The notes under the pieces: generated by a model
What the model was told of the DNA's origin: nothing
What the model saw: the letters and a program-made list of their open reading frames with translations, nothing else
Databases searched by the model: none
DNA from: Limnohabitans sp. INBF002
GTDB taxonomy: Bacteria > Pseudomonadota > Gammaproteobacteria > Burkholderiales > Burkholderiaceae_C
DNA length: 64,000 nt
Reading direction: 5' to 3'
Assembly: GCF_027924905.1 (NCBI RefSeq)
Contig: NZ_AP027055.1
Coordinates: 1,798,001 to 1,862,000 of the forward strand
Shown: one piece after another, positions 1 to 64,000 of the stretch
Position numbering within the stretch: position 1 is the first letter of the stretch
Layout of the letters: every line of letters starts with the position of its first letter
Position numbers and translations under genes: made by a program

Positions 1-332
1 ACGAGGCCTACAACCGCACGCGTTTTGCCGTGATCGCGCTGCCGCAAACTTTGGCCACGCCCCCTGCGTCGGGCAACGACTGCACCAGCTTGGTGGTGTC
101 GGTGCCTAACCGCCCAGGTGCCGTGCACGACTTATTAGTGCCACTCAAAAACAACGGTGTGTCCATGACGCGCTTTGAGTCGCGTCCCGCCAAATCAGGT
201 CAGTGGGAGTACTACTTCTACATCGACATCCAAGGCCACATCAGTCAGCCCCATGTGGCGGCGGCGTTGCAAGAGCTGCAAGGCTTGTGCGCGTTTTACA
301 AAGTCTTGGGTTCTTACCCCGTCTCAGAATGA
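1..332 (+). CDS. pheA: Prephenate dehydratase / chorismate mutase, C-terminal part (partial)
   Basis: The gene enters from the left edge; the reading frame starts at base 3 and about 109 residues are visible. They form the ACT regulatory domain that binds phenylalanine and inhibits the dehydratase: a VPNRPGAVHDLL stretch followed by the conserved ESRP motif and a YYFYID strand. The catalytic part lies outside the window, so whether a chorismate mutase domain is fused at the front cannot be seen. The stop codon overlaps the tyrA start (ATGA), so the two are probably translated in a coupled way in the phenylalanine/tyrosine pathway operon. Confidence 0.93.
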   Translation, partial: EAYNRTRFAVIALPQTLATPPASGNDCTSLVVSVPNRPGAVHDLLVPLKNNGVSMTRFESRPAKSGQWEYYFYIDIQGHISQPHVAAALQELQGLCAFYKVLGSYPVSE

Positions 333-1228
333 AGTTTCAGCGGCTTGCCCTCATCGGCTGTGGCCTGATGGGCGGTTCGTTCGCGCTCGCCTTGCGCGAG
401 GCTGGCTTGGTGCAAACCATCGTCGGCTTCAGCGCTTCCGACAAAACCCGCCAACGCGCGGTTGAACTCAAAGTCATCGACCAAGCCTGCGCCAGTGTGG
501 CCGAAGCCGTGCAAGGCGCAGACCTTGTGCTGCTAGCCGTCCCCGTGGGCGCGATGCACAGCAGCTTTGCTGCCATGCACGATGTGTTGCAACCCAACAC
601 CTTGCTGATGGACGTGGGCTCCACCAAATGCGATGTGATTGCTGCCGCACAAGCCACCTTGGGCGAACGCCTGAGTTGCTTTGTGCCCGCCCACCCGATT
701 GCGGGCAAAGAAGTGGCTGGCATCGAACACGCTGAACGCACGCTGTACCAAGAGCGCCGCACCATCCTCACGCCACTCCCCAAAACTGGCATCCATCGTT
801 TGCAAGCCGCGCACGACGTGTGGACAGCGGTAGGCAGCCACGTGAGCACCATGACGCCCGAGGCGCATGACGCCACGTTTGCAGCCGTCAGCCACTTGCC
901 ACACATGCTGGCTTTTGCCGCCGTCAATGCGCTCATGGCGCAGCCGCAGGGTGCGGCCTTCTTGGACATGGCTGGGCCAGGGTTCAGAGACTTCTCACGC
1001 ATCGCCGCCAGCGACGCATCGGTGTGGCGCGACATTTTGAGTGCCAACCATGCAGAGGTGCTCACCCAAGTGGCGCACTTTCGCACGGCACTTGACCACT
1101 TTGAAACCGCCTTGAAGCAAGGCGACACCGCAGCCTTGCAACACCTGATTCAACAAGCCAGCGATGTGCGCTCGGCTTGGACGCTGCAAGCGGGCAACGC
1201 TTGCAACACAGCTTCTGAAGACAAATAG
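329..1228 (+). CDS. tyrA: Prephenate (arogenate) dehydrogenase
   Basis: A 299-residue NAD(P)-dependent dehydrogenase of tyrosine biosynthesis, converting prephenate to 4-hydroxyphenylpyruvate (or arogenate to tyrosine). The N-terminus shows the Rossmann motif GCGLMGGSFA at about residues 9-18. DVGSTK, HPIAGKE and SHLPH follow in the family's order and form the active site. I chose the ATG at 329 because it starts just before the Rossmann strand and overlaps the pheA stop; the longer upstream reading would add about 42 residues that are only pheA out of frame. Its stop abuts the next start codon with no gap, so it belongs to the same transcript. Confidence 0.95.
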   Translation: MKFQRLALIGCGLMGGSFALALREAGLVQTIVGFSASDKTRQRAVELKVIDQACASVAEAVQGADLVLLAVPVGAMHSSFAAMHDVLQPNTLLMDVGSTKCDVIAAAQATLGERLSCFVPAHPIAGKEVAGIEHAERTLYQERRTILTPLPKTGIHRLQAAHDVWTAVGSHVSTMTPEAHDATFAAVSHLPHMLAFAAVNALMAQPQGAAFLDMAGPGFRDFSRIAASDASVWRDILSANHAEVLTQVAHFRTALDHFETALKQGDTAALQHLIQQASDVRSAWTLQAGNACNTASEDK

Positions 1229-3217
1229 ATGTTCTCCACCGCCTTCCTCGACCTCCCCGCGCTGCAAGGCGCCTCTGGCACCGTCACCCTGCCCGGCTCT
1301 AAAAGCATTTCGAACCGCGTGTTGTTGCTCTCGGCGTTGTGCCAAGGCACCACCGTGGTCCACGACCTGCTCGACTCCGACGACACCCGCGTGATGCTGG
1401 CTGCGCTTCGCCAACTCGGCTGCGGCGTCGACGTGCAAGGCACCACCGTGACCATCACCGGTCTGGGCGGACGCACATGGCCCACCGAGGCCATCGAATT
1501 TTTCATGGGCAACGCTGGCACGGCCATGCGCCCACTCACGGCAGCGCTGGCAGTTCAAGGGGGCGACTTCACGCTCAAGGGCGTGCCCCGCATGCACGAG
1601 CGCCCCATCGGCGATTTGGTGGACGCCCTGCGCGAACTGGGCTGCGCCATCGATTACCTTGGCAACGAGGGCTACCCGCCCCTGCACATCGGCAACCCAG
1701 CACTGCAACTGGACAAGCCCATCCCCGTGCGTGGCGATGTGTCGAGCCAATTTCTGACCGCCTTGCTGATGGCACTGCCGCTGGCAGCGCAGAACCGCGC
1801 CATCACCATCGAGGTGGTGGGCGAACTCATCAGCAAGCCCTACATCGAGATCACCTTGAACCTGCTGGCACGCTACGGCATCGCCGTCGAGCGCCAGGGC
1901 TGGGAGCGTTTTGTCATTCCGGCAGGCAGTCGCTACCAGTCGCCGGGCACGATTCACGTCGAAGCGGATGCTTCTTCAGCCAGCTACTTCATCGCGTTGG
2001 GTGCCATCGCTGAGGGTGACGGCATCCGCATTCAAGGCGTGGGCGCAGACTCCATTCAAGGTGACATCCGCTTCATGGACGCCGCCGCGCAAATGGGCGC
2101 AAAGATCACCAGCGGCCCCAATTGGCTCGAAATCAAGCGTGGCGCTTGGCCGCTCAAAGGCATCACCCTTGACTGCAACCACATCCCCGATGCGGCCATG
2201 ACCTTGGCCGTCATGGCGCTGTATGCCGACGGCCCCACCACGCTGCGCAACATCGCCAGCTGGCGTGTGAAAGAAACCGACCGCATCGTCGCCATAGCCA
2301 CCGAATGCCGCAAGCTCGGGGCGACTGTGGAAGAAGGCCCGGACTGGATCACGGTTTACCCGCTCCCATCCAAAGAATGGAAAGCCGCCAGCATCCACAC
2401 CTATGACGACCACCGCGTCGCCATGTGTTTCTCGCTCGCCGCGTTCAATGCCGACCAAGTGCCGGTTCGCATCGAAGACCCCAAGTGCGTGGCTAAAACA
2501 TTCCCCGATTACTTTGAGGCTTTGTTTTCGGTGGCACATGCCAAACCCCAAGACATCCCGGTCATTTGCATCGATGGCCCCACCGCCTCGGGCAAGGGCA
2601 CCTTGGCCAGCCGTGTGGCACAGGCCTTGGGCTACCACTACCTCGATTCAGGTGCGCTCTACCGCGTCACCGCCTATGCCGCCCTGAAAGCAGGCCTCAC
2701 GCTTGAAGCCGCCGACGAAGTCCGCATTGCCGACCTCGCCCGCACCCTGCCCGTGCGCTTTGAAGGCGACACCGTGTGGTTAGGGTCAGAAGACGTGAGC
2801 GACGCCATCCGTACCGAGCAAGCGGGCATGAATGCTTCTAAAGTGTCTGTTTTATCTGCTGTGCGTACTGCTTTGGTGGCTTTGCAGCACAGCTTTCAGC
2901 GCCTGCCCGGCCTCTTGGCCGATGGGCGTGACATGGGCACCGTCATCTTCCCTGATGCGCCTTTGAAGGTGTTTTTGACCGCCAGCGCCGCGCAGCGCGC
3001 GGAGCGTCGTCATAAGCAATTGATTTCAAAGGGTATTTCGACTACACTCGACAGTCTTCGCGCCGATTTAGAGGCACGCGACGCACGCGATTCATCGCGC
3101 AGCGTGGCACCCTTGAAAGCGGCACAAGATGCTTTCCAACTCGACAACTCTTCGCTCTCTATCGAAGCTTCGGTAGACCAAGTGTTGACGTGGTGGCAAG
3201 CAAAGCAACCCTTTTGA
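1229..3217 (+). CDS. aroA-cmk: Fused EPSP synthase - cytidylate kinase
   Basis: One continuous 662-residue frame joins two enzymes. Residues 1 to about 437 are 3-phosphoshikimate 1-carboxyvinyltransferase (shikimate pathway): GSKSISNR near the start, [10 protein letters not shown], and RVKETDR with DDHRVAM late in the domain. Residues from about 443 on are cytidylate kinase, which phosphorylates CMP/dCMP: P-loop GPTASGKGT at about 450-458, LDSGALYR, and [11 protein letters not shown]. Each half is full length for its family and there is no internal stop or frame change, so this is a true fusion. Databases already name such bifunctional proteins in Burkholderiales. It keeps the usual aroA-cmk-rpsA order. 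Confidence 0.95.
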
Positions 3218-3408
3218 TAGAGCTGCAAAGTTCTTTGAAAGGGCTGCGCCCTTGGCCCGTTTGGCTCCTCTCGCGCTGCATTGGCGCACTGGCCCAACGG
3301 ATCTAAAACTTAACCCGTGGCTCACGCCACACACCACCGCTTATCGCAGGCCTCATGTGGCGCAGCAATCGTGCTGCCCTCTTTCCCGTGATAAGACAAA
3401 GGAAATAA
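3218..3408 (+). promoter_or_regulatory. rpsA leader region
   Basis: A 191-bp gap between aroA-cmk and rpsA with no plausible gene. It holds a hairpin with arms AAGGGC/GCCCTT at 3239-3253 and another with arms GCAGCA/TGCTGC around ATCG at 3362-3377, close upstream of the AAAGGA ribosome-binding site. S1 represses its own translation in enterobacteria through a structured leader; the second hairpin is a candidate for such a site here, which is inference. I see no clear -35/-10 pair. Confidence 0.4.
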
Positions 3409-5087
<1,679 letters not shown>

Positions 5088-5088
<1 letters not shown>

Positions 5089-5405
5089 TGACCCGTTCAG
5101 ACCTGGTCGAAGAGCTGGCTGCCCGCTTTGGGCAGCTCACGCACCGCGACGCCGAGTTCGCTGTCAAGACGCTTCTTGACGCGATGAGCGACGCGCTGGT
5201 GCGCGGGCACCGCATTGAGTTGCGGGGCTTTGGCAGTTTTTCGATCAACCGTCGCCCGCCTCGCATGGGACGCAACCCGCGTTCCGGCGAAAGCGTGGCG
5301 ATTCCTGAAAAACGCGTGCCCCATTTCAAGCCGGGCAAAGCCCTGCGCGAAGCAGTGGACACACGCACCCAGGAATTGTTGGCGGGGTCTGCACCCAAAG
5401 GTTAA
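5088..5405 (+). CDS. ihfB: Integration host factor subunit beta
   Basis: A 105-residue HU/IHF-family DNA-bending protein. It begins [11 protein letters not shown], has the GFGSF turn and the basic beta-arm region [13 protein letters not shown] with the intercalating proline, and ends in a helix after the FKPGKALRE motif. As a heterodimer with IHF-alpha (not in this window) it bends DNA at specific sites in replication, recombination and transcription. The position immediately after rpsA is conserved in proteobacteria and the one-base overlap suggests coupling. Confidence 0.95.
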
Positions 5406-5465
5406 GTTCGATGTGATTTCAAGGAGCCGCAAGGCTAAAATGATCCTCGTCACAGAGGAGCTAAC

Positions 5466-5765
5466 TTGAAAAACCTCATGTGGCTGCTTCAGTTGTTACT
5501 GAAAGCAGCCATTTTTTTTACCCTGTTCGCTTTTGCGCTGAACAACCAACACGATGCCGTGGTCCATTTCTTTTTTGGCACCACGTGGAACGCGCCGTTG
5601 GTGTTGGTGTTGCTGACCGTCTTCGTCATGGGCGTGGCGGTGGGCGTGATTGGCATGGTGCCGCGCTGGTGGAAGCACCGACGCTTGGCCAAATTGGCCA
5701 CACCGTCGACACCCGACAACACGCCTTCAGCCACCTCTTCTGCGGACCCCACACATGGAATTTGA
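5466..5765 (+). CDS. lapA: LapA family inner-membrane protein (DUF1049)
   Basis: 99 residues with two predicted membrane helices (about residues 5-24 and 42-64) separated by NNQHDAVVHFFFG, then a basic stretch RWWKHRR and a polar tail. In E. coli LapA sits in the inner membrane next to LapB and helps control LPS synthesis through LpxC stability; that role is taken from the family. A GAGGAG ribosome-binding site precedes the ATG. A possible -10 box TAAAAT lies at 5436-5441, so the gene may have its own promoter. It overlaps the lapB start by 11 bases. Confidence 0.88.
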   Translation: MKNLMWLLQLLLKAAIFFTLFAFALNNQHDAVVHFFFGTTWNAPLVLVLLTVFVMGVAVGVIGMVPRWWKHRRLAKLATPSTPDNTPSATSSADPTHGI

Positions 5766-6906
5766 CCTCAGCTGGATTTTGCTGGGCTTGCCCCTCGCCT
5801 TCATCTTGGGCTGGGTGGCCTCGCGCATGGACTTGCGCCAGCTGCGCCTTGAAAACCGTCAAACTCCCAAAGCGTATTTCAAAGGCTTGAACCACTTGCT
5901 CAACGAGCAGCAAGACCAAGCCATCGACGCGTTCATCGAGGCCGTGCAACACGACCCCGACACGTCTGAACTTCACTTTGCATTGGGCAATCTGTTTCGC
6001 CGCCGCGGCGAATACGAGCGTGCCGTGCGCGTGCACCAGCACTTGCTGTCACGAGGTGACTTAAGCCAAGCTGATCATGACCGCGCCCAACACGCCCTTG
6101 CCTTGGATTACCTCAAGGCAGGTTTGCTCGACCGCGCAGAAGACGCCCTGACCAAACTCGAAGGCACGGCCCACCAAGCACAAGCGCACTTGGCCTTGCT
6201 GAGCATTTACGAGCGCTCACGTGATTGGGCCAAAGCCTCTGTAATTGCCAAGAAATTGGGCAACAGCGGCCAAGGCAGTTTTCAAGGTCGCTTGGCGCAT
6301 TACCTGTGCGAAGAGGCTGAAAGCCTTGACGTGACGCAACACGCCGCCCAAGTGATCGTCTTGTTGAAACAAGCCACTGACGCAGCGCCACAAAATGCAC
6401 GTGCGCGCATCGCGTTGGCCAAAGCGTTCGAACAAACTGACCGCGCATCCGAAGCCTATGCCACGCTGGAAAGCTTGGCCGAGCAAGTGCCCTCGTCCTT
6501 GCCCTTGGTGGCACCCAAACTCGCGGCCTTGGCTCAAACCTTGAACTGCATGCCCAAGGCCTTGGCTTTGCTGGAAACCAGCTACGCCAAAACCGCCTCG
6601 CTGGATGTACTCAACGCCATCGTCACGCTGCGCCGTGCGCAAGGCGAAACCAATACCGGCGGTCTGTTTGCCAAACACTTGGAGCGCGAACCTTCGTTGG
6701 TTGCTGCCACGCAGTGGATTGCCAACGAAAAATTCGAACATGAAGAATTTCACCCGCAGGTGCAACGTGCGCTGGAGCGTGCAGCCAAACCACTGCAACG
6801 TTACCGTTGCGCGGCTTGCGGTTTTGAAGCCACCCAACACTTTTGGCAATGTCCTGGCTGCCAAGCCTGGGACAGCTACCCCGCTCGACGCGTGGAGGAA
6901 CTATGA
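5755..6906 (+). CDS. lapB: LPS assembly protein B (TPR and rubredoxin-like)
   Basis: 383 residues with one N-terminal membrane helix (about 3-20), then tetratricopeptide repeats over most of the length, and a C-terminal zinc ribbon with two CxxC pairs (YRCAACGF ... WQCPGCQAW). This is the LapB/YciM layout; in E. coli LapB works with FtsH to degrade LpxC and so limits LPS synthesis. The ATG at 5755 was chosen because the membrane helix follows at once; a longer reading would bury lapA. The stop overlaps the next start by 4 bases. LPS control and heptose synthesis thus share a transcript. Confidence 0.93.
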   Translation: MEFDLSWILLGLPLAFILGWVASRMDLRQLRLENRQTPKAYFKGLNHLLNEQQDQAIDAFIEAVQHDPDTSELHFALGNLFRRRGEYERAVRVHQHLLSRGDLSQADHDRAQHALALDYLKAGLLDRAEDALTKLEGTAHQAQAHLALLSIYERSRDWAKASVIAKKLGNSGQGSFQGRLAHYLCEEAESLDVTQHAAQVIVLLKQATDAAPQNARARIALAKAFEQTDRASEAYATLESLAEQVPSSLPLVAPKLAALAQTLNCMPKALALLETSYAKTASLDVLNAIVTLRRAQGETNTGGLFAKHLEREPSLVAATQWIANEKFEHEEFHPQVQRALERAAKPLQRYRCAACGFEATQHFWQCPGCQAWDSYPARRVEEL

Positions 6907-7835
6907 CCACCATCACCAAACAACAACTCAGCCAAGCCCACGTCCTGGTCGTCGGCGATGTGATGCTCGACCGCTATTGGTATGGCGCGGTTGACCGCAT
7001 CAGCCCCGAAGCCCCCGTGCCTGTCGTGCGCATCACGCGCGAAGAAAATCGCTTGGGCGGTTGCGCCAACGTGGCTTACAACGTGGTGAGTGTGGGTGCC
7101 AAAGCCTCGCTCCTGTCTGTCGTGGGCGACGATGACGCCAGCCACTTGCTGGAAGACTTAGTCGCCAAGACAGGCATTGCGCCGCATTTGGGCCGTGACA
7201 GCCTGCTCAAAACCACCGTCAAGCTGCGCGTGATTGGCCGTCAACAACAACTGCTGCGCGTGGACTTTGAGAACACGCCACAAAACGAAGTGCTGGCCTC
7301 GCAGACCGACCAATTTCTACAACTGCTGCCCGCCCACAACGTGGTGCTGTTCTCCGACTACGGCAAAGGTGGCTTGGCCCATGTGTCGCAAATGATTGCA
7401 GCGGCCCGCGCCGCTGGCAAAGCCGTGCTGATTGACCCCAAAGGCAGCGACTACTCGCGTTACGCAGGCGCGACCTGCATCACACCCAACCGCGCCGAAC
7501 TGGAACAGGTCATTGGTAAGTGGGCCAGCGAGGCCGAGCTGAAGCAAAAAGCCCACGCCCTGCGCCAAGAACTCAAGCTCGACGCCCTGCTGCTCACCCG
7601 CAGCGAAGAAGGCATGACTTTGTTTGACGCACAAGGCGAGTTGAGCGTATCAGCCCAAGCGCGCGAAGTGTTTGATGTGACGGGCGCGGGCGACACCGTG
7701 ATTGCCACGCTCGCTACCTTGGTCGCTGCGGGTCTAAGCCTGCGCGATGCCATGCCGTTGGCCAACAAGGCGGGCGGCGTGGTGGTGGGCAAGTTTGGTA
7801 CAGCCACCGTCAGCTACGAAGAATTGATGGCCTAA
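6903..7835 (+). CDS. rfaE1: D-glycero-beta-D-manno-heptose-7-phosphate kinase
   Basis: 310 residues of the PfkB/ribokinase family, corresponding to the kinase half of E. coli HldE; the adenylyltransferase half is absent, as is usual in betaproteobacteria. Visible: [11 protein letters not shown] near the N-terminus, GGCANVAYN for sugar binding, and the C-terminal DVTGAGDTV motif with the catalytic Asp. It phosphorylates heptose-7-phosphate to the 1,7-bisphosphate for the inner core of LPS. I took the ATG at 6903, which overlaps the lapB stop, rather than an in-frame ATG 60 bases upstream inside lapB. Confidence 0.93.
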
Positions 7836-7861
7836 ACAGCCCTAGTGAATCAGGAGAATTT

Positions 7862-8860
7862 ATGAAAATCGTCGTCACAGGCGCCGCTGGTTTTATCGGC
7901 AGCAACATCATCAAGGGCCTGAACGCCCGCGGCATCAACAACATCATTGCGGTCGACGACCTCACTGAAGGTGACAAGTTTCGCAACATCGCTGACTTAA
8001 AGATTGCCGACTACCTCGACAAAGACGTGTTCTATGAACTCTTTGCAGAAAACGCCTTCGGTAAAGTTGAAGCCGTGTTCCACGAAGGCGCTTGCAGCGA
8101 CACCATGGAGAGTGACGGCAAGTACATGATGGACAACAACTACACCCTGTCGTGTGGTTTGTTCAACGCCTGCCAACAAAGCGGCACACGTTTGCTCTAC
8201 GCCTCATCCGCTGCCACCTACGGCGGCAGCGACACCTTTGTGGAGTCGCCCGAGTACGAACTGCCACTCAATGTGTACGGCTACTCGAAGTTGTTGTTTG
8301 ACCAACGCATGCGCTTGGAGTGCAACAACAACTTCAAGAAGTTCAAGCGCCAAGTGGTGGGCTTTCGCTACTTCAATGTGTACGGCCCGCGCGAGCAACA
8401 CAAAGGCCGCATGGCCAGCGTGGCGTTTCACCAGTTCAACCAATTCAATGCTGAAGGCAAAGTGAAGTTGTTTGGCGAATACGGCGGCTACGCCCAAGGT
8501 GCGCAAATGCGCGACTTCGTGTTCATCGACGACGTGGTGGCCGTGAACCTGTGGTTCTTGGACAACCCAGATAAATCTGGCATCTTCAACCTCGGCTCTG
8601 GCCGCGCACAGCCGTTCAACGATGTGGCCTTGTCGGTGGTCAACGCGATGCGCGCCAAAAAAGGGGAAGCCGCTCTTGATTTGGCAGGTGCTGCCAAAGC
8701 GGGCTTGATTGAATACGTGCCCTTCCCCGATGCGCTGCGTGGCAAATACCAGTGCTACACACAGGCAGACCTGACCAACCTGCGTGCCAGCGGCTGCGAC
8801 CACCAGTTTGCCGATGTGCAAAGCGGTGTCACGCAATACATGGCGACACTGAGCAAGTAA
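7862..8860 (+). CDS. hldD: ADP-L-glycero-D-manno-heptose-6-epimerase
   Basis: 332-residue short-chain dehydrogenase/epimerase, also called RfaD. The Rossmann motif GAAGFIGSN is at residues 7-15, SSAATYG contains the catalytic Ser/Thr region, and YGYSK is the YxxxK active-site pair. The family signature EGACSDTME is also present. It inverts C6 of ADP-heptose, the last step to the LPS core precursor. A good ribosome-binding site (AGGAG) precedes the ATG, 26 bases after rfaE1. Confidence 0.96.
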
Positions 8861-8868
8861 ACGACCCC

Positions 8869-9195
8869 ATGAACACTTTGCCCAACAACTTCAGCGTGGG
8901 CTCAATGTTCAAAATATGTCAACACGGCATGGGGCTAGGTTTACTGGCCTTGTTGCTTGCCAGCAGTTCAGCGTTCGCCCTCGACATCAACCAAGCCAAC
9001 GAGGCTGAGCTGGACAGCATCAAAGGCATGGGGCCCGCGCTCAGTGCCAAAGTGCTCAAAGCTCGCGCCCAAGGACCTTTCAAAGACTGGCCTGACCTGA
9101 TGCAACGTGTCTCAGGCATTCGCCAAAACAAAGCTCCGCAGTTTTCAAAACAAGGCTTGACCGTCAATGGTCAGGCGTTCCAAGCCAAGCCCTGA
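8869..9195 (+). CDS. ComEA-like helix-hairpin-helix protein
   Basis: 108 residues: a hydrophobic N-terminal segment ending SSSAFA that looks like a cleavable signal peptide, then two helix-hairpin-helix units (DINQANEAELDSIKGMGP and the region around ALSAKVLKARAQGPF), the DNA-binding fold of competence protein ComEA. A periplasmic DNA-binding role in uptake is inferred from the fold; no other competence genes are near. The start at 8869 follows hldD by 8 bases; an internal ATG 36 bases on would still leave a signal peptide. Confidence 0.8.
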   Translation: MNTLPNNFSVGSMFKICQHGMGLGLLALLLASSSAFALDINQANEAELDSIKGMGPALSAKVLKARAQGPFKDWPDLMQRVSGIRQNKAPQFSKQGLTVNGQAFQAKP

Positions 9196-9211
9196 GCAAC
9201 GCGCTTCGCCG

Positions 9212-9457
9212 TCAATCGGATGGCGCGTGTGCTGCATGCAAAGCGGCCAACGCATCTTCGCGCCAGAACGTAGCCGCCGCAAAGAACCCTTCCCACACAC
9301 AGCCGTTGCAGCCGCGTCCACAGCACGTGGTGGGCTCAGGCGGTGGTGTGCGCAAGCTCACACCACATTGCGAGGCGAGCGCTTGCGCCTTCGCGAACAA
9401 GGCCTGCGTACTTGGGCCATCGCTCAAAGGCATGTCGGCTAAAGATTCGATGCTCAT
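9212..9457 (-). CDS. Small cysteine-rich oxidoreductase-like domain protein
   Basis: 81 residues. The middle carries TTCCGRGCNGCVWEGFF, a compact CCxxxCxxC-W cluster typical of the oxidoreductase-like N-terminal domain family (PF09791), which is found as short free-standing proteins in proteobacteria. Function is not established; the cysteines could bind a metal or Fe-S centre. It lies between comEA and tupA and points towards comEA. Assignment rests on this motif alone. Confidence 0.65.
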   Translation of the reverse strand: MSIESLADMPLSDGPSTQALFAKAQALASQCGVSLRTPPPEPTTCCGRGCNGCVWEGFFAAATFWREDALAALHAAHAPSD

Positions 9458-9485
9458 GCCCGAATCCTAGCCGCATGGCACACGC

Positions 9486-10307
9486 TTATTTGTTGGCGTT
9501 CGGGAAGAACAGTTGTTCGCCGCCGATTTTGTAGGCACTGATGGCGATTTGGCCTGCTGGCGAGACCACCCAGTCCACAAACTTCTGCGCCAAGTCAGCC
9601 TTGACATGGGGGTGCTTGGCGGGGTTGACCACCATCACACCATATTGGTTGAACAAGCGGTTGTCGCCCTCTACCAAGACTTGCAAGTCTTGGCGGTTTT
9701 TGAAGTTCAACCAGGTGCCGCGGTCGGTCAGCGCATACGCACCGGTGGATGAGGCAATGTTCAAAGCCGGGCCCATGCCGCAACCGCACTCTTTGTAGCC
9801 AGCACCTTTGTTGTCTAAGCCTGCGACTTTCCAGTAACGCAACTCAGCCGCATGAGTGCCGCTCTTGTCGCCACGCGACACAAAACCGGCTTGCGTCGTC
9901 GCCACCTTTTGCAAGGCCGAGACGATGTCTTTGCCGCGCACTTTGGCAGGGTCATTGGTAGGGCCCACCAACACAAAGTCGTTGTACATCACGGGGTAAC
10001 GTTTGACGCCAAAACCTTCAGCCACAAACTTTTCTTCGGCCGCTTGGTCATGCACAAACAGCACGTCCGCATCACCGCGACGACCCGTATCCAAGGCTTG
10101 GCCCGTGCCCAAAGCCACCACTTTGATGTCAATGCCCGAGGCTTGTTTGAACGCTGGCAACACATGCGAGAACAAACCTGATTGCTCGGTGGATGTGGTG
10201 GAGGCCATGACGATGCTGGGAGCTTGCGCCTGCGCAACGTTGCTGCCCACAGTCAAAGCCAGCGCCAGCAAACTGGTCCACGAGAACAACTGTGTGCGAC
10301 GTGTCAT
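9486..10307 (-). CDS. tupA: Tungstate ABC transporter, substrate-binding protein
   Basis: 273 residues with a signal peptide (SWTSLLALALTVGSNVAQAQA, cleavage near residue 28). The mature protein starts with IVMASTTSTEQSGL, the TTTS-like oxyanion-binding motif of TupA, and shows SRGDKSGTH and YALTDRGT, both conserved in tungstate-binding PBPs. It would capture tungstate in the periplasm and deliver it to TupB. The start codon overlaps the tupC stop (ATGA), making a tightly coupled tupBCA operon. Sulfate or molybdate binding is less likely but cannot be excluded by eye. Confidence 0.86.
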   Translation of the reverse strand: MTRRTQLFSWTSLLALALTVGSNVAQAQAPSIVMASTTSTEQSGLFSHVLPAFKQASGIDIKVVALGTGQALDTGRRGDADVLFVHDQAAEEKFVAEGFGVKRYPVMYNDFVLVGPTNDPAKVRGKDIVSALQKVATTQAGFVSRGDKSGTHAAELRYWKVAGLDNKGAGYKECGCGMGPALNIASSTGAYALTDRGTWLNFKNRQDLQVLVEGDNRLFNQYGVMVVNPAKHPHVKADLAQKFVDWVVSPAGQIAISAYKIGGEQLFFPNANK

Positions 10308-11005
10308 CCCAACTCCCCTTTTAAAAACAAATGCGCCTCGGGATGACTGTCACCCAAAGGTCGATTGAAAAACGCATCCACAGGCAGGTCAGCCAACACG
10401 CGACCCGCCTCCAAATAAATCACGCGGGTGGCCAAGCGTTTGACTTGGCCCAAGTTGTGGCTACTGAACAGCAGGCTCACCTGGGAGGTCGCCACCCACT
10501 CGGCCAACAAACGCTCGACCTCGCGTTTGGCATGGGGGTCTAGGCTGGAGGTAGGTTCGTCTAGCAACACAAAATTGGGCTGCAAAGCCCATGCACGGGC
10601 CAACGCCAAGCGTTGCTGTTGTCCACCGGACAACGTGCGCGCTGAACGCTCAGCCATGTCTTGCAAGCCCACACGCTCTAACGCCTGCATGGCTCGCACA
10701 TGCGCGTCACGCCAAGGCGTGCCTTGCAACCACAAACCCCACACCACAAAGCGCAGCACCGAACTGCGCAACATGTGCGGGCGCTGAAACACCATGGCTT
10801 GGTTGACACCACGCGCCACCGACACGTGTCCTTGCGACACCTTGAGCAAACCATGCGCCACACGCAGCAGCGTGCTTTTTCCGCTGCCGTTCGCACCCAC
10901 CAAAGCCACGCGTTCGCCCGCTTGCATAGACACGTTGACGCCCTGCAAAGCCAAATGCGCCCCGAACTGCACCGACACATCGCGAAGACTCAAGGCCGCG
11001 CTCAT
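10304..11005 (-). CDS. tupC: Tungstate ABC transporter, ATP-binding protein
   Basis: 233-residue ABC ATPase: Walker A GANGSGKST, the Q-loop at VFQRPHML, ABC signature LSGGQQQRLALARA, Walker B FVLLDEPTSSLD and the switch His in SSHNLG. The ATG at 11005 overlaps the tupB stop by 4 bases; an upstream in-frame start would add 25 unrelated residues. It energises TupB. At 233 residues it lacks the C-terminal TOBE extension found in molybdate ATPases such as ModC, in line with a Tup system. Confidence 0.88.
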   Translation of the reverse strand: MSAALSLRDVSVQFGAHLALQGVNVSMQAGERVALVGANGSGKSTLLRVAHGLLKVSQGHVSVARGVNQAMVFQRPHMLRSSVLRFVVWGLWLQGTPWRDAHVRAMQALERVGLQDMAERSARTLSGGQQQRLALARAWALQPNFVLLDEPTSSLDPHAKREVERLLAEWVATSQVSLLFSSHNLGQVKRLATRVIYLEAGRVLADLPVDAFFNRPLGDSHPEAHLFLKGELG

Positions 11006-11739
11006 ACCAACACCCCTTGCACAGGGTCCGTGCCAGAACCATCCATGCGTTGTCGCCAACGACGCAAGGCCGAAATACACACATTCAGCAACAGCACCAC
11101 GCTCATCAACACGAGCCCTAGTGCGAGGGCCAAGGGCAAATCGCCCTTGCTGGTTTCCAGTGCAATGGCGGTGGTCATCACCCGCGTGAAGCCCTCGATA
11201 TTGCCGCCCACCACCATCACCGCACCCACTTCAGAAATGGCACGGCCAAAAGCGGCAATCAACACCGTGAGCAAGGCGTAGCGCTCGTCCCAAGCCAGCA
11301 GCACGCTGCGCAGCCAAGGCTTGGCCCCCAAAGACTGCAGCTGTTCGCCGTGGTTGCGCTCGGCGTCTTCCACACATTGGCGCGTCAGCGCCGTCACCAC
11401 AGGCAGCACCAACACCGCTTGTGCCAGCACCATGGCCTTGAGGCTGAACAACCAGCCCAAGCCCCCCAACGGACCTGTGCGCGAAAGTAGCAAATACACC
11501 AGCAAGCCCACCACCACCGAGGGCAGCGCCAGCAGGGTGTTCAACACGGTCAACAGCACATCACGCCCGGCAAACCGAGCCACGCCCAGCCAAGCGCCCA
11601 GCACCACGCCCAAACTGCACGCCACGGCGGTCGCCAGCACGCTCACCCACAGGGAGCGGCCTACGATGGACCAGAGCAAGGGGTCAAGTTCGGTGAGTAA
11701 GTGAAGCGCCGTCAGGGTGGTATCGGTGAACGTGGTCAT
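11002..11739 (-). CDS. tupB: Tungstate ABC transporter, permease
   Basis: 245 residues with about five to six membrane helices and a MetI-type permease core; the EAA-like loop falls around EQLQSLGAKPWLRSVLL. This subunit forms the channel of the tungstate importer. It is the first gene of the minus-strand tupBCA operon and is divergent from the ModE-like gene across 61 bases. Confidence 0.86.
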   Translation of the reverse strand: MTTFTDTTLTALHLLTELDPLLWSIVGRSLWVSVLATAVACSLGVVLGAWLGVARFAGRDVLLTVLNTLLALPSVVVGLLVYLLLSRTGPLGGLGWLFSLKAMVLAQAVLVLPVVTALTRQCVEDAERNHGEQLQSLGAKPWLRSVLLAWDERYALLTVLIAAFGRAISEVGAVMVVGGNIEGFTRVMTTAIALETSKGDLPLALALGLVLMSVVLLLNVCISALRRWRQRMDGSGTDPVQGVLV

Positions 11740-11800
11740 AAAAGAATAAAAACTTCAGTTATCGTAGTCAGCTACCTAAAACCCCACAATATGTCCTGTT
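11740..11800. promoter_or_regulatory. Divergent tup / regulator promoter region with two inverted repeats
   Basis: The 61 bases between tupB and the regulator contain two short dyads: GTAG/CTAC at 11764-11775 and CACAA/TTGTG at 11785-11803, the second running into the proposed GTG start of the regulator. Either could be the operator for the HTH regulator next door. They do not match the ModE consensus that I remember. Confidence 0.45.
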
Positions 11801-12922
11801 GTGCATAGCGTTCACCTTCACTACACCCTCAGCCACCGCAACGACGCCGAAAGTCATGTCAGTCCAGAGGCGACATTGCTCAGCCATCCGCTCATGGCCT
11901 TGTTGAAGGCCGTGGCAGAGCAAGGGTCTATTTTAGCAGCCGCACGACAAATGGATTTGTCTTACCGACATGTGTGGGGTGAACTCAAACGCTGGGAAGA
12001 AGTGCTGGGCCACGAACTCATCATTTGGGAAAAAGGCCAATCGGCCCGCTTGACCGAGTTTGGCGACAAGCTCATGTGGGCTGAGCGCCTCACCCAAGCC
12101 CGCTTGGCCCCGCAGCTCGCAGCGCTGCGGGCCGACCTGGAGCGCACCTTTGCCGTGGCGTTTGACCCCGAGGCCCATGTGCTCACGCTCTATGCCAGCC
12201 ACGACGATGCGCTGCCCCGGTTGCGGGAACAAGCTGCCAGCTCGGGCTTGCACCTAGACATTCGCTTTTGCGGCAGCGTGGACGCCATTCGCGCTCTGAA
12301 CGAAGGGCGCTGCACGTTGGCAGGGTTTCACACCCAAGTGCAACCCCACCAAGATTCACACACCGCCCAGGCTTACCGCGATTTGTTGCAACCGGGTTTG
12401 CACAAAATCATTGGCTTTGCCACACGCACCCAAGGTCTCATCACCGCCAGCGGCAATCCCAAACAGCTCCACAATTTGACTGACGTGGCCCGCAGCCGAG
12501 CCATTTTTGTGCAGCGCAGCCCCGGCACCGGCACCCGCGTGTTGTTAGACGATTTGCTGGCCAAAGACCAGCTCACCAATGCCGATTTGAACAACTGGCC
12601 AGATGAAGAGCCCTCACACACGGCCTTGGCCGAGGCCATAGCGTCCGGCCGCTGCGATGTAGGCCTAGGCATCGAAAGCACGGCCCGCGCACGCGGCCTC
12701 GGTTTTGTGCCTTTGGTGCAGGAGCAGTTTCATTTGGTATGCCTCAAATCGGCCCTCGACACGCCCGCCACGCAAGCCCTGCGGGACTTGCTGCAAGACG
12801 CAACATGGCACAAAGCACTCAACACCCTCCCCGGCTACCAAGCCCAAGACAGCGGCCAAGTGCAATCACTGCGCCAACAACTGCCTTGGTGGACCTTTAA
12901 ACGGGCAAAGAAAACTAGTTAA
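11801..12922 (+). CDS. ModE-type HTH regulator with periplasmic-binding-protein-like sensor domain
   Basis: 373 residues. Residues about 25-110 are a winged helix-turn-helix of the ModE N-terminal type (SILAAARQMDLSYRHVWGEL, then a basic wing). The rest, from about 125 on, resembles the PBP-like domain (PF12727) and not the TOBE/Mop domains of classical ModE: it contains FVQRSPGTGTRVLLDDLL and a conserved CDVGLGIES stretch. By position it probably senses tungstate or molybdate and controls tupBCA. The start is a GTG; no other start codon lies before the HTH and no clear ribosome-binding site is visible, so the first residues are uncertain. Confidence 0.82.
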   Translation: MHSVHLHYTLSHRNDAESHVSPEATLLSHPLMALLKAVAEQGSILAAARQMDLSYRHVWGELKRWEEVLGHELIIWEKGQSARLTEFGDKLMWAERLTQARLAPQLAALRADLERTFAVAFDPEAHVLTLYASHDDALPRLREQAASSGLHLDIRFCGSVDAIRALNEGRCTLAGFHTQVQPHQDSHTAQAYRDLLQPGLHKIIGFATRTQGLITASGNPKQLHNLTDVARSRAIFVQRSPGTGTRVLLDDLLAKDQLTNADLNNWPDEEPSHTALAEAIASGRCDVGLGIESTARARGLGFVPLVQEQFHLVCLKSALDTPATQALRDLLQDATWHKALNTLPGYQAQDSGQVQSLRQQLPWWTFKRAKKTS

Positions 12923-13039
12923 TACCCTGTGTTTGACCTGAACTAATTTCAAGCGTCTCCTGAAAACTTCAACTCAGCAAAGACATGCCAAGCGTTTGTC
13001 TTGGTACCATCACGGGTTGGCAAAAAATGGAGGCACTCA

Positions 13040-13579
13040 GTGTCAAAACTTCTTAAATTTGCATTAGGCGTTGACCGCATCAGTGAACAGTTTGGTCACT
13101 TGGCGGCATTCGGCGTATTGGCAGCCGCTGTCATCTCGGCAGGCAATGCATTCATCCGCTACGGCTTTGACATCAGCTCAAACGGCTGGCTCGAAATTCA
13201 GTGGTACTTGTTCGCCGCCACAGTCATGTTGGGTGCGCCCTTGGTGCTCAAACTCAACGAACACGTGCGCGTGGACTTGTTCTACGGCAAGCTCAAACAC
13301 AACGCTCCCGTTTACGTGGACTTGTTTGGTTTGGTGGTGTTTTTGCTGCCCGTGATGGCCATGTTGGCTTGGTTGAGCTTTCCCTTGTTTCTCAAGATGC
13401 TCGTCACCAACGAAATGTCTAGCAACGCAGGCGGCCTGATTCGCTGGCCCGCCATGCTCCTTCTTCCCTTGGGTTTTGCTTGGATGTTCCTGCAAGGTTT
13501 GAGTGAAATCATCAAGCGCGTGGCTTACTTGCAAGGCAAGTTTGAAATGGACACGCACTACGAAAAGCCAGTGCAATAA
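13040..13579 (+). CDS. TRAP transporter small membrane subunit (DctQ type)
   Basis: 179 residues, four predicted membrane helices, and the family's conserved NGWLEIQWYLFA segment followed by HVRVDL. With the large subunit it forms a sodium- or proton-driven importer for organic acids. I chose the GTG at 13040 because a strong GGAGG lies at 13029-13033; the alternative start 39 bases upstream would put that site inside the gene. It is 12 bases from the large subunit. Confidence 0.86.
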   Translation: MSKLLKFALGVDRISEQFGHLAAFGVLAAAVISAGNAFIRYGFDISSNGWLEIQWYLFAATVMLGAPLVLKLNEHVRVDLFYGKLKHNAPVYVDLFGLVVFLLPVMAMLAWLSFPLFLKMLVTNEMSSNAGGLIRWPAMLLLPLGFAWMFLQGLSEIIKRVAYLQGKFEMDTHYEKPVQ

Positions 13580-13591
13580 GGACTCACGATC

Positions 13592-15112
13592 ATGCAAATG
13601 GAAAACTTCGCACCCATCATGTTCGCCGGCCTTGTGCTGACGATGCTGATTGGCTTCCCCGTCGCGTTCTCGCTGGCGTTTTTAGGCTTGGCTTGTGGTC
13701 TCTTCGCCATCAGCATGGACTGGTTCCCTGTGAGCTTCATGTCCAACTTGCCGTTGAACATTTTTGGCATTCTCAGCAACGACTTGTTGCTGGCCATCCC
13801 CTTCTTCACCTTCATGGGTGCCATCCTTGAAAAGTGTGGCCTCGCCGAAGACATGCTCGACTCCATGGGTCAGCTGTTTGGCACCGTGCGCGGTGGCTTG
13901 GGCTACTCGGTCATCATCGTGGGCTTCATCTTGGGCGCGATCACCGGCACGGTGGCTGGCCAGGTGATTGCCATGGCCTTGATTTCACTGCCCGTGATGA
14001 TTCGCTACGGCTACAACATGCGCTACGCCACCGGCGTGCTGGCGGCCTCGGGCACCATCACCCAGCTGGTGCCACCTTCACTCGTGTTGGTGGTGATGGC
14101 TGACCAGCTCGGCCGTTCTGTGGGCGACATGTACAAAGGCGCTTGGGGCCCATCGATTTTGCAAGTCGGCATCTTCGCGCTCTACACCTTTGCCCTCGGT
14201 CTGATCAAGCCCGATCACGTGCCAGGCATTCCTAAAGAAGCGCGCACAGCAGACGGCTTCCATCTGTGGATGAAGTGCTTGCGCGGCATCATTCCTTCAG
14301 CCTTCTTGATCTTCGCGGTCTTGGGCTCGATGGGCGGTTTGCCAGGCATCAACACCGCCATCGCCACCCCCACCGAAGCCGGCGCCATGGGGTGCGTGGG
14401 CGCCTTGATCTTGGCGGCCATTCATAACCGTTTGGACAAAGACCTGATTTGGGAAGCCATGCACAGCACCATGCGCCTGACCGCCATGGTGGTGTTCATC
14501 TTGATTGGTTCACGCGTGTTCTCTATGGTGTTCCAAGGTGTGGACGGCGCCAAGTGGGTCGAACACTTGCTGACAGGTTTGCCTGGCGGCGTGGTGGGCT
14601 TCTTGATTGTGGTGAACATCTTCATCTTCTTCTTGGCCTTCTTCTTGGACTTCTTTGAAATCGCCTTCATCATCTTGCCCATGCTCGGCCCAGTTGCCGA
14701 GAAGATGGGCATCGACATGGTGTGGTTCGGCGTGCTGCTGTGCGTGAACATGCAGACCAGCTTCATGCATCCGCCATTCGGCTTTGCGCTGTTCTATCTG
14801 CGTGGCATTGCTGACACGCTGTTCAAAGAAGGTCGCATCGAAAAACCTGTCAAGTCCAACGACATTTACATGGGCGCCATTCCTTGGGTGATCATGCAAG
14901 TGATCTTGGTGGTGATCGTGATCTTCGTGCCCGAGACAGTGACCATGTTCTTGGACAAAGAAGAAAAGGTCGACCTCGACAAAGTGGTCATTGAAATGCC
15001 CACCGAGCAAGAGGTGCCAGAAGCTGAACTCAAACTCGATGGTGCCAAGCCTGCGGCAGGCGAAAGCGCTGCCGAAGAGCAAAAGCGCATGGAAGACTTG
15101 TTCAAAAAATAA
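13592..15112 (+). CDS. TRAP transporter large membrane subunit (DctM type)
   Basis: 506 residues with about twelve hydrophobic helices and typical DctM motifs (AIPFFTFMGAILE, GTITQLVPPSLVLVVMADQLG, ATPTEAGAMG). It moves the substrate across the inner membrane. The length exceeds the usual 425-460 residues because of an acidic, lysine-rich tail of about 55 residues after the last helix (EKVDLDKVVIEMPTEQEVPE onward), presumably cytoplasmic and of unknown use. An intrinsic terminator follows. Confidence 0.92.
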   Translation: MQMENFAPIMFAGLVLTMLIGFPVAFSLAFLGLACGLFAISMDWFPVSFMSNLPLNIFGILSNDLLLAIPFFTFMGAILEKCGLAEDMLDSMGQLFGTVRGGLGYSVIIVGFILGAITGTVAGQVIAMALISLPVMIRYGYNMRYATGVLAASGTITQLVPPSLVLVVMADQLGRSVGDMYKGAWGPSILQVGIFALYTFALGLIKPDHVPGIPKEARTADGFHLWMKCLRGIIPSAFLIFAVLGSMGGLPGINTAIATPTEAGAMGCVGALILAAIHNRLDKDLIWEAMHSTMRLTAMVVFILIGSRVFSMVFQGVDGAKWVEHLLTGLPGGVVGFLIVVNIFIFFLAFFLDFFEIAFIILPMLGPVAEKMGIDMVWFGVLLCVNMQTSFMHPPFGFALFYLRGIADTLFKEGRIEKPVKSNDIYMGAIPWVIMQVILVVIVIFVPETVTMFLDKEEKVDLDKVVIEMPTEQEVPEAELKLDGAKPAAGESAAEEQKRMEDLFKK

Positions 15113-15129
15113 AGTCTCCAACGACGAGC

Positions 15130-15160
15130 AGCCCCTCCGGTACGCCTGAGGGGCTTTTTC
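15130..15160 (+). terminator. Intrinsic terminator of the TRAP membrane-subunit operon
   Basis: Perfect 8-bp stem AGCCCCTC/GAGGGGCT with a 10-base loop, followed by TTTTTC. It lies 18 bases after the large-subunit stop. Confidence 0.88.
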
Positions 15161-15186
15161 TTGCCAGTCACATCACACCTATCCGC

Positions 15187-15702
15187 ATGACCACCTCCGA
15201 ACAAACCACCACCCCGGCATTAGGCCCAACACCCTTTGTGTTTCACCCCTCCATCGACGGTGGCATTGAAGGTCCAGCTTTTTCACGCTGGTTTCAAGCC
15301 ATCACCTGGACCACCTTGGTCGGGTCAGGTTATTGGCTGCTGACCTTGTGGCAGCAAGGCAAGTTTGGCGGTGACACCAGCGTCAATGGCTTGCGCAATG
15401 CGGGTTGGTTTGTGCTGGGTTGGGCCCTGCTCGCCTGGACCACATGGCATGTCATGCACAGCCGTGCACGACTCGATGCCAAAGGCATTCACCAAACCTG
15501 GATTTGGGACAAGCACATGAGCTACGACGAGCTGGCCTATGCCAAGCTCATCCGTATCCGTGGCTTGGAATGGTTCATGGCACCACGCTTTTACGTGCGC
15601 ACCTTGATGGGCAAATTTGCCGTGTTCTACATCAGCAGTCCGCAAGTGCAAGCCGAATGCGAACGCCTGAGCGCAGAGCTGGCGGCGTTTCGCGAGTTTT
15701 AA
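15187..15702 (+). CDS. Conserved hypothetical membrane protein
   Basis: 171 residues, function not recognised. A soluble N-terminus of about 35 residues precedes two hydrophobic helices (roughly 37-56 and 72-92); the remainder contains DKHMSYDELAYAKLIRIRG and FYVRTLMGKFAVFYISS and looks like a small PH-like beta domain facing the cytoplasm. It is bracketed by terminators on both sides, so it is a single-gene unit between the TRAP membrane genes and the convergent TRAP binding-protein gene. A link to that transporter is guesswork based on position. Confidence 0.7.
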   Translation: MTTSEQTTTPALGPTPFVFHPSIDGGIEGPAFSRWFQAITWTTLVGSGYWLLTLWQQGKFGGDTSVNGLRNAGWFVLGWALLAWTTWHVMHSRARLDAKGIHQTWIWDKHMSYDELAYAKLIRIRGLEWFMAPRFYVRTLMGKFAVFYISSPQVQAECERLSAELAAFREF

Positions 15703-15726
15703 AAAGACTTAAAAGCAAACGCCCAT

Positions 15727-15756
15727 AAAAAAACCGCGCCGTAGCGCGGTTTTTTT
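15727..15756. terminator. Bidirectional intrinsic terminator
   Basis: AAACCGCGC, loop CGTA, GCGCGGTTT, with A-runs on the left and T-runs on the right, so it can stop transcription from the hypothetical gene on the plus strand and from the TRAP binding-protein gene on the minus strand. Confidence 0.92.
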
Positions 15757-15776
15757 GTTCCTGCACAAAGGCTGAA

Positions 15777-16856
15777 TTACAGCTTTTGCTTTTGCATGAA
15801 CGAGTCGAACTTGGCTTCCGTGAATTGGAACCACAGGTTGGAGTCGCCACGGAACTTCGCGTAGTCGGTGTAGACCTTTTTCCAGTTGGGGTTCTTGGCA
15901 CTGATTTCGTCGTAGAAAGCCATGGATTCTTTGAAGGCAGCAGCCATCACGTCTTTCGGGAACTCGCGCAACTTGGTGCCAGAGCCCACCAACTGCTTCA
16001 AAGCAGCGGGGTTGCGCGCGTCGTACTTGGCTTGCATGTCGGTGTGCGCCATGGCAGCAGCGGCTTCCACGATGGCCTTGTTCTCAGGCGACAGGGCAGC
16101 GAATGCTTTGTCGTTGATGAAGAAGTCCAATTCTGGGCCACCCTCCCAGAAACCTGGGTAGTAGTAGAAGGGCGCAACTTTGCTGAAGCCCAATTTCAAA
16201 TCGTCATAAGGGCCAATCCACTCAGCTGAGTCGATGGTGCCTTTTTCCAAAGCGGGGTAGATATCGCCACCAGGAATGTTTTGTGGCACAACGCCCAAAC
16301 GCTCCAACACTTTGCCGCCGAAGCCACCGATACGGAACTTCAAGCCCTTCAAATCATTCAACGATTTGATTTCTTTACGGAACCAGCCACCCATTTGAGC
16401 GCCTGTGTTGCCGCCTGGGAAGTTCACGATGTTGTACTTGGCGTAGAACTCGCGCATCAGCTTCAAGCCGTTGCCTTCGTACATCCAAGCAGTCATTTGA
16501 CGGCTGTTCAAACCGAAAGGAATGGCACAACCCAAAGCAAAGGTTTCGTCCTTACCGAAGAAGTAGTAAGGGGCTGTGTGAGCCATTTCAACGGAGCCTT
16601 GTTGCACACCGTCCACCACGCCGAACGCAGGCATGATTTCGCCAGCTGCGTGCACCGAGATTTCGAACTTGCCACCCGACATGGCTTTGACAGCCTTGGC
16701 GAATGTGTCAGCAGCACCGTGGATGGTGTCGAGCGACTTAGGGAAGCTCGAGGCCAAGCGCCAACGGATAGCAGCTTGTGCGTGCACTGCTGGGGCTGCA
16801 CCGGCAGCCAAGATACCTGCAATGCCAGCGTTTTTAATAACGGAACGACGGTCCAT
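15777..16856 (-). CDS. TRAP transporter solute-binding protein (DctP/TakP type)
   Basis: 359 residues. The N-terminus MDRRSVIKNAGIAGIL reads as a Tat-type signal (RRSVIK), with cleavage after VHAQA. The mature part has SSFPKSLDTIHGAADTF and PFG, then GGNTGAQMGGW, LKFRIGGFGG and SAEWIGPYDD, a pattern I associate with TakP-like keto-acid or lactate binders. It would feed the TRAP membrane pair at 13.0-15.1 kb although it is on the opposite strand beyond a third gene. Start ATG 16856 is preceded by GGGAG; a longer frame upstream has no signal sequence. A -10-like TACAAT is at 16933-16938. Confidence 0.88.
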   Translation of the reverse strand: MDRRSVIKNAGIAGILAAGAAPAVHAQAAIRWRLASSFPKSLDTIHGAADTFAKAVKAMSGGKFEISVHAAGEIMPAFGVVDGVQQGSVEMAHTAPYYFFGKDETFALGCAIPFGLNSRQMTAWMYEGNGLKLMREFYAKYNIVNFPGGNTGAQMGGWFRKEIKSLNDLKGLKFRIGGFGGKVLERLGVVPQNIPGGDIYPALEKGTIDSAEWIGPYDDLKLGFSKVAPFYYYPGFWEGGPELDFFINDKAFAALSPENKAIVEAAAAMAHTDMQAKYDARNPAALKQLVGSGTKLREFPKDVMAAAFKESMAFYDEISAKNPNWKKVYTDYAKFRGDSNLWFQFTEAKFDSFMQKQKL

Positions 16857-17032
16857 GAAAGACTCCCATGAGTTGTTAAAACAAATCCTGTTAAGCCGCA
16901 CTTTTAAAAATGCCAAGCTTCAGCGATGGGGCATTGTATGCAGTTGATGAAGGGCCACCATGCGCGGGTTTACCCCCGAAGAACTTGTGTTTCAAAATTC
17001 TTCAGAGGGCTTGAAATTACTTCAATTGAAAG

Positions 17033-18889
17033 TTAATTCAAAAGCGCTGAGAAACGCTTTTTGATGGACGCTTGAATGCCCGCAGCATCCAAACCCAACT
17101 CGGCCAACAACTTAACTGGGTCACCATGTTCGGTGAACACATCACCAATGCCTAATACCAACACCGGTTTAATTTGCTGCAACTCTTGCAAAGCTTCAAG
17201 CACCGCAGAGCCAGCGCCGCCCATGACGGCACCCTCTTCCACAGTCACCAAAGCATCGTGCGTGGCAGCAATTTGGGCAAGCAACTCTGTATCGAGTGGC
17301 TTGGCCCAACGCATGTTCACCACCGTGGCATTGAGCGCTTCGCCCGCTTGCAACGCGGGATAGAGCAGCGTGCCAAACGCGAGGATAGCAATGCGCTTGC
17401 CTTCGCGGCGCACTTCGCCTTTGCCAAACGGCAAGGCCTGGAGGCCTGGCTGTACAGGCACGCCTGCACCTGCACCACGCGGGTAACGCACGGCCACGCA
17501 ATGGTCTTGCTGGTAAGCAGTCGTCAGGAGCTGACGGCATTCGTTTTCGTCCGCAGGGCACGCCATGCTGACGTTGGGAATGCAACGCATGAACGCAATG
17601 TCGTACAAGCCCGCGTGCGTGGCGCCATCGGCACCCACAATACCTGCACGGTCGAGCGCCAGCACCATGGGCAGCTTTTGCAGCGCCACATCGTGAATCA
17701 CTTGGTCGTAGGCGCGTTGTAAAAACGTGGAGTAAATCGCCAACACGGGCTTGACGCCCTCGCACGCCAAACCAGCGGCAAACGTGACGGCATGTTGCTC
17801 GGCAATGCCCACGTCGTGGTAACGCTCAGGAAAGCGTTTGTGAAACTCGACCATGCCCGAGCCTTCACGCATGGCGGGCGTGATGCCCACCAACAAGGGG
17901 TCGTGCTCGGCCATGTCGCACAGCCACTGGCCAAACACTTGGGTGAAGGTGGTTTTGGCCACGCCCGTGCTAGGCACCAAGCCCACCGCAGGGTCAAACT
18001 TGCCTGGCCCGTGGTAGGCCACGGGATCAGCCTCGGCCAGTTTGTAGCCTTGGCCTTTTTTGGTCACCACATGCAGGAACTGTGGGCCTTCTAGGTGCTT
18101 GATGTTTTCCAGCGTGGGAATGAGCGACTCAAGGTCATGGCCATCAATCGGGCCGATGTAGTTGAAACCAAATTTTTCAAACAAAGTGGCGGGCACCACC
18201 ATGCCTTTGGCGTGTTCTTCAAAGCGTTTGGCCAGTTCAAATAAAGGTGGTGCGCCTTTGAGCACTTGCTTGCCCACCTCTTTGGCGGCCGAGTAAAACT
18301 TGCCGCTCATCAACTGCGCCAAATAGCGGTTGAGCGCGCCCACGGGCGGGCTGATGGACATGTCGTTGTCGTTCAAGATGACGAGCAACTTAGACGTAGA
18401 CACACCGCCGTTATTCAGCGCCTCAAAGGCCATGCCCGCCGTCATCGCGCCGTCGCCAATGACGGCAATGGCGTGGCGCTGCTCGCCTTTTTGTTGCGCA
18501 GCAATGGCCATGCCCAAGGCGGCCGAAATGCTGGTGGACGAGTGGGCGGTGCCAAAGGCGTCGTACTCGCTTTCGTCACGGCGCGGAAAACCGCTCAGGC
18601 CGTGGCGTTGGCGCAACGTACCCATTTGGTCGCGGCGGCCGGTCAGAATTTTGTGAGGGTAAGTTTGGTGACCCACGTCCCACACGATGCGGTCGTGCGG
18701 GGTGTTGAACACATAGTGCAGCGCCACGGTCAACTCGACTGTGCCGAGGTTGGAGCTGAGATGGCCTCCTGTTTTGGCCACGCTTTGAATCAGGTACGAA
18801 CGCAGCTCATCGGCCAGCGCAGGCAACTGGTGGCGCGGCACAGCCCGCAGGTCAGCAGGCGAGTTGATGGTTTGCAACAAATTAGGCAT
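17033..18889 (-). CDS. dxs: 1-deoxy-D-xylulose-5-phosphate synthase
   Basis: 618 residues, the normal length. It condenses pyruvate and glyceraldehyde-3-phosphate with thiamine diphosphate, the first step of the MEP isoprenoid pathway. Visible: [30 protein letters not shown], the thiamine-binding [15 protein letters not shown], and the transketolase middle domain with [15 protein letters not shown]. It lies 6 bases after ispA, and the xseB-ispA-dxs order is common in proteobacteria. The 176-bp gap to the TRAP gene carries no gene. Confidence 0.97.
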
Positions 18890-18895
18890 GGTGGT

Positions 18896-19840
18896 TCACG
18901 TGTTCCGGTTCACCACACGCTCAGCCAAGGCGGCCAGCGTGTGGGTGTGCGTCAAGCCTGTGCTACGCAAGGCGTCTAACGCCTCGCGCAGCAACGACTG
19001 CGCATATGACTTTGCTTCTTCCAAACCCAACAAGGACACATAGGTGGGTTTGTCGTTCGCAGCGTCTTTGCCTGCGGTTTTACCAAGCGTGGCTGAATCG
19101 GCGATGACATCCAAAATATCGTCCACCACTTGAAAAGCCAAGCCCAAGGCTTGACCATAGCGTTTGAGGCCGCTCAATGCTTGTGGTGTGGTCTCTCCGC
19201 AGGCCGCGCCCATCATGACACTGCCTTCTAACAAGGCCCCAGTTTTCAGGCGGTGCATCTGACGCAACTGATCTTCGTTCAAAGCCACGCCCACGCTGGC
19301 TAAGTCAATGGCCTGACCACCCGCCATGCCTGCATGCCCTGCCGAGGTGGCGAGCAAGCGACACAAACGCGCTTGTACGCCATCGGGAATGGCTGAAGAC
19401 TCAGGCGTGAGAAATTCAAACGCCAAAGCCTGCAGAGCATCCCCCGCGAGCAAGGCTTGGGCTTCGCCAAACTGCACATGCACGGTGGGTTTGCCACGAC
19501 GCAGCACATCGTTGTCCATGCAAGGCATGTCATCGTGTACCAATGAGTAGGCGTGAATCAATTCCACCGCACACGCGGCCCGCAAAGCCGCTTCATCTAA
19601 CGCCGCATCTTTTGAACCGTGGGCCACTGCCTCACGCGCCGCCAGCACCAACAAGGGGCGCAAGCGTTTGCCGCCATCGAGCACGGCATAACGCATGGCA
19701 TCGCCCAAGCCTGCAGGGGCTTGCGGGCTGATCCAGCCAGATAAAGCTTCTTCGACGACGGCTAACCAGTGGTTGCTCCATTGGTCGAGTTCGGTGGATG
19801 TCATGTCATGGGGCATGGAGGCGCTCACGTGGGTGTCCAT
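18896..19840 (-). CDS. ispA: Farnesyl diphosphate synthase (polyprenyl synthetase)
   Basis: 314 residues of the all-helical prenyltransferase family. First aspartate motif [10 protein letters not shown] at about residue 99, GKPTVH next to it, and second motif DDILD late in the protein. It elongates DMAPP with IPP to farnesyl diphosphate for ubiquinone and undecaprenyl lipids. The longest start (19840) overlaps xseB by 16 bases; ATGs at 19816 and 19804 are equally possible since none has a clear ribosome-binding site. Confidence 0.93.
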
Positions 19841-20070
19841 GCTTTCAAAGCACCGTTGTCAAGCACTTTGATTTGTTGTTCGACCGCGTCCAACTGAGCA
19901 CGGCAATAACCCAAAAGTTCAGCACCGCGTTGGTAGCCTGACAACAAGTCAGCCAAAGGCAACTGGCCGGATTCCATTTGCTGCACCAAGCCCTCTAGCT
20001 CTTTCAAAGCCGCCTCATAGCTGGCGGGCGCAGTGTCTGCGCTGCTTGGGGTGATTTTTGCTTTGGGCAT
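19825..20070 (-). CDS. xseB: Exodeoxyribonuclease VII small subunit
   Basis: 81 residues with the family's core [21 protein letters not shown] and [16 protein letters not shown], predicted to form two helices. It binds several-fold to XseA (not in the window) to degrade single-stranded DNA. It is the first gene of the xseB-ispA-dxs operon on the minus strand. Confidence 0.92.
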
Positions 20071-20150
20071 ATGTGCGCAATCCAGTGTTGAGGTGGGTCA
20101 AATAGCCTGCCATTTTAGGCTGCACGCGGGGCAAAGTTTGCCCCCTTGGG

Positions 20151-20237
20151 TACAATGGGCATCCTTCAATCGACCTTCGGGCCGATTTATTTTTGTCCAC
20201 TTACCTCCCTGTGGGGAGTCTTTAGGTCAGGTCACCC
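20151..20237 (+). promoter_or_regulatory. Leader of the Rieske oxygenase gene: -10 box and two hairpins
   Basis: TACAAT at 20151-20156 is a good -10, though no clear -35 is visible. Five to six bases after the inferred start lies a hairpin at 20168-20187 (AATCG, one A-C mismatch, CC, loop TTCG, GG, CGATT) followed by TATTTTTG, which looks like a terminator. A second hairpin CTCCC/GGGAG is at 20205-20218. The AGGTCAGG ribosome-binding site follows. This suggests that transcription or message stability is controlled in the leader. Confidence 0.5.
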
Positions 20238-21368
20238 ATGTCTGATTTAAGTCTTCAACTGCAGCAGGCTCACAGCCAACTACCAGTTACCAGTTACTTT
20301 GACGAGGCGCTTTTTCAGCGCGAACTGGAGACCATCTTTCAGCTCGGGCCCCGTTATGTGGGCCATCAGCTTGCCGTGCCCAATGTGGGCGACTACTACG
20401 CTTTGCCCCACGAAGGCGAAGGGCGTGCGCTCGTGCGTTCGGCCAAAGGCGTAGAACTGGTATCGAACGTGTGCCGCCACCGCCAAGCAGTGATGCTCAA
20501 AGGTCGTGGCTCTTTGAACACCCAAGCCCCAGGCTCGGCGGGCGGCAACATCGTATGTCCCTTGCACCGCTGGACGTACGCCCCTTCAGGCGAATTGCTG
20601 GGCGCCCCCCACTTTTCGCACGACCCGTGCTTGAACCTGAACAACTACAAGTTGCGCGAGTGGAATGGCTTGCTGTTTGAAGACAACGGCGTAGACATTG
20701 AAGCCGACTTGGCCAACATGGGCCCTCGCGCGGCCTTGGACTTCACAGGCTTCGCCCTTGACCGCGTGGAGCTGCACGAATGCAACTACAACTGGAAAAC
20801 CTTCATTGAGGTCTACCTTGAGGACTACCACGTAGGCCCCTTCCACCCAGGCCTCGGTCAGTTCGTCACGTGCGATGACCTGAGCTGGGAGTTCAAAGAG
20901 AACTACTCGGTGCAAACCGTGGGCGTGTCGGAAGGCTTTGGCAAACCGGGGTCGCCTACCTATCAAACATGGCACGACATGCTGCTGAAGTACCGCAACG
21001 GCGAACTGCCCGAGCGCGGTGCCATTTGGCTCACCTACTACCCCCACATCATGGTGGAGTGGTACCCGCATGTATTGACAGTCTCCACACTGCACCCCAT
21101 CAGCCCAACCAAGACACTGAACAGGGTGGAGTTTTATTACCCAGAAGAAATCGTCGCTTTCGAGCGTGAATTCGTCGAAGCCCAGCAAGCTGCCTACATG
21201 GAAACGTGCATTGAGGACGACGAAATTGCCGAGCGCATGGACGCTGGCCGCAAGGCCCTGATGCAACGCGGCGACAACGAGGTCGGCCCCTACCAAAGCC
21301 CCATGGAGGACGGCATGCAGCACTTCCACGAGTGGTACCGCGGCAAACTCAATTTCACAAGCCCCTAA
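20238..21368 (+). CDS. Rieske non-heme iron oxygenase, alpha subunit
   Basis: 376 residues. The Rieske [2Fe-2S] ligands are CRH at about residue 81 and CPLH in NIVCPLHRWTYAPSGEL; the mononuclear iron site is NWKTFIEVYLEDYHVGPFHPGL (the D-x2-H-x4-H pattern). Substrate is unknown: the family covers aromatic dioxygenases, demethylases and choline/carnitine-type monooxygenases. No reductase or beta subunit is encoded nearby, so electrons must come from elsewhere. The gene stands first in a plus-strand run with an EamA transporter and a sulfurtransferase. Confidence 0.88.
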   Translation: MSDLSLQLQQAHSQLPVTSYFDEALFQRELETIFQLGPRYVGHQLAVPNVGDYYALPHEGEGRALVRSAKGVELVSNVCRHRQAVMLKGRGSLNTQAPGSAGGNIVCPLHRWTYAPSGELLGAPHFSHDPCLNLNNYKLREWNGLLFEDNGVDIEADLANMGPRAALDFTGFALDRVELHECNYNWKTFIEVYLEDYHVGPFHPGLGQFVTCDDLSWEFKENYSVQTVGVSEGFGKPGSPTYQTWHDMLLKYRNGELPERGAIWLTYYPHIMVEWYPHVLTVSTLHPISPTKTLNRVEFYYPEEIVAFEREFVEAQQAAYMETCIEDDEIAERMDAGRKALMQRGDNEVGPYQSPMEDGMQHFHEWYRGKLNFTSP

Positions 21369-21377
21369 GGCCACCGC

Positions 21378-22274
21378 ATGCAAGCCTTGTGGATGTTGCT
21401 GGGCGCAGCCTTCTTTGCCACCATGGGCGTTTGCGTCAAGTTGGGTTCGGAGCACTTCAATTCAGCTGAACTGGTGTTCTACCGCGGCGTGGTGGGCATG
21501 GTGTTTTTAGCCATCATCGCCAAACAACAAAAGGTATCACTGCGCACGCAATACCCCAGCATGCACGTGTGGCGCTCCACCATTGGGGTGTTGTCGCTCA
21601 GCGCATGGTTTTATGCCATTGCCAAGCTGCCACTGGCCACCGCCATGACGCTCAATTACATGAGCAGCGTGTGGATTGCAGCCTTCTTGGTGGGCGGTGC
21701 ACTGATCAATTGGAAACCGCAAGAAGACAAAAGTCCTTGGTCACAAGGCCCGTTGGCTTTGAGCGTGATTGCAGGCTTCGCTGGCGTGGTGATGATGTTG
21801 CGTCCCACCGTCGAACAAAACCAAATCTTCGCGGGGCTCATTGGTTTGATGTCAGGTTTTGCCGCTGCTTTTGCTTACATGCAAGTGATGGCCTTGGGCC
21901 GCATCGGTGAGCCCGAAACGCGCACTGTGTTTTACTTTGCGATCGGGACCACCCTCGCGGGGCTTGTAGGCATGGGCTTTGCCGGTGTGTCCGAATGGCA
22001 TTGGCAGCATGCGGTTTGGCTGCTGCCTGTGGGTGTGTTTGCGTCGCTGGGTCAACTGTGCATGACACGTGCCTACAGCAAGGGCGCCACCTTGGTGGTG
22101 GCCAACTTGCAGTACTCGGGCATTGTATTTGCCGCGCTCTACAGCTTGCTGCTGTTTGGGGACGATATCCCCCTCATCGGCTGGGCAGGCATGGCCCTCA
22201 TCGTGGTCAGCGGCATGGCCGCCACCTTGTTGCGCGCGCGTGCTGCACCCAACGCACCTGCTGAAGAGCATTGA
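21378..22274 (+). CDS. EamA/DMT-family transporter
   Basis: 298 residues with ten hydrophobic helices arranged as two EamA repeats (first about 1-135, second about 147-290). Typical features are the early FFATMGVCVKLGSEHF helix and ATAMTLNYMSSVW. Such proteins export amino acids, purines or other metabolites; the substrate is not predictable. It starts 9 bases after the Rieske gene, so co-transcription is likely. Confidence 0.87.
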   Translation: MQALWMLLGAAFFATMGVCVKLGSEHFNSAELVFYRGVVGMVFLAIIAKQQKVSLRTQYPSMHVWRSTIGVLSLSAWFYAIAKLPLATAMTLNYMSSVWIAAFLVGGALINWKPQEDKSPWSQGPLALSVIAGFAGVVMMLRPTVEQNQIFAGLIGLMSGFAAAFAYMQVMALGRIGEPETRTVFYFAIGTTLAGLVGMGFAGVSEWHWQHAVWLLPVGVFASLGQLCMTRAYSKGATLVVANLQYSGIVFAALYSLLLFGDDIPLIGWAGMALIVVSGMAATLLRARAAPNAPAEEH

Positions 22275-22285
22275 AGGAAATCACC

Positions 22286-23143
22286 ATGTTCACCACCCTC
22301 ATTTCTGTCACCCAACTTCAAAGCATGCAAACCAGCGGCGTACCGCTCTTGGTCTTGGACTGCACCTTTGATTTGATGAACCCAGCTGCGGGCTATGCCC
22401 AGTATGTAGAACAACACATCGCGGGTGCACAACACGCAGATTTAGACAAACACCTCGCCACACATGATCCTGCACTGCGAGTCAACGGGGGACGGCATCC
22501 ACTTCCCCAACGCGAAGTTTTCGCGGCATGGTTACAAAGCGTGGGCGTGAACCAAGACACCCAAGTGGTGGTGTACGACCGCAACGGCATGAACTACTGC
22601 GGTCGCTTGTGGTGGATGCTCAAGTGGTGCGGCCACGACGCAGTGGCTGTGCTGGATGGCGGCTTGAAAGCCTGGATGAACGCAAGCGGCGCGCTGGCGT
22701 CTGGCGCAGAAGCGGCGCACGCGCCAGGCAACTTTGCATTGCGCGAACCTTTGGTGAAGTTGGTCACGACCGCTGCCGTTTCTGGACATCTGAACGATGG
22801 CACGCAAACCCTCATCGATGCACGCGGTGCACCGCGCTACCGCGGCGAAGTGGAGCCACTCGATCCTGTGGCCGGCCACATCCCAGGCGCATTGAACCGT
22901 CCGTTCAACACCAACCTCAACGCCGATGGTTTTTTCAAAAGTGCGGATGAATTACGTACTGAATTCACAGCCTTGATCGGCAGCGCTAAACCCGAAACAG
23001 TGGTGCACCACTGCGGCAGCGGCGTGAGCGCTGTGCCCAATGTGCTGGCCATGGAAGTAGCGGGCTTAGGGCGCACAGCCTTGTATGCGGGCAGCTGGAG
23101 CGAGTGGTGCAACACGCCCGGCCTGCCCTGCGAAAAATCTTGA
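22286..23143 (+). CDS. Thiosulfate/3-mercaptopyruvate sulfurtransferase
   Basis: 285 residues with two rhodanese domains. The first (about 10-130) is inactive and structural; the second carries the active loop HHCGSGVSA with the persulfide-forming Cys, plus LIDARGAPRYRGEVEP and HIPGALNRPF before it. CGSGV fits mercaptopyruvate or thiosulfate sulfurtransferases. I used the ATG at 22286, which has GAAGGA 8 bases upstream, not the TTG at 22271. It is 11 bases from the transporter gene. Confidence 0.9.
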   Translation: MFTTLISVTQLQSMQTSGVPLLVLDCTFDLMNPAAGYAQYVEQHIAGAQHADLDKHLATHDPALRVNGGRHPLPQREVFAAWLQSVGVNQDTQVVVYDRNGMNYCGRLWWMLKWCGHDAVAVLDGGLKAWMNASGALASGAEAAHAPGNFALREPLVKLVTTAAVSGHLNDGTQTLIDARGAPRYRGEVEPLDPVAGHIPGALNRPFNTNLNADGFFKSADELRTEFTALIGSAKPETVVHHCGSGVSAVPNVLAMEVAGLGRTALYAGSWSEWCNTPGLPCEKS

Positions 23144-23145
23144 AC

Positions 23146-23979
23146 CTAGTGCTGCGCCCACTCGCCTAAAGCGGCGACGAGGGCAATGCCTGCAAACAGC
23201 CAAGTCACTTGGGCCGCCGTCTCTTTGGGTGAGAGGCGCTTTTGCAGTTGTGGAATCAAATCTGCCAGCGCGACATAAATAAAGCTGCTGGCAGCCACCA
23301 CCAAGAAAAATGGCAAGTACTCGTGCAACGCGCCCACGAGCAAATAGCCCATCACACCACCAATTGCCGTCACGCCACCGGCCAGCGTGAGTTTGAACAA
23401 CGCAGCGCGTGGGTCGTTGAGCGTTTGGCGCAACACCACCAAGTCGCCCACATGGTGCGGCACCTCATGGGCCATCACAGCCAAAGCTGCGGCAATACCC
23501 AAACGTGGGTCAGCCACAAAAGCAGCCGCAATCAAAATACCATCGCCAAACGCGTGCACGCTGTCACCCAACAACACCGCCCAACCACCGCTTTGGTGGC
23601 TATGACTGTGACCGTGATGGTGGTCGTGTGTGTGGTGTACATGTTCGCTGTGGTCGTGTTCATGCGCATGGCCGTGTGCATGGTCTTGCCCGTGCTCATG
23701 CCCGTGGTGCCACAGCTCGGCTTTGTCGAGCAAAAAGAAAAACACCAAGCCCACCAGCAGTGCCACAAATAAAGCATGCGCCGAAACGCCCGCCTCCACA
23801 GATAACTCAAACGCCTCTGGCAACAAGCGTGTGAACGCCGTTGCCAACAAAGCACCCGCCGCAAGACTCAACAAATGCTGGGTAAAACGCGACAGCAGTG
23901 CATAAGCCAACAAGGCAGCCAGCCACACACTGCCCATACCAGCGACTAAGGTGCCAACAAGAATTGAGATCAAGGTCAT
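23146..23979 (-). CDS. ZIP-family metal transporter
   Basis: 277 residues, about eight helices. After helix III there is a cytoplasmic loop packed with histidines (about residues 90-128). The metal-transport helices carry DSVHAFGDG (helix IV) and HEVPHHVGD (helix V), the ZIP signature. It probably imports zinc or another divalent metal. It is convergent with the sulfurtransferase, two bases apart. Confidence 0.9.
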   Translation of the reverse strand: MTLISILVGTLVAGMGSVWLAALLAYALLSRFTQHLLSLAAGALLATAFTRLLPEAFELSVEAGVSAHALFVALLVGLVFFFLLDKAELWHHGHEHGQDHAHGHAHEHDHSEHVHHTHDHHHGHSHSHQSGGWAVLLGDSVHAFGDGILIAAAFVADPRLGIAAALAVMAHEVPHHVGDLVVLRQTLNDPRAALFKLTLAGGVTAIGGVMGYLLVGALHEYLPFFLVVAASSFIYVALADLIPQLQKRLSPKETAAQVTWLFAGIALVAALGEWAQH

Positions 23980-24003
23980 GGGCTGATTATCTCGCGCGAA
24001 ATA

Positions 24004-24044
24004 CCTATGCCCAGCGACCTGACTTTGTCAGGGCTGGGCATAGG
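24004..24044 (-). terminator. Long perfect hairpin downstream of mobA
   Basis: CCTATGCCCAGC pairs with GCTGGGCATAGG, enclosing CCTGAC-TTT-GTCAGG; only a 2-base GA bulge breaks an 18-bp stem. It starts 18 bases after the mobA stop and ends about 25 bases before the ZIP gene. There is no real T-run (TATTTC follows on the minus strand), so it may stabilise the mobA 3' end or act as a weak or Rho-assisted terminator. Confidence 0.6.
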
Positions 24045-24061
24045 TTGATCAAGCACACAGA

Positions 24062-25972
24062 TTATCGGAAGACACCCGCGAAATAAGCCGCCAATTCATC
24101 AAATCCATCCAGCGGCAAAACGTGCGCCACATACTGATCGGGACGAACCACGACCATGCAGCCCTTGTCGCGATTGATGCCACGCATGTCGAAGATGTCG
24201 CCCACACCCTTGTGGTCCACGCAAAACACTTTCTCGTGGTCTTGCAAACCCAGCTTGCCCGTTTTTGGCTTCAGCAGAGAAGGCATGTTTTCGTAGGCCA
24301 GCTGGTCAAAGGTTTGTTGGAACACAGCACGGAAATCAATCACCGTGTCAATGTCCTCACCCTTGCGCGTGTGCTTGACGATAGGCGAGTTGGGATTGGT
24401 TTCTAGCCAGTCTGCCAGTTTGTGAATGGCTGAGCCTGGGTTTGAGCTGTCTGATTGCGCAGCAAACGCGTAGATGCGCCAGCGTGCATCGGCCTCTGCC
24501 ACATGGCCCAGCTGCATTTGCTTGGCGTCTGACACACGCACCACAGGCGCTGAGTGAAAACGGCGGCCAATCTCTTCGCCTTTGGCCAAGGCCTGGTGCG
24601 TGCTGGCGGCGAACAGATAAGACGTGTCGTACTTCACGGCGGTGCCGCCGGTGAACTCTAAGTTGTCTTTGAACTGACGAATGATGCGTGGCTCTTCCGT
24701 GCCATCACGTTCCGCCTGCGTGGTCGGTGCCGACATCACGCGTGACCATTTGTGATCGGTCTCTACCAACCGTTTGGCTTCGGTCAAACGCTCTTTGGAA
24801 TAGCTTCGCAGCAAACTTGGTTTAGCGCGCCCTTGCAACACATGCACCAGTTTCCAACCAAGGTTGAAGGTGTCTTGCATGGACACGTTCATGCCCTGCC
24901 CCGCTTTGGGTGAATGGGTATGACACGCATCGCCTGCAGTGAACACACGTGGGTCGCGGTCCACGCCCTCGGGCACATCGTCAAATCGGTCGGTGATGCT
25001 GTGGCCAATGTCGTAAATCGACCACCAGACCACTTCCTTCACGTCAATCGCGTACGGCTTGATGATGCGGTTGGCCGCCGCAATCATGTCGTCTTGGGTG
25101 AACTTGCGATGTGCGGCTTTTTCGTCAGGTTTGAGCTTGTCAAGCTCGACATACATGCGGAACACATAGCCACCTTCGCGCGGCAAGATGAGCACGTTGC
25201 CTTCGTTGGCAGAAGAGATCAAACACTTCTGGCGCACATCAGGGAAATCGGTGTTGGCCAAAATGTCCATCACCCCCCACGCTTGGTGCGCGGCATCGCC
25301 GTGCAACTCGCCGCCAATCGCTTTGCGAACGGCCGAGTGCGCACCATCGCAGCCCACCACGTAGTTGGCGCGCACAGTGCGTGTAGCGCCCCAGTTCACG
25401 CCGCTGTCGTCACGCAGGGTCACGGTCACAGGGTGGTCGTCGGTGGTGGGATCGATCGTTAAACCCACCACTTCCCAGCTGTAGTCGGGCTCGAGTCGTG
25501 AGGGAGAATTTTTCATCACCTCCAAAAACAACTCATGCAGTCGCGCTTGGTTGATCAAGATGTGCGGCATTTCCGAGCTGTCATCAGCCACGTCTTGCAC
25601 GCGGCCCACGCGTTTGATGTGCTCTGGATTTTTGGGGTCGGGCATCCAAAACGCAGTTTGGTTGACCCAATAGGTTTCGCGCTTGACCTTGTCGGCAAAC
25701 CCAAACGCTTGGAACATTTCCATGGTGCGTGTGTTGATGCCGTCGGCCTTGCCCTTGATGATGTTGCTGGGCATGCGCTCGGTAATCATCGTTTCGATAT
25801 CTGGGAACTGAGACAACTGAGCAGCCAAGCACAAGCCTGCTGGCCCGGTGCCAGAAATCAGCACATCCACTTTTTCAGGCAAGGGTTCGTTGATACCGCG
25901 GTTACGTCGGTTGGGCGCGGCTGGCTTGATGTCAGGGTTACCGCCTCTAAATCCATTTTTGTATAACTGCAT
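24062..25972 (-). CDS. mobA: 3-hydroxybenzoate 4-monooxygenase (FAD-dependent)
   Basis: 636 residues, matching the ~639 of MobA from Comamonas testosteroni, which hydroxylates 3-hydroxybenzoate to protocatechuate with NADPH. FAD-binding motifs: ISGTGPAGLCLAAQL (GxGxxG), VGCDGAHSAVRKAIG and GDACHTHSPKAGQGMN. The C-terminal thioredoxin-like domain of the phenol-hydroxylase subfamily is present, ending VVVRPDQYVAHVLPL. The start at 25972 begins MQLYKNGF like the characterised enzyme and has GGAGA before it. A related phenol 2-monooxygenase activity cannot be excluded. It is divergent from the MarR gene. Confidence 0.87.
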   Translation of the reverse strand: MQLYKNGFRGGNPDIKPAAPNRRNRGINEPLPEKVDVLISGTGPAGLCLAAQLSQFPDIETMITERMPSNIIKGKADGINTRTMEMFQAFGFADKVKRETYWVNQTAFWMPDPKNPEHIKRVGRVQDVADDSSEMPHILINQARLHELFLEVMKNSPSRLEPDYSWEVVGLTIDPTTDDHPVTVTLRDDSGVNWGATRTVRANYVVGCDGAHSAVRKAIGGELHGDAAHQAWGVMDILANTDFPDVRQKCLISSANEGNVLILPREGGYVFRMYVELDKLKPDEKAAHRKFTQDDMIAAANRIIKPYAIDVKEVVWWSIYDIGHSITDRFDDVPEGVDRDPRVFTAGDACHTHSPKAGQGMNVSMQDTFNLGWKLVHVLQGRAKPSLLRSYSKERLTEAKRLVETDHKWSRVMSAPTTQAERDGTEEPRIIRQFKDNLEFTGGTAVKYDTSYLFAASTHQALAKGEEIGRRFHSAPVVRVSDAKQMQLGHVAEADARWRIYAFAAQSDSSNPGSAIHKLADWLETNPNSPIVKHTRKGEDIDTVIDFRAVFQQTFDQLAYENMPSLLKPKTGKLGLQDHEKVFCVDHKGVGDIFDMRGINRDKGCMVVVRPDQYVAHVLPLDGFDELAAYFAGVFR

Positions 25973-26098
25973 GTCTTGTCTCCAGCAATTGAAAAAACAC
26001 CGAAATTTCGGCACCGAACAAATGATAACTGTACTTACTAATTTCCGTCAAGAGGGTATGTATCATTACCAAATTAAATATTTCAGGAAAACACAGGC
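25973..26098. promoter_or_regulatory. mobA/mobR divergent promoter region with palindromes
   Basis: A 126-bp gap rich in A and T. CCGAAATTTCGG at 26000-26011 is a perfect 12-bp palindrome on the mobA side. AATGATA at 26021-26027 and TATCATT at 26061-26067 form a wider inverted pair. Either is a candidate operator for the MarR regulator; in C. testosteroni MobR represses mobA from the shared intergenic region and is released by 3-hydroxybenzoate. Confidence 0.55.
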
Positions 26099-26539
26099 AT
26101 GGTCATGCATGACATGGCGGGGCACTTGATACGTCGCCTGCACCAGCAATCCACCCAACTCTTTGCGCAGCGCACACAAGCGGCGGGTTATGACCTGACC
26201 TCGGTTCAATACGCAGCGCTTGACGCCATCGCGAGCAACCCTGGCGTGGACCAAGCCAGCGTGGCAGAAATCATTGGCTACGACCGCGCCACCATTGGCG
26301 GTGTGATTGAACGTTTAGACACCAAGGGCTGGGTGCGCCGTGTGGTGAGCGAGCAAGACCGCAGATCGCGCGAGCTGTCATTGACGGCCAAGGGCAACAA
26401 AATTTATTTGGCACTGCAGCCCATCGTGCATGAGTTGCAAGCAGACATTCTTCAACCCCTGAACCAAGCCGAACAAGAGCGTTTTATCAGGCTGGCCCGC
26501 CAAGTGGTGTGGCACGACACATCGACCGACGAGGCCTAA
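26099..26539 (+). CDS. mobR: MarR-family regulator, probable repressor of mobA
   Basis: 146 residues with the MarR winged helix: VDQASVAEIIGYDRATIGGV is the recognition region and RRVVSEQDRRSRELSLTAKG the wing. Divergence from mobA and the match to the known mobA-mobR arrangement support the name. An AGGA lies 10 bases before the ATG; a second ATG two codons later is possible. Its stop overlaps the convergent LysE gene by 4 bases. Confidence 0.85.
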   Translation: MVMHDMAGHLIRRLHQQSTQLFAQRTQAAGYDLTSVQYAALDAIASNPGVDQASVAEIIGYDRATIGGVIERLDTKGWVRRVVSEQDRRSRELSLTAKGNKIYLALQPIVHELQADILQPLNQAEQERFIRLARQVVWHDTSTDEA

Positions 26540-27168
26540 GAAATAAAAATCAAACGGGCGCCAAGGCCACAGAAAATAACACCAGCCAAGCGATCAAACC
26601 ACAATGCCACCAGCGGCCAGCGCGCAAACCACTGCCCCACAGTGCCCGCAAAGTAGCCCAGCAAACCAAACAGCAACGCCGCTTGCACGGTAAACGCCAC
26701 ACCCAGCTGCGCCAACTGCCAAGGCACCTCGCCGCGATCAGATGCCACAAACTGCGGCAAGAAGGCCAAGAAGAACAACATCACTTTGGGGTTGATGGCA
26801 TTGGCAAACACACCGCGCCAAAGAAGTTGCAGGGCCGACTGATCAGGGGCATCGGAGGAGTTGACAGGTACGTTAGCCCCACCCCGGCTACGCAAAGCCT
26901 GCACACCCAACCAAAACAAATATGCGCCGCCCCCCATGCGCAAAGCCGCAAACGCCACAGGCGATGCCACCAGCAAAGAGCTAACCCCCACCACCGCCAA
27001 CAGTGTGTGGCTTAAACAACCCAACGCACACCCCAAACCAAACGCCATGCCCTGCTTGCGGCCACGCGACATGCCGAGGCTGAGCACCATCAGGTTGTCG
27101 GGGCCGGGCGATAGGGTGATGAGGCTGGCAGCCAACAAGAAGGCGAGTAACTGATCGAGGCTGAGCAT
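26536..27168 (-). CDS. LysE-family amino-acid/metabolite exporter
   Basis: 210 residues, six helices, with the family start ITLSPGPDNLMVLSLGMSRGRKQG and FANAINPKVMLFFLAFLPQF in the middle. Exports amino acids or related compounds; substrate unknown. It lies just downstream of polA on the same strand with 21 bases between them, but a functional link is unlikely. Confidence 0.88.
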   Translation of the reverse strand: MLSLDQLLAFLLAASLITLSPGPDNLMVLSLGMSRGRKQGMAFGLGCALGCLSHTLLAVVGVSSLLVASPVAFAALRMGGGAYLFWLGVQALRSRGGANVPVNSSDAPDQSALQLLWRGVFANAINPKVMLFFLAFLPQFVASDRGEVPWQLAQLGVAFTVQAALLFGLLGYFAGTVGQWFARWPLVALWFDRLAGVIFCGLGARLIFIS

Positions 27169-27189
27169 GGTGCTGTTTTCTACAAAGCT

Positions 27190-29988
27190 TTAGTGCGCCT
27201 TGTCCCAGTTGGGTCCCACACCGACCTCTGCCAGCAGAGGTACTTTGAGCTGAGCCACGTCAGCCATCAAGCGTGGCACTTCGGTGCGCACCCATTCCAC
27301 TTCTGACTCGGGCACTTCAAACACCAGTTCATCGTGCACTTGCATGATGACTTTGGTTTCGCGCTGTTGTTGGTCAATGGCTTTTTGCACGGCCACCATG
27401 CTCATCTTGATGAGGTCGGCGGCTGTGCCCTGCATGGGCGCGTTGATGGCGGCGCGCTCTGCGCCTGCGCGGCGTGGGCCGTTGGGGCTGTTGATTTCGG
27501 GCAAGTACAAGCGGCGGCCAAACACGGTTTCAACATAACCTTGTGCTTTGGCTTGTTCGCGTGTGTCGTCCATGTAGCGCTTCACGCCCGCGAAGCGTTC
27601 AAAGTAGCGGGTGATGTAGTTCTTGGCCGCGGTGTTGTCGATGCCCAGCGCCTTGGCCAAACCAAAGGCGCTCATGCCGTAGATGAGGCCAAAGTTAATG
27701 ACCTTGGCATAGCGGCGTTGCTCGGTGCTCACGTCGCCCACGGCCACGCCAAACACTTCAGCGGCGGTGGCGCGGTGCACGTCTAAACCTTCGTGAAAGG
27801 CTTTCACCAAGGCCTCGTCGCCACTGATGTGCGCCATGATGCGCAGCTCGATCTGGCTGTAGTCGGCGCTGGCAATCACGCAGCCCGCAGGGGCCACAAA
27901 TGCTTCGCGCACTTTGCGGCCTTCGGCAGTGCGAATCGGGATGTTCTGCAAGTTGGGGTCGTTGCTAGACAGGCGACCCGTTACCGCCACGGCTTGCGCG
28001 TAGTGCGTGTGCACGCGGCCTGTGCGTGGCAAAGCCATCAGCGCCAGCTTGTCGGTGTAGGTGCCTTTGAGCTTGCTCAAAGACCGATGCTCCAAAATCT
28101 TGGCGGGCAACGGATAGTCTTCGGCTAATTTCTCCAGCACTTCTTCGTCGGTGCTGCGTGCGCCCGTGGCGGTTTTTTTGATGACGGGCAAGCCCAGTTT
28201 GTCGAAGAAGATTTCGCCCAGTTGCTTAGGGCTGGCCAAGTTAAACGGCTGGCCCGCAATTTCGTACGACTCGTTTTCCAACTGCACAATGCGTTGGCCC
28301 AGCGCGTGGCTTTGTGCGGCCAAGGTGGGCGCGTCAATCAACACGCCGTTGCGCTCGATGCGGTACAGCGCTTCGCTGCTGTCAATTTCCAGTTGGTAGA
28401 TAAAGCGCAGTTTGTCGTCGGCTTGCAAACGCGGCCACAACACGTGGTGCACGTCCAGCGTCATGTCGGAGTCTTCGCACGAGTATTCGGTGGCACGAGC
28501 CACGTCCACTTGCGAGAACGGAATTTGGTGCGCGCCTTTGCCGCACAGGTCTTCGTAGTTCAACCCTTTGCGGCCCACATGGCGCTCGGCCAAGCTGGCC
28601 AAGCCGTGGGGCTTGTGCACTTCCAGCACATAGCTTTGCAGCATGGTGTCGTGCGCGTAGCCCTTCACCTCAATGCCGTGGTTGGCCATGACATGGCGGT
28701 CGTATTTGATGTGCTGACCCACCTTGTGAATGGCTGGGTTTTCAAACCACGGTTTGAGCTTGGCCAGCACCTCGTCGATGGGCAATTGGGTGGGCGCATC
28801 GCCGTAGCTGTGGGTAAGCGGGATGTAACAAGCCTCACCCGGCTTCATTGAAAAACTCAAGCCCACAATCTTAGCGCGCATGGCGTCGAGTGAGGTAGTC
28901 TCGGTGTCAAACGCCACCAGCTCTGCAGCTTGTAGTTTGGCCAGCCAGGTGTCAAACGCCTCCCACGTCAACACGCAGTCGTACGCTTTGTCGCTCACTT
29001 GCGAGACCGTGGGCTCGGGTTCGTCAAACAGGCCGGGGTTGGGCTCAAACTTTGGCTTGGCAGCAGCGCCTGATGCGCGTCCTGCTGAACTGCTTGAATC
29101 AGTGCCCTCGCTGATGGCGCGGGCCAAGCCCTTGAAGCCATAGGTCTCATAAAAGGTTTTGAGTGCAAGCTTGTCGGGCTCAGCCAAGTGCAGCGTATCC
29201 AGCGCGGGCAAACCCGGCACATAGGCCGACAAATCGCAATCGGTTTTCATGGTCACCAGCTGGCGGCCCGTGGGCAGCCATTCAACCGCTTGACGCAAGT
29301 TCTCGCCCGCCACGCCTTTGATGGCGCTGGCGTTTTGCATCAAGTTGTCGAGCGAGCCATATTCCATCAGCCACTTGGCGGCGGTCTTGGGGCCGACCTT
29401 TTGCACACCTGGCACGTTGTCCACCGTGTCGCCCACCAAGGTTTGGTAGTCAATCATCAGCGAAGGCGGTACGCCAAACTCGGCAGTCACACCCGCCACG
29501 TCGCGCTTCTTGCCGTTCATGGTGTCCATGATGGTGATGTGTTCGTTCACCAGTTGGCTCAAGTCTTTGTCACCGCTCGACACCACCACCGTCACGCCTT
29601 GCTTGGCAGCGGTCACGGCCAAGGTGGCAATCACGTCATCGGCCTCAACGCCAGGCACATCGAGCACGGTCCAACCCAACATGCGCACCATGGCGTGAAT
29701 GGGCTCGATTTGCGAGCGCAAGTCATCAGGCATGGGCGAGCGGTTGGCTTTGTACGCGGGGTACATCTCGTCGCGGAAAGTGGGGCCTTTGGCGTCAAAC
29801 ACGCAAGCGGCCAACTGGGTGGGCACCTCTTTGCGCAGGGCTTGCATCATGTTGATCATGCCGCGAATGGCGCCTGTGGCGGCGCTCGTTGGGTCACCGG
29901 GTACAGCGCGCAAGTCGGGCATGGCATGGAAGGCGCGGTAGAGGTAGCTGGAGCCGTCGACCAGCAGCAATGTTTTGGATTCACTCAT
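27190..29988 (-). CDS. polA: DNA polymerase I
   Basis: 932 residues with all three activities. The 5'-3' nuclease occupies about 1-290 (VDGSSYLYRAFHA, GVEADDVIATLA, SSGDKDLSQLV). The 3'-5' exonuclease has its acidic residues intact (AFDTETTSLD, EYSCEDSDMT). The polymerase part shows ADYSQIELRIMAH, INFGLIYGMSAFGLA and MQVHDELVFE. It fills gaps in repair and removes RNA primers. No ribosome-binding site precedes the ATG; a -10-like CACAAT (29997-30002, minus strand) lies 8 bases upstream, so the mRNA may be nearly leaderless. Confidence 0.97.
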   Translation of the reverse strand: MSESKTLLLVDGSSYLYRAFHAMPDLRAVPGDPTSAATGAIRGMINMMQALRKEVPTQLAACVFDAKGPTFRDEMYPAYKANRSPMPDDLRSQIEPIHAMVRMLGWTVLDVPGVEADDVIATLAVTAAKQGVTVVVSSGDKDLSQLVNEHITIMDTMNGKKRDVAGVTAEFGVPPSLMIDYQTLVGDTVDNVPGVQKVGPKTAAKWLMEYGSLDNLMQNASAIKGVAGENLRQAVEWLPTGRQLVTMKTDCDLSAYVPGLPALDTLHLAEPDKLALKTFYETYGFKGLARAISEGTDSSSSAGRASGAAAKPKFEPNPGLFDEPEPTVSQVSDKAYDCVLTWEAFDTWLAKLQAAELVAFDTETTSLDAMRAKIVGLSFSMKPGEACYIPLTHSYGDAPTQLPIDEVLAKLKPWFENPAIHKVGQHIKYDRHVMANHGIEVKGYAHDTMLQSYVLEVHKPHGLASLAERHVGRKGLNYEDLCGKGAHQIPFSQVDVARATEYSCEDSDMTLDVHHVLWPRLQADDKLRFIYQLEIDSSEALYRIERNGVLIDAPTLAAQSHALGQRIVQLENESYEIAGQPFNLASPKQLGEIFFDKLGLPVIKKTATGARSTDEEVLEKLAEDYPLPAKILEHRSLSKLKGTYTDKLALMALPRTGRVHTHYAQAVAVTGRLSSNDPNLQNIPIRTAEGRKVREAFVAPAGCVIASADYSQIELRIMAHISGDEALVKAFHEGLDVHRATAAEVFGVAVGDVSTEQRRYAKVINFGLIYGMSAFGLAKALGIDNTAAKNYITRYFERFAGVKRYMDDTREQAKAQGYVETVFGRRLYLPEINSPNGPRRAGAERAAINAPMQGTAADLIKMSMVAVQKAIDQQQRETKVIMQVHDELVFEVPESEVEWVRTEVPRLMADVAQLKVPLLAEVGVGPNWDKAH

Positions 29989-30033
29989 AACTGTTGATTG
30001 TGCCGTGGGTTGTTGTGTTGCCTTTGTGCTTTG

Positions 30034-30130
30034 TTGCTGGGCTCGCTGGACGCGACTGGTGGGCGTCGCTGCTTCATGCTGGCGTACCAGAAATCATGGC
30101 GACGCCCACCAGCCACGCCCAGACTACGGC
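30034..30130 (+). repeat. Palindromic repeat, left copy
   Basis: Order of parts: conserved outer flank ending GCTGGGCTCGCT-GGACG; stem arm CTGGTGGGCGTCGC (30056-30069); 29-base loop containing TCATGCTGGCGTACCAGAAATC; perfectly complementary arm 30099-30112; conserved inner flank AGACTACGGC (30121-30130). The loop itself has a CTGG/CCAG mini-stem. The stem is 14 bp and perfect, but its sequence differs from that of the right copy. Confidence 0.9.
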
Positions 30131-30252
30131 ATAGGTTTTGGCACGCCTTCTGCATGGCTCGTGCCTTTGGCACATTGCCACGCAACGCAAACACGACTGC
30201 CGCTCGTAGGAACTGATGTGGCAATCGCGACAGCGGAGCCACAACACTGCAG

Positions 30253-30350
30253 GCCGTAGTCTTGGGGGTTGAGGGATGAGCGGGTGACGATTTCTGGTAC
30301 CCCAGCATGAGGAACCCGCTCATCCCTCAACGTCCAAGCGAGCCCAGCAA
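30253..30350 (-). repeat. Palindromic repeat, right copy (inverted)
   Basis: Read on the minus strand it has the same parts as the left copy: flank GCTGGGCTCGCTTGGACG, a stem arm, a loop with TCATGCTGGGGTACCAGAAATC, the complementary arm, and AGACTACGGC. The 18-bp stem arms (GTTGAGGGATGAGCGGGT at 30268-30285 and its complement at 30314-30331) are perfect but unrelated in sequence to the left stem. An extra CTTGG/CCAAG pair (30261-30265 with 30334-30338) extends the stem past a 2x2 internal loop. Confidence 0.9.
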
Positions 30351-30371
30351 AAGAAGCAAAGCCCCCCCAAC

Positions 30372-30377
30372 TACAAT
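30372..30377 (+). promoter_or_regulatory. -10 box of thrB
   Basis: TACAAT 29 bases before the chosen thrB start, giving an expected transcript start near 30384 and a leader of about 22 bases. The outer end of the right repeat (30350) falls where the -35 should be, and no canonical -35 is visible. Confidence 0.5.
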
Positions 30378-30405
30378 GTGCGAACTTTTTAACCCCTTGG
30401 CAGTC

Positions 30406-31368
30406 ATGGCAGTTTTCACCGAAGTTTCAGAGTCCTCCGCGCAAGAACTGCTGTCCCAACTCAAGCTTGGCGAGTTGGTCGAACTCAAAGGCATCCAAGG
30501 CGGCATTGAGAACACCAATTACTTTCTCACCAGCACCGAAGGCCAATACGTGCTCACGCTGTTTGAGCGCCTCACGCACGAGCAGCTGCCGTTTTATCTG
30601 TACCTGATGAAACACTTGGCACAAGGCGGCATTCCTGTGCCAGACCCCATGTCTAACCAAGACGGCGACATCTTGCTCACCGTGGAAGGCAAGCCTGCTG
30701 CGGTGGTCAACCGCTTGCGTGGCAAAAGCGAGCTAGCACCCACCGCTGCCCACTGCGCCGCTGTGGGCGACATGCTGGCCCGCATGCACTTGGCTGGCCG
30801 TGACTACAACCGCCAGCAACCCAACTTGCGCGGCCTGCCTTGGTGGAACGACACCGTGCCAGTGGTGCTGCCGTATTTGGACGCATCGCAAGCCGCGCTC
30901 ATTCAAACCGAGCTGGCTTATCAAAACCACACAGCCGCGTCATCGGCTTACGCCGCCCTGCCCCGTGGCCCCATCCACGCTGACCTGTTCCGCGACAACG
31001 TGATGTTTGATGGCAGCCAAGAAGCCCCCGAGCTGAGTGGCTTCTTCGACTTTTACTTTGCAGGCGTGGACACCTGGCTGTTTGACGTGGCCGTGTGTTT
31101 GAACGACTGGTGCATCACCCACGTCGATGGCACGCACGATGCGGCCAAAGCCAAGGCATTCATTGACGCTTATCAAGCCGTGCGCCCTTTCACACCAGCT
31201 GAGCGCCAACTGCTCAACCCCATGTTGCGTGCGGGCGCTTTGCGTTTTTGGACCTCGCGCCTGTGGGACTTCCACCTGCCGCGCGAAGCCAGCATGTTGC
31301 AACCCCACGACCCGACACACTTTGAGCGTGTGTTGCGCCAACGTGTGGCACACCCTGTCACACTCTGA
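30406..31368 (+). CDS. thrB: Homoserine kinase (aminoglycoside-kinase fold)
   Basis: 320 residues, the usual length for the Pseudomonas/Burkholderia-type ThrB that has an APH/choline-kinase fold. Visible: IQGGIENTNYFL (nucleotide loop), IHADLFRDNVMF (the catalytic HxDxxxxN loop) and FFDFYFAG with the metal-binding Asp. It phosphorylates homoserine for threonine synthesis. The ATG at 30406 starts MAVFTEVS as in homologues; earlier in-frame starts at 30307 and 30376 fall inside the repeat or the -10 box. Confidence 0.93.
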   Translation: MAVFTEVSESSAQELLSQLKLGELVELKGIQGGIENTNYFLTSTEGQYVLTLFERLTHEQLPFYLYLMKHLAQGGIPVPDPMSNQDGDILLTVEGKPAAVVNRLRGKSELAPTAAHCAAVGDMLARMHLAGRDYNRQQPNLRGLPWWNDTVPVVLPYLDASQAALIQTELAYQNHTAASSAYAALPRGPIHADLFRDNVMFDGSQEAPELSGFFDFYFAGVDTWLFDVAVCLNDWCITHVDGTHDAAKAKAFIDAYQAVRPFTPAERQLLNPMLRAGALRFWTSRLWDFHLPREASMLQPHDPTHFERVLRQRVAHPVTL

Positions 31369-31371
31369 TCT

Positions 31372-32148
31372 ATGAAACTCAACGTCGTCCCCGCAAAAAC
31401 TGGCTCACTCTGGGTGCGCCAAGGCATTCGCGCTTTTTGGAAGCAGCCCCTCGCACTCAGCGGCTTGTTCTTCATGTTCATGGCCAGCATGTCCATCCTC
31501 TCTATCGTGCCGGTGCTGGGCGGTTTTTTGGCTTTGATGCTGTTGCCCGCTGCTTCGCTGGGATTGATGGCCGCCACACGCGAGGTGGAGTTGGGTAAAT
31601 TCCCCATGCCTTTTATCTTGGCCGCAGGCTTCACAACGGGTAAAGACGGCAAACGCAACATGTTGGTGCTGGGCGTTTGCTACGCCTTGGGCTTCATCGG
31701 CGTGATGGGTTTGTCCGCACTGGTCGACGGCGGTGACTTTGCCAAGTTGTACTTGGTCGGCGGCTCGCTGGAGATGGACACCTTGATGAAGCCCGAGTTT
31801 CAAAATGCCATGTGGCTCTCGCTCATGTTGTATTTGCCTTTGTCGATGGTGTTTTGGCATGCGCCCGCACTGACACATTGGCACGCTGTCCCTGTGGTGA
31901 AAAGCATGTTCTTCAGCACCGTGGCCTGCTTAAGCAACTGGCGCGCCTTTTTGGTGTTTGGACTCATGTGGTCCTTCATCTTCTTGGGCACCACCTTGGC
32001 CATCACACTGCTCTCTGGCGCATTTGGCGACAACGACTTTGCCGCCATGGCCTTGCTACCCGCCATGTTGATGCTGGCGGCAATGTTTTTTTGCTCGACG
32101 TATTACAGCTTCAAAGACTGCTTCACGTCTGACGTGATTTACGCGTAA
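31372..32148 (+). CDS. BPSS1780-family membrane protein
   Basis: 258 residues with about six membrane helices; it starts MKLNVVPAKTGSLWVRQGIRAFWKQPL, the conserved N-terminus of the BPSS1780 family of Burkholderiales. Function unknown. It begins 3 bases after thrB, an adjacency that recurs in the order, so the two are probably co-transcribed. It is convergent with uvrD. Confidence 0.82.
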   Translation: MKLNVVPAKTGSLWVRQGIRAFWKQPLALSGLFFMFMASMSILSIVPVLGGFLALMLLPAASLGLMAATREVELGKFPMPFILAAGFTTGKDGKRNMLVLGVCYALGFIGVMGLSALVDGGDFAKLYLVGGSLEMDTLMKPEFQNAMWLSLMLYLPLSMVFWHAPALTHWHAVPVVKSMFFSTVACLSNWRAFLVFGLMWSFIFLGTTLAITLLSGAFGDNDFAAMALLPAMLMLAAMFFCSTYYSFKDCFTSDVIYA

Positions 32149-32154
32149 GGTGCG

Positions 32155-34581
32155 TCACACCTGTGTGAGCTTGGCCACACTCAGCGCCAGCCACTTGGTG
32201 CCGTGACGCGGGAAGTTCACTTGCGCACGTGCATCGTCGCCTAAACCTTCAATGCTGATCACCGCACCCTCGCCAAACTTGGCGTGGAACACCTGCACAC
32301 CGCTGCGCACCCATGCGTTAGGACCACTGGTCACAGGGGCTGCACGTTGAGGTACAGGCTTGGGAGCCACGGCTGTAGCCGCACCGCCACCCCATGCGTT
32401 GTTTTGCCAGCCGTTGTTGTTCTGCCATGCATCGCGGCGCGAAGGCATGGCATAGGCAAAGGCTGAACGCGCAGGCGTGATCCACTTCATCGTGTGCTCT
32501 GGCAGCTCTTCGAAGAAACGACTTTTCAAGTTGTAGCGCGTTTGGCCATGCAACATGCGGGTTTGCGAATGGCTCAGGTACAAACGCTTACGCGCACGTG
32601 TGATAGCCACATACATGAGGCGGCGTTCTTCTTCCAGGCCGTCAAAGTCGTTCATCGAGTTTTCGTGGGGGAACAAGCCCTCTTCCATGCCTGTGATGAA
32701 CACGCAATCAAACTCCAAGCCCTTCGAGGCATGTACCGTCATGAGCTGAATGGCGTCTTGACCCGCTTGCGCTTGGTTGTCGCCCGACTCCAACGCGGCA
32801 TGCGTGAGGAAGGCTGCCAAGGGCGACAAGGTTTCGCCGGTGTCGGCGTTGATCATGGTTTGGGGTGCAGCTTGGCGTGTGAGTTCGCCTTCGCTCGGCA
32901 TCGCGTTTGTGTCTGTCGCCAAAGGCTGACCGTGCTCGTCAATCGGCAAGGCCACAGCATCGCGGCCAAAGCCTTCTTGCGTGACAAAGCTCTCGGCAGC
33001 GTTGACCAATTCCTGCAAGTTTTCAATGCGGTCTTGGCCTTCGCGCTCACCTTGGTAGTGGGTGATCAAGCCTGAGTGGTCAAGCAACAGCTCAATGATT
33101 TGGCGCAGATTTTGCCCCTGTGTTTGCTCGCGCAGCACATCAATCTTGGCCACAAAGGCACTGAGGTTGGCACCGGCTTTGCCCGCCACGGCCGTGACGG
33201 CGTCGCTCATGGCGCAGCCCATGGCACGCGAGGCGTCTTGCAGCTGTTCGATGCTGCGCGCGCCAATACCACGCGGCGGGAAGTTGACCACACGCATGAA
33301 GCTGGTGTCGTCGCGTGGGTTTTCTAACAAACGCAAATAAGCCAAAGCGTGTTTGATTTCAGCGCGCTCGAAGAAGCGCAAACCACCGTACACGCGGTAC
33401 GGCATGCCTGCGTTGAACAGTGCGGTTTCGATCACGCGGCTTTGTGCGTTGCTGCGGTAGAGCACCGCAATTTCGCTGCGGTGCTGCACACCATTTGCGC
33501 CAGCGCCACGATCACCCACATCATTTTTGCCATCACGCAAGAGTTGCTTCATCTCCTCCACCATCCATTGCGCCTCGGCAAAGTCGGTGGGGGATTCATA
33601 CACACGCACAGGCTCGCCTGCGCCCTGCGTGGTGTGCAGGTTTTTACCCAAGCGGCCTTTGTTGTGGCTGATCAGATGGTTGGCACTGTCCAAGATGTTG
33701 CTGAAGCTGCGATAGTTTTGCTCGAGCTTGATTTGGTGTTCAACCTTGTACTCGCGCACAAAGTCGGCCATGTTGCCCACGCGTGCGCCACGGAAGGCGT
33801 AAATGCTTTGGTCATCGTCGCCCACAGCCAAGATGGCACCGCCGCCTTGGTCCACTGGGCCAGCGAGTTGCTTGAGCCAGGCGTATTGCAGCTTGTTGGT
33901 GTCTTGAAATTCGTCCACCAAGATGTGTTGAAAGCGGCGGCGGTAGTGCTCGCGCAGCGAGTCGTTGTCGCGCAGCAGCTCGTAAGAGCGCAGCATGAGT
34001 TCACCAAAGTCCACCACACCTTCGCGTTGGCATTGGGCTTCGTACAGCTCGTAGAGCTCCACACGTTTGCGGTCGTCTGGGTCGCGGGCCACCACGTCTT
34101 TGGGACGCAAGCCGTCCTCTTTGCAACCGGCGATGAAGCGCATGGTTTCTTTGGGTGGAAAACGCTCGTCATCCACATTGAACTGTTTGCTCAAACGCTT
34201 GATGGCGCTGAGCTGGTCTTGGGTGTCCAAGATTTGAAAAGACTGGGGCAAGTTGGCCAGCTTCCAGTGGGCCCGCAAAAAGCGGTTGCACAGACCGTGA
34301 AAGGTGCCCACCCACATGCCGCGCACACTCACAGGCAACATGGCCGACAAACGCGTGAGCATTTCTTTGGCAGCCTTGTTGGTAAACGTGACCGCCAAGA
34401 TGCCGCCCGGCGACACCTGCCCGGTTTGCATGAGCCACGCGATGCGCGTGGTCAGCACCCGCGTCTTGCCCGAACCCGCGCCCGCCAAAATCAGCGCGTG
34501 CGCCTGAGGCAACGTGACCGCCGCCGCTTGTTCGTTGTTGAGGCCTTGGAGCAAGGGCGAGGTATCGGGTGAAAAATGCAT
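32155..34581 (-). CDS. uvrD: UvrD/PcrA-type DNA helicase
   Basis: 808 residues. SF1A motifs in order: AGAGSGKTRVLT (Walker A, about residue 33), VDEFQDTNKLQY (Walker B), GDDDQSIYAFRGA (motif III), TVHASKGLEFDCVF and YVAITRARKRLYLSH. The C-terminal Tudor-like part (VFHAKFGEGAVISIEG) is present. It unwinds DNA in mismatch and nucleotide-excision repair. The start shows no Shine-Dalgarno; TAAAAT at 34588-34593 (minus strand) is 6 bases before the ATG, which would make the mRNA leaderless. Confidence 0.95.
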   Translation of the reverse strand: MHFSPDTSPLLQGLNNEQAAAVTLPQAHALILAGAGSGKTRVLTTRIAWLMQTGQVSPGGILAVTFTNKAAKEMLTRLSAMLPVSVRGMWVGTFHGLCNRFLRAHWKLANLPQSFQILDTQDQLSAIKRLSKQFNVDDERFPPKETMRFIAGCKEDGLRPKDVVARDPDDRKRVELYELYEAQCQREGVVDFGELMLRSYELLRDNDSLREHYRRRFQHILVDEFQDTNKLQYAWLKQLAGPVDQGGGAILAVGDDDQSIYAFRGARVGNMADFVREYKVEHQIKLEQNYRSFSNILDSANHLISHNKGRLGKNLHTTQGAGEPVRVYESPTDFAEAQWMVEEMKQLLRDGKNDVGDRGAGANGVQHRSEIAVLYRSNAQSRVIETALFNAGMPYRVYGGLRFFERAEIKHALAYLRLLENPRDDTSFMRVVNFPPRGIGARSIEQLQDASRAMGCAMSDAVTAVAGKAGANLSAFVAKIDVLREQTQGQNLRQIIELLLDHSGLITHYQGEREGQDRIENLQELVNAAESFVTQEGFGRDAVALPIDEHGQPLATDTNAMPSEGELTRQAAPQTMINADTGETLSPLAAFLTHAALESGDNQAQAGQDAIQLMTVHASKGLEFDCVFITGMEEGLFPHENSMNDFDGLEEERRLMYVAITRARKRLYLSHSQTRMLHGQTRYNLKSRFFEELPEHTMKWITPARSAFAYAMPSRRDAWQNNNGWQNNAWGGGAATAVAPKPVPQRAAPVTSGPNAWVRSGVQVFHAKFGEGAVISIEGLGDDARAQVNFPRHGTKWLALSVAKLTQV

Positions 34582-34598
34582 CCGTCAATTTTAGGGTT

Positions 34599-34721
34599 TA
34601 GAATCAGCCACCGGGCCCAAGATTCTTGCGCTCGGTTTTTTTATGCCTGCACTTTGCACCTGAAAAAACCGGCCAAGCCAAGCGCTCAATCTTCGAACGT
34701 TACTTTCTGGAGCTTGGGAAT
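34599..34721 (+). promoter_or_regulatory. guaC promoter and structured leader
   Basis: TAGAAT at 34599-34604 is a -10 candidate. A strong hairpin starts about where transcription should start: ACCGGGC (34610-34616), a C-C mismatch, CAAG, loop ATT, CTTG, then GCTCGGT (34630-34636), followed by TTTTTT. This is a classical terminator shape, yet guaC begins 80 bases downstream. CGGTTTTTT (34633-34641) can instead pair with AAAAAACCG (34663-34671). The arrangement suggests attenuation or an RNA switch. Confidence 0.55.
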
Positions 34722-35699
34722 ATGGAAATTTTTGATTACGACAACATCTTGTTGCTGCCACGCAAGTGCCGCGTGGAAAGCCGCTCTGAATGCGATGCAG
34801 GTGTTGAACTCGGTGGCCGCAAGTTTCGCTTGCCAGTTGTCCCCGCCAACATGAAAACCGTGGTGGATGAAACCATCTGCTTGTGGATGGCGCAAAACAA
34901 CTACTTCTACGTGATGCACCGCTTCGATTTGGACAATGTCCAATTCGTGAAAGACATGCACGCCAAGGGTGTGTACGCGTCGATCTCTTTGGGCGTGAAA
35001 GCCCCAGACCGCGCCACCGTAGACACTTTGGCTGCGGCTGGTTTAACGCCTGAATACATCACCATCGACATTGCCCACGGCCACGCCGACAGCGTGCGCG
35101 ACATGATTGGCTACATCAAGGCCAAGTTGCCAAACAGCTTTGTGATCGCGGGCAACGTGGCCACGCCTGAAGCCGTGATCGACCTCGAAAACTGGGGTGC
35201 TGATGCGACCAAAGTGGGCGTGGGCCCTGGCAAGGTGTGTATCACCAAGCTCAAGACTGGTTTTGGCACAGGCGGCTGGCAGTTGTCAGCGCTCAAGTGG
35301 TGCGCCCGCGTGGCGACCAAGCCCATCATTGCCGACGGCGGCATTCGCAGCCACGGCGACATCGCCAAGAGCATCCGCTTTGGCGCGAGCATGGTGATGA
35401 TTGGCTCACTGTTTGCTGGCCACGAAGAGTCGCCCGGCAAGACAGTGGAAGTCAACGGCGAGTTGTTCAAAGAGTATTACGGCTCAGCCTCTGACTTCAA
35501 CAAAGGCGAATACAAGCACGTGGAAGGCAAGCGCATTTTGGAGCCTGTCAAAGGTAAGTTGGCCAACACGCTCATCGAGATGGAGCAAGACGTGCAAAGC
35601 TCGATCAGCTATGCCGGCGGCACCAAGCTGATGGACATACGCAAGGTGAACTACGTCATCTTGGGCGGCGACAACGCAGGCGAACATCTGTTGATGTAA
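34722..35699 (+). CDS. guaC: GMP reductase (GuaC2 type)
   Basis: 325 residues of the IMPDH/GMPR family without a CBS domain insert. [20 protein letters not shown] holds the catalytic Cys, and [14 protein letters not shown] with [19 protein letters not shown] the phosphate-binding loops. It deaminates GMP to IMP with NADPH. Length and motifs resemble the shorter form found in Firmicutes (about 325 residues) more than the 347-residue E. coli form. I chose the ATG at 34722, after a GGAG, since the longer reading runs through the leader hairpin. Confidence 0.92.
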
Positions 35700-35717
35700 A
35701 CCTCACATTTCGGCCAA

Positions 35718-35760
35718 TAAAAAAGTCTGTCTGCTTCATGCATGACAGGCTTTTTTTATT
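35718..35760. terminator. Bidirectional intrinsic terminator after guaC
   Basis: AGTCTGTC and GACAGGCT form an 8-bp stem (one G-T pair) around a 12-base loop, with A-run before and TTTTTTT after. It separates guaC from the convergent hydrolase gene. Confidence 0.88.
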
Positions 35761-35789
35761 GCGGTTACGCAGCTTGGTGTTGACGCGTT

Positions 35790-36647
35790 TTACTTGTTCA
35801 ACAACTCGAGCGCCAGCGTGTGCAAACGGTGGCCGGGTTGCGTCAACGCTTCAACGATGCTGAAGTGCTGCAAGCCGTCTAAAGCTTCGGCCACGGGCAC
35901 ACGATCTTTGCCCCACGACTGTTGAATCAAGAGGTTGTGCCGCAAGAACTCTTCGCTCTCAATGCCACCGACCACGCTGTAAAGAGTGGCTTGTTGGGGC
36001 GCAGGCATCCATGCGGGGCTGTTTCGTACCGCCTCTTGCTCGGTCAAACGCAAGCTGTCTTTGAGGTAGGGCGTCGCGCGCACCGACTCCAACTCGTACA
36101 AACCTGAAATCGACAAAGCTTTGATCACCAAGTGTGGCGGTAAATCAGCCGCATAGGCGGGCCAATCGCAAGCCAACAGCAGAGCGACCAACTGCCCTCC
36201 CGCAGAGTGCCCCATCAAGGTGATGCGGCTGGGGTCCCCCCCGAAGCGATGGATGTTGCGCCACACCCAAGCCACGCACTTGACCATTTGCAGGGCAATG
36301 TCAGACACCGTCACCGCGGGGCACAAGGCATAGTTGGGCACCACCACATGCGCACCTTGTGCGGTGAAAGTTGGCGCGATGAACGAATGGTCAGACTTGT
36401 CTAATGCACGCCAGAAGCCACCGTGAATGAACACCACCACGGGAGCTTTTTCATTGGCCGTATCGCTGGGAAAAATATCCAAGGTTTCATTCAAACCACG
36501 GCCATAGGCCACGTCTTGAAAGCAACGCTGCGTGGCACGTACCTGCGCCGACGCTTCGCGCCAATAGGTAAAGTGCGCTGCATGTTTAGGCACCAAGGCG
36601 CGGTTGTTGTACATGCGGTCATACCAAGCGCCGTCGCGTTGCGTCAT
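35790..36647 (-). CDS. Alpha/beta hydrolase (esterase, arylformamidase-like)
   Basis: 285 residues. VVVFIHGGFWRALDKSDHS is the HGG oxyanion region, GHSAGGQLVALLL the nucleophile elbow with the catalytic Ser, and LQHFSIVEAL near the end a likely catalytic His. This combination occurs in kynurenine-formamidase-like and BD-FAE carbohydrate esterases. No signal peptide, so cytoplasmic. The start overlaps the TonB-receptor stop by 4 bases, so its synthesis is tied to that receptor; it may act on the imported compound. Substrate unknown. Confidence 0.83.
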   Translation of the reverse strand: MTQRDGAWYDRMYNNRALVPKHAAHFTYWREASAQVRATQRCFQDVAYGRGLNETLDIFPSDTANEKAPVVVFIHGGFWRALDKSDHSFIAPTFTAQGAHVVVPNYALCPAVTVSDIALQMVKCVAWVWRNIHRFGGDPSRITLMGHSAGGQLVALLLACDWPAYAADLPPHLVIKALSISGLYELESVRATPYLKDSLRLTEQEAVRNSPAWMPAPQQATLYSVVGGIESEEFLRHNLLIQQSWGKDRVPVAEALDGLQHFSIVEALTQPGHRLHTLALELLNK

Positions 36648-38845
36648 AGTTTTTTCTCGAGAAGAATTTGCACATTGGTCCAGCTGCGGTTTTGGGTGCT
36701 GCTGTTTTCAACAACGCCAGCACTGCTGTACACACTGCCCGTGTTGTAGTTGCGTGGATTGAGGTTGCTCAAGGTCAAGCGCCATGCCGTGCTGCCATCG
36801 ACACGCCACAAACCATACACATCCATCACGCGCTTTTGCGAAATTGTTGTCAACTGCTCCGCGCTTAAACGCGTGGTGTAGCCGGGGTTGTAATTGAGGT
36901 TACCGCCAACAGTCAGTGGCACGGCTTTGAGTCGGTAGTCAGCGCCTAGGTTAGCCGTCATGTCGGGTTGCTGGTCAAGCCGGTTATTGGGGCCATCAAT
37001 GCTCAGTACACGTGAACGGTAAAAACTCACATTGCTGCGCAGGTCCACATGTGGGGCATCTGCGACCCATTGGTCCATGCGAAACTTGGCTTCTAACTCG
37101 ACGCCTTCGGTGATGGCTTCGCTGATGTTTTGTGGGCTGGACAACCAGCGCGACATGCCTGGCACACCGGGCACGGGGCCATACGTGGTGACGTTGCGAA
37201 TCAAGTTCTGCACACGGCGATGAAATGCACTTGCACTCAACACCCCACCTTGCGGTAAGTAGCGCTCAACAGCAACGTCCAAACCTGTGGCGATTTCTGG
37301 CTTGAGATCGGGATTACCCGAGACGTCAGGGTTGGTGGCGCTGTTGTCATCGCGCGTGTAGGTCCGACGCGCCAACAAAGAGGGCATAGTGGGTGTTTTA
37401 AAGCTGCGGGTGAGGCTCATGCGGACTTGATCACGACTATCAGGGGCGGGGCGCCACATGGCGTGAAGCAAGGGCGTGAACACACCGTTGTGGTTGGTCA
37501 CATCACCTGTTGCTGTGTTGCCCTGTGTGGTCAAACCTTCGTAGCGTGCACCCGCATGCGTCGCCCAATGTGGCGTGAGTTGCCACTCGTCTTGCGAATA
37601 CATGGCATAACGCATAGAGCTAGCTTTGTAATCTGCACTGCCTGGAATGGTTTGATAGGCTCCCACTACTTCCTGCGTACGGCGCACCGACTCCATCTCT
37701 GCACCACTCACCCACTGATGGCCACCGCCCATCACATTCGTGTACTTACCGCTCAAGTTGGCCGATCGGTCTTGCACATGCGAATTTTCGGTCGCACTTG
37801 GCAATAACAAAAGGTTGCCAGAGGTTTGTTGAAATTCGTTGTGGCTATTCCATCCGCCCACATTGAACTTCCACTCCATATTGCTATCTGCTGAAAGCTT
37901 GCGGCGCCATTGCCCATTGAGACGCGCAACAGCAAAGTGGTTGTCGTTGCCCGTACTCGCTGTGGTGCTGCCGTTGGTTAGCGGCAAGTAGCCTGTTGAA
38001 GTTTGGTTCGCGTAAATGCTGCCAGCTGTGCTGCCTTGCGACAGTGCGACAAATGGCATCAGGGTAAAGGTCTCGCCCGGATCGCCTTTGAGCTGCAACC
38101 GCGCGGTGGCATTCAACCCCTCACGCGCGTAATGGCTGTCGCTGATACGTGAACGGTTCGTATAGCGATGCTGCGTTGTATTGCCACCCGCAACTGGAAT
38201 CTCATCACGCGTCAACTCGTTTTCACTGTGGTCCGGCGCCGCATAGCGATTGACCGACAGTGTGTAATTTGCTGTCCACTGTTCCGCGTCGTGGTACTTC
38301 ACCAACGAGGCGGTGGGCGATGCATAACCGCCTTGAAACGAAGAGCCCACTTTCAACTCGGTGGGCATGCCTTTGCGGCCTTCACGCGTGATGATGTTGA
38401 TGGTGCCTGCAATCGCTTGCGCACCTGTTTCGGCCGTGGGGGCGCGGTAAATTTCGATGCGCTCAATCATCTCTGGCGTGAGTGACTCCACCGAGAAACC
38501 TGGCGGCACACGCTGGCCATCGAGCAAGATTTGTGTGTAACCCTGACTCAAGCCACGCATGCGAATGCCGCCGCCCCGTCCAGGAGCGCCCCCCAAGGTG
38601 ATGCCAGGCATGCGCTTCAAAATTTCGCCCAGATTGGCGTCGCCTTGACGTTCGATTTCTTCCCGACCAATCACGATTTTGCTAGCGGTTGACTCACGGC
38701 GCTGTTGCGTGTCGTTGTCACGGCCACTGGTGACTTCAATGCGCCCCATATCTGTTGCTGGTGCCGCTGCTTGTTGAGCCCAAACAGCCGTAGCGCTTAG
38801 CGCAAAAGGCACGAAAAGCACGCGATAAAAGGTCGATGAATGCAT
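36644..38845 (-). CDS. TonB-dependent outer-membrane receptor
   Basis: 733 residues. Signal peptide ending AVWAQQA; TonB-box region around MGRIEVTSG; plug domain (about 40-165) with IRMRGLSQGYTQILLDGQRV and IERIEIYRAPTAETGAQAIAGTINIITRE; then a 22-strand barrel ending in the aromatic-type C-terminus WTNVQILLEKKL. It imports a scarce large ligand using TonB energy; siderophore, vitamin or sugar cannot be told apart. No Fur box or regulator is evident in the 71 bases before it. Confidence 0.9.
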   Translation of the reverse strand: MHSSTFYRVLFVPFALSATAVWAQQAAAPATDMGRIEVTSGRDNDTQQRRESTASKIVIGREEIERQGDANLGEILKRMPGITLGGAPGRGGGIRMRGLSQGYTQILLDGQRVPPGFSVESLTPEMIERIEIYRAPTAETGAQAIAGTINIITREGRKGMPTELKVGSSFQGGYASPTASLVKYHDAEQWTANYTLSVNRYAAPDHSENELTRDEIPVAGGNTTQHRYTNRSRISDSHYAREGLNATARLQLKGDPGETFTLMPFVALSQGSTAGSIYANQTSTGYLPLTNGSTTASTGNDNHFAVARLNGQWRRKLSADSNMEWKFNVGGWNSHNEFQQTSGNLLLLPSATENSHVQDRSANLSGKYTNVMGGGHQWVSGAEMESVRRTQEVVGAYQTIPGSADYKASSMRYAMYSQDEWQLTPHWATHAGARYEGLTTQGNTATGDVTNHNGVFTPLLHAMWRPAPDSRDQVRMSLTRSFKTPTMPSLLARRTYTRDDNSATNPDVSGNPDLKPEIATGLDVAVERYLPQGGVLSASAFHRRVQNLIRNVTTYGPVPGVPGMSRWLSSPQNISEAITEGVELEAKFRMDQWVADAPHVDLRSNVSFYRSRVLSIDGPNNRLDQQPDMTANLGADYRLKAVPLTVGGNLNYNPGYTTRLSAEQLTTISQKRVMDVYGLWRVDGSTAWRLTLSNLNPRNYNTGSVYSSAGVVENSSTQNRSWTNVQILLEKKL

Positions 38846-38916
38846 ATCAAAAAGTTTACCGAGGTATCAATACCCTTGCCGTGTAAAGTTCAGGTTTTAT
38901 TTTTCCTGCAAGTTCC

Positions 38917-39663
38917 ATGAGCCAAGCTGCTGCGCCACACGCCTACGAAATCAAAAGTGCCTCCTTGCCCTTGGTGTCTTTTCTCCTCAAAACCTCTGAC
39001 ACATCAGCCTTGCAAGCCGATATGGCCCGTCGCTTGGGCGCCACCCCCGGCTTCTTCGACAACGACCCGGTCGTCATCGACTTGAGCGTGCTGGAAGACC
39101 CCAACAACCAGCTTGATCTCCCTTCGGTTTGCCTGATGCTGCGCACGCACCAAATGTTGCCAGTGGCCGTGCGCGGCGCAAATGAACACCAATTAGCTAA
39201 TGCACGCAAAGCGGGCTTGTTTGAAGCGAGCGACTTGAGCATTCAAGCCCCTGCGGCCCCTCGCGTTGAAACCGTGGTGCAAGAAGTGATTCGCGAGGTG
39301 GAAGTGGTGCGCGAAGTGCAAACCGGCAGCGGCGCGGCCATGGTCATCGACAAGCCCCTGCGCTCAGGCCAACACGTGTATGCCAAAGGCCGCGATCTGA
39401 TTGTGCTGGCCATGGTCAACCCAGGTGCGGAAATCATGGCCGATGGCCACATTCACGTCTACGCACCGCTGCGTGGCAAAGCCATTGCAGGCGCACGCGG
39501 CGACGAACAAGCACGCATCTTCACATCGTGCCTTGAGGCCGAGTTGATCTCGATTGCTGGCACCTACCGCACCAGCGGGGATGCACCGCTGCCTGCGGAT
39601 GTGGCTGGCAAAGCCGCGCAAATCAGCCTTCAGGGCGATAAGTTGGTGATGCAAGCGCTGTAA
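38917..39663 (+). CDS. minC: Septum-site determining protein MinC
   Basis: 248 residues with the two-domain layout: an N-terminal FtsZ-inhibiting domain (about 1-110), a charged linker rich in E, V and R, and a C-terminal beta-helix starting KPLRSGQHVYAKGRDLIVL and containing GHIHVYAPLRGKAIAGARGDEQARIF. It blocks FtsZ polymerisation away from midcell when recruited by MinD. First gene of minCDE; 40 bases to minD. Confidence 0.95.
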   Translation: MSQAAAPHAYEIKSASLPLVSFLLKTSDTSALQADMARRLGATPGFFDNDPVVIDLSVLEDPNNQLDLPSVCLMLRTHQMLPVAVRGANEHQLANARKAGLFEASDLSIQAPAAPRVETVVQEVIREVEVVREVQTGSGAAMVIDKPLRSGQHVYAKGRDLIVLAMVNPGAEIMADGHIHVYAPLRGKAIAGARGDEQARIFTSCLEAELISIAGTYRTSGDAPLPADVAGKAAQISLQGDKLVMQAL

Positions 39664-39703
39664 AATTGCGAATTAATTTTTAGAACAACCTAAGGCTTTC
39701 TTC

Positions 39704-40519
39704 ATGACAAAAATCGTGGTGGTGACTTCTGGCAAGGGCGGCGTGGGCAAGACCACAACCAGCGCCAGTTTTTCCTCTGGCCTCGCGTTGCGCGGCTTCA
39801 AAACGGTGGTCATCGACTTTGACGTCGGCTTGCGTAACCTCGACCTCATCATGGGTTGCGAGCGTCGCGTGGTGTATGACTTCATCAACGTCATCAACGG
39901 TGAAGCCACGCTGAACCAAGCGCTGATCAAAGACAAACAGTGCGACAACTTGTTTGTGTTGGCCGCCTCACAAACGCGCGACAAAGACGCCCTGTCACAA
40001 GAGGGTGTGGAGCGCGTGTTGAACGAACTCAAAGACATGAAGTTCGACTACATCGTGTGCGACTCCCCTGCCGGCATCGAAGTAGGCGCCATGATGGCCA
40101 TGCACTTCGCAGACGAAGCGTTGGTGGTCACTAACCCCGAAGTGTCTTCGGTACGTGACTCAGACCGCATCTTGGGCATGCTCAGCAGCAAAACCAAACG
40201 TGCGATTGATGGCGACACCCCCATCAAAGAACACTTGCTCATCACACGCTACAACCCAAGCCGCGTGGAAGAAGGTCACATGCTGTCGCTCGAAGACATC
40301 CAAGACATCTTGCGCATTCCGTTGATCGGCGTGATTCCTGAATCAGAAACCGTGTTGACCGCATCGAACCAAGGCTTGCCAGCGGTTCACTTGGAAAACA
40401 CCGATGTGTCTGAAGCCTACAAAGACGTGATCAGCCGCTTCTTGGGCGAAGACGTGCCCATGCGCTTCACTGAGCATGTCAAGCCTGGTTTGTTCAAACG
40501 AATTTTTGGCGGGAAGTAA
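39704..40519 (+). CDS. minD: Septum-site determining ATPase MinD
   Basis: 271 residues with the deviant Walker A SGKGGVGKTT at about residues 9-18, switch regions DFDVGLRNLDLIMG and CDSPAGIE, and a C-terminal amphipathic membrane-targeting helix (KPGLFKRIFGGK). It binds membrane when ATP-loaded, recruits MinC, and is released by MinE, which drives the pole-to-pole oscillation. minE follows after 3 bases. Confidence 0.97.
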   Translation: MTKIVVVTSGKGGVGKTTTSASFSSGLALRGFKTVVIDFDVGLRNLDLIMGCERRVVYDFINVINGEATLNQALIKDKQCDNLFVLAASQTRDKDALSQEGVERVLNELKDMKFDYIVCDSPAGIEVGAMMAMHFADEALVVTNPEVSSVRDSDRILGMLSSKTKRAIDGDTPIKEHLLITRYNPSRVEEGHMLSLEDIQDILRIPLIGVIPESETVLTASNQGLPAVHLENTDVSEAYKDVISRFLGEDVPMRFTEHVKPGLFKRIFGGK

Positions 40520-40522
40520 GCC

Positions 40523-40774
40523 ATGTCGTTGCTCTCTCTCTTACTCGGTGAGAAGAAAAAAACAGCGAACGTTGCCAAAGAGCGTTTGCAGTTCATCCTC
40601 ACCCACGAACGCACGGGTCGCAACCCACAGCCCGACTACCTGCCCGCTTTGCAGCGTGATTTGGTGGCCGTGCTCTCTAAATACGTGAAGATCAATCCTG
40701 ATGACATCAAGGTCAATCTGGAGCGTCACGACAACCTCGAAGTGCTCGAAGTCAAAATCGAACTCCCCGAGTGA
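40523..40774 (+). CDS. minE: Cell division topological specificity factor MinE
   Basis: 83 residues: membrane-contacting N-terminus ([23 protein letters not shown]), the MinD-binding helix [12 protein letters not shown], and the dimerisation half ending [10 protein letters not shown]. It stimulates MinD ATPase. Last gene of the min operon, followed by a strong terminator. Confidence 0.95.
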
Positions 40775-40796
40775 AGGTTTAAATACCCACCCAAAT

Positions 40797-40822
40797 AAAA
40801 AGCGTCCCGAGGGACGCTTTTT
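40797..40822. terminator. Bidirectional intrinsic terminator after minE
   Basis: AAAAAGCGTCCC and GGGACGCTTTTT face each other across GA, forming an almost perfect palindrome with A- and T-runs. It serves minCDE and the small gene on the opposite strand. Confidence 0.92.
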
Positions 40823-40848
40823 ATTTGGCTTTCACAAGCAAAAGGGGA

Positions 40849-41019
40849 TTAACCGCCTTTGTTTGAACGCTTGCCAGGGTTCTTTTTGCTACGTGTCGCA
40901 ACACCGCGCTCAAGACTCACACGTTGACCACGACCACCGGTGCGCAGCATGGTGCCTGGCAGGGGGATTGGTTTTGGTGCGCGTTGGCGATCGGCTTCGG
41001 TGACGATTTTGTTTCCCAT
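40849..41019 (-). CDS. Small basic conserved protein, function unknown
   Basis: A 56-codon frame beginning MGNKIVTEADRQRAPKPIPL and ending RSKKNPGKRSNKGG; very rich in Lys, Arg and Gly. A GGA lies about 9 bases before the ATG and the gene faces the min terminator, which fits a real transcription unit. Composition suggests nucleic-acid or ribosome contact. I do not recognise the family. It lies in an otherwise empty gap of about 340 bases. Confidence 0.6.
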   Translation of the reverse strand: MGNKIVTEADRQRAPKPIPLPGTMLRTGGRGQRVSLERGVATRSKKNPGKRSNKGG

Positions 41020-41117
41020 GAAATTTTCCAGATAAAAAGTTACAGCCCCTAATTAGGCCACAGGTTCGGCGTATTTTCGCATGTAACCGCTCATAATCCT
41101 CGCAAAGAAGGTGATTT

Positions 41118-41717
41118 ATGAACCCAAAAATCAGCGAACTGTTGGCTCGCATCCAACAAATGGAGCTAGAAATCGAGCAGGAAATGAAGCGCAAGCGCGC
41201 TGAGTTGCAAGCCGACTTTGAGGAAACCCGCGTCAAGTTTGAACACGAAGTGCTGGAACAACAACGCCGCTTCAAAACAGGCCTGCTGAAATACATGCTG
41301 TCCACCGATTTGCGAACCGCACTGACAGCGCCCATCATTTATGCCGTGTTCTTCCCCATGGTGTTACTGGATATTTCAGTCACGGTGTACCAACACGTTT
41401 GTTTCCGCGCCTACGGCATTCCGCGCGTCAAGCGCAGCGACTACTTTGTGTTTGACCGCGCGCATTTGGCCTACCTGAACCTGATTGAAAAAATCAACTG
41501 CGCCTATTGCTCGTATGGCAACGGTCTGATGGCCTACGCACGTGAAATCGTGGCACGCACCGAGCAATACTGGTGCCCCATCAAACATGCTCGCAAAGTC
41601 ATGGCCGCCCACCCCTACTACACAGGCTTTGTAGACTTTGGTGATGCCGAAAGCTACAAGCAAGAGCTAGAACGCCTACGCACTCAGTTGGTTGAGATTA
41701 ATCAAACAAGCGAATAA
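41118..41717 (+). CDS. Conserved membrane-associated protein with N-terminal coiled coil
   Basis: 199 residues, function not known. Residues 1-55 are a heptad-rich coiled coil; about 70-93 is a hydrophobic helix (ALTAPIIYAVFFPMVLLDISVT is the region). The C-terminal half has conserved-looking motifs FRAYGIPRVKRSDYF and INCAYCSYGNGLMAY with a CxxC-like pair that could bind metal. The ribosome-binding site is AAGGTG. It is followed 13 bases later by slyX. Confidence 0.75.
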   Translation: MNPKISELLARIQQMELEIEQEMKRKRAELQADFEETRVKFEHEVLEQQRRFKTGLLKYMLSTDLRTALTAPIIYAVFFPMVLLDISVTVYQHVCFRAYGIPRVKRSDYFVFDRAHLAYLNLIEKINCAYCSYGNGLMAYAREIVARTEQYWCPIKHARKVMAAHPYYTGFVDFGDAESYKQELERLRTQLVEINQTSE

Positions 41718-41730
41718 CACGCAAGCACAC

Positions 41731-41946
41731 ATGCCACACAATAACATTGACAAACGCCTGATGGACTTAGAAATCAAGGCCAGTTTCACCGAAGACTTGG
41801 TGGAGCAACTCAACCAAACCATCTTTCAGCAACAGCAACAAATTGAGGCCCTCATCCGCGAGGTCAGCCAACTGCGCCAGCAAACACCAGACGGTGGTTC
41901 GGGTGGTTTCAGCAGCTTGCGTGATGAGCTGCCGCCGCACTATTGA
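41731..41946 (+). CDS. slyX: SlyX family protein
   Basis: 71 residues; a single coiled coil (DKRLMDLEIKASFTEDLVEQ onward with NQTIFQQQQQIEALIREVSQ) and the C-terminal SLRDELPPHY ending typical of SlyX. Biochemical role unknown. I started at the ATG 41731; an upstream in-frame start overlaps the previous gene, and an ATG at 41761 is also possible. Confidence 0.85.
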   Translation: MPHNNIDKRLMDLEIKASFTEDLVEQLNQTIFQQQQQIEALIREVSQLRQQTPDGGSGGFSSLRDELPPHY

Positions 41947-41950
41947 GTCA

Positions 41951-42073
41951 ATGCAAGAAATTCTGCCAAGCGAACTGCGAGAGCTTGCTCTGGCCATGAT
42001 GTACAGGCTAAGCGCTTATGCCGTCATCAACCTGATTGATGACGCAGCCATGCTATCGATCGTGTTCATCTAA
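41951..42073 (+). CDS. Possible 40-residue peptide
   Basis: ATG at 41951, stop at 42073, reading MQEILPSELRELALAMMYRL and continuing with a partly hydrophobic stretch. It fills the gap between slyX and the isomerase gene in the same direction, but has no good ribosome-binding site. It may be chance. Confidence 0.25.
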   Translation: MQEILPSELRELALAMMYRLSAYAVINLIDDAAMLSIVFI

Positions 42074-42093
42074 ATTTTCAACAGGAGACATCC

Positions 42094-42693
42094 ATGTCAA
42101 AAACGGTCGATTACTACCTGGCCCCACAAAGCCCTTGGACTTATTTGGGTCATCAACGTTTGGTGCAAATCGCCAAAGCGACGGGTGCCTCCGTGCGTGT
42201 GATGCCGATGGACTTAGGCCAAGTATTCCCCATCTCCGGTGGTTTGCCTCTGGGCAAACGCGCCCCCCAACGACAAGCATATCGATTGGTGGAGTTGGCG
42301 CGTTTCAGCCAAGCACTCAAGCTGCCGCTGAACCTGCATCCCAAGTTTTTCCCTGTGGCGGGCGACCCTGCAGCGAAGCTCATCATCGCGGTAGACATGC
42401 ACCATGGCACAGATGCGGCTTTGGCCATCACCAGCGCTGTGTTGTCTGCCGTGTGGCACGAAGAACGTGACATCGCAGATGCCGCAACTTTGGCTGCTTT
42501 GCTGAGCGAACACCAACTGGATGCCGCATGCTTGGCGTTGTCCAACACGCCCGAGGTGCAAGCCCGCTACGACAGCTACACGCAAAGCGCGATTGATGCC
42601 CAAGTGTTTGGCGCGCCAAGCTATGTGATTGACGGTGAATTGTTTTGGGGCCAAGACCGTCTGGACTTTGTGGCGCAAAAGCTCAAGTCGTAA
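42094..42693 (+). CDS. 2-hydroxychromene-2-carboxylate isomerase family (DsbA fold)
   Basis: 199 residues of the kappa-GST/DsbA-like fold. The N-terminal DYYLAPQSPWTYLGHQRL has Ser in place of the redox Cys, as in glutathione-dependent HCCA isomerases (nahD family), and the C-terminal GAPSYVIDGELFWGQDRLDF is the thioredoxin-fold signature. A naphthalene-pathway role is not supported by the neighbours, so the substrate is open. An AGGAGA precedes the ATG. Confidence 0.85.
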   Translation: MSKTVDYYLAPQSPWTYLGHQRLVQIAKATGASVRVMPMDLGQVFPISGGLPLGKRAPQRQAYRLVELARFSQALKLPLNLHPKFFPVAGDPAAKLIIAVDMHHGTDAALAITSAVLSAVWHEERDIADAATLAALLSEHQLDAACLALSNTPEVQARYDSYTQSAIDAQVFGAPSYVIDGELFWGQDRLDFVAQKLKS

Positions 42694-42720
42694 AAGCACG
42701 ACCTCCTCCACCGACGCCCA

Positions 42721-42774
42721 CAAAAAATTCAGCCACCGGCTTTGCACACAAGGTGCAAGGCGCGGTGGCTGAAT
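42721..42774 (-). terminator. Intrinsic terminator of the DEAD-box helicase gene
   Basis: ATTCAGCCACCG pairs with CGGTGGCTGAAT and encloses a second stem TTTGCAC/GTGCAAG; on the minus strand six T residues follow. It lies 20 bases after the helicase stop. Confidence 0.9.
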
Positions 42775-42793
42775 GCGTTTTAGCGGAGGCTAA

Positions 42794-44734
42794 TTAACGC
42801 GGTGTGCGTGGCTTAGGTGCGCGTTTTTTGGCGTCAAAACCGCCACCAAACGACTTGCCAGCAGCTGGACGAGCTGGCTTGTCGAACGGTGTACGACCTG
42901 CTTCAAACGGGGCACGTGGGCCACGTGCTGGGGCACGGTCATCAAAGCTGCGAGGTGCGCGGTCTTCAAAGCTACGTGGGGCACCGAAGTTGCCACGTGG
43001 TGCGCCTTGGCCTTCGCCAAAGTTACCGCGAGGCGCGCCTTGACGTGGCTCGAACGAGTTACCACGACGGTCATCAAAACGGTTGTTGTCTTGACGGCCT
43101 TCGAAACGGTTTTCAGAGCGGCCTTCGAAACGACCTTCTGCACGTGGCTCGAAGCGGCCTTGGCCGTTGCCTTCAAAGCGTCCACCGCCGCCACCGAACT
43201 TGTTGCCGCCGCCGAAGCCGCCACGACCACCGCCGCCGCCAAACTTGCCGCCGCCTTTGCGGTCGTAGTCACGGCCAGCACCGCCGCGTTGTTCAACGCG
43301 TTGCGTGGGTTCCATGCCTGGAATCACTTCAGCCGTGAACTGTTGGCGTGTGTAGGCTTCGATGTCATAAATTTTGCGCTTGTCGCGGAACTCAGCCAAA
43401 GTGATCGCCAAGCCATCACGGCCAGCACGACCGGTACGGCCAATGCGGTGGGTGTAATCCTCAGACTTCATAGGCAAGCCAAAGTTGAACACGTGCGTGA
43501 TGGTAGGCACGTCAATGCCGCGCGCAGCCACGTCGGTGGCCACCAAGAACTGCACTTGACCTTGGCGCAAAGCCATCAATCGGCGGTTACGCAAGCCTTG
43601 GCTCAACGCACCGTGCAATGCCACAGCGGAGAAGCCTTCTTGTTGCAAGTCATTGGCCAAGCCGTCGCACTCGATTTGGGTGCTAGCAAAAATGATGGCT
43701 TGGTTGATGGTGGTATCGCGCAAGAGGTGATCCAACAAACGGCGCTTGTGTTGCGCGTTGTCCGCCCAATGCAGCACTTGGCGAATGTTGTTGTGCTTTT
43801 CTTGAGGTGAGTCAATTTGCACGCGTTGGGGTTGACGCATGACGCGTGTGGCCAACTGTTGAATGCGCGGCGCAAATGTGGCGCTGAACATCATGGTTTG
43901 CTTGCGGTCGATGGTGAGTTGGTTGATTTCAGCCAAGTCATCCGAGAAACCGAGGTCCAACATGCGGTCGGCTTCGTCCACCACCAAGAATTGGACTTTG
44001 TCCAACTTGATTTGCATGGAGCGTTGCAGGTCGAGCAAACGGCCAGGTGTGGCCACGACCAAGTCAGCGTTTTGCAACTTGGCAATTTGCAACTGGTAAG
44101 GCATGCCGCCCACCACGTTGGCCACGCGCAAACCGCGGCAATGCTTGACCAAGTCGATGGCGTCATGTGCCACCTGTTGTGCCAATTCGCGGGTTGGGCA
44201 AACGATCAAGGCGCCAGGGGTTGGGGCTTTGAAGTTGCGTGTGTTGGTTGGGTCTTTGCGCTTGGCGCGCTTAGGTGGCTCTTCGCCATTGGCCGCAGCA
44301 TCAGCCACGAGCTTGTCCCACGCCGCTTTGTCAGCGGCTTCGGCTTGGGCTTGTTGTTGAATCAAGGTGTGCAACACGGGCAACAAGAAGGCGGCTGTTT
44401 TGCCGCTACCTGTTTGGCTAGACACCATCAAGTCGATGAAGCCGGCCTTGGCATCGGCGTTGTCATTTGGCAAAGCCAAAGGAATGGTCTTCAGTTGAAC
44501 CGTGGTGGGCTGTGTGTAGCCGAGGTCGGCCACGGCTTGCACCAGTTCAGGGGCCAAGCCCAGTTCAACGAAGCCATTAGGAACATCCACTGGCACGTCG
44601 ACTTGAGGTGCATCAGCTTCAGCGTGAGCGACTTCGGGTGTGTGAACGCCCTCAGTAGAAACAGCTTCTTGAGCGGGAATAGAAATAGTTTCGGCAGGCG
44701 TAAATTCGCCTGTCACATTTAAAGTGTCAGTCAT
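42794..44734 (-). CDS. DEAD-box RNA helicase with Gly/Arg-rich tail
   Basis: 646 residues. Core motifs: Q-motif region PTTVQLKTIPLAL, SSQTGSGKTAAF (I), PTRELA (Ia), VDEADRMLD (II, DEAD), SATF (III, SAT), ARGIDVPTITHV (V) and HRIGRTGRAGRDG (VI). A basic insert follows motif I. The last ~140 residues are low-complexity GGRGGFGGG and RFEGR/RGNFG repeats, which bind RNA. Best described as RhlE-like; likely acts in ribosome assembly or RNA turnover. Start MTDTLN at 44734 was preferred over an upstream ATG 66 bases earlier. Confidence 0.9.
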   Translation of the reverse strand: MTDTLNVTGEFTPAETISIPAQEAVSTEGVHTPEVAHAEADAPQVDVPVDVPNGFVELGLAPELVQAVADLGYTQPTTVQLKTIPLALPNDNADAKAGFIDLMVSSQTGSGKTAAFLLPVLHTLIQQQAQAEAADKAAWDKLVADAAANGEEPPKRAKRKDPTNTRNFKAPTPGALIVCPTRELAQQVAHDAIDLVKHCRGLRVANVVGGMPYQLQIAKLQNADLVVATPGRLLDLQRSMQIKLDKVQFLVVDEADRMLDLGFSDDLAEINQLTIDRKQTMMFSATFAPRIQQLATRVMRQPQRVQIDSPQEKHNNIRQVLHWADNAQHKRRLLDHLLRDTTINQAIIFASTQIECDGLANDLQQEGFSAVALHGALSQGLRNRRLMALRQGQVQFLVATDVAARGIDVPTITHVFNFGLPMKSEDYTHRIGRTGRAGRDGLAITLAEFRDKRKIYDIEAYTRQQFTAEVIPGMEPTQRVEQRGGAGRDYDRKGGGKFGGGGGRGGFGGGNKFGGGGGRFEGNGQGRFEPRAEGRFEGRSENRFEGRQDNNRFDDRRGNSFEPRQGAPRGNFGEGQGAPRGNFGAPRSFEDRAPRSFDDRAPARGPRAPFEAGRTPFDKPARPAAGKSFGGGFDAKKRAPKPRTPR

Positions 44735-44950
44735 GATTTTTTCTCGCACGTGAGCGCCGCAAGTTGTGCGGCTGCTCCGTTCTAGGTTAAAAAACATCAA
44801 CCATCAAACGGAACCTGCTCTGACCCGCTAGGGGTTATTCAGTGCTTGGGGCCCATTTAGCGAGCCCGGTGAATGAAGGGAGATGTACAAATTCGCTACG
44901 GCTTTGTAGCGAAGACCGCAATTATGGCACGGATTCGGGTTTTTACCTAA
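44735..44950 (-). promoter_or_regulatory. Long leader of the DEAD-box helicase gene
   Basis: A 216-bp gap between orn and the helicase, both on the minus strand. Read on that strand: a CATAAT -10 candidate, then almost at once a perfect 8-bp hairpin TTCGCTAC/GTAGCGAA (about 44890-44912), then about 130 further leader bases with a TTTTTT run, and a GAGC..CCGCA/TGCGG..GCTC hairpin just before the start. Long 5' leaders are typical of cold-induced RNA helicases; this is inference here. Confidence 0.45.
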
Positions 44951-45541
44951 TCACAGTTTCAGAAAGTGTTCACGGTAGTGAATCATCTCGTCGATGGATT
45001 CATGCACATCGGCCAGCGCCGTGTGTTTCTGGGCCTTTTTAAAGGCATTCAAGACCTCAGGCTTCCAGCGGCGTGACAGCTCCTTGAGCGTGCTCACATC
45101 CACGTTGCGGTAGTGGAACCACGCTTCGAGCTTGGGCATGTATTTGTTCAAGAAGCGGCGGTCTTGACCAATGGTGTTGCCACACATGGGCGAGGCCCCC
45201 TTAGACACGTAGTGCTTCATGAAGGCAATGAGTTGCTCTTGCGCTTGTTCCTCGGTCACGGTGGAGGCTTTGACTTTGTCAATCAAACCGCTCTTGCCGT
45301 GGGTGCCCTTGTTCCATGCGTCCATCTTGCCCAGCAACTCATCGCTTTGGTGAATCACAAACACTGGGCCTTCAATGCGCACCGACAAATCGGGGTTGGT
45401 CACGATGACCGCAATCTCTAGCAAGCGCTCGCGCTCGGGGTCAAGGCCCGACATTTCGCAATCAAGCCAAACCAAGTTCAAGTCTGACTTGGCGAGTTTG
45501 GGGACGATGGGGGTAACAGGAGTGGTAGCAACTTCAGACAT
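44951..45541 (-). CDS. orn: Oligoribonuclease
   Basis: 196 residues, slightly longer than E. coli Orn because of about 15 extra N-terminal residues. DEDDh exonuclease motifs: [32 protein letters not shown] and [14 protein letters not shown]. It finishes RNA decay and degrades pGpG to mononucleotides. Divergent from the M48 peptidase gene. Confidence 0.95.
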
Positions 45542-45609
45542 GAGGCAGATTGTCGCCCATCACGCCAAAGGCAATTTCAGTTACGCCGCTTCATCTAAAC
45601 TCCTGCACC

Positions 45610-46869
45610 ATGATGAACCCCTCTCTCGCGATGACCTTGACGCTGGCGGCCCTGCTGGTGGCCAACCTGCTCACCAAACTCTGGCTCAGCGGCCGTCAAG
45701 TGCGTCACGTGGCGCAACACCGCGCGCAAGTGCCTGCAGCATTTGCACACACCATCAGCTTAGACGCACATCAAAAAGCGGCGGACTACACACTGGCCAA
45801 AGCACGCGTGGGGGTGATGGACTTGGGGCTAGACGCCATCACCTTGATGGCTTGGACATTGCTCGGCGGCTTAGACCTGCTCAACCAAGTCACGCTAGAT
45901 TGGATGGGTGAAGGCATGGGCCAACAAGTGGCTTTAGTGGTGAGCTTCACCTTGATTGGTGGCTTGATTGGCCTGCCCTTGTCGCTGTACCAAACCTTCG
46001 GCATTGAGCAGCGCTTTGGTTTTAACCACACCACGCCAAAGCTGTGGGTGAGCGACATGCTCAAAGGCTTGTTGGTGGGCATGGTATTGGGCTTGCCCAT
46101 TCTTTGGTTGGTGTTGTGGCTCATGCAGGCGGGCGGCGCGCTGTGGTGGCTCTACACCTGGGCCGCCTTGGTGGTGTACCAACTGTTTGTGATGTGGATT
46201 GCACCCAACGTCATCATGCCTTTGTTCAACAAATTCACGCCACTGGAAGACGCCACGCTCAAAGAGCGTGTCACCGCGTTGATGAAACGCTCAGGCTTCA
46301 CCGCCAAAGGTTTTTTTGTGATGGATGGCAGCCGCCGCTCAGCCCATTCGAATGCGTTTTTCACAGGCTTTGGTGCAGCCAAGCGCGTGGTGTTTTTCGA
46401 CACGTTGCTGGCCAAATTGAATGGCGATGAAATGGAAGCCGTGCTCGCCCACGAATTGGGCCACTTCAAACACCGCCACATTTTGAAAATGATGGCCACC
46501 AGCTTTGCCACCAGCCTAGCGGGCCTCGCTTTGCTGGGCTGGGTATCGCAGCAAGTTTGGTTTTACACAGGCTTGGGTGTAATGCCTAACTTGAATGGCA
46601 ACAACAGCGCATTAGCCTTGTTGCTGTTCATGCTGGTACTGCCTTTGTTCACTTTCTTTGTGTCGCCCTTATCGGCACACCGTTCGCGCAAATTTGAGTT
46701 TGAAGCTGATGCGTATGCAGTGGCCAACAGCGATGGCAAATCGCTCGCCAGCGCCCTGCTCAAGCTCTACCAAGACAACGCGTCGACCCTCACGCCAGAC
46801 CCTTGGTATGTGGCGTTTTACTACTCGCACCCCCCCGCCTCACAGCGCTTGGCGCGCATGGCCGCATGA
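45610..46869 (+). CDS. M48-family membrane metalloprotease (Ste24/CAAX protease type)
   Basis: 419 residues with several membrane helices. The zinc site is HELGHFKHRH (HExxH) at about 280, with the third ligand Glu in FEFEADAYA and SAHSNAFFTGFG before the active helix. Members process or degrade membrane proteins. Two adjacent ATGs (45610, 45613) are possible starts. The stop overlaps the rsgA start (ATGA), indicating coupling. Confidence 0.9.
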   Translation: MMNPSLAMTLTLAALLVANLLTKLWLSGRQVRHVAQHRAQVPAAFAHTISLDAHQKAADYTLAKARVGVMDLGLDAITLMAWTLLGGLDLLNQVTLDWMGEGMGQQVALVVSFTLIGGLIGLPLSLYQTFGIEQRFGFNHTTPKLWVSDMLKGLLVGMVLGLPILWLVLWLMQAGGALWWLYTWAALVVYQLFVMWIAPNVIMPLFNKFTPLEDATLKERVTALMKRSGFTAKGFFVMDGSRRSAHSNAFFTGFGAAKRVVFFDTLLAKLNGDEMEAVLAHELGHFKHRHILKMMATSFATSLAGLALLGWVSQQVWFYTGLGVMPNLNGNNSALALLLFMLVLPLFTFFVSPLSAHRSRKFEFEADAYAVANSDGKSLASALLKLYQDNASTLTPDPWYVAFYYSHPPASQRLARMAA

Positions 46870-47753
46870 AGCAAAGCGGCTTAGTGGTGGCCAGCCACGG
46901 ACGACACTGCGTGGTGGAAACACCCGATGGCGAGCGCCGCATTTGCCACCCGCGTGGCAAGAAGAGCCAAGTGGTGGTGGGCGACCGCGTGCAATGGTTG
47001 GCCAGCACCGACGAAGGCACCATAGAGAAAGTGGAGCCACGCCACAACTTGTTTTACCGACAAGACGAGATTCGCACCAAGTCGTTTGCAGCCAATTTGG
47101 ACCAAGTGCTCATCTTGCTCGCGGCGGAGCCGGAGTTTTCTGAAATGCAACTCACGCGCGCTTTGATCGCCGCTGAGGCAGAGCACATCACGCCCCTCAT
47201 CGTGCTCAACAAGCGCGATTTAACCGAGCTGCATGCGCGCGCCTTTGCCCGCTTAGAACCTTACGTGAAGATGGGTTACACCGTGCTTCAAGGTGCGTTT
47301 AAAACAGGTGACTTGGGTGACCTGCCGGAGCGTTTGAAAGACAAAACCACCTTGGTGCTTGGCCCCTCAGGCACAGGCAAAAGCACGCTCATCAACGCCT
47401 TGGTTCCCAACGCCAATGTTGCTACCGCTGAAATTTCGCAAGCCCTCAACTCAGGCAAACACACCACCACATCGACCACGTGGCATTGGGTGGATGCGGA
47501 GCGCAAAACAGGGTTGATTGACTCACCTGGCTTTCAAGAATTTGGCGTGCATCACATCGATGCCATGCAGCTGGCGGCCTACATGCCCGACTTCAAACCG
47601 CATGTGGCGAACTGCAAGTTTTACAACTGCACGCATTTGCACGAACCTTCGTGCGGTGTGCAAGACGCGGTGGCGTCAGGGGCCATCAGCCCTTCGCGCT
47701 ACAAGCTGTACGGCATGTTGTTTGCCGAGCTCACACAGCCTGTGAACTACTGA
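46866..47753 (+). CDS. rsgA: Ribosome small-subunit-dependent GTPase A
   Basis: 295 residues. OB-fold N-terminus, then a circularly permuted GTPase: NKRDL (G4), GPSGTGKSTLINAL (G1), DSPGFQEF (G3), and a C-terminal zinc knuckle CKFYNCTHLHEPSC. It helps mature the 30S subunit. The ATG at 46866 overlaps the previous stop; the longer frame upstream is protease sequence out of frame. The orn/M48/rsgA grouping is common in betaproteobacteria. Confidence 0.94.
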   Translation: MKQSGLVVASHGRHCVVETPDGERRICHPRGKKSQVVVGDRVQWLASTDEGTIEKVEPRHNLFYRQDEIRTKSFAANLDQVLILLAAEPEFSEMQLTRALIAAEAEHITPLIVLNKRDLTELHARAFARLEPYVKMGYTVLQGAFKTGDLGDLPERLKDKTTLVLGPSGTGKSTLINALVPNANVATAEISQALNSGKHTTTSTTWHWVDAERKTGLIDSPGFQEFGVHHIDAMQLAAYMPDFKPHVANCKFYNCTHLHEPSCGVQDAVASGAISPSRYKLYGMLFAELTQPVNY

Positions 47754-47778
47754 AACCCGCCTTGGGTTAGCCCAAACC

Positions 47779-48735
47779 TCAACCCAACAATCGGGCCAAG
47801 GTCAGCAAGGCCAACAACACCATCCACAGCACCACGCTGCGCCAAACCAAGCCCACCACGCTGGGCAGATGCGCCATCTCTGGCGCACGGCCTGGAGTGC
47901 TTTCGCTGTCTTGGGTCTCGTCGCTGTCGTCTGCACGCAAAGCTTCACCGCCCAATCGCACATTCAACGCACCAGCGGTGGCAGCCAGCACCACGCCGTC
48001 GTTGTCATCCGGGAAACGTTGGGCATGGTTGCGCCAACAATCGATGGCTTCTTCAAAGTTACCGACCACCGCAAATGCCACCGCGGTCAAGCGCGCAGGC
48101 AACCAATCCACACGGCGCCATGCACTGCGCGCGGCAGCTTGCAAGGTGTCACTCACCCAGCCTTTGGACGGCTTAGGCGATGCCAACCAAACACGTGACA
48201 CCATCTCGCTCATGCGGTAAACCACCGCACCGGCGGGGCCAAAACCCAAAGCAGCCAACACAGAGAACCAGCTCAACACGCCAAAGACATGGTGATGCGC
48301 CGAGAGCACCGAGTGTTCAATCACATGGCGCAGCAATTCGCTGCGGGGCAAGCTCCCCACTTCGACGTGCTGCCATTCAGCCAACAATTCCCGCGCCAAA
48401 CGCTCATCGCCCACATCCAAGGCATCACGGATGTCCGTGAAGTGGTGGCTGAACTGGCGAAAGCCCAAGGTGGCATAGAGCACCGCAATGCTCCAGATCA
48501 TCGCCACAGGCCAACCAAACAGCGCAATCAATAGCCAATGCACCACCGTGGCGATGACAGCAGGCAGCCCGACCGCCAAGGACCACGTGGTCCATGCCAA
48601 ACGGGGGTGTCCCGCATCCAGCGTCTGGCTGATCCAAGTCACCCACGCGCGCACGGTGCGATGCACCCAATTACCGGGCATCAAAGGGCGGGCTTGTTCA
48701 ATCAACAGGGCAAGGAGCAGGGAAAGAAAACTCAT
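47779..48735 (-). CDS. CobD/CbiB-family membrane protein
   Basis: 318 residues with four or five hydrophobic segments, beginning MSFLSLLLALLIEQARPL and carrying an RDAL...ERLAREL segment and IEHSVLSAHHHVFGVLSWF. Members resemble adenosylcobinamide-phosphate synthase and AmpE, but no other cobalamin gene is in the window, so a B12 role is unproven. Convergent with rsgA. Confidence 0.75.
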   Translation of the reverse strand: MSFLSLLLALLIEQARPLMPGNWVHRTVRAWVTWISQTLDAGHPRLAWTTWSLAVGLPAVIATVVHWLLIALFGWPVAMIWSIAVLYATLGFRQFSHHFTDIRDALDVGDERLARELLAEWQHVEVGSLPRSELLRHVIEHSVLSAHHHVFGVLSWFSVLAALGFGPAGAVVYRMSEMVSRVWLASPKPSKGWVSDTLQAAARSAWRRVDWLPARLTAVAFAVVGNFEEAIDCWRNHAQRFPDDNDGVVLAATAGALNVRLGGEALRADDSDETQDSESTPGRAPEMAHLPSVVGLVWRSVVLWMVLLALLTLARLLG

Positions 48736-48774
48736 ATCGCGATGATAGCGGCCCGTGTACGTCGTTCTGCGGCA

Positions 48775-49449
48775 TCAGGCACGCAGAAAACGGTAAAAAT
48801 TACGCAACATCCCTGCCGTGGCACCCCAGACAAAACGCAGCTGCTCGCCGTCTTGGTAAGGCATAGACAGCCATTCACGCGTCACGCCCTCAAACTCGTG
48901 ACGGTGCCAGCGGTGGTGGGCTGGGTTCATCAAAAAGGCCAAGGGCACTTCAAACGCATCGGCCACTTCGTGGGCGTTGAGTTGCAGCGCCATGTTGGGG
49001 GAAATCAGGGCTACCACAGGCGTCACATGAAAGGCCGAGCCGGTCACGTACTCGGGCAACACGCCCAGCACTTGGACATGACGCGCGTCCAGGCCAACTT
49101 CTTCATGCGCTTCACGCAAAGCGGTGGCGGCTGCATCTACGTCTGCCTCGTCACTTTTGCCGCCCGCAAAAGCAATTTGACCCGCGTGTGTGGACATGTG
49201 GGACGGGCGCTGGGTCAAGAGCACTGTGGGTTCATCTCGCATGACAAGGCCCAGCAAAACTGCAGCTTGGGCAGGCGCGCGGTCTAAAAACTTGCGCTCA
49301 CGCACCAGCTCGGGCTGCCACAAAGGGGGATTCGCAAAACGCGCCTGCAACGCAGCTGGCGTGAGGTGCTGCGCAGGCACAGCCGCCAAGTGCGTGTCCA
49401 CTTGGAACACGGGCACTTGCTGAGGATCAAAAATGAGAGGTTTAGACAT
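48775..49449 (-). CDS. Nudix hydrolase, probable CoA pyrophosphatase
   Basis: 224 residues. The Nudix core reads AFAGGKSDEADVDAAATALR followed by EAHEEVGL, with the REAHEE catalytic metal ligands; the preceding LLTQRPSHMSTHAGQIAF is the UPF0035-like signature of CoA-specific members (NudL). It would split CoA into phosphopantetheine and adenosine bisphosphate. Start uncertain: the ATG at 49449 directly follows the T-run of the rplS terminator and has no ribosome-binding site; a GTG at 49461 lies inside that hairpin. Confidence 0.85.
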   Translation of the reverse strand: MSKPLIFDPQQVPVFQVDTHLAAVPAQHLTPAALQARFANPPLWQPELVRERKFLDRAPAQAAVLLGLVMRDEPTVLLTQRPSHMSTHAGQIAFAGGKSDEADVDAAATALREAHEEVGLDARHVQVLGVLPEYVTGSAFHVTPVVALISPNMALQLNAHEVADAFEVPLAFLMNPAHHRWHRHEFEGVTREWLSMPYQDGEQLRFVWGATAGMLRNFYRFLRA

Positions 49450-49486
49450 AAGAAAAGCCACCGCAAGCTTTCACTTGGGGTGGCTT
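49450..49486 (-). terminator. Intrinsic terminator of the rpsP-rimM-trmD-rplS operon
   Basis: On the minus strand: AAGCCACC, a C-C mismatch, CAAG, 6-base loop, CTTG, GGTGGCTT, then TTCTT. The Nudix gene's ATG follows with no gap. Confidence 0.8.
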
Positions 49487-49506
49487 CTAAGCAAGGGGTG
49501 ACCTGC

Positions 49507-49902
49507 TTATTGAGCGGCTGCTGCGGCTTTAGAAGCTGCGGCCGACTTGCTGACCAATTTTTCTTTGATACGAGCAGACTTACCGCTACGGTCGCGCAAG
49601 TAGTACAACTTGGCACGACGCACATCACCGCGACGCTTGACTTCAATGCTAGCGATCAATGGGCTGTATGTTTGGAACGTACGCTCCACGCCTTCGCCGC
49701 TAGAGATCTTACGCACTGTGAAGCCGCTGTTGAGGCCACGGTTACGCTTAGCAATCACCACACCTTCGTAGGCCTGCACACGCTTGCGTGTACCTTCAAC
49801 CACGTTGACGCTCACAATGACTGTGTCGCCAGGTGCGAATTCGGGGATTGTTTTGCCGAGGCGAGCAATTTCTTCTGCCTCGAGAGTTTGGATCAGGTTC
49901 AT
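49507..49902 (-). CDS. rplS: 50S ribosomal protein L19
   Basis: 131 residues; core [20 protein letters not shown] and [16 protein letters not shown] are the L19 signature, followed by [20 protein letters not shown]. It sits at the 30S/50S interface. The C-terminus has an alanine-rich tail ([12 protein letters not shown]) longer than in E. coli. An AGAGG precedes the ATG. Last gene of the operon. Confidence 0.97.
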
Positions 49903-49992
49903 GTTTTCCTCTAAAAGATCTTGATCGCGCTACACAAAAGGCTTCGGGACACAATGCCCAAAGCGGCCGACCAGAGGATCGAAAAGCCCACC

Positions 49993-49998
49993 ATTATA
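49993..49998 (-). promoter_or_regulatory. -10 box of rplS embedded in the trmD stop codon
   Basis: On the minus strand TATAAT starts inside the last codons of trmD; its TAA is the trmD stop. ATTTTG 16 bases upstream is a weak -35. Expected transcript start near 49986, giving L19 a leader of about 84 bases. Confidence 0.5.
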
Positions 49999-50755
49999 GC
50001 GAGTTTTGAGCCTTCAAAATAGCCTCGTCTTGTGGTGTGAGCTTGGCGGCCGCGCGGGCAGCGTCAATCAGCTCAGGGCGTAGACGGGCGGTCAGCAGCA
50101 AACGCTGATCGCGGCGCCAACGCTCAATATTGACGTGGTGGCCTGACATCAGTTCAGCCGGTACGCCCTGCCCCTCCCATTGTTCGGGACGGGTGTAGTG
50201 CGGACAGTCAAGCAAGCCGTCCAAAGCAGGGTTGAAGCTGTCCAGCTGATGGCTGCCCTCGTCGTTCAGGACACCGGGCTGCAAACGTGCCACGGCATCA
50301 AGCAAGGTCATGGCCGCCAACTCACCACCCGACAGCACGAAGTCGCCCAGGCTGATTTGCAGGTCCACGTGTGCGTCGATGAAACGCTGGTCTATGCCCT
50401 CGTAACGGCCGCACAGCAGCACTGCGCCTTGGCTGTCAGACCAGCGCTGCACAGCCGCATGGCGCAAGGTTTCACCGATGGGCGAAAAAAATACCAACGG
50501 AGCCACATCGCGGCCTTGGCCACGGTCGGCACGGATGGCCGTTAAACAGGCCGTCAAGGGCTCAGCCATCATGACCATGCCGGGGCCGCCGCCAAAGGGG
50601 CGGTCGTCAACGCGGCGGTAGTTGCCTTCGGCGTAATCGCGCGGGTTCCACAAGCGCACATCCACAAGGCTCGCTTCATAGGCGCGGCGCGTGATGCCGA
50701 TTTTTAAAAACGGCTCAAACAGCTCTGGAAACAGGGTGATGATGTCAAAGCGCAC
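49994..50755 (-). CDS. trmD: tRNA (guanine-N1-)-methyltransferase
   Basis: 253 residues, SPOUT fold with trefoil knot: FGGGPGMVMMAEPL, LLCGRYEGIDQRFID and FVLSGGELAAMTLLDAVARL. It methylates G37 of tRNAs read from CNN-type codons, preventing frameshifts. Start at 50755 begins MRFDIITLFPELF. Separated from rimM by 23 bases. Confidence 0.97.
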   Translation of the reverse strand: MRFDIITLFPELFEPFLKIGITRRAYEASLVDVRLWNPRDYAEGNYRRVDDRPFGGGPGMVMMAEPLTACLTAIRADRGQGRDVAPLVFFSPIGETLRHAAVQRWSDSQGAVLLCGRYEGIDQRFIDAHVDLQISLGDFVLSGGELAAMTLLDAVARLQPGVLNDEGSHQLDSFNPALDGLLDCPHYTRPEQWEGQGVPAELMSGHHVNIERWRRDQRLLLTARLRPELIDAARAAAKLTPQDEAILKAQNSL

Positions 50756-50778
50756 GGCTAGGCCTTGGGCTGATCACG

Positions 50779-51342
50779 TCAGTAATCGGGTTGCCAATCG
50801 GCAGTGATGCGGCGGCCTGCCAAATCGACGGTGTCGATGTAGGCCGACACAAAAGGAATCATGCGCTCTTTGGCTTTGCCCTCTTCCTCGTAAGCAAGCA
50901 CCAACACGGTTTGTGGGCCGGTGTGCAGCAGCTCGCGCACAGCGCCTAAGGCGACACCCTCGCGGTTGACCACATCCAGGCCAATCAGGTCGACCCAGTA
51001 GTACTCGTCGTTTTCGGGGGTAGGAAAGCTGGCACGCGAGACAAAAATGCGCGCGCCTTTGAGCAGCTCTGCGGTATTGCGGTCTGGCACTTCAGCCGAA
51101 GTGGCCACCACAGAGTCGGAGTGTTCTTTGGCTTCTTTGATTTTCAGAAGCACGGTGCCAGAGAAGGTTTTGGCACCACGTTCAGCGGGTTGTAAAAACC
51201 AACGCTTGGAAGAAAAAAGCGCTTCCGGAGAAGCGCTATAGGGCAAGACCTTGAACCAGCCTTTGATGCCCCAAGCATCTGCAATGCGCCCGACTTCGAT
51301 GGCGTCCGCAGGAAGTTCTGCGGACTCAAGGTCCAGCGTCAT
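50779..51342 (-). CDS. rimM: Ribosome maturation factor RimM
   Basis: 187 residues: N-terminal beta barrel (VGRIADAWGIKGWFKVLPYS) and PRC-barrel (YYWVDLIGLDVVNREGVALG ... MIPFVSAYIDTVDLAGRRI). It helps 16S processing near the S19 site. I chose the ATG at 51342, with AAAGG 8 bases upstream, over a TTG that abuts the rpsP stop. Confidence 0.94.
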   Translation of the reverse strand: MTLDLESAELPADAIEVGRIADAWGIKGWFKVLPYSASPEALFSSKRWFLQPAERGAKTFSGTVLLKIKEAKEHSDSVVATSAEVPDRNTAELLKGARIFVSRASFPTPENDEYYWVDLIGLDVVNREGVALGAVRELLHTGPQTVLVLAYEEEGKAKERMIPFVSAYIDTVDLAGRRITADWQPDY

Positions 51343-51360
51343 GGCAGTGCCTTTGTTCAA

Positions 51361-51615
51361 TTAAGCAGCAGTTGTTTTAGCAGCTTGCTTGATCAAACGG
51401 ATCACAGTGGGAGAGCATTGAGCGCCCACGCTGGTCCAATGAGTCAAACGGTCTTGCGCAACGCGCAAGGTTTCTGCTTGGCCTTTGGCGATTGGGTTGT
51501 AAAAACCAATGCGCTCGATGAAGCGGCCGTCGCGACGATCGCGCTTGTCGGCAACAACAATGTTAAAAAACGGACGGGCTTTAGAACCGCCGCGTGAAAG
51601 TCGGATGACGACCAT
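51361..51615 (-). CDS. rpsP: 30S ribosomal protein S16
   Basis: 84 residues beginning [30 protein letters not shown], the S16 N-terminus, with [10 protein letters not shown] following. First gene of the rpsP-rimM-trmD-rplS operon. GAAGGAT precedes the start. Confidence 0.97.
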
Positions 51616-51699
51616 GATGAATCCTTCGGGTGGAAATTTTTTTCAACGTTTGAGACACGCGCTAAGCCACCCGGCCTGCGACACGCTGAAAAGCCTGCC

Positions 51700-51705
51700 A
51701 TTATA
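51700..51705 (-). promoter_or_regulatory. -10 box of the rpsP operon
   Basis: Consensus TATAAT on the minus strand; the transcript would start near 51693 and have a leader of about 78 bases. No strong -35 is visible. Confidence 0.55.
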
Positions 51706-51723
51706 GCGCTCTACACTCAAGCC

Positions 51724-52170
51724 ATGAAAAACAAAACCATCGCGGCCTGGTTGGCCTTCTTGGGCGGTCCTTTCGGACTTCACCGTTTTTACCTGTTTGG
51801 GCTCTGGGACACCTTGGGCTGGCTGCTGCCTATCCCTACTGCCCTGGGGTTCTACGGCATTGAGCGCGTGCAGGCCTACGGCTTGGACGACATGCTGAGC
51901 TGGTGGCTCATCCCGATTGCGGGCTTCACATTTGCGGCCTGCGCCTTGAACGCCATTGTTTATGGTTTGATGACACCCGAAGCTTGGAACGCCCGCTTCA
52001 ACGGCCTCGAAAACAACGACGCACCGGCTGGTCAAACCAATTGGTTGACCATCGGTGCGGTGGCTCTTGCCTTGTTGATTGGCACCACGGTACTCATGTC
52101 GAGCATCGTGTTCAGCTTTCAGCGCTACTTCGAATACCAAATCGAAGAGGCGCGAAAGCTGTCTGAGTGA
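51724..52170 (+). CDS. TM2-domain membrane protein
   Basis: 148 residues. The first 60 are a TM2 domain: AAWLAFLGGPFGLHRFYLFG with the conserved G-H-RFY and two short helices; a third pair of helices follows (about 55-80 and 103-127). Function unknown. No ribosome-binding site; TACACT at 51712-51717 is 6 bases before the ATG, suggesting a leaderless message. It shares its upstream region with the rpsP operon. Confidence 0.78.
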   Translation: MKNKTIAAWLAFLGGPFGLHRFYLFGLWDTLGWLLPIPTALGFYGIERVQAYGLDDMLSWWLIPIAGFTFAACALNAIVYGLMTPEAWNARFNGLENNDAPAGQTNWLTIGAVALALLIGTTVLMSSIVFSFQRYFEYQIEEARKLSE

Positions 52171-53181
52171 TTAGAAAAGCTGCAGACTGATCCAGTAAGC
52201 CACGCCAGCCACAAAGGCGCTGGCAGGGATGGTCAAAATCCACGCCCACACAATGCCACCCGCCACGCCCCAGCGCACGGCACTGGCACGCTGCGTAGAG
52301 CCGACCCCGACGATAGCGCCGGTGATGGTGTGCGTCGTAGACACTGGAATACCCAAAGCCGTTGCCAAGAACAAGGTCATGGCACCGCCGGTTTCAGCAC
52401 AAAAACCGCCCACGGGCTTGAGCTTGGTGATCTTTTGACCCATGGTTTTCACAATGCGCCAGCCACCAAACATGGTGCCCAAGCCAATCGCCATGTAGCA
52501 ACTCACGATGGTCCAGCTGGGAGGTGATTTATCTTCAGCCGAAGCGTAGCCCGTGGCCAAAAGCAACATCCAAATGATGCCGATGGTTTTTTGTGCGTCG
52601 TTACCGCCATGACCCAAGCTGTAAGCGCCAGCAGAGACGAGCTGCAAACGACGGAACCACTTGTCCACACGTGAGGGACGGAAGCTTCGGAAAATCCAAG
52701 CCACAGCCACCATCATCAACGAGCCCAATGTGAAGCCCAGCAAAGGTGACACAAAGATAAAAGCCACCGTTTTCAAAATACCAGCAGCCACCAAGGCGCT
52801 GGTGCCCGCCTTGGCAATCACAGCGCCCGAAATGCCACCAATCAAGGCATGTGACGAGCTGCTGGGGATGCCGTAATACCAAGTGATGACGTTCCAAGTG
52901 ATCGCGCCCAACAAGGCGCCAAACACCACGTGGGTGTCCACAATTCCAGGCTGAACAATGCCCTTACCCACGGTAGCGGCCACGCTCAGGTGGAAAATAA
53001 AAATTGCCACGAAGTTAAAAAAGGCCGCGAACAGCACCGCCTGAGCGGGCTTCAAGACACCGGTGGAAACCACCGTGGCAATGGAGTTCGCTGCATCGTG
53101 AAAGCCGTTCATGAAATCGAACATGAGGGCTAACACGACCAACAAGGCGACCACCCAAAAGGCGGTTTGTACGGTTTCCAT
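52171..53181 (-). CDS. pit: Low-affinity inorganic phosphate transporter
   Basis: 336 residues, about ten helices, with the PiT signature near each end: DFMNGFHDAANSIATVVSTG and GGAMTLFLATALGIPVSTTH; GHGGNDAQKTIG in the middle. Probably imports phosphate as a metal-phosphate complex. It is 13 bases downstream of a DUF47 gene in the usual pair. Confidence 0.94.
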   Translation of the reverse strand: METVQTAFWVVALLVVLALMFDFMNGFHDAANSIATVVSTGVLKPAQAVLFAAFFNFVAIFIFHLSVAATVGKGIVQPGIVDTHVVFGALLGAITWNVITWYYGIPSSSSHALIGGISGAVIAKAGTSALVAAGILKTVAFIFVSPLLGFTLGSLMMVAVAWIFRSFRPSRVDKWFRRLQLVSAGAYSLGHGGNDAQKTIGIIWMLLLATGYASAEDKSPPSWTIVSCYMAIGLGTMFGGWRIVKTMGQKITKLKPVGGFCAETGGAMTLFLATALGIPVSTTHTITGAIVGVGSTQRASAVRWGVAGGIVWAWILTIPASAFVAGVAYWISLQLF

Positions 53182-53194
53182 ACGGGACTCGTGA

Positions 53195-53842
53195 TTAAGA
53201 GTTTTCGAGGACGATGCCCTCGATCAAATTGGCCACGTCTTCGCACTTGTCAGTGATGGTTTCCAACAACTGATAAATGGCTTTGAGTTTGAGCACTTCA
53301 CGCACATCGGGCTCTTCGCGGAACAACTTGCTCATGGCGCTGCGCATCACGCGGTCAGCATCTGATTCGAGCTTGTCGATTTCTTCGCAGGTCTTCAACG
53401 CGGCTTCGGCGGTGGCGTGGTCGGAGATTTTTTCCAACATGTACACGGCATCGCGCAAGCGCTCGCAGCACTTCACGCTCAAGTCTGTCAAACGCACGAT
53501 CTCTTCGTTCATGACGCGCACGTCATACAAAGCCATGGTTTCAGCGGTGTCTTGAATCAAGTCAGCCACATCGTCCATGGTGTTGATCAAGGAGTGGATT
53601 TGCTCGCGATCAATGGGCGTGATGAAGGTCTTGTGGATGGCCACATTGCACTCGTGCGTGACACGGTCTGCACCGCGTTCGGCGTTGTCCACTTCTTGGT
53701 TGTATTTGTCACGCAAGATGGGGTCGTTGTAATTAGCGACCAAGCTTGAGAAAGCATGTGCAGCTTCGACGATGCGATCTGCATGCTGGTTGAACATGAC
53801 GAAAAAATTGCCTTCAGTGGGCAACAACTTTCCAAATAGCAT
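53195..53842 (-). CDS. DUF47/PhoU-like Pit accessory protein
   Basis: 215 residues, predicted all-helical, with FFVMFNQHADRIVEAAHAF near the start and FITPIDREQIHSLINTMDDV, the conserved metal-binding type helix of the DUF47 family. In other bacteria such proteins tune the adjacent Pit transporter. First gene of the pair. Confidence 0.9.
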   Translation of the reverse strand: MLFGKLLPTEGNFFVMFNQHADRIVEAAHAFSSLVANYNDPILRDKYNQEVDNAERGADRVTHECNVAIHKTFITPIDREQIHSLINTMDDVADLIQDTAETMALYDVRVMNEEIVRLTDLSVKCCERLRDAVYMLEKISDHATAEAALKTCEEIDKLESDADRVMRSAMSKLFREEPDVREVLKLKAIYQLLETITDKCEDVANLIEGIVLENS

Positions 53843-53905
53843 TTGGAGCTCCTGTGGATGACTTATTTATGACAGTTAGATGACGGGGCAAAGTGTAATC
53901 GCGTC

Positions 53906-54268
53906 TCACCCGCGAAAGACGAAATACACCGCCCCGACCATGCACAAACCAGCCCAAACATAATCCAACTTGAGTGGTTCGTTCAAGAAAAAGACTGAAA
54001 ACGGTACAAACACCGCCAAGGTGATCACTTCTTGAATGATTTTGAGTTGTCCGACTTCTAACCCCGCCTCATGAAAACCAATGCGATTGGCAGGCACTTG
54101 GAGCAAATACTCCATCAGCGCAATGCCCCAACTCACCAACGCAGCGGTGTACCAAGGCGAGTTGGCCAGGCTCTTGAGGTGACCGTACCAAGCAAACGTC
54201 ATGAACACATTGGCCGCAATCAGCAACAACACCGCTTGCAAAACCAAAGGAATGGCAGAAAAGTTCAT
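53906..54268 (-). CDS. DUF486 (DMT superfamily) small membrane protein
   Basis: 120 residues, four predicted helices; MTFAWYGHLKSL, ALMEYLLQVPANRIG and LKIIQEVITLAVFVPFSVFF are the family pattern. Likely a small drug/metabolite transporter-like protein; role unknown. Start 54268 overlaps the folK stop by 4 bases; a longer frame upstream is folK read in another frame. Confidence 0.85.
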   Translation of the reverse strand: MNFSAIPLVLQAVLLLIAANVFMTFAWYGHLKSLANSPWYTAALVSWGIALMEYLLQVPANRIGFHEAGLEVGQLKIIQEVITLAVFVPFSVFFLNEPLKLDYVWAGLCMVGAVYFVFRG

Positions 54269-54750
54269 GGTAAGTCCTGCAAATTGATGCGCTGAATGGC
54301 TTGGTTTTGCACTGCAGCCAATTGGACGGCGCTCACACGTTCGGGCCAAACTTCAAACAAAGGTTGAAGCACGAACGCGCGCTCTTGCCACCGAGGGTGC
54401 GGCAAGATCAGCTCTGGGCCGTCTAGTGACACATCGCCGTAAAAGATGACATCCAGATCCAGCGTGCGCGGTGCATTTTTGTAGGGGCGCTCGCGACCAC
54501 TTTTCAGCTCAATCGCTTGCAAGGCATGTAACAAAACCAGCGGACTGAGCTGGGTTTGCAGCAAAGCGACAGCGTTGATGAAGTCTGGGCCTTGGGCCTC
54601 GTATGGAGCGCTACGGTACAGCGACGAGGCTTTGAGGAGTTGCGTTCCGGGCAAACCCGCCACATCGCGCAAGGCTTGCTGCACGGTGGCCACTGCATCG
54701 CCCAAATTGGCGCCAAGGGCCACGCACGCCATGACGGGGGACGTTGACAT
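54265..54750 (-). CDS. folK: 2-amino-4-hydroxy-6-hydroxymethyldihydropteridine pyrophosphokinase
   Basis: 161 residues: VALGANLGD at the start, SSLYRSAPYEAQGPDFINAV, and the signature RTLDLDVIFYGD with the Mg-binding DxD, then LPHPRWQERAFVLQPL. It transfers pyrophosphate in folate synthesis. It follows pcnB by 14 bases, the conserved pcnB-folK pair. Confidence 0.95.
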   Translation of the reverse strand: MSTSPVMACVALGANLGDAVATVQQALRDVAGLPGTQLLKASSLYRSAPYEAQGPDFINAVALLQTQLSPLVLLHALQAIELKSGRERPYKNAPRTLDLDVIFYGDVSLDGPELILPHPRWQERAFVLQPLFEVWPERVSAVQLAAVQNQAIQRINLQDLP

Positions 54751-54764
54751 GGCGAAGGCTCCGT

Positions 54765-56309
54765 TTATTCGGCGGCGGGTGCGCTGCCGGCCTCACCACC
54801 TGGTTTGCGACGGCGACGGCGGCGTTTTTTGGCGGGCGATCCAACGCCCTCTTCGCCTTCGGGCTCAACCTCGCGAAAACGCGGGTCTTCGCTCTCAGGC
54901 TTTGGCGCACGACGCACCGCATGCACGCGAGGCGCGCGTTGGGATTTTTGTTGTTCTTGGCGTACTTGCTGCAGCAGGTCTTCGCGCTCGCTGTCACTGG
55001 CAACGCTGAATTCTTGCCACCAATCCGACAAGGCTTCGTCCACCTCGCCCACATCGGCGCGCAAGCGCATGAAGTCAAAGCCGGCACGGAAACGCGCTTG
55101 GTCCACCAAGGTCCAAGGGCCGCTGCCCGTGCGCTTTTCAAAGCGCGGTTGCATCATCCAAATTTCGCGCATGTCTGCGCCGAGCTTGCCGCGACCCGAC
55201 ACATCGCCAATGCGGGAGTCAAACACTTCGTCAATCGCGTCTTGCAAGGCGGGGAACGAAGGTTGTTTGGCGCTGCGGTGCGCCCAGGTCTCGCGCACAT
55301 CCGACCACAACACACAAGCCAACAAGAAGCTAGGCGCCACAGGCTTGCCCTCGCCCACGCGGCGGTCGGTGTCGTTCAGGGCTGTGATGACGAACTGTTC
55401 GTTGGCACGTTCGACCACGATGTCGAGCAAGGGGTAAATACCTTTGGCCAACCCGTGCTGCTTGAGTTGTTCAATGCTTGCCAGCGCATGGCCGGTTTGC
55501 AAGAGTTTGAGCATTTCATCAAACAAGCGGCTTTGCGGCACATCGGCCAAGAGCTTGGCGGCTTTCTTCAACGGAGCGGCTGTCTTTGCTTCCATCTTGA
55601 AGCCCAAGCCTGCCAGCTTGGCCGCAAAACGTACGGCGCGAATCACGCGCACAGGGTCTTCACGGTAACGCGTGGCGGGGTCACCGATCATGCGGATGAC
55701 TTTTTTCTTCGCGTCGGCAATGCCGCCGTGGTAGTCAATCACGTTACCCGTTTCGGGGTCGTAATACATGGCGTTGATGGTGAAGTCGCGGCGTGCCGCG
55801 TCTTGGTCTTGCGGGCCCCACACGTTGTCGCGCAGCACGCGCCCGCTAGCGTCCACCGCGTGCTTCATGTTCGCCAGCTCTTGCTTGCTGCTGCGTTCGT
55901 TGCCTTTGACTTGTTCAGCATCGGCGTTGTCTAAGTGCGCACGGAAGGTGGACACCTCAATCACCTCATGCTCGCGACCACGGCCGTACACCACATGCAC
56001 GATGCGGAAACGTCGGCCAATGATGAAGGCGCGTCGGAATGCGGCTTTGACTTGTTCAGGCGTGGCGTTGGTGGCCACATCGAAGTCTTTGGGTTTCAAG
56101 CCCAACAGCAAATCACGCACGGCACCGCCCACGATGTAGGCCTCAAAGCCACGATCTTGCAAAGTGCGCACCACATTCAAGGCACGCTCGTCGACCCAGT
56201 CGACGTTGATGCCGTGCACTTTGGCAGGCACCACATGGCGTTTGCCCAAACTGGTCTTGCTGCTAACGGGTGCTTTGCCCATCAGCTTGTTGATGAATTG
56301 TTTGATCAT
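54765..56309 (-). CDS. pcnB: Poly(A) polymerase I
   Basis: 514 residues. Nucleotidyltransferase core AYIVGGAVRDLLLGLKPKDF with the DFD catalytic pair, RRDFTINAMYYDPETG, and FRIVHVVYG; the tRNA-nucleotidyltransferase-like RNA-binding part follows. The C-terminus is strongly basic (KKRRRRRRK), as in PcnB. It adds 3' A tails that promote RNA decay. Its start overlaps the HAD gene stop. Confidence 0.94.
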   Translation of the reverse strand: MIKQFINKLMGKAPVSSKTSLGKRHVVPAKVHGINVDWVDERALNVVRTLQDRGFEAYIVGGAVRDLLLGLKPKDFDVATNATPEQVKAAFRRAFIIGRRFRIVHVVYGRGREHEVIEVSTFRAHLDNADAEQVKGNERSSKQELANMKHAVDASGRVLRDNVWGPQDQDAARRDFTINAMYYDPETGNVIDYHGGIADAKKKVIRMIGDPATRYREDPVRVIRAVRFAAKLAGLGFKMEAKTAAPLKKAAKLLADVPQSRLFDEMLKLLQTGHALASIEQLKQHGLAKGIYPLLDIVVERANEQFVITALNDTDRRVGEGKPVAPSFLLACVLWSDVRETWAHRSAKQPSFPALQDAIDEVFDSRIGDVSGRGKLGADMREIWMMQPRFEKRTGSGPWTLVDQARFRAGFDFMRLRADVGEVDEALSDWWQEFSVASDSEREDLLQQVRQEQQKSQRAPRVHAVRRAPKPESEDPRFREVEPEGEEGVGSPAKKRRRRRRKPGGEAGSAPAAE

Positions 56310-56980
56310 TGTTTTGGGAAGAGTTCCAAAATCGGCCAGCCCTTTTCTAGGGCCACGGCGCGCAGTGTGTCGTCGGGGTTGGTCGCCACGGGGTGGTTGA
56401 CGCGCTCCAACAGGGGCAAATCGTTGCGGGAATCGCTGTAGAACGTGGTGTCTACATCAGCCCAGTCCAAGCCTTCGCGTATGAGCCATTGTTGCAGACG
56501 TTGCACTTTGCCTTCGCGCAGGGTGGGCACACCGTTGATTTCGTTGGTGAACCAGCCTTTGGCATCACGCACCAGTTCCACCGCAATCAGCTCATCCACG
56601 CCAAAGGCTTTGGCGATTGGGCGGGTCACAAACTCGTTGGTGGCCGTGATGATGATGACGCGCTCGCCCGCATCCTTGTGCTTTTGCACCAAGGCCAAGG
56701 CCTCGGGGCGAATGGCCGGCTGAACCACGTCGCGCATGAATTGCGCATGGGCATCGGCTGCCACTTCTGGACCGCGCTGGCAAAAGGCTTCAGCGGCAAA
56801 CCGGACGTATTCATGAATATCCAACGTGCCCGCCTGGTAGTGGGCATAAAACTCGTCGTTCCGCTGAATGAACGTGTCGCGTGCATGCCAGCCCAAACGC
56901 ACGGTGAACTCGCCCCAGGATTGGTCAGAGTCAATCGGCAACAAAGTGTGGTCGAGGTCAAATAAGGCGAGTTTCATCAC
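56306..56980 (-). CDS. HAD-IB family phosphatase
   Basis: 224 residues. Motif I LALFDLDHTLLPIDSD (nucleophile Asp), motif II IITATNEF, motif III K in REGKVQRL and motif IV FYSDSRNDLPLLE. It resembles SerB-like and histidinol-phosphatase-like members; the substrate is not clear. Start (ATGATG) overlaps the hda stop by 4 bases. Confidence 0.88.
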   Translation of the reverse strand: MMKLALFDLDHTLLPIDSDQSWGEFTVRLGWHARDTFIQRNDEFYAHYQAGTLDIHEYVRFAAEAFCQRGPEVAADAHAQFMRDVVQPAIRPEALALVQKHKDAGERVIIITATNEFVTRPIAKAFGVDELIAVELVRDAKGWFTNEINGVPTLREGKVQRLQQWLIREGLDWADVDTTFYSDSRNDLPLLERVNHPVATNPDDTLRAVALEKGWPILELFPKQ

Positions 56981-57669
56981 ATGGCTTCCAGCATGGCTTT
57001 GATCAACGGGATGGTGATGGCGCGTTGTGTTTGCAAGGCGTAACCATCGAGTTGGTCGAGGAGTTGAATGAGGCTGCTGAGGTCACGGCTGAAACGATTG
57101 AGCATGAAGTCCATCACCTCATCGCTCAAGAACACACCGCGGTCATCGGCCTGTTGGCGCAGCACGGCACGGCGCTCGGTTTCGCTGAGCACCTGCAATT
57201 GAAAAATATGGCCCCAGCCCAAACGGGTGCGCAAGTCTTCGCGTAAGGCCAAATCACTGGGCGGAACATTGCCTGCAGCCAACACCCAACGCTGTTGGCC
57301 ATCGCTGGGGGTGGTGGCATTCACAAACCAGTTGAATGCAGCGTGCTGCTGCACAGCTGTGTAAAGGTGTACATCGTCCAAGATGACCACACGCCAAGCG
57401 TCATTGAAAGCAGTCGGCTCAGCTACCGTGGCATCCATCCAGCCCACGGGGCAGCCTTGGTCACGCAAACTGGCTTGCGCGGCGCGCAGCAAATGGGTTT
57501 TGCCGCTGCCGCCCTCGCCCCACACATACGTGGGCACGGGCGAGCGTTTGTCGTTGCCCACCCACAGTTGCAAATGCTGCAAGGCAGCAAGGTTTGGACC
57601 TGCGAAAAAGTTTTTGAGTGTTGGGCCGGGGGCCAAACCAATGTCGAGCGCGATTTGCTTCATCTGCAC
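56977..57669 (-). CDS. hda: DnaA regulatory inactivator Hda
   Basis: 230 residues, an AAA+ module without the DnaA DNA-binding domain: TYVWGEGGSGKTHLLRA (Walker A), VILDDVHLY (Walker B), and the C-terminal RFSRDLSSLIQLLDQLD sensor region. With the clamp it promotes hydrolysis of DnaA-ATP. Start at 57669 or two codons later. The upstream permease stop is immediately adjacent. Confidence 0.93.
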   Translation of the reverse strand: MQMKQIALDIGLAPGPTLKNFFAGPNLAALQHLQLWVGNDKRSPVPTYVWGEGGSGKTHLLRAAQASLRDQGCPVGWMDATVAEPTAFNDAWRVVILDDVHLYTAVQQHAAFNWFVNATTPSDGQQRWVLAAGNVPPSDLALREDLRTRLGWGHIFQLQVLSETERRAVLRQQADDRGVFLSDEVMDFMLNRFSRDLSSLIQLLDQLDGYALQTQRAITIPLIKAMLEAM

Positions 57670-58743
57670 TCAAATACCACGGTACAAGGCGCTGGCTTGG
57701 TATTGCGCACGCAAGCGGCGAATGGCCACCAGCAACACCGCGCTGGCTGGCAAGGCCACCAACACGCCCACAAAACCAAACAACTGGCCAAAGGCCATCA
57801 AAGCAAAAATCACATGCAGCGGGTGCAGGCCAATGCGCTCGCCCACCAAGCGCGGTGTGAGCACAAAGCTCTCAATGAGTTGGCCCAAGCCATACACCAC
57901 CGCGACCATCAGCAGGGCCTCACTGGGCGCAAACTGCAATACGCCTGCCAGAATCGCCAAAGCCAAGCCCACGCCATAACCCACATACGGCACAAACACC
58001 GCTAAGCCGGTGAACACACCAATCGGGAATGCCAACTCCAAGCCAAAGGCCCACAAGGCCACGCTGTAGTACACCGCCAACAAGGCCATGACCGACAACT
58101 GGCCGCGCAGATATTGACCCAGCACTGCGTCACATTCGCTCACAAAGCTGTCGTAAGCACCGCGTGCGGGCATAGGCACCAAGGCCTCTACATGGCGAAC
58201 GAAGCGTTGCCAATCAATTAACAAATAAAACAGCACAACGGGTATCAATATCAAATTGCCCACCACAGCCAATGCCACGCTGCCGCCAATGCGCAGCGAG
58301 GTCAGGGCTTGTTTGAAACCATCGTCAAACGAGGTGCTGAAGGTTTGCAGCACAAAGGCTTTGATGCTGGCACTGTCGAGCATGACCGGAATGCCTTTGG
58401 CTTGCAGCCAAGGCGCGATGTCGGTTTGCAGGCGCTCAACCAGCACAGGCAACTGGTCACGCATGCGAGGCAACTCATTCGCCAAGATGGGAATCAGCAA
58501 AGTGAACAAAGCCACCAGCAACAACAAAAACAGCACTTCGACCAACACCACCGCCACCAAACGGGGCAAACGGCCACCACACACACGTTGGAGACTTCGC
58601 ACCAAAGGGCTCAGCACATAGGCCAGCACGGCGGCCACCACAAAGGGCATCAACACAGGCCCCAAGAGCCACAACACAAGCGCAGCCACGCCCGAAAGGC
58701 CAGTCCAAGCCAAGGCATGTTGTTGAGCGGGAGTGAATTGCAT
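57670..58743 (-). CDS. AI-2E/PerM-family membrane transporter
   Basis: 357 residues, seven to eight helices; the family's VPYVGYGVGLALAILAGVLQ and LVGERIGLHPLHVIFALMAFGQLFGFVGV near the C-terminus are clear. Members export autoinducer-2 or act as Na/H exchangers; role here unknown. First gene of the hda-pcnB run and divergent from purM. Confidence 0.9.
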   Translation of the reverse strand: MQFTPAQQHALAWTGLSGVAALVLWLLGPVLMPFVVAAVLAYVLSPLVRSLQRVCGGRLPRLVAVVLVEVLFLLLLVALFTLLIPILANELPRMRDQLPVLVERLQTDIAPWLQAKGIPVMLDSASIKAFVLQTFSTSFDDGFKQALTSLRIGGSVALAVVGNLILIPVVLFYLLIDWQRFVRHVEALVPMPARGAYDSFVSECDAVLGQYLRGQLSVMALLAVYYSVALWAFGLELAFPIGVFTGLAVFVPYVGYGVGLALAILAGVLQFAPSEALLMVAVVYGLGQLIESFVLTPRLVGERIGLHPLHVIFALMAFGQLFGFVGVLVALPASAVLLVAIRRLRAQYQASALYRGI

Positions 58744-58825
58744 ACAGCGGGACGGGTGATGGCTTTAAAATTAAGCTTCGATTCTATCGGCGCGCATCTT
58801 CTGCACGCCCCAGCACCTCCTCACT

Positions 58826-59854
58826 ATGAACAAACCCCTCTCCTACAAAGACGCCGGCGTCGACATTGACGCAGGCGATGCCTTGGTCGAACGCATCAAA
58901 CCTCTGGCCAAGAAAACCATGCGCGAGGGCGTGTTGGCAGGCATTGGCGGTTTTGGCGCCCTGTTTGAAGTGCCCAAGCGTTACAAAGAACCTGTGCTGG
59001 TGAGCGGCACGGACGGCGTGGGCACCAAGCTCAAGCTGGCCTTTGAATGGCAAATGCACGACACCGTGGGCATCGACTTGGTGGCCATGAGCGTGAACGA
59101 CGTGCTGGTGCAAGGCGCTGAGCCCCTGTTCTTTCTCGACTACTTTGCCTGCGGCAAGCTGCATGTGGACACCGCCGCTGCGGTGGTCGGCGGCATTGCC
59201 AAAGGCTGCGAGCTGTCTGGCTGCGCCTTGATTGGCGGCGAAACCGCTGAAATGCCCGGCATGTACCCCGATGGCGAATACGACTTGGCAGGTTTTGCTG
59301 TCGGCGCCGTTGAAAAATCCAAAATCTTGACTGGTCAAGACGTCAAACCTGGTGACGTGGTGTTGGGCTTGGCCTCGGCTGGCGTGCACTCCAACGGCTT
59401 CTCGCTGGTGCGCAAAGTCATCGACCGTGCAGGTGCAAACGCCCCTGCCACTTTGGATGGCAAGCCGTTCAAAGAAGCCATCATGGCACCCACCCGCTTG
59501 TATGTGAAGAGCGTGTTGGCTGCTTTGGCCGAAACACCCATCAAGGCATTGGCCCACATTACTGGTGGCGGCTTGCTGGAAAACATCCCACGCGTCTTGC
59601 CCGAAGGCACAGCCGCTCACCTGAAAAAGGGAAGCTGGCCACAAACCGAGCTGTTTGCTTGGTTGCAAAACACAGCGGGCATTGACGACATCGAAATGAA
59701 CCGCACCTTCAACAACGGCATTGGCATGGTGGTGGTGATTGACGCTGCCCACGCCTCTGCTTGTGCGGATGTGTTGCGCGCTCACGGCGAGCAAGTGCAC
59801 ACGATTGGCGTGATTGCTGAACGCGGCGACGGCGCTGCGGTGGTGGTGGCTTAA
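58826..59854 (+). CDS. purM: Phosphoribosylformylglycinamidine cyclo-ligase
   Basis: 342 residues: [74 protein letters not shown], and [16 protein letters not shown]. It makes AIR, the fifth step of purine synthesis, using ATP. The divergent pairing with a PerM gene is typical of Burkholderiales. Confidence 0.97.
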
Positions 59855-59870
59855 ACCGCCTTGCCCCAAT

Positions 59871-59900
59871 AAAAAAAGCACCTTCGGGTGCTTTTTTATT
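59871..59900. terminator. Bidirectional intrinsic terminator after purM
   Basis: AAAGCACC, tetraloop TTCG, GGTGCTTT flanked by seven A and six T residues. It serves purM and the convergent SirB1-type gene. Confidence 0.95.
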
Positions 59901-60624
59901 CTTGCTCGTCGTCCACTTGCGGCAGCAGCACCATCAACCGCTGCTTCACCAACATCAACCGCTCAGGGTCTTGGTGCGAGGTGTACACCTCTTCCAAATT
60001 GCGCAACATGCGCGCCACAATTTCGCGTGGCGTAGCGGCCCGCAAATAGTGTTTGAGCAACTCGTCCGAGACATGGCCGTCACGCAACAAGCCAGACTCG
60101 GCATGCAGTGGCACCAAGCGCTCTGACAGCTCTTCCTTGCTGAGCGACTCGCCCGTGAACGGGTCAATCACCACCTGCCCTTCGTTGGGATAAGGCAAAC
60201 GCACCTTCACCAAGAAGTGCCCCGGAAAACCAACGCCTTGGGCGTTAAGCCCCAAGCCCAGCGCCAGCTCTAGCCATAACACCGCCAAGCTGATGGGAAT
60301 ACCGCGCCGCGTGCGCAGCATCACGTGCAAATAGCTGTTGTCGGGGTCGTAGTAGTTGTTGAGGTTGCCGCTGAAGCCTTGCTCTTCAAAGAAAAACTTG
60401 TTCAACAAGCGCAGCTTCTGCATGGCGCCCGCATCGGCAGGCAAGCGTTGTTTCAAGCGGCTGCCCAATTGGTCGACCTGGTCCAACACCTGTTGAATGT
60501 CTAACTCGGGGTATTCGTCTTGGGCCAAGCTGGCAGCAGCTTCGAGCAACGGAAAGTGTTCGTCGCTTTGCACCAGCGAGGCAAAGTATTCCAAGGCGGT
60601 GGGTACTTCCAATTTGAAATCCAT
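59896..60624 (-). CDS. SirB1-family (transglutaminase-like) protein
   Basis: 242 residues. The central NNYYDPDNSYLHVMLRTRRGIPISLAVLWLELA and GLNAQGVGFPGHFLVKVR match the SirB1 N-terminal transglutaminase-like fold, followed by a helical C-terminus. Function not defined. Upstream is murJ on the same strand, 24 bases away. Confidence 0.87.
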   Translation of the reverse strand: MDFKLEVPTALEYFASLVQSDEHFPLLEAAASLAQDEYPELDIQQVLDQVDQLGSRLKQRLPADAGAMQKLRLLNKFFFEEQGFSGNLNNYYDPDNSYLHVMLRTRRGIPISLAVLWLELALGLGLNAQGVGFPGHFLVKVRLPYPNEGQVVIDPFTGESLSKEELSERLVPLHAESGLLRDGHVSDELLKHYLRAATPREIVARMLRNLEEVYTSHQDPERLMLVKQRLMVLLPQVDDEQE

Positions 60625-60648
60625 GGCTCTGTCCCCTCTTGTTTTGAG

Positions 60649-62214
60649 TTATCGGCGCAGCAAGATGCGCAGCTTCAAACCGGTGAGGGTCAGCGTGGCG
60701 AAGTACAGCAATGCACTCACCGCCAGCACACCCGCCATCAAGCCCACACGCAGCAGTGGTGTGGCGTGCAAGGCGGTCCAGTCCCAATATTGCGCCGACC
60801 AGCACAGCCAAGCGCCCAGCACGGCACACGCCGCCAACACTTGCAACACAAAGCGCGTCCAGCCTGCGCTCATCACATACGTTCCATTTTTTCGCAAACC
60901 CCACAGCAGCCAAGCTGCGTTGACCAATGCGCCCAAGCCAATCGACAAGGCCAAACCCGCATGCGCCAAAAAGGGCACCAACGCCACGTTGAACAACTGA
61001 GTAATCACCAGCACCGCCACCGCAATGCGCACAGGCGTACGAATGTCTTGGCTGGCGTAGAAACCAGGGGCCAACACTTTGATGGCCACCAAACCCAACA
61101 AGCCCACGCCATAGCCCATCAGCGCCAGCGTGGTTTGCTGCACATCGTGCGCGCTGAAAGCACCGTAGTTGTAGAGCACGGCCACCAAGGCTTTAGAAAA
61201 CACCAACAAGGCCAAGGCACACGGCAACGCCAAGACCACCACCAAACGCAGGCCCCAATCAAGCATGTCTGAATATTTGGCCGTGTCGTTGGCCGCTTTG
61301 GCCGCCGAAAGCTGGGGCATCAGCACCACGCCCAAAGCCACGCCCAACAAGGCGGTAGGAAACTCCATCAAGCGGTCGGCGTAGCTCAGCCAGCTCACGC
61401 TGCCCGGGGTCAACTGCGAGGCAATTTGCGTGTTGATGAGCAAAGAAATCTGCGCCACGCTCACGCCCAGCAAAGCGGGGGCCATGAGCTGCAAGATGCG
61501 CTTGGGGCCTTCGGCGCCCCAAGCCTCGCGCACAGCGCGCCAGCTCAGGCCTACGCGGGGCAACATGCCTAAACGGCGCAAAGCCAAGAGCTGCACACTC
61601 AGCTGGGCCACGCCGCCCAGCATCACGCCTGCGGCCAAGGCGTAAATCGGTGGCACACCCAAAGCGCCAAACCAAGGGCCGCCCCACCAAGCCGCAGCAA
61701 TCATGGCCACGTTCAACAGCACCGGCGTGGCCGCAGGCACGGCAAAACGCTTCCACGTGTTGAGCACACCCGCAGCCAAGGCCACCAGCGACATGAAGGC
61801 GATGTACGGGAACATAAAGCGGGTCATCACCACCGCCACCTCAAAGCCTTGGGGCGATTGCTGCAAACCACTGGCCATCGCCCACACCAACAACGGCGCG
61901 CCAGCCACACCCAGCACACTGGTGAACAACAAAGCCCAAATCAGCAAGGTCGCGACTTGGTTGATCAGCACATGGGTGGCTTCGTCGCCGTGCTGCTGGC
62001 GACTGGCAGCCAACACGGGCACAAAGGCTTGGCTGAACGCACCCTCGGCAAACAGGCGGCGGAACAAATTGGGGATGCGAAACGCCACATTGAAGGCGTC
62101 GGTCAGGGCGCTGGCCCCGAAAGTCGAGGCAATCAGCAGTTCGCGCATCAGGCCTGTGATGCGGGAAACCAGGGTCAAGCCCGAGACGATGGAGGCAGAT
62201 TTGAACAGTGACAC
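60649..62214 (-). CDS. murJ: Lipid II flippase MurJ
   Basis: 521 residues from the GTG at 62214, with 13-14 helices. The start VSLFKSASIVSGLTLVSRIT and FGASALTDAFNVAFRIPNLFRRLFAEGAFSQAF are the MurJ/MviN signature. It flips lipid II for peptidoglycan. I preferred this GTG because it places the first helix at the normal position; a GTG at 62265 would add 17 atypical residues. No ribosome-binding site; TACACT (62222-62227, minus strand) lies 7 bases before it. Confidence 0.92.
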   Translation of the reverse strand: MSLFKSASIVSGLTLVSRITGLMRELLIASTFGASALTDAFNVAFRIPNLFRRLFAEGAFSQAFVPVLAASRQQHGDEATHVLINQVATLLIWALLFTSVLGVAGAPLLVWAMASGLQQSPQGFEVAVVMTRFMFPYIAFMSLVALAAGVLNTWKRFAVPAATPVLLNVAMIAAAWWGGPWFGALGVPPIYALAAGVMLGGVAQLSVQLLALRRLGMLPRVGLSWRAVREAWGAEGPKRILQLMAPALLGVSVAQISLLINTQIASQLTPGSVSWLSYADRLMEFPTALLGVALGVVLMPQLSAAKAANDTAKYSDMLDWGLRLVVVLALPCALALLVFSKALVAVLYNYGAFSAHDVQQTTLALMGYGVGLLGLVAIKVLAPGFYASQDIRTPVRIAVAVLVITQLFNVALVPFLAHAGLALSIGLGALVNAAWLLWGLRKNGTYVMSAGWTRFVLQVLAACAVLGAWLCWSAQYWDWTALHATPLLRVGLMAGVLAVSALLYFATLTLTGLKLRILLRR

Positions 62215-62281
62215 GCTTTGGAGTGTAGCGAGGCCTTGGCTGGCCTTTCGGGCGGGCTTCGGCACCAGTTTTGGGATTTGC

Positions 62282-62287
62282 TACAAT
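62282..62287 (+). promoter_or_regulatory. -10 box of rpsT
   Basis: TACAAT 45 bases before the rpsT start; the -35 is poor. It lies back to back with the murJ start region. Confidence 0.5.
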
Positions 62288-62332
62288 CGTGGGCTTTGCT
62301 GACATCATCCTCAGACACGTAAGGAAATTATC

Positions 62333-62632
62333 ATGGCTTCAGCCAAACCCAAGAAAAAGAACCCACGCCTGGCATCAGGCCGTAAACGCGTCCGTCAGGA
62401 CATCAAAATCAACGCTGCCAACACCTCGTTGCGCTCGAAGTACCGCACTGCGGTGAAGAACGTCGAGAAAGCTGTCTTGGCTGGCGACAAAACCAAAGCT
62501 ACCGAACTGTTTGCCAAGATGCAAGCCGTTGTGGACACGATTGCTGACAAAGGCATCTTCCACAAAAACAAAGCAGCTCGCGATAAGAGCCGCTTGTCGA
62601 CCAAGGTGAAAGCCTTGGCACTCGCCGCCTAA
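62333..62632 (+). CDS. rpsT: 30S ribosomal protein S20
   Basis: 99 residues, very basic, starting [20 protein letters not shown] and continuing [20 protein letters not shown] and [16 protein letters not shown], the betaproteobacterial S20 form. It binds 16S rRNA at the base of the body. AAGGAA precedes the ATG. Confidence 0.96.
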
Positions 62633-62707
62633 TTTATTAGGCAACCAGCCCGGGCTGACTGTTCAGCCCGCCGTTTGTAACGGGTGCGCTGTCAGCAAAG
62701 AAAAAGC

Positions 62708-62734
62708 AAAAACCCGCTCTTGAGCGGGTTTTTT
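62708..62734. terminator. Bidirectional intrinsic terminator between rpsT and the DUF3579 gene
   Basis: AAAAACCCGCTC, TT, GAGCGGGTTTTTT. A smaller GGGCTGA/TCAGCCC hairpin precedes it just after rpsT. Confidence 0.93.
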
Positions 62735-62738
62735 GTTG

Positions 62739-63059
62739 TTAAGTAGCAGATGGGTGCTCGGGCAACAAGCAGGCTTCCACGACTTGCAAGTTGTTGTCTT
62801 TGGCGAAGTTCATCACGAAGTTCCAGGCCATGGGCTCTTCGTCGCGCAAGTCGGTATGAACAATGACGCATTTGTTGCCGTCCAGCGTGTTGGGCACACA
62901 CCAAGGGGAATAGCTCAAATGGCTGCCGGGGGTAGCGCCACCCGGACGGAATTGACTCATCACGCCCGCCAAACGCTCGGCCCAGTCGCTGGGGCGAAAC
63001 GTGCGTCCTTCTTGGGTCAAACCCAGAATAAAAACTTCTTTGGCGGAGTGTGAAATCAT
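62739..63059 (-). CDS. DUF3579 family protein
   Basis: 106 residues: VFILGLTQEGRTFRPSDWAE, PWCVPNTLDGNKCVIVHTDL and EPMAWNFVMNFAKDNNL are the DUF3579 pattern, a family largely restricted to betaproteobacteria and usually beside arginine genes. Function unknown. Divergent from argD. Confidence 0.87.
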   Translation of the reverse strand: MISHSAKEVFILGLTQEGRTFRPSDWAERLAGVMSQFRPGGATPGSHLSYSPWCVPNTLDGNKCVIVHTDLRDEEPMAWNFVMNFAKDNNLQVVEACLLPEHPSAT

Positions 63060-63197
63060 CGGGTAGATGCGCAGGGCTGTTGCTTGAGTGACGGGGGATC
63101 TCCCACTGACGCTCGGGTGACACTATTCTATCTTATATAAGACTTGTGGCATTTTCATGAATGCAAACACGCCACTGTTTTGTCACACGACAGCCTC

Positions 63198-63258
63198 TAA
63201 AATCTCATGTCAACGGCTCAACCTTCGTTGGGTCGTTTTTTATTTTGGAGTTGACATG
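63198..63258 (+). promoter_or_regulatory. argD promoter and structured leader
   Basis: -10 candidate TAAAAT (63198-63203). A terminator-like hairpin follows: ACGGCTCAA (63213-63221), loop CCTTCG, TTGGGTCGT (63228-63236), then TTTTTATTTT. In addition CATGTCAAC (63206-63214) is perfectly complementary to GTTGACATG (63250-63258), which contains the argD start codon; the ribosome-binding GGAG is in between. The leader could thus hide its own start. Confidence 0.55.
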
Positions 63259-64000
63259 ACCACGCCTGCCGCATCCCCCCATTGCATGAACACCTACGGC
63301 CGTTTGCCCGTGGCTTTATCGCATGGCAAAGGATTGCGTGTGTGGGACACCAACGGCAAGGCCTACCTTGACGCCTTGGCTGGCATTGCCGTCAACACCT
63401 TGGGCCACGCCCACCCCCAGCTCACCCCTGCCTTGCAAGACCAGGTGGGCAAGATGATCCACAGCTGCAACTACTACCACATCCCCCTGCAAGAAGCACT
63501 GGCAGCCAAGTTGGTCGAGTTGTCGGGCATGACCAATGTCTTCTTCTGCAACAGCGGTTTGGAAGCCAACGAAGCAGCCCTCAAACTGGCACGCAAGTTT
63601 GGCCACATGAAGGGCATTGAGAAGCCTGAAATCGTGGTTTACGAAAAAGCCTTTCATGGCCGTTCGTTGGCGACCCTCGCGGCCACCGGCAACGAAAAAA
63701 TCAAAGAAGGCTTTGGCCCCATGATGGAGGGGTACATCCGCGTGCCCGTCAACAACATCGAGGCCTTGAAAAAAGCCACCGAAGGCAACCCCAATGTGGC
63801 AGCCGTGTTCTTTGAAACCATTCAAGGTGAAGGTGGCGTCAAGCCTATGAATACGGACTACCTCCAACAAGTCCGCCAACTCTGCGACGAACGCGATTGG
63901 CTTTTGATGATTGACGAAGTGCAATGCGGCATGGGCCGCACCGGCAAATGGTTTGCACACCAATGGTCAGGCATCGTGCCTGACGTGATGCCCTTGGCCA
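63256..64000 (+). CDS. argD: Acetylornithine/aspartate aminotransferase family protein (partial)
   Basis: The first 248 residues; the gene leaves at the right edge. Class III PLP aminotransferase: MNTYGRLPVALSHGKGLRVW, GIAVNTLGHAHP, FFCNSGLEANEAALKLARKF, FHGRSLATLAATG and the PLP-binding Asp in LLMIDEVQCGMGRTGKW. The catalytic lysine lies beyond the window. Acetylornithine aminotransferase is the best fit from length to motif spacing and the neighbouring DUF3579 gene. GGAG precedes the ATG by 5 bases. Confidence 0.92.
   Translation, partial: MTTPAASPHCMNTYGRLPVALSHGKGLRVWDTNGKAYLDALAGIAVNTLGHAHPQLTPALQDQVGKMIHSCNYYHIPLQEALAAKLVELSGMTNVFFCNSGLEANEAALKLARKFGHMKGIEKPEIVVYEKAFHGRSLATLAATGNEKIKEGFGPMMEGYIRVPVNNIEALKKATEGNPNVAAVFFETIQGEGGVKPMNTDYLQQVRQLCDERDWLLMIDEVQCGMGRTGKWFAHQWSGIVPDVMPLA

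Follow-up and report, generated by a model that had tools for sequence, protein, structure and literature searches.

REPINs and BIMEs are extragenic inverted doublets that spread as a unit, leave single palindromes behind as remnants and carry compensatory changes in their hairpins (PMC3116915). Rickettsia palindromic elements (RPE) are dispersed palindromes found in frame within unrelated genes; a 2024 review (PMC10969869) regards in-frame fusions by MITEs as not unusual, names Rickettsia as standing out in how often they occur and finds it conceivable that they play a similar role in other prokaryotes. Hairpins with perfect arms also occur inside coding sequence in nematomorph mitochondria, where each of the two arms codes for conserved residues of the native gene (PMC6649704).

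Here we describe a family of hairpins represented between polA and thrB of a Limnohabitans genome. It resembles REPINs and BIMEs in all four of the above respects, but each half is a ~77-bp hairpin in which the conserved part is an internal loop, whereas the ends, which are highly conserved in REPs and REPINs, vary together with the stems; no RAYT was linked to it in the loci examined or co-occurred with it, and in-frame genic copies are present. With RPE, to which we liken it by description only, it shares palindromic, dispersed copies that keep the reading frame of the unrelated genes they sit in, namely uvrA and others whose best matches are hrpA and formate dehydrogenase alpha, but it is found in other bacteria, has a doublet architecture and a constant internal loop with freely varying stems, and is mostly intergenic (201 of the 227 distinct copies scored). 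In contrast to the nematomorph palindromes, these hairpins are insertions that have a core in common. The closest described systems are REPINs in way of working and RPE in the genic copies, and we file the family under neither. No description of it was met in the literature searched, which mostly left out subscription papers; the terms looked up, mostly Comamonadaceae names, were absent from the accessible text of the papers on intrastrand triplex repeats (PMC4666352) and on GTAG/CGTC REPs (PMC3733652). We conclude that the locus probably holds one copy of a REPIN- or RPE-like non-autonomous mobile element of a branch of the Comamonadaceae, recognised by its structure.

The two-hairpin unit between polA and thrB

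The window (the whole stretch of DNA analysed, 64,000 nucleotides) contains the unit between the genes for DNA polymerase I (polA) and homoserine kinase (thrB), which are transcribed away from each other. Its parts are listed here, with the functional strand of each hairpin assigned from the family-wide mismatch bias described below.

30034..30350: whole two-hairpin unit (doublet), 317 bp, between divergent polA and thrB
30034..30047, plus strand: left outer end TTGCTGGGCTCGCT, inverted at 30337-30350 (14 nt, 100%)
30046..30122, minus strand: left hairpin, arms 30046-30069 and 30099-30122; functional strand minus
30074..30095, minus strand: left core; the minus strand reads GATTT-CTGGTACGCCAG-CATGA
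30118..30265: inner ends (30118-30130 and 30253-30265) and variable middle (30131-30252)
30261..30338, plus strand: right hairpin, arms 30261-30285 and 30314-30338; functional strand plus
30289..30310, plus strand: right core, GATTT-CTGGTACCCCAG-CATGA
30337..30350, minus strand: right outer end, reverse complement of 30034-30047

A preliminary description of the locus had reported two inverted copies between these genes, and the loop, outer ends and inner ends do match in inverted orientation, the core over 22 nt at 95% (30074-30095 and 30289-30310) and the inner ends over 13 nt at 92% (30118-30130 and 30253-30265). It had given the stems as perfect, at 14 and 18 bp; instead, the arms are complementary over 24 nt (88%) in the left hairpin and 25 nt (92%) in the right, and on one strand G.U pairing accounts for some of the apparent stem breaks. 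Folded as RNA, the left hairpin forms one continuous helix with G.U pairs on its minus strand. The loop itself is not open and contains a small hairpin, CTGG-NNNN-CCAG. A 20-base loop pattern, with up to three mismatches allowed, matched twice in the window compared to a mean of 0.04 in 100 shuffles, which speaks against a chance occurrence.

All four strands of the two hairpins folded better than 200 of 200 shuffles, both as RNA (z −4.4 to −7.5) and as DNA (z −5.6 to −7.2). The functional strand (F) is the more stable one as RNA in both hairpins, and as DNA the difference is small. For the left hairpin, the RNA values are −60.1 kcal/mol (z −6.9) for the minus strand and −51.8 (z −4.4) for the plus strand, compared to −33.3 and −32.6, respectively, as DNA; for the right hairpin, z is −7.5 (plus) versus −6.0 (minus) as RNA and −7.2 versus −6.3 as DNA.

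Rfam gave no match above the gathering threshold in the window and nine loci, and the sub-threshold matches, chiefly to miRNA hairpins, were discarded. The skipping-rope RNA (RF02924) gave a weak covariance hit to the left hairpin, which was rejected because its 14.6 bits lie far below the gathering score of 36.7 and it falls on the opposite strand. Upstream of thrB, a TACAAT box (30372-30377) that is kept in the aligned relatives lies ~20 bp from the right end of the element, and the insertion may therefore have replaced the upstream part of the thrB promoter.

Distribution and structure of the hairpin family

A 22-base loop pattern (at most three mismatches) matched 20 times in the 2.59-Mb source genome and its reversed-pattern control not at all. 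The preliminary description had proposed a covariance model; the model that we built, R1, from the first 70 of 111 references no more than 86% alike, finds at least 26 hairpins in the source genome (best 150 of 511 candidates scored) and at least 62 in a relative, G312 (best 150 candidates scored). Because at most 150 candidates were scored per genome, or stricter filters were used, all of the R1 genome counts are lower bounds. With the stricter filters, 200 genomes sampled from the GTDB family included 38 with an R1 match, and 41 genomes of the genus included 12. Only 3 of 250 genomes in a sample of the order had a match under these filters, which lose weak matches; all three belong to the family of the window genome (seven family genomes are in the sample listing), and no match fell outside it. 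A 20-base core was present in at least 120 stretches of genome contigs, and the 80 stretches among the matches listed were, by name, nearly all from Limnohabitans, Rhodoferax, Polaromonas or other Comamonadaceae or Burkholderiales. Viral contigs contained no exact match to the two common core types. One 43,973-base record titled as a Chitinophaga pinensis metagenome-assembled genome (L077/L279) agrees in length and in hairpin position with contig G299:C31 of the window genome's family, and its name looks wrong.

The alignment of 70 sequences revealed that all 26 of the 26 pairs in the lower helix have changed on both sides, with a covariation score of 0.755 compared to 0.172 in shuffles and at most 0.177 when slid. 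Over the whole structure 90.1% of the cells pair, and one lower-helix pair, at columns 32-59, is unpaired in 54 of the 70 sequences. Stems already covary between copies within G312, and three of its doublets (L257, L258 and L263) have a quite different stem in one half. The suggestion that the stems go on pairing while their sequence changes is thus borne out, and neither an element unique to one locus nor stems that do not covary, which the preliminary description had named as findings that would speak against it, is what we observed: the element is dispersed and its stems covary.

In contrast to the stems, the internal loop C-GATTT/YATGA-G is constant, while stem, apex and ends vary. In 50 R1 matches from 22 loci of relatives, CGATTT and YATGAG were each intact in 47, and column entropy was ~0.1 bit in the internal loop versus 1.4 in the arms; these matches are not independent, since 32 come from G312 and one is an antisense match of another hairpin, and the 22 loci had largely been missed by the earlier pattern, with the alignment fitted to R1. 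In the alignment of 70 sequences, which had been selected by their loop sequence, GATTT does not vary. From the alignment, the internal loop may be drawn as two G.A pairs followed by U.U. Apices in divergent copies include CTG-CTCG-CAG, TGG-CTCG-CCG and longer forms, and the outer flanks of 192 copies are of type A in 45, type B in 26, both in 3 and neither in 118. Thus, the loop that the preliminary description had called conserved is so in its internal part, GATTT/YATGA, whereas the apex and the outer ends, which it had included, differ between subfamilies.

The stem pairs that depart from Watson-Crick pairing do so on one strand. The loop sequence alone was used to find 192 distinct copies, which were then scored symmetrically; in these, the TCATG strand has 4284 Watson-Crick pairs, 293 A.C, 23 G.T and 111 other mismatches, and the 293 A.C mismatches become G.T or G.U when read on the opposite strand. 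The mismatches thus depend on the strand (293 versus 23), which marks one strand as folded and functional; by this bias, strand F reads GATTT-apex-YATGA. Among 32 hairpins of G312 the counts are G.T 49 and A.C 18, with 13 of the 18 in the outermost column of one group. We conclude that the structure is under selection, on one strand.

Doublets, single hairpins and copies inside genes

In seven genomes, one of which (G366) has no pair, the F strands point outward in 53 of 53 pairs. A wider set of 126 clusters, each with a gene no more than 800 bp away on each side (genes being crude ORF calls), contained 35 outward two-copy clusters of 36, the remaining one having both hairpins the same way, and two three-copy clusters besides; there was no clear orientation bias relative to tandem neighbouring genes (26 versus 20). 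In G312, 29 doublets with starts 153-155 bp apart lie at many sites and 4 of 62 hairpins are unpaired, three of these being cut by contig ends. We aligned 16 doublets, which are all those in the 17 G312 stretches used (the remaining stretch has a single hairpin), and they align through the interior, while their flanks mostly do not. By eye, 7 of the 16 share extra flank, four on the left and four on the right, which blurs the exact ends; in L363, L364, L257, L262, L265 and L266 some tens of bp of extra flank are common on one side, as if neighbouring DNA had been captured. In G451:C3:266-1116 (L205, L213 and L220), six R1 matches follow one another in ~174-bp steps, two of them overlapping and five in one orientation.

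The polA-thrB doublet itself occupies the corresponding position in L225, L041 and L087 (Limnohabitans sp. Jir61), with a variable middle that differs in length and sequence in L225 and L041. Empty sites, which the preliminary description had proposed to look for, were found in L227, L228 and L230, whose short polA-thrB spacers lack the element. A single hairpin in L070 looks, from the alignment, like the result of a deletion between the palindromes, and mixing of arms is seen there as well. No exact target duplication was readable in the alignments of this locus or of the G312 doublets, in which the boundaries are blurred. Dispersed copies together with presence or absence at orthologous sites are as expected of a MITE-like element, and the earlier proposal of a non-autonomous dispersed element gains support from copies in many genomes and from G312 doublets that align inside and mostly not in their flanks. 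Since the 29 G312 pairs have one spacing at many sites and related spacers lack the element, the pair looks like the mobile unit; the evidence comes from this one genome, and doublets probably spread as units in the others too.

In the source genome, 12 of the 26 hairpins are unpaired. For 11 of these 12, F lies on the strand matching nascent lagging-strand DNA (two-sided binomial p = 0.006; exception at 1618307), a comparison that was thought of after the positions had been seen and that concerns one genome. Its replication frame has dnaA at position 161 and a GC-skew switch near 1.25 Mb in the sampled stretches; a dif-like pattern gave no match, and the terminus was placed by sampled GC skew. 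The strand preference fits either preferential loss of hairpins with the more stable strand on the lagging-strand template or a bias in insertion.

The preliminary description did not foresee in-frame copies inside genes. A long uvrA in L274, L278, L284 and L290 contains such in-frame hairpins at apparent linkers; the ~1.85-kb doublet spacing in the first three of these had at first looked like an autonomous element and was rejected as such when the gene proved to be uvrA. The source genome has single copies in open frames of 829, 903 and 638 codons, with HrpA, UvrA and formate dehydrogenase alpha as the best NCBIfam matches; the proteins are partial, and among these three only the UvrA match passes its curated cut-off. 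We compared the UvrA region from TGRYLLHAM to VSGSGKST, a pattern that matched 15 of 34 loci, in three genomes of the genus with the hairpin and ten without it (13 of 30 genus loci with a readable region), and found 117-123 residues with the hairpin (L291-L293) versus 62-75 without. In L291 (G000:C1:2294708-2295469), one UvrA frame of the source genome has 2007 codons and two UvrA-like parts, a second hit in this genome lies in a frame of 1106, and alanine-rich stretches border the hairpin insertion. Judged from their reading frames, the in-frame copies would be translated as linker peptides.

Among the 227 distinct copies, a 10-base apex occurs in 17 genic copies and at 10 other places, compared to 7 genic copies and 177 other places for the 12-base apex; the genic rule admits some doubtful cases among these seven. 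F lies on the coding strand in 13 of the 26 scored genic copies and is antisense in the other 13. Mismatches were counted in 19 of the 26, leaving out seven copies with the 12-base apex, and amounted to G.T 17 and A.C 2 in nine antisense copies and G.T 19 and A.C 1 in ten coding-strand copies. Pairing, with G.T allowed, was part of how these copies were chosen, so this count carries less weight than the one from 192 copies.

The search for a mobilising enzyme, and alternative readings

The preliminary description had considered an HUH/REP-type transposase and a search for a linked transposase or recombinase, and neither gained support in the loci and genomes covered. A RAYT would be the first enzyme to suspect. 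The source genome has one match to Y1_Tnp, a RAYT-like gene (L141:1052-1894; G000:C1 near 2246545), and a tblastn search of loci L001-L253 and the window with this RAYT matched only the gene itself. Y1_Tnp matches are not associated with the element, being carried by 30 of 38 element-positive and 117 of 162 element-negative genomes. Clustering of 568 neighbouring ORFs revealed no transposase recognised by eye in the 25 largest clusters, and none was recognised by eye at half copies at G312 contig ends or at four further loci of that genome. Judged by eye, the neighbours that recur most resemble housekeeping genes.

One explanation, a REP/REPIN family mobilised by the RAYT of the same genomes, has in its favour that REPINs likewise show inverted doublets, singleton remnants and compensatory change (PMC3116915), that the source genome does carry a Y1_Tnp match, and that hairpins in L024, L053 and L072 sit inside GGGGTCAGA..TCTGACCCC ends like those beside the RAYT gene. 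We nevertheless consider it rather unlikely, given the lack of physical linkage in the loci searched and of co-occurrence, a conserved part that is an internal loop and not fixed ends, and the eight element-positive genomes of 38 with no Y1_Tnp match, of which one, G353 (95% complete), has four copies. Nor does a structured RNA, whether an sRNA or an mRNA element with the strand GATTT..YATGA, that serves the host at each site and was spread by ordinary duplication, account well for the data. An RNA would typically show both a G.U-type bias of one strand and strong covariation, as seen here; folded as RNA, F is more stable than its complement, with little difference as DNA. However, since the functional strands within a doublet are opposed, a single transcript would not contain both in functional form, F runs antisense to the mRNA in half of the scored genic cases with the bias persisting in the nine antisense copies counted, and the recurrent neighbours have a housekeeping look; we regard such a host function as quite improbable. 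It is because the two hairpins of a doublet would not both be functional in one transcript, and because the bias persists where F is antisense to a gene, that we favour single-stranded DNA over an RNA serving the host. A self-transcribed RNA intermediate is possible.

That the structure is not selected at all, with the arms kept identical by template switching or quasi-palindrome correction, appears very improbable. Template switching has been discussed as a way to perfect palindromes (PMC6649704), and the arm mixing in L070 would suit it, but a correction process acts equally on the two strands and would not produce ~13 G.T mismatches for each A.C, and it has not converted the internal loop to perfect stem. 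In G312, moreover, G.T occurs both in columns that also hold A-T and in columns that also hold G-C, so that C-to-T change alone is insufficient to explain it. Transcription terminators or other fixed host signals are scarcely credible: the hairpins are strong and GC-rich and convergent gene pairs are common (43 of 126 clusters), but 15 of the 126 clusters lie between divergent genes, as at polA-thrB (with genes called crudely), the sequence following the functional strand appears by eye to be A-rich and not T-rich, and in-frame copies lie within genes.

For the mobile element that we favour, each hairpin would be recognised as a folded single-stranded nucleic acid of one strand, through the fixed internal loop C-GATTT/YATGA-G clamped by helices that are free in sequence if paired. 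A trans-acting enzyme would copy the doublet, handling the hairpin as single-stranded DNA or RNA, as proposed for REPINs, and old doublets may decay to single hairpins through loss of one palindrome, of which L070 is one example. Beyond this, we tentatively put forward, as something a little short of probable, a selfish family read by an enzyme other than RAYT purely via the internal loop (tandem G.A next to U.U) of a strand-specific hairpin, with all other sequence drifting, together with protein-coding palindromic insertions outside the Rickettsiales that recur in UvrA linkers. Since the conserved part amounts to a few unpaired bases, repeat finders that seek conserved sequence would miss such an element. 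Its many covarying hairpins make it possible to deduce the structure that is recognised, and the family can serve to test whether small elements of this kind move as single-stranded DNA or RNA. Judging by the copies in uvrA, a core repair protein seems to be gaining palindromes.

The repeats that flank the Y1_Tnp gene of the source genome, GGGGTCAGA and TCTGACCCC, constitute a different palindromic family. Chimeric palindromes, in which long inverted ends, GGGGTCAGATCAACATTAATTT-like and similar to those next to the RAYT gene, enclose a hairpin core, are found at L024:495-634, L053:1982-2120, L053:3402-3540, L072:932-1069 and L072:3954-4092.
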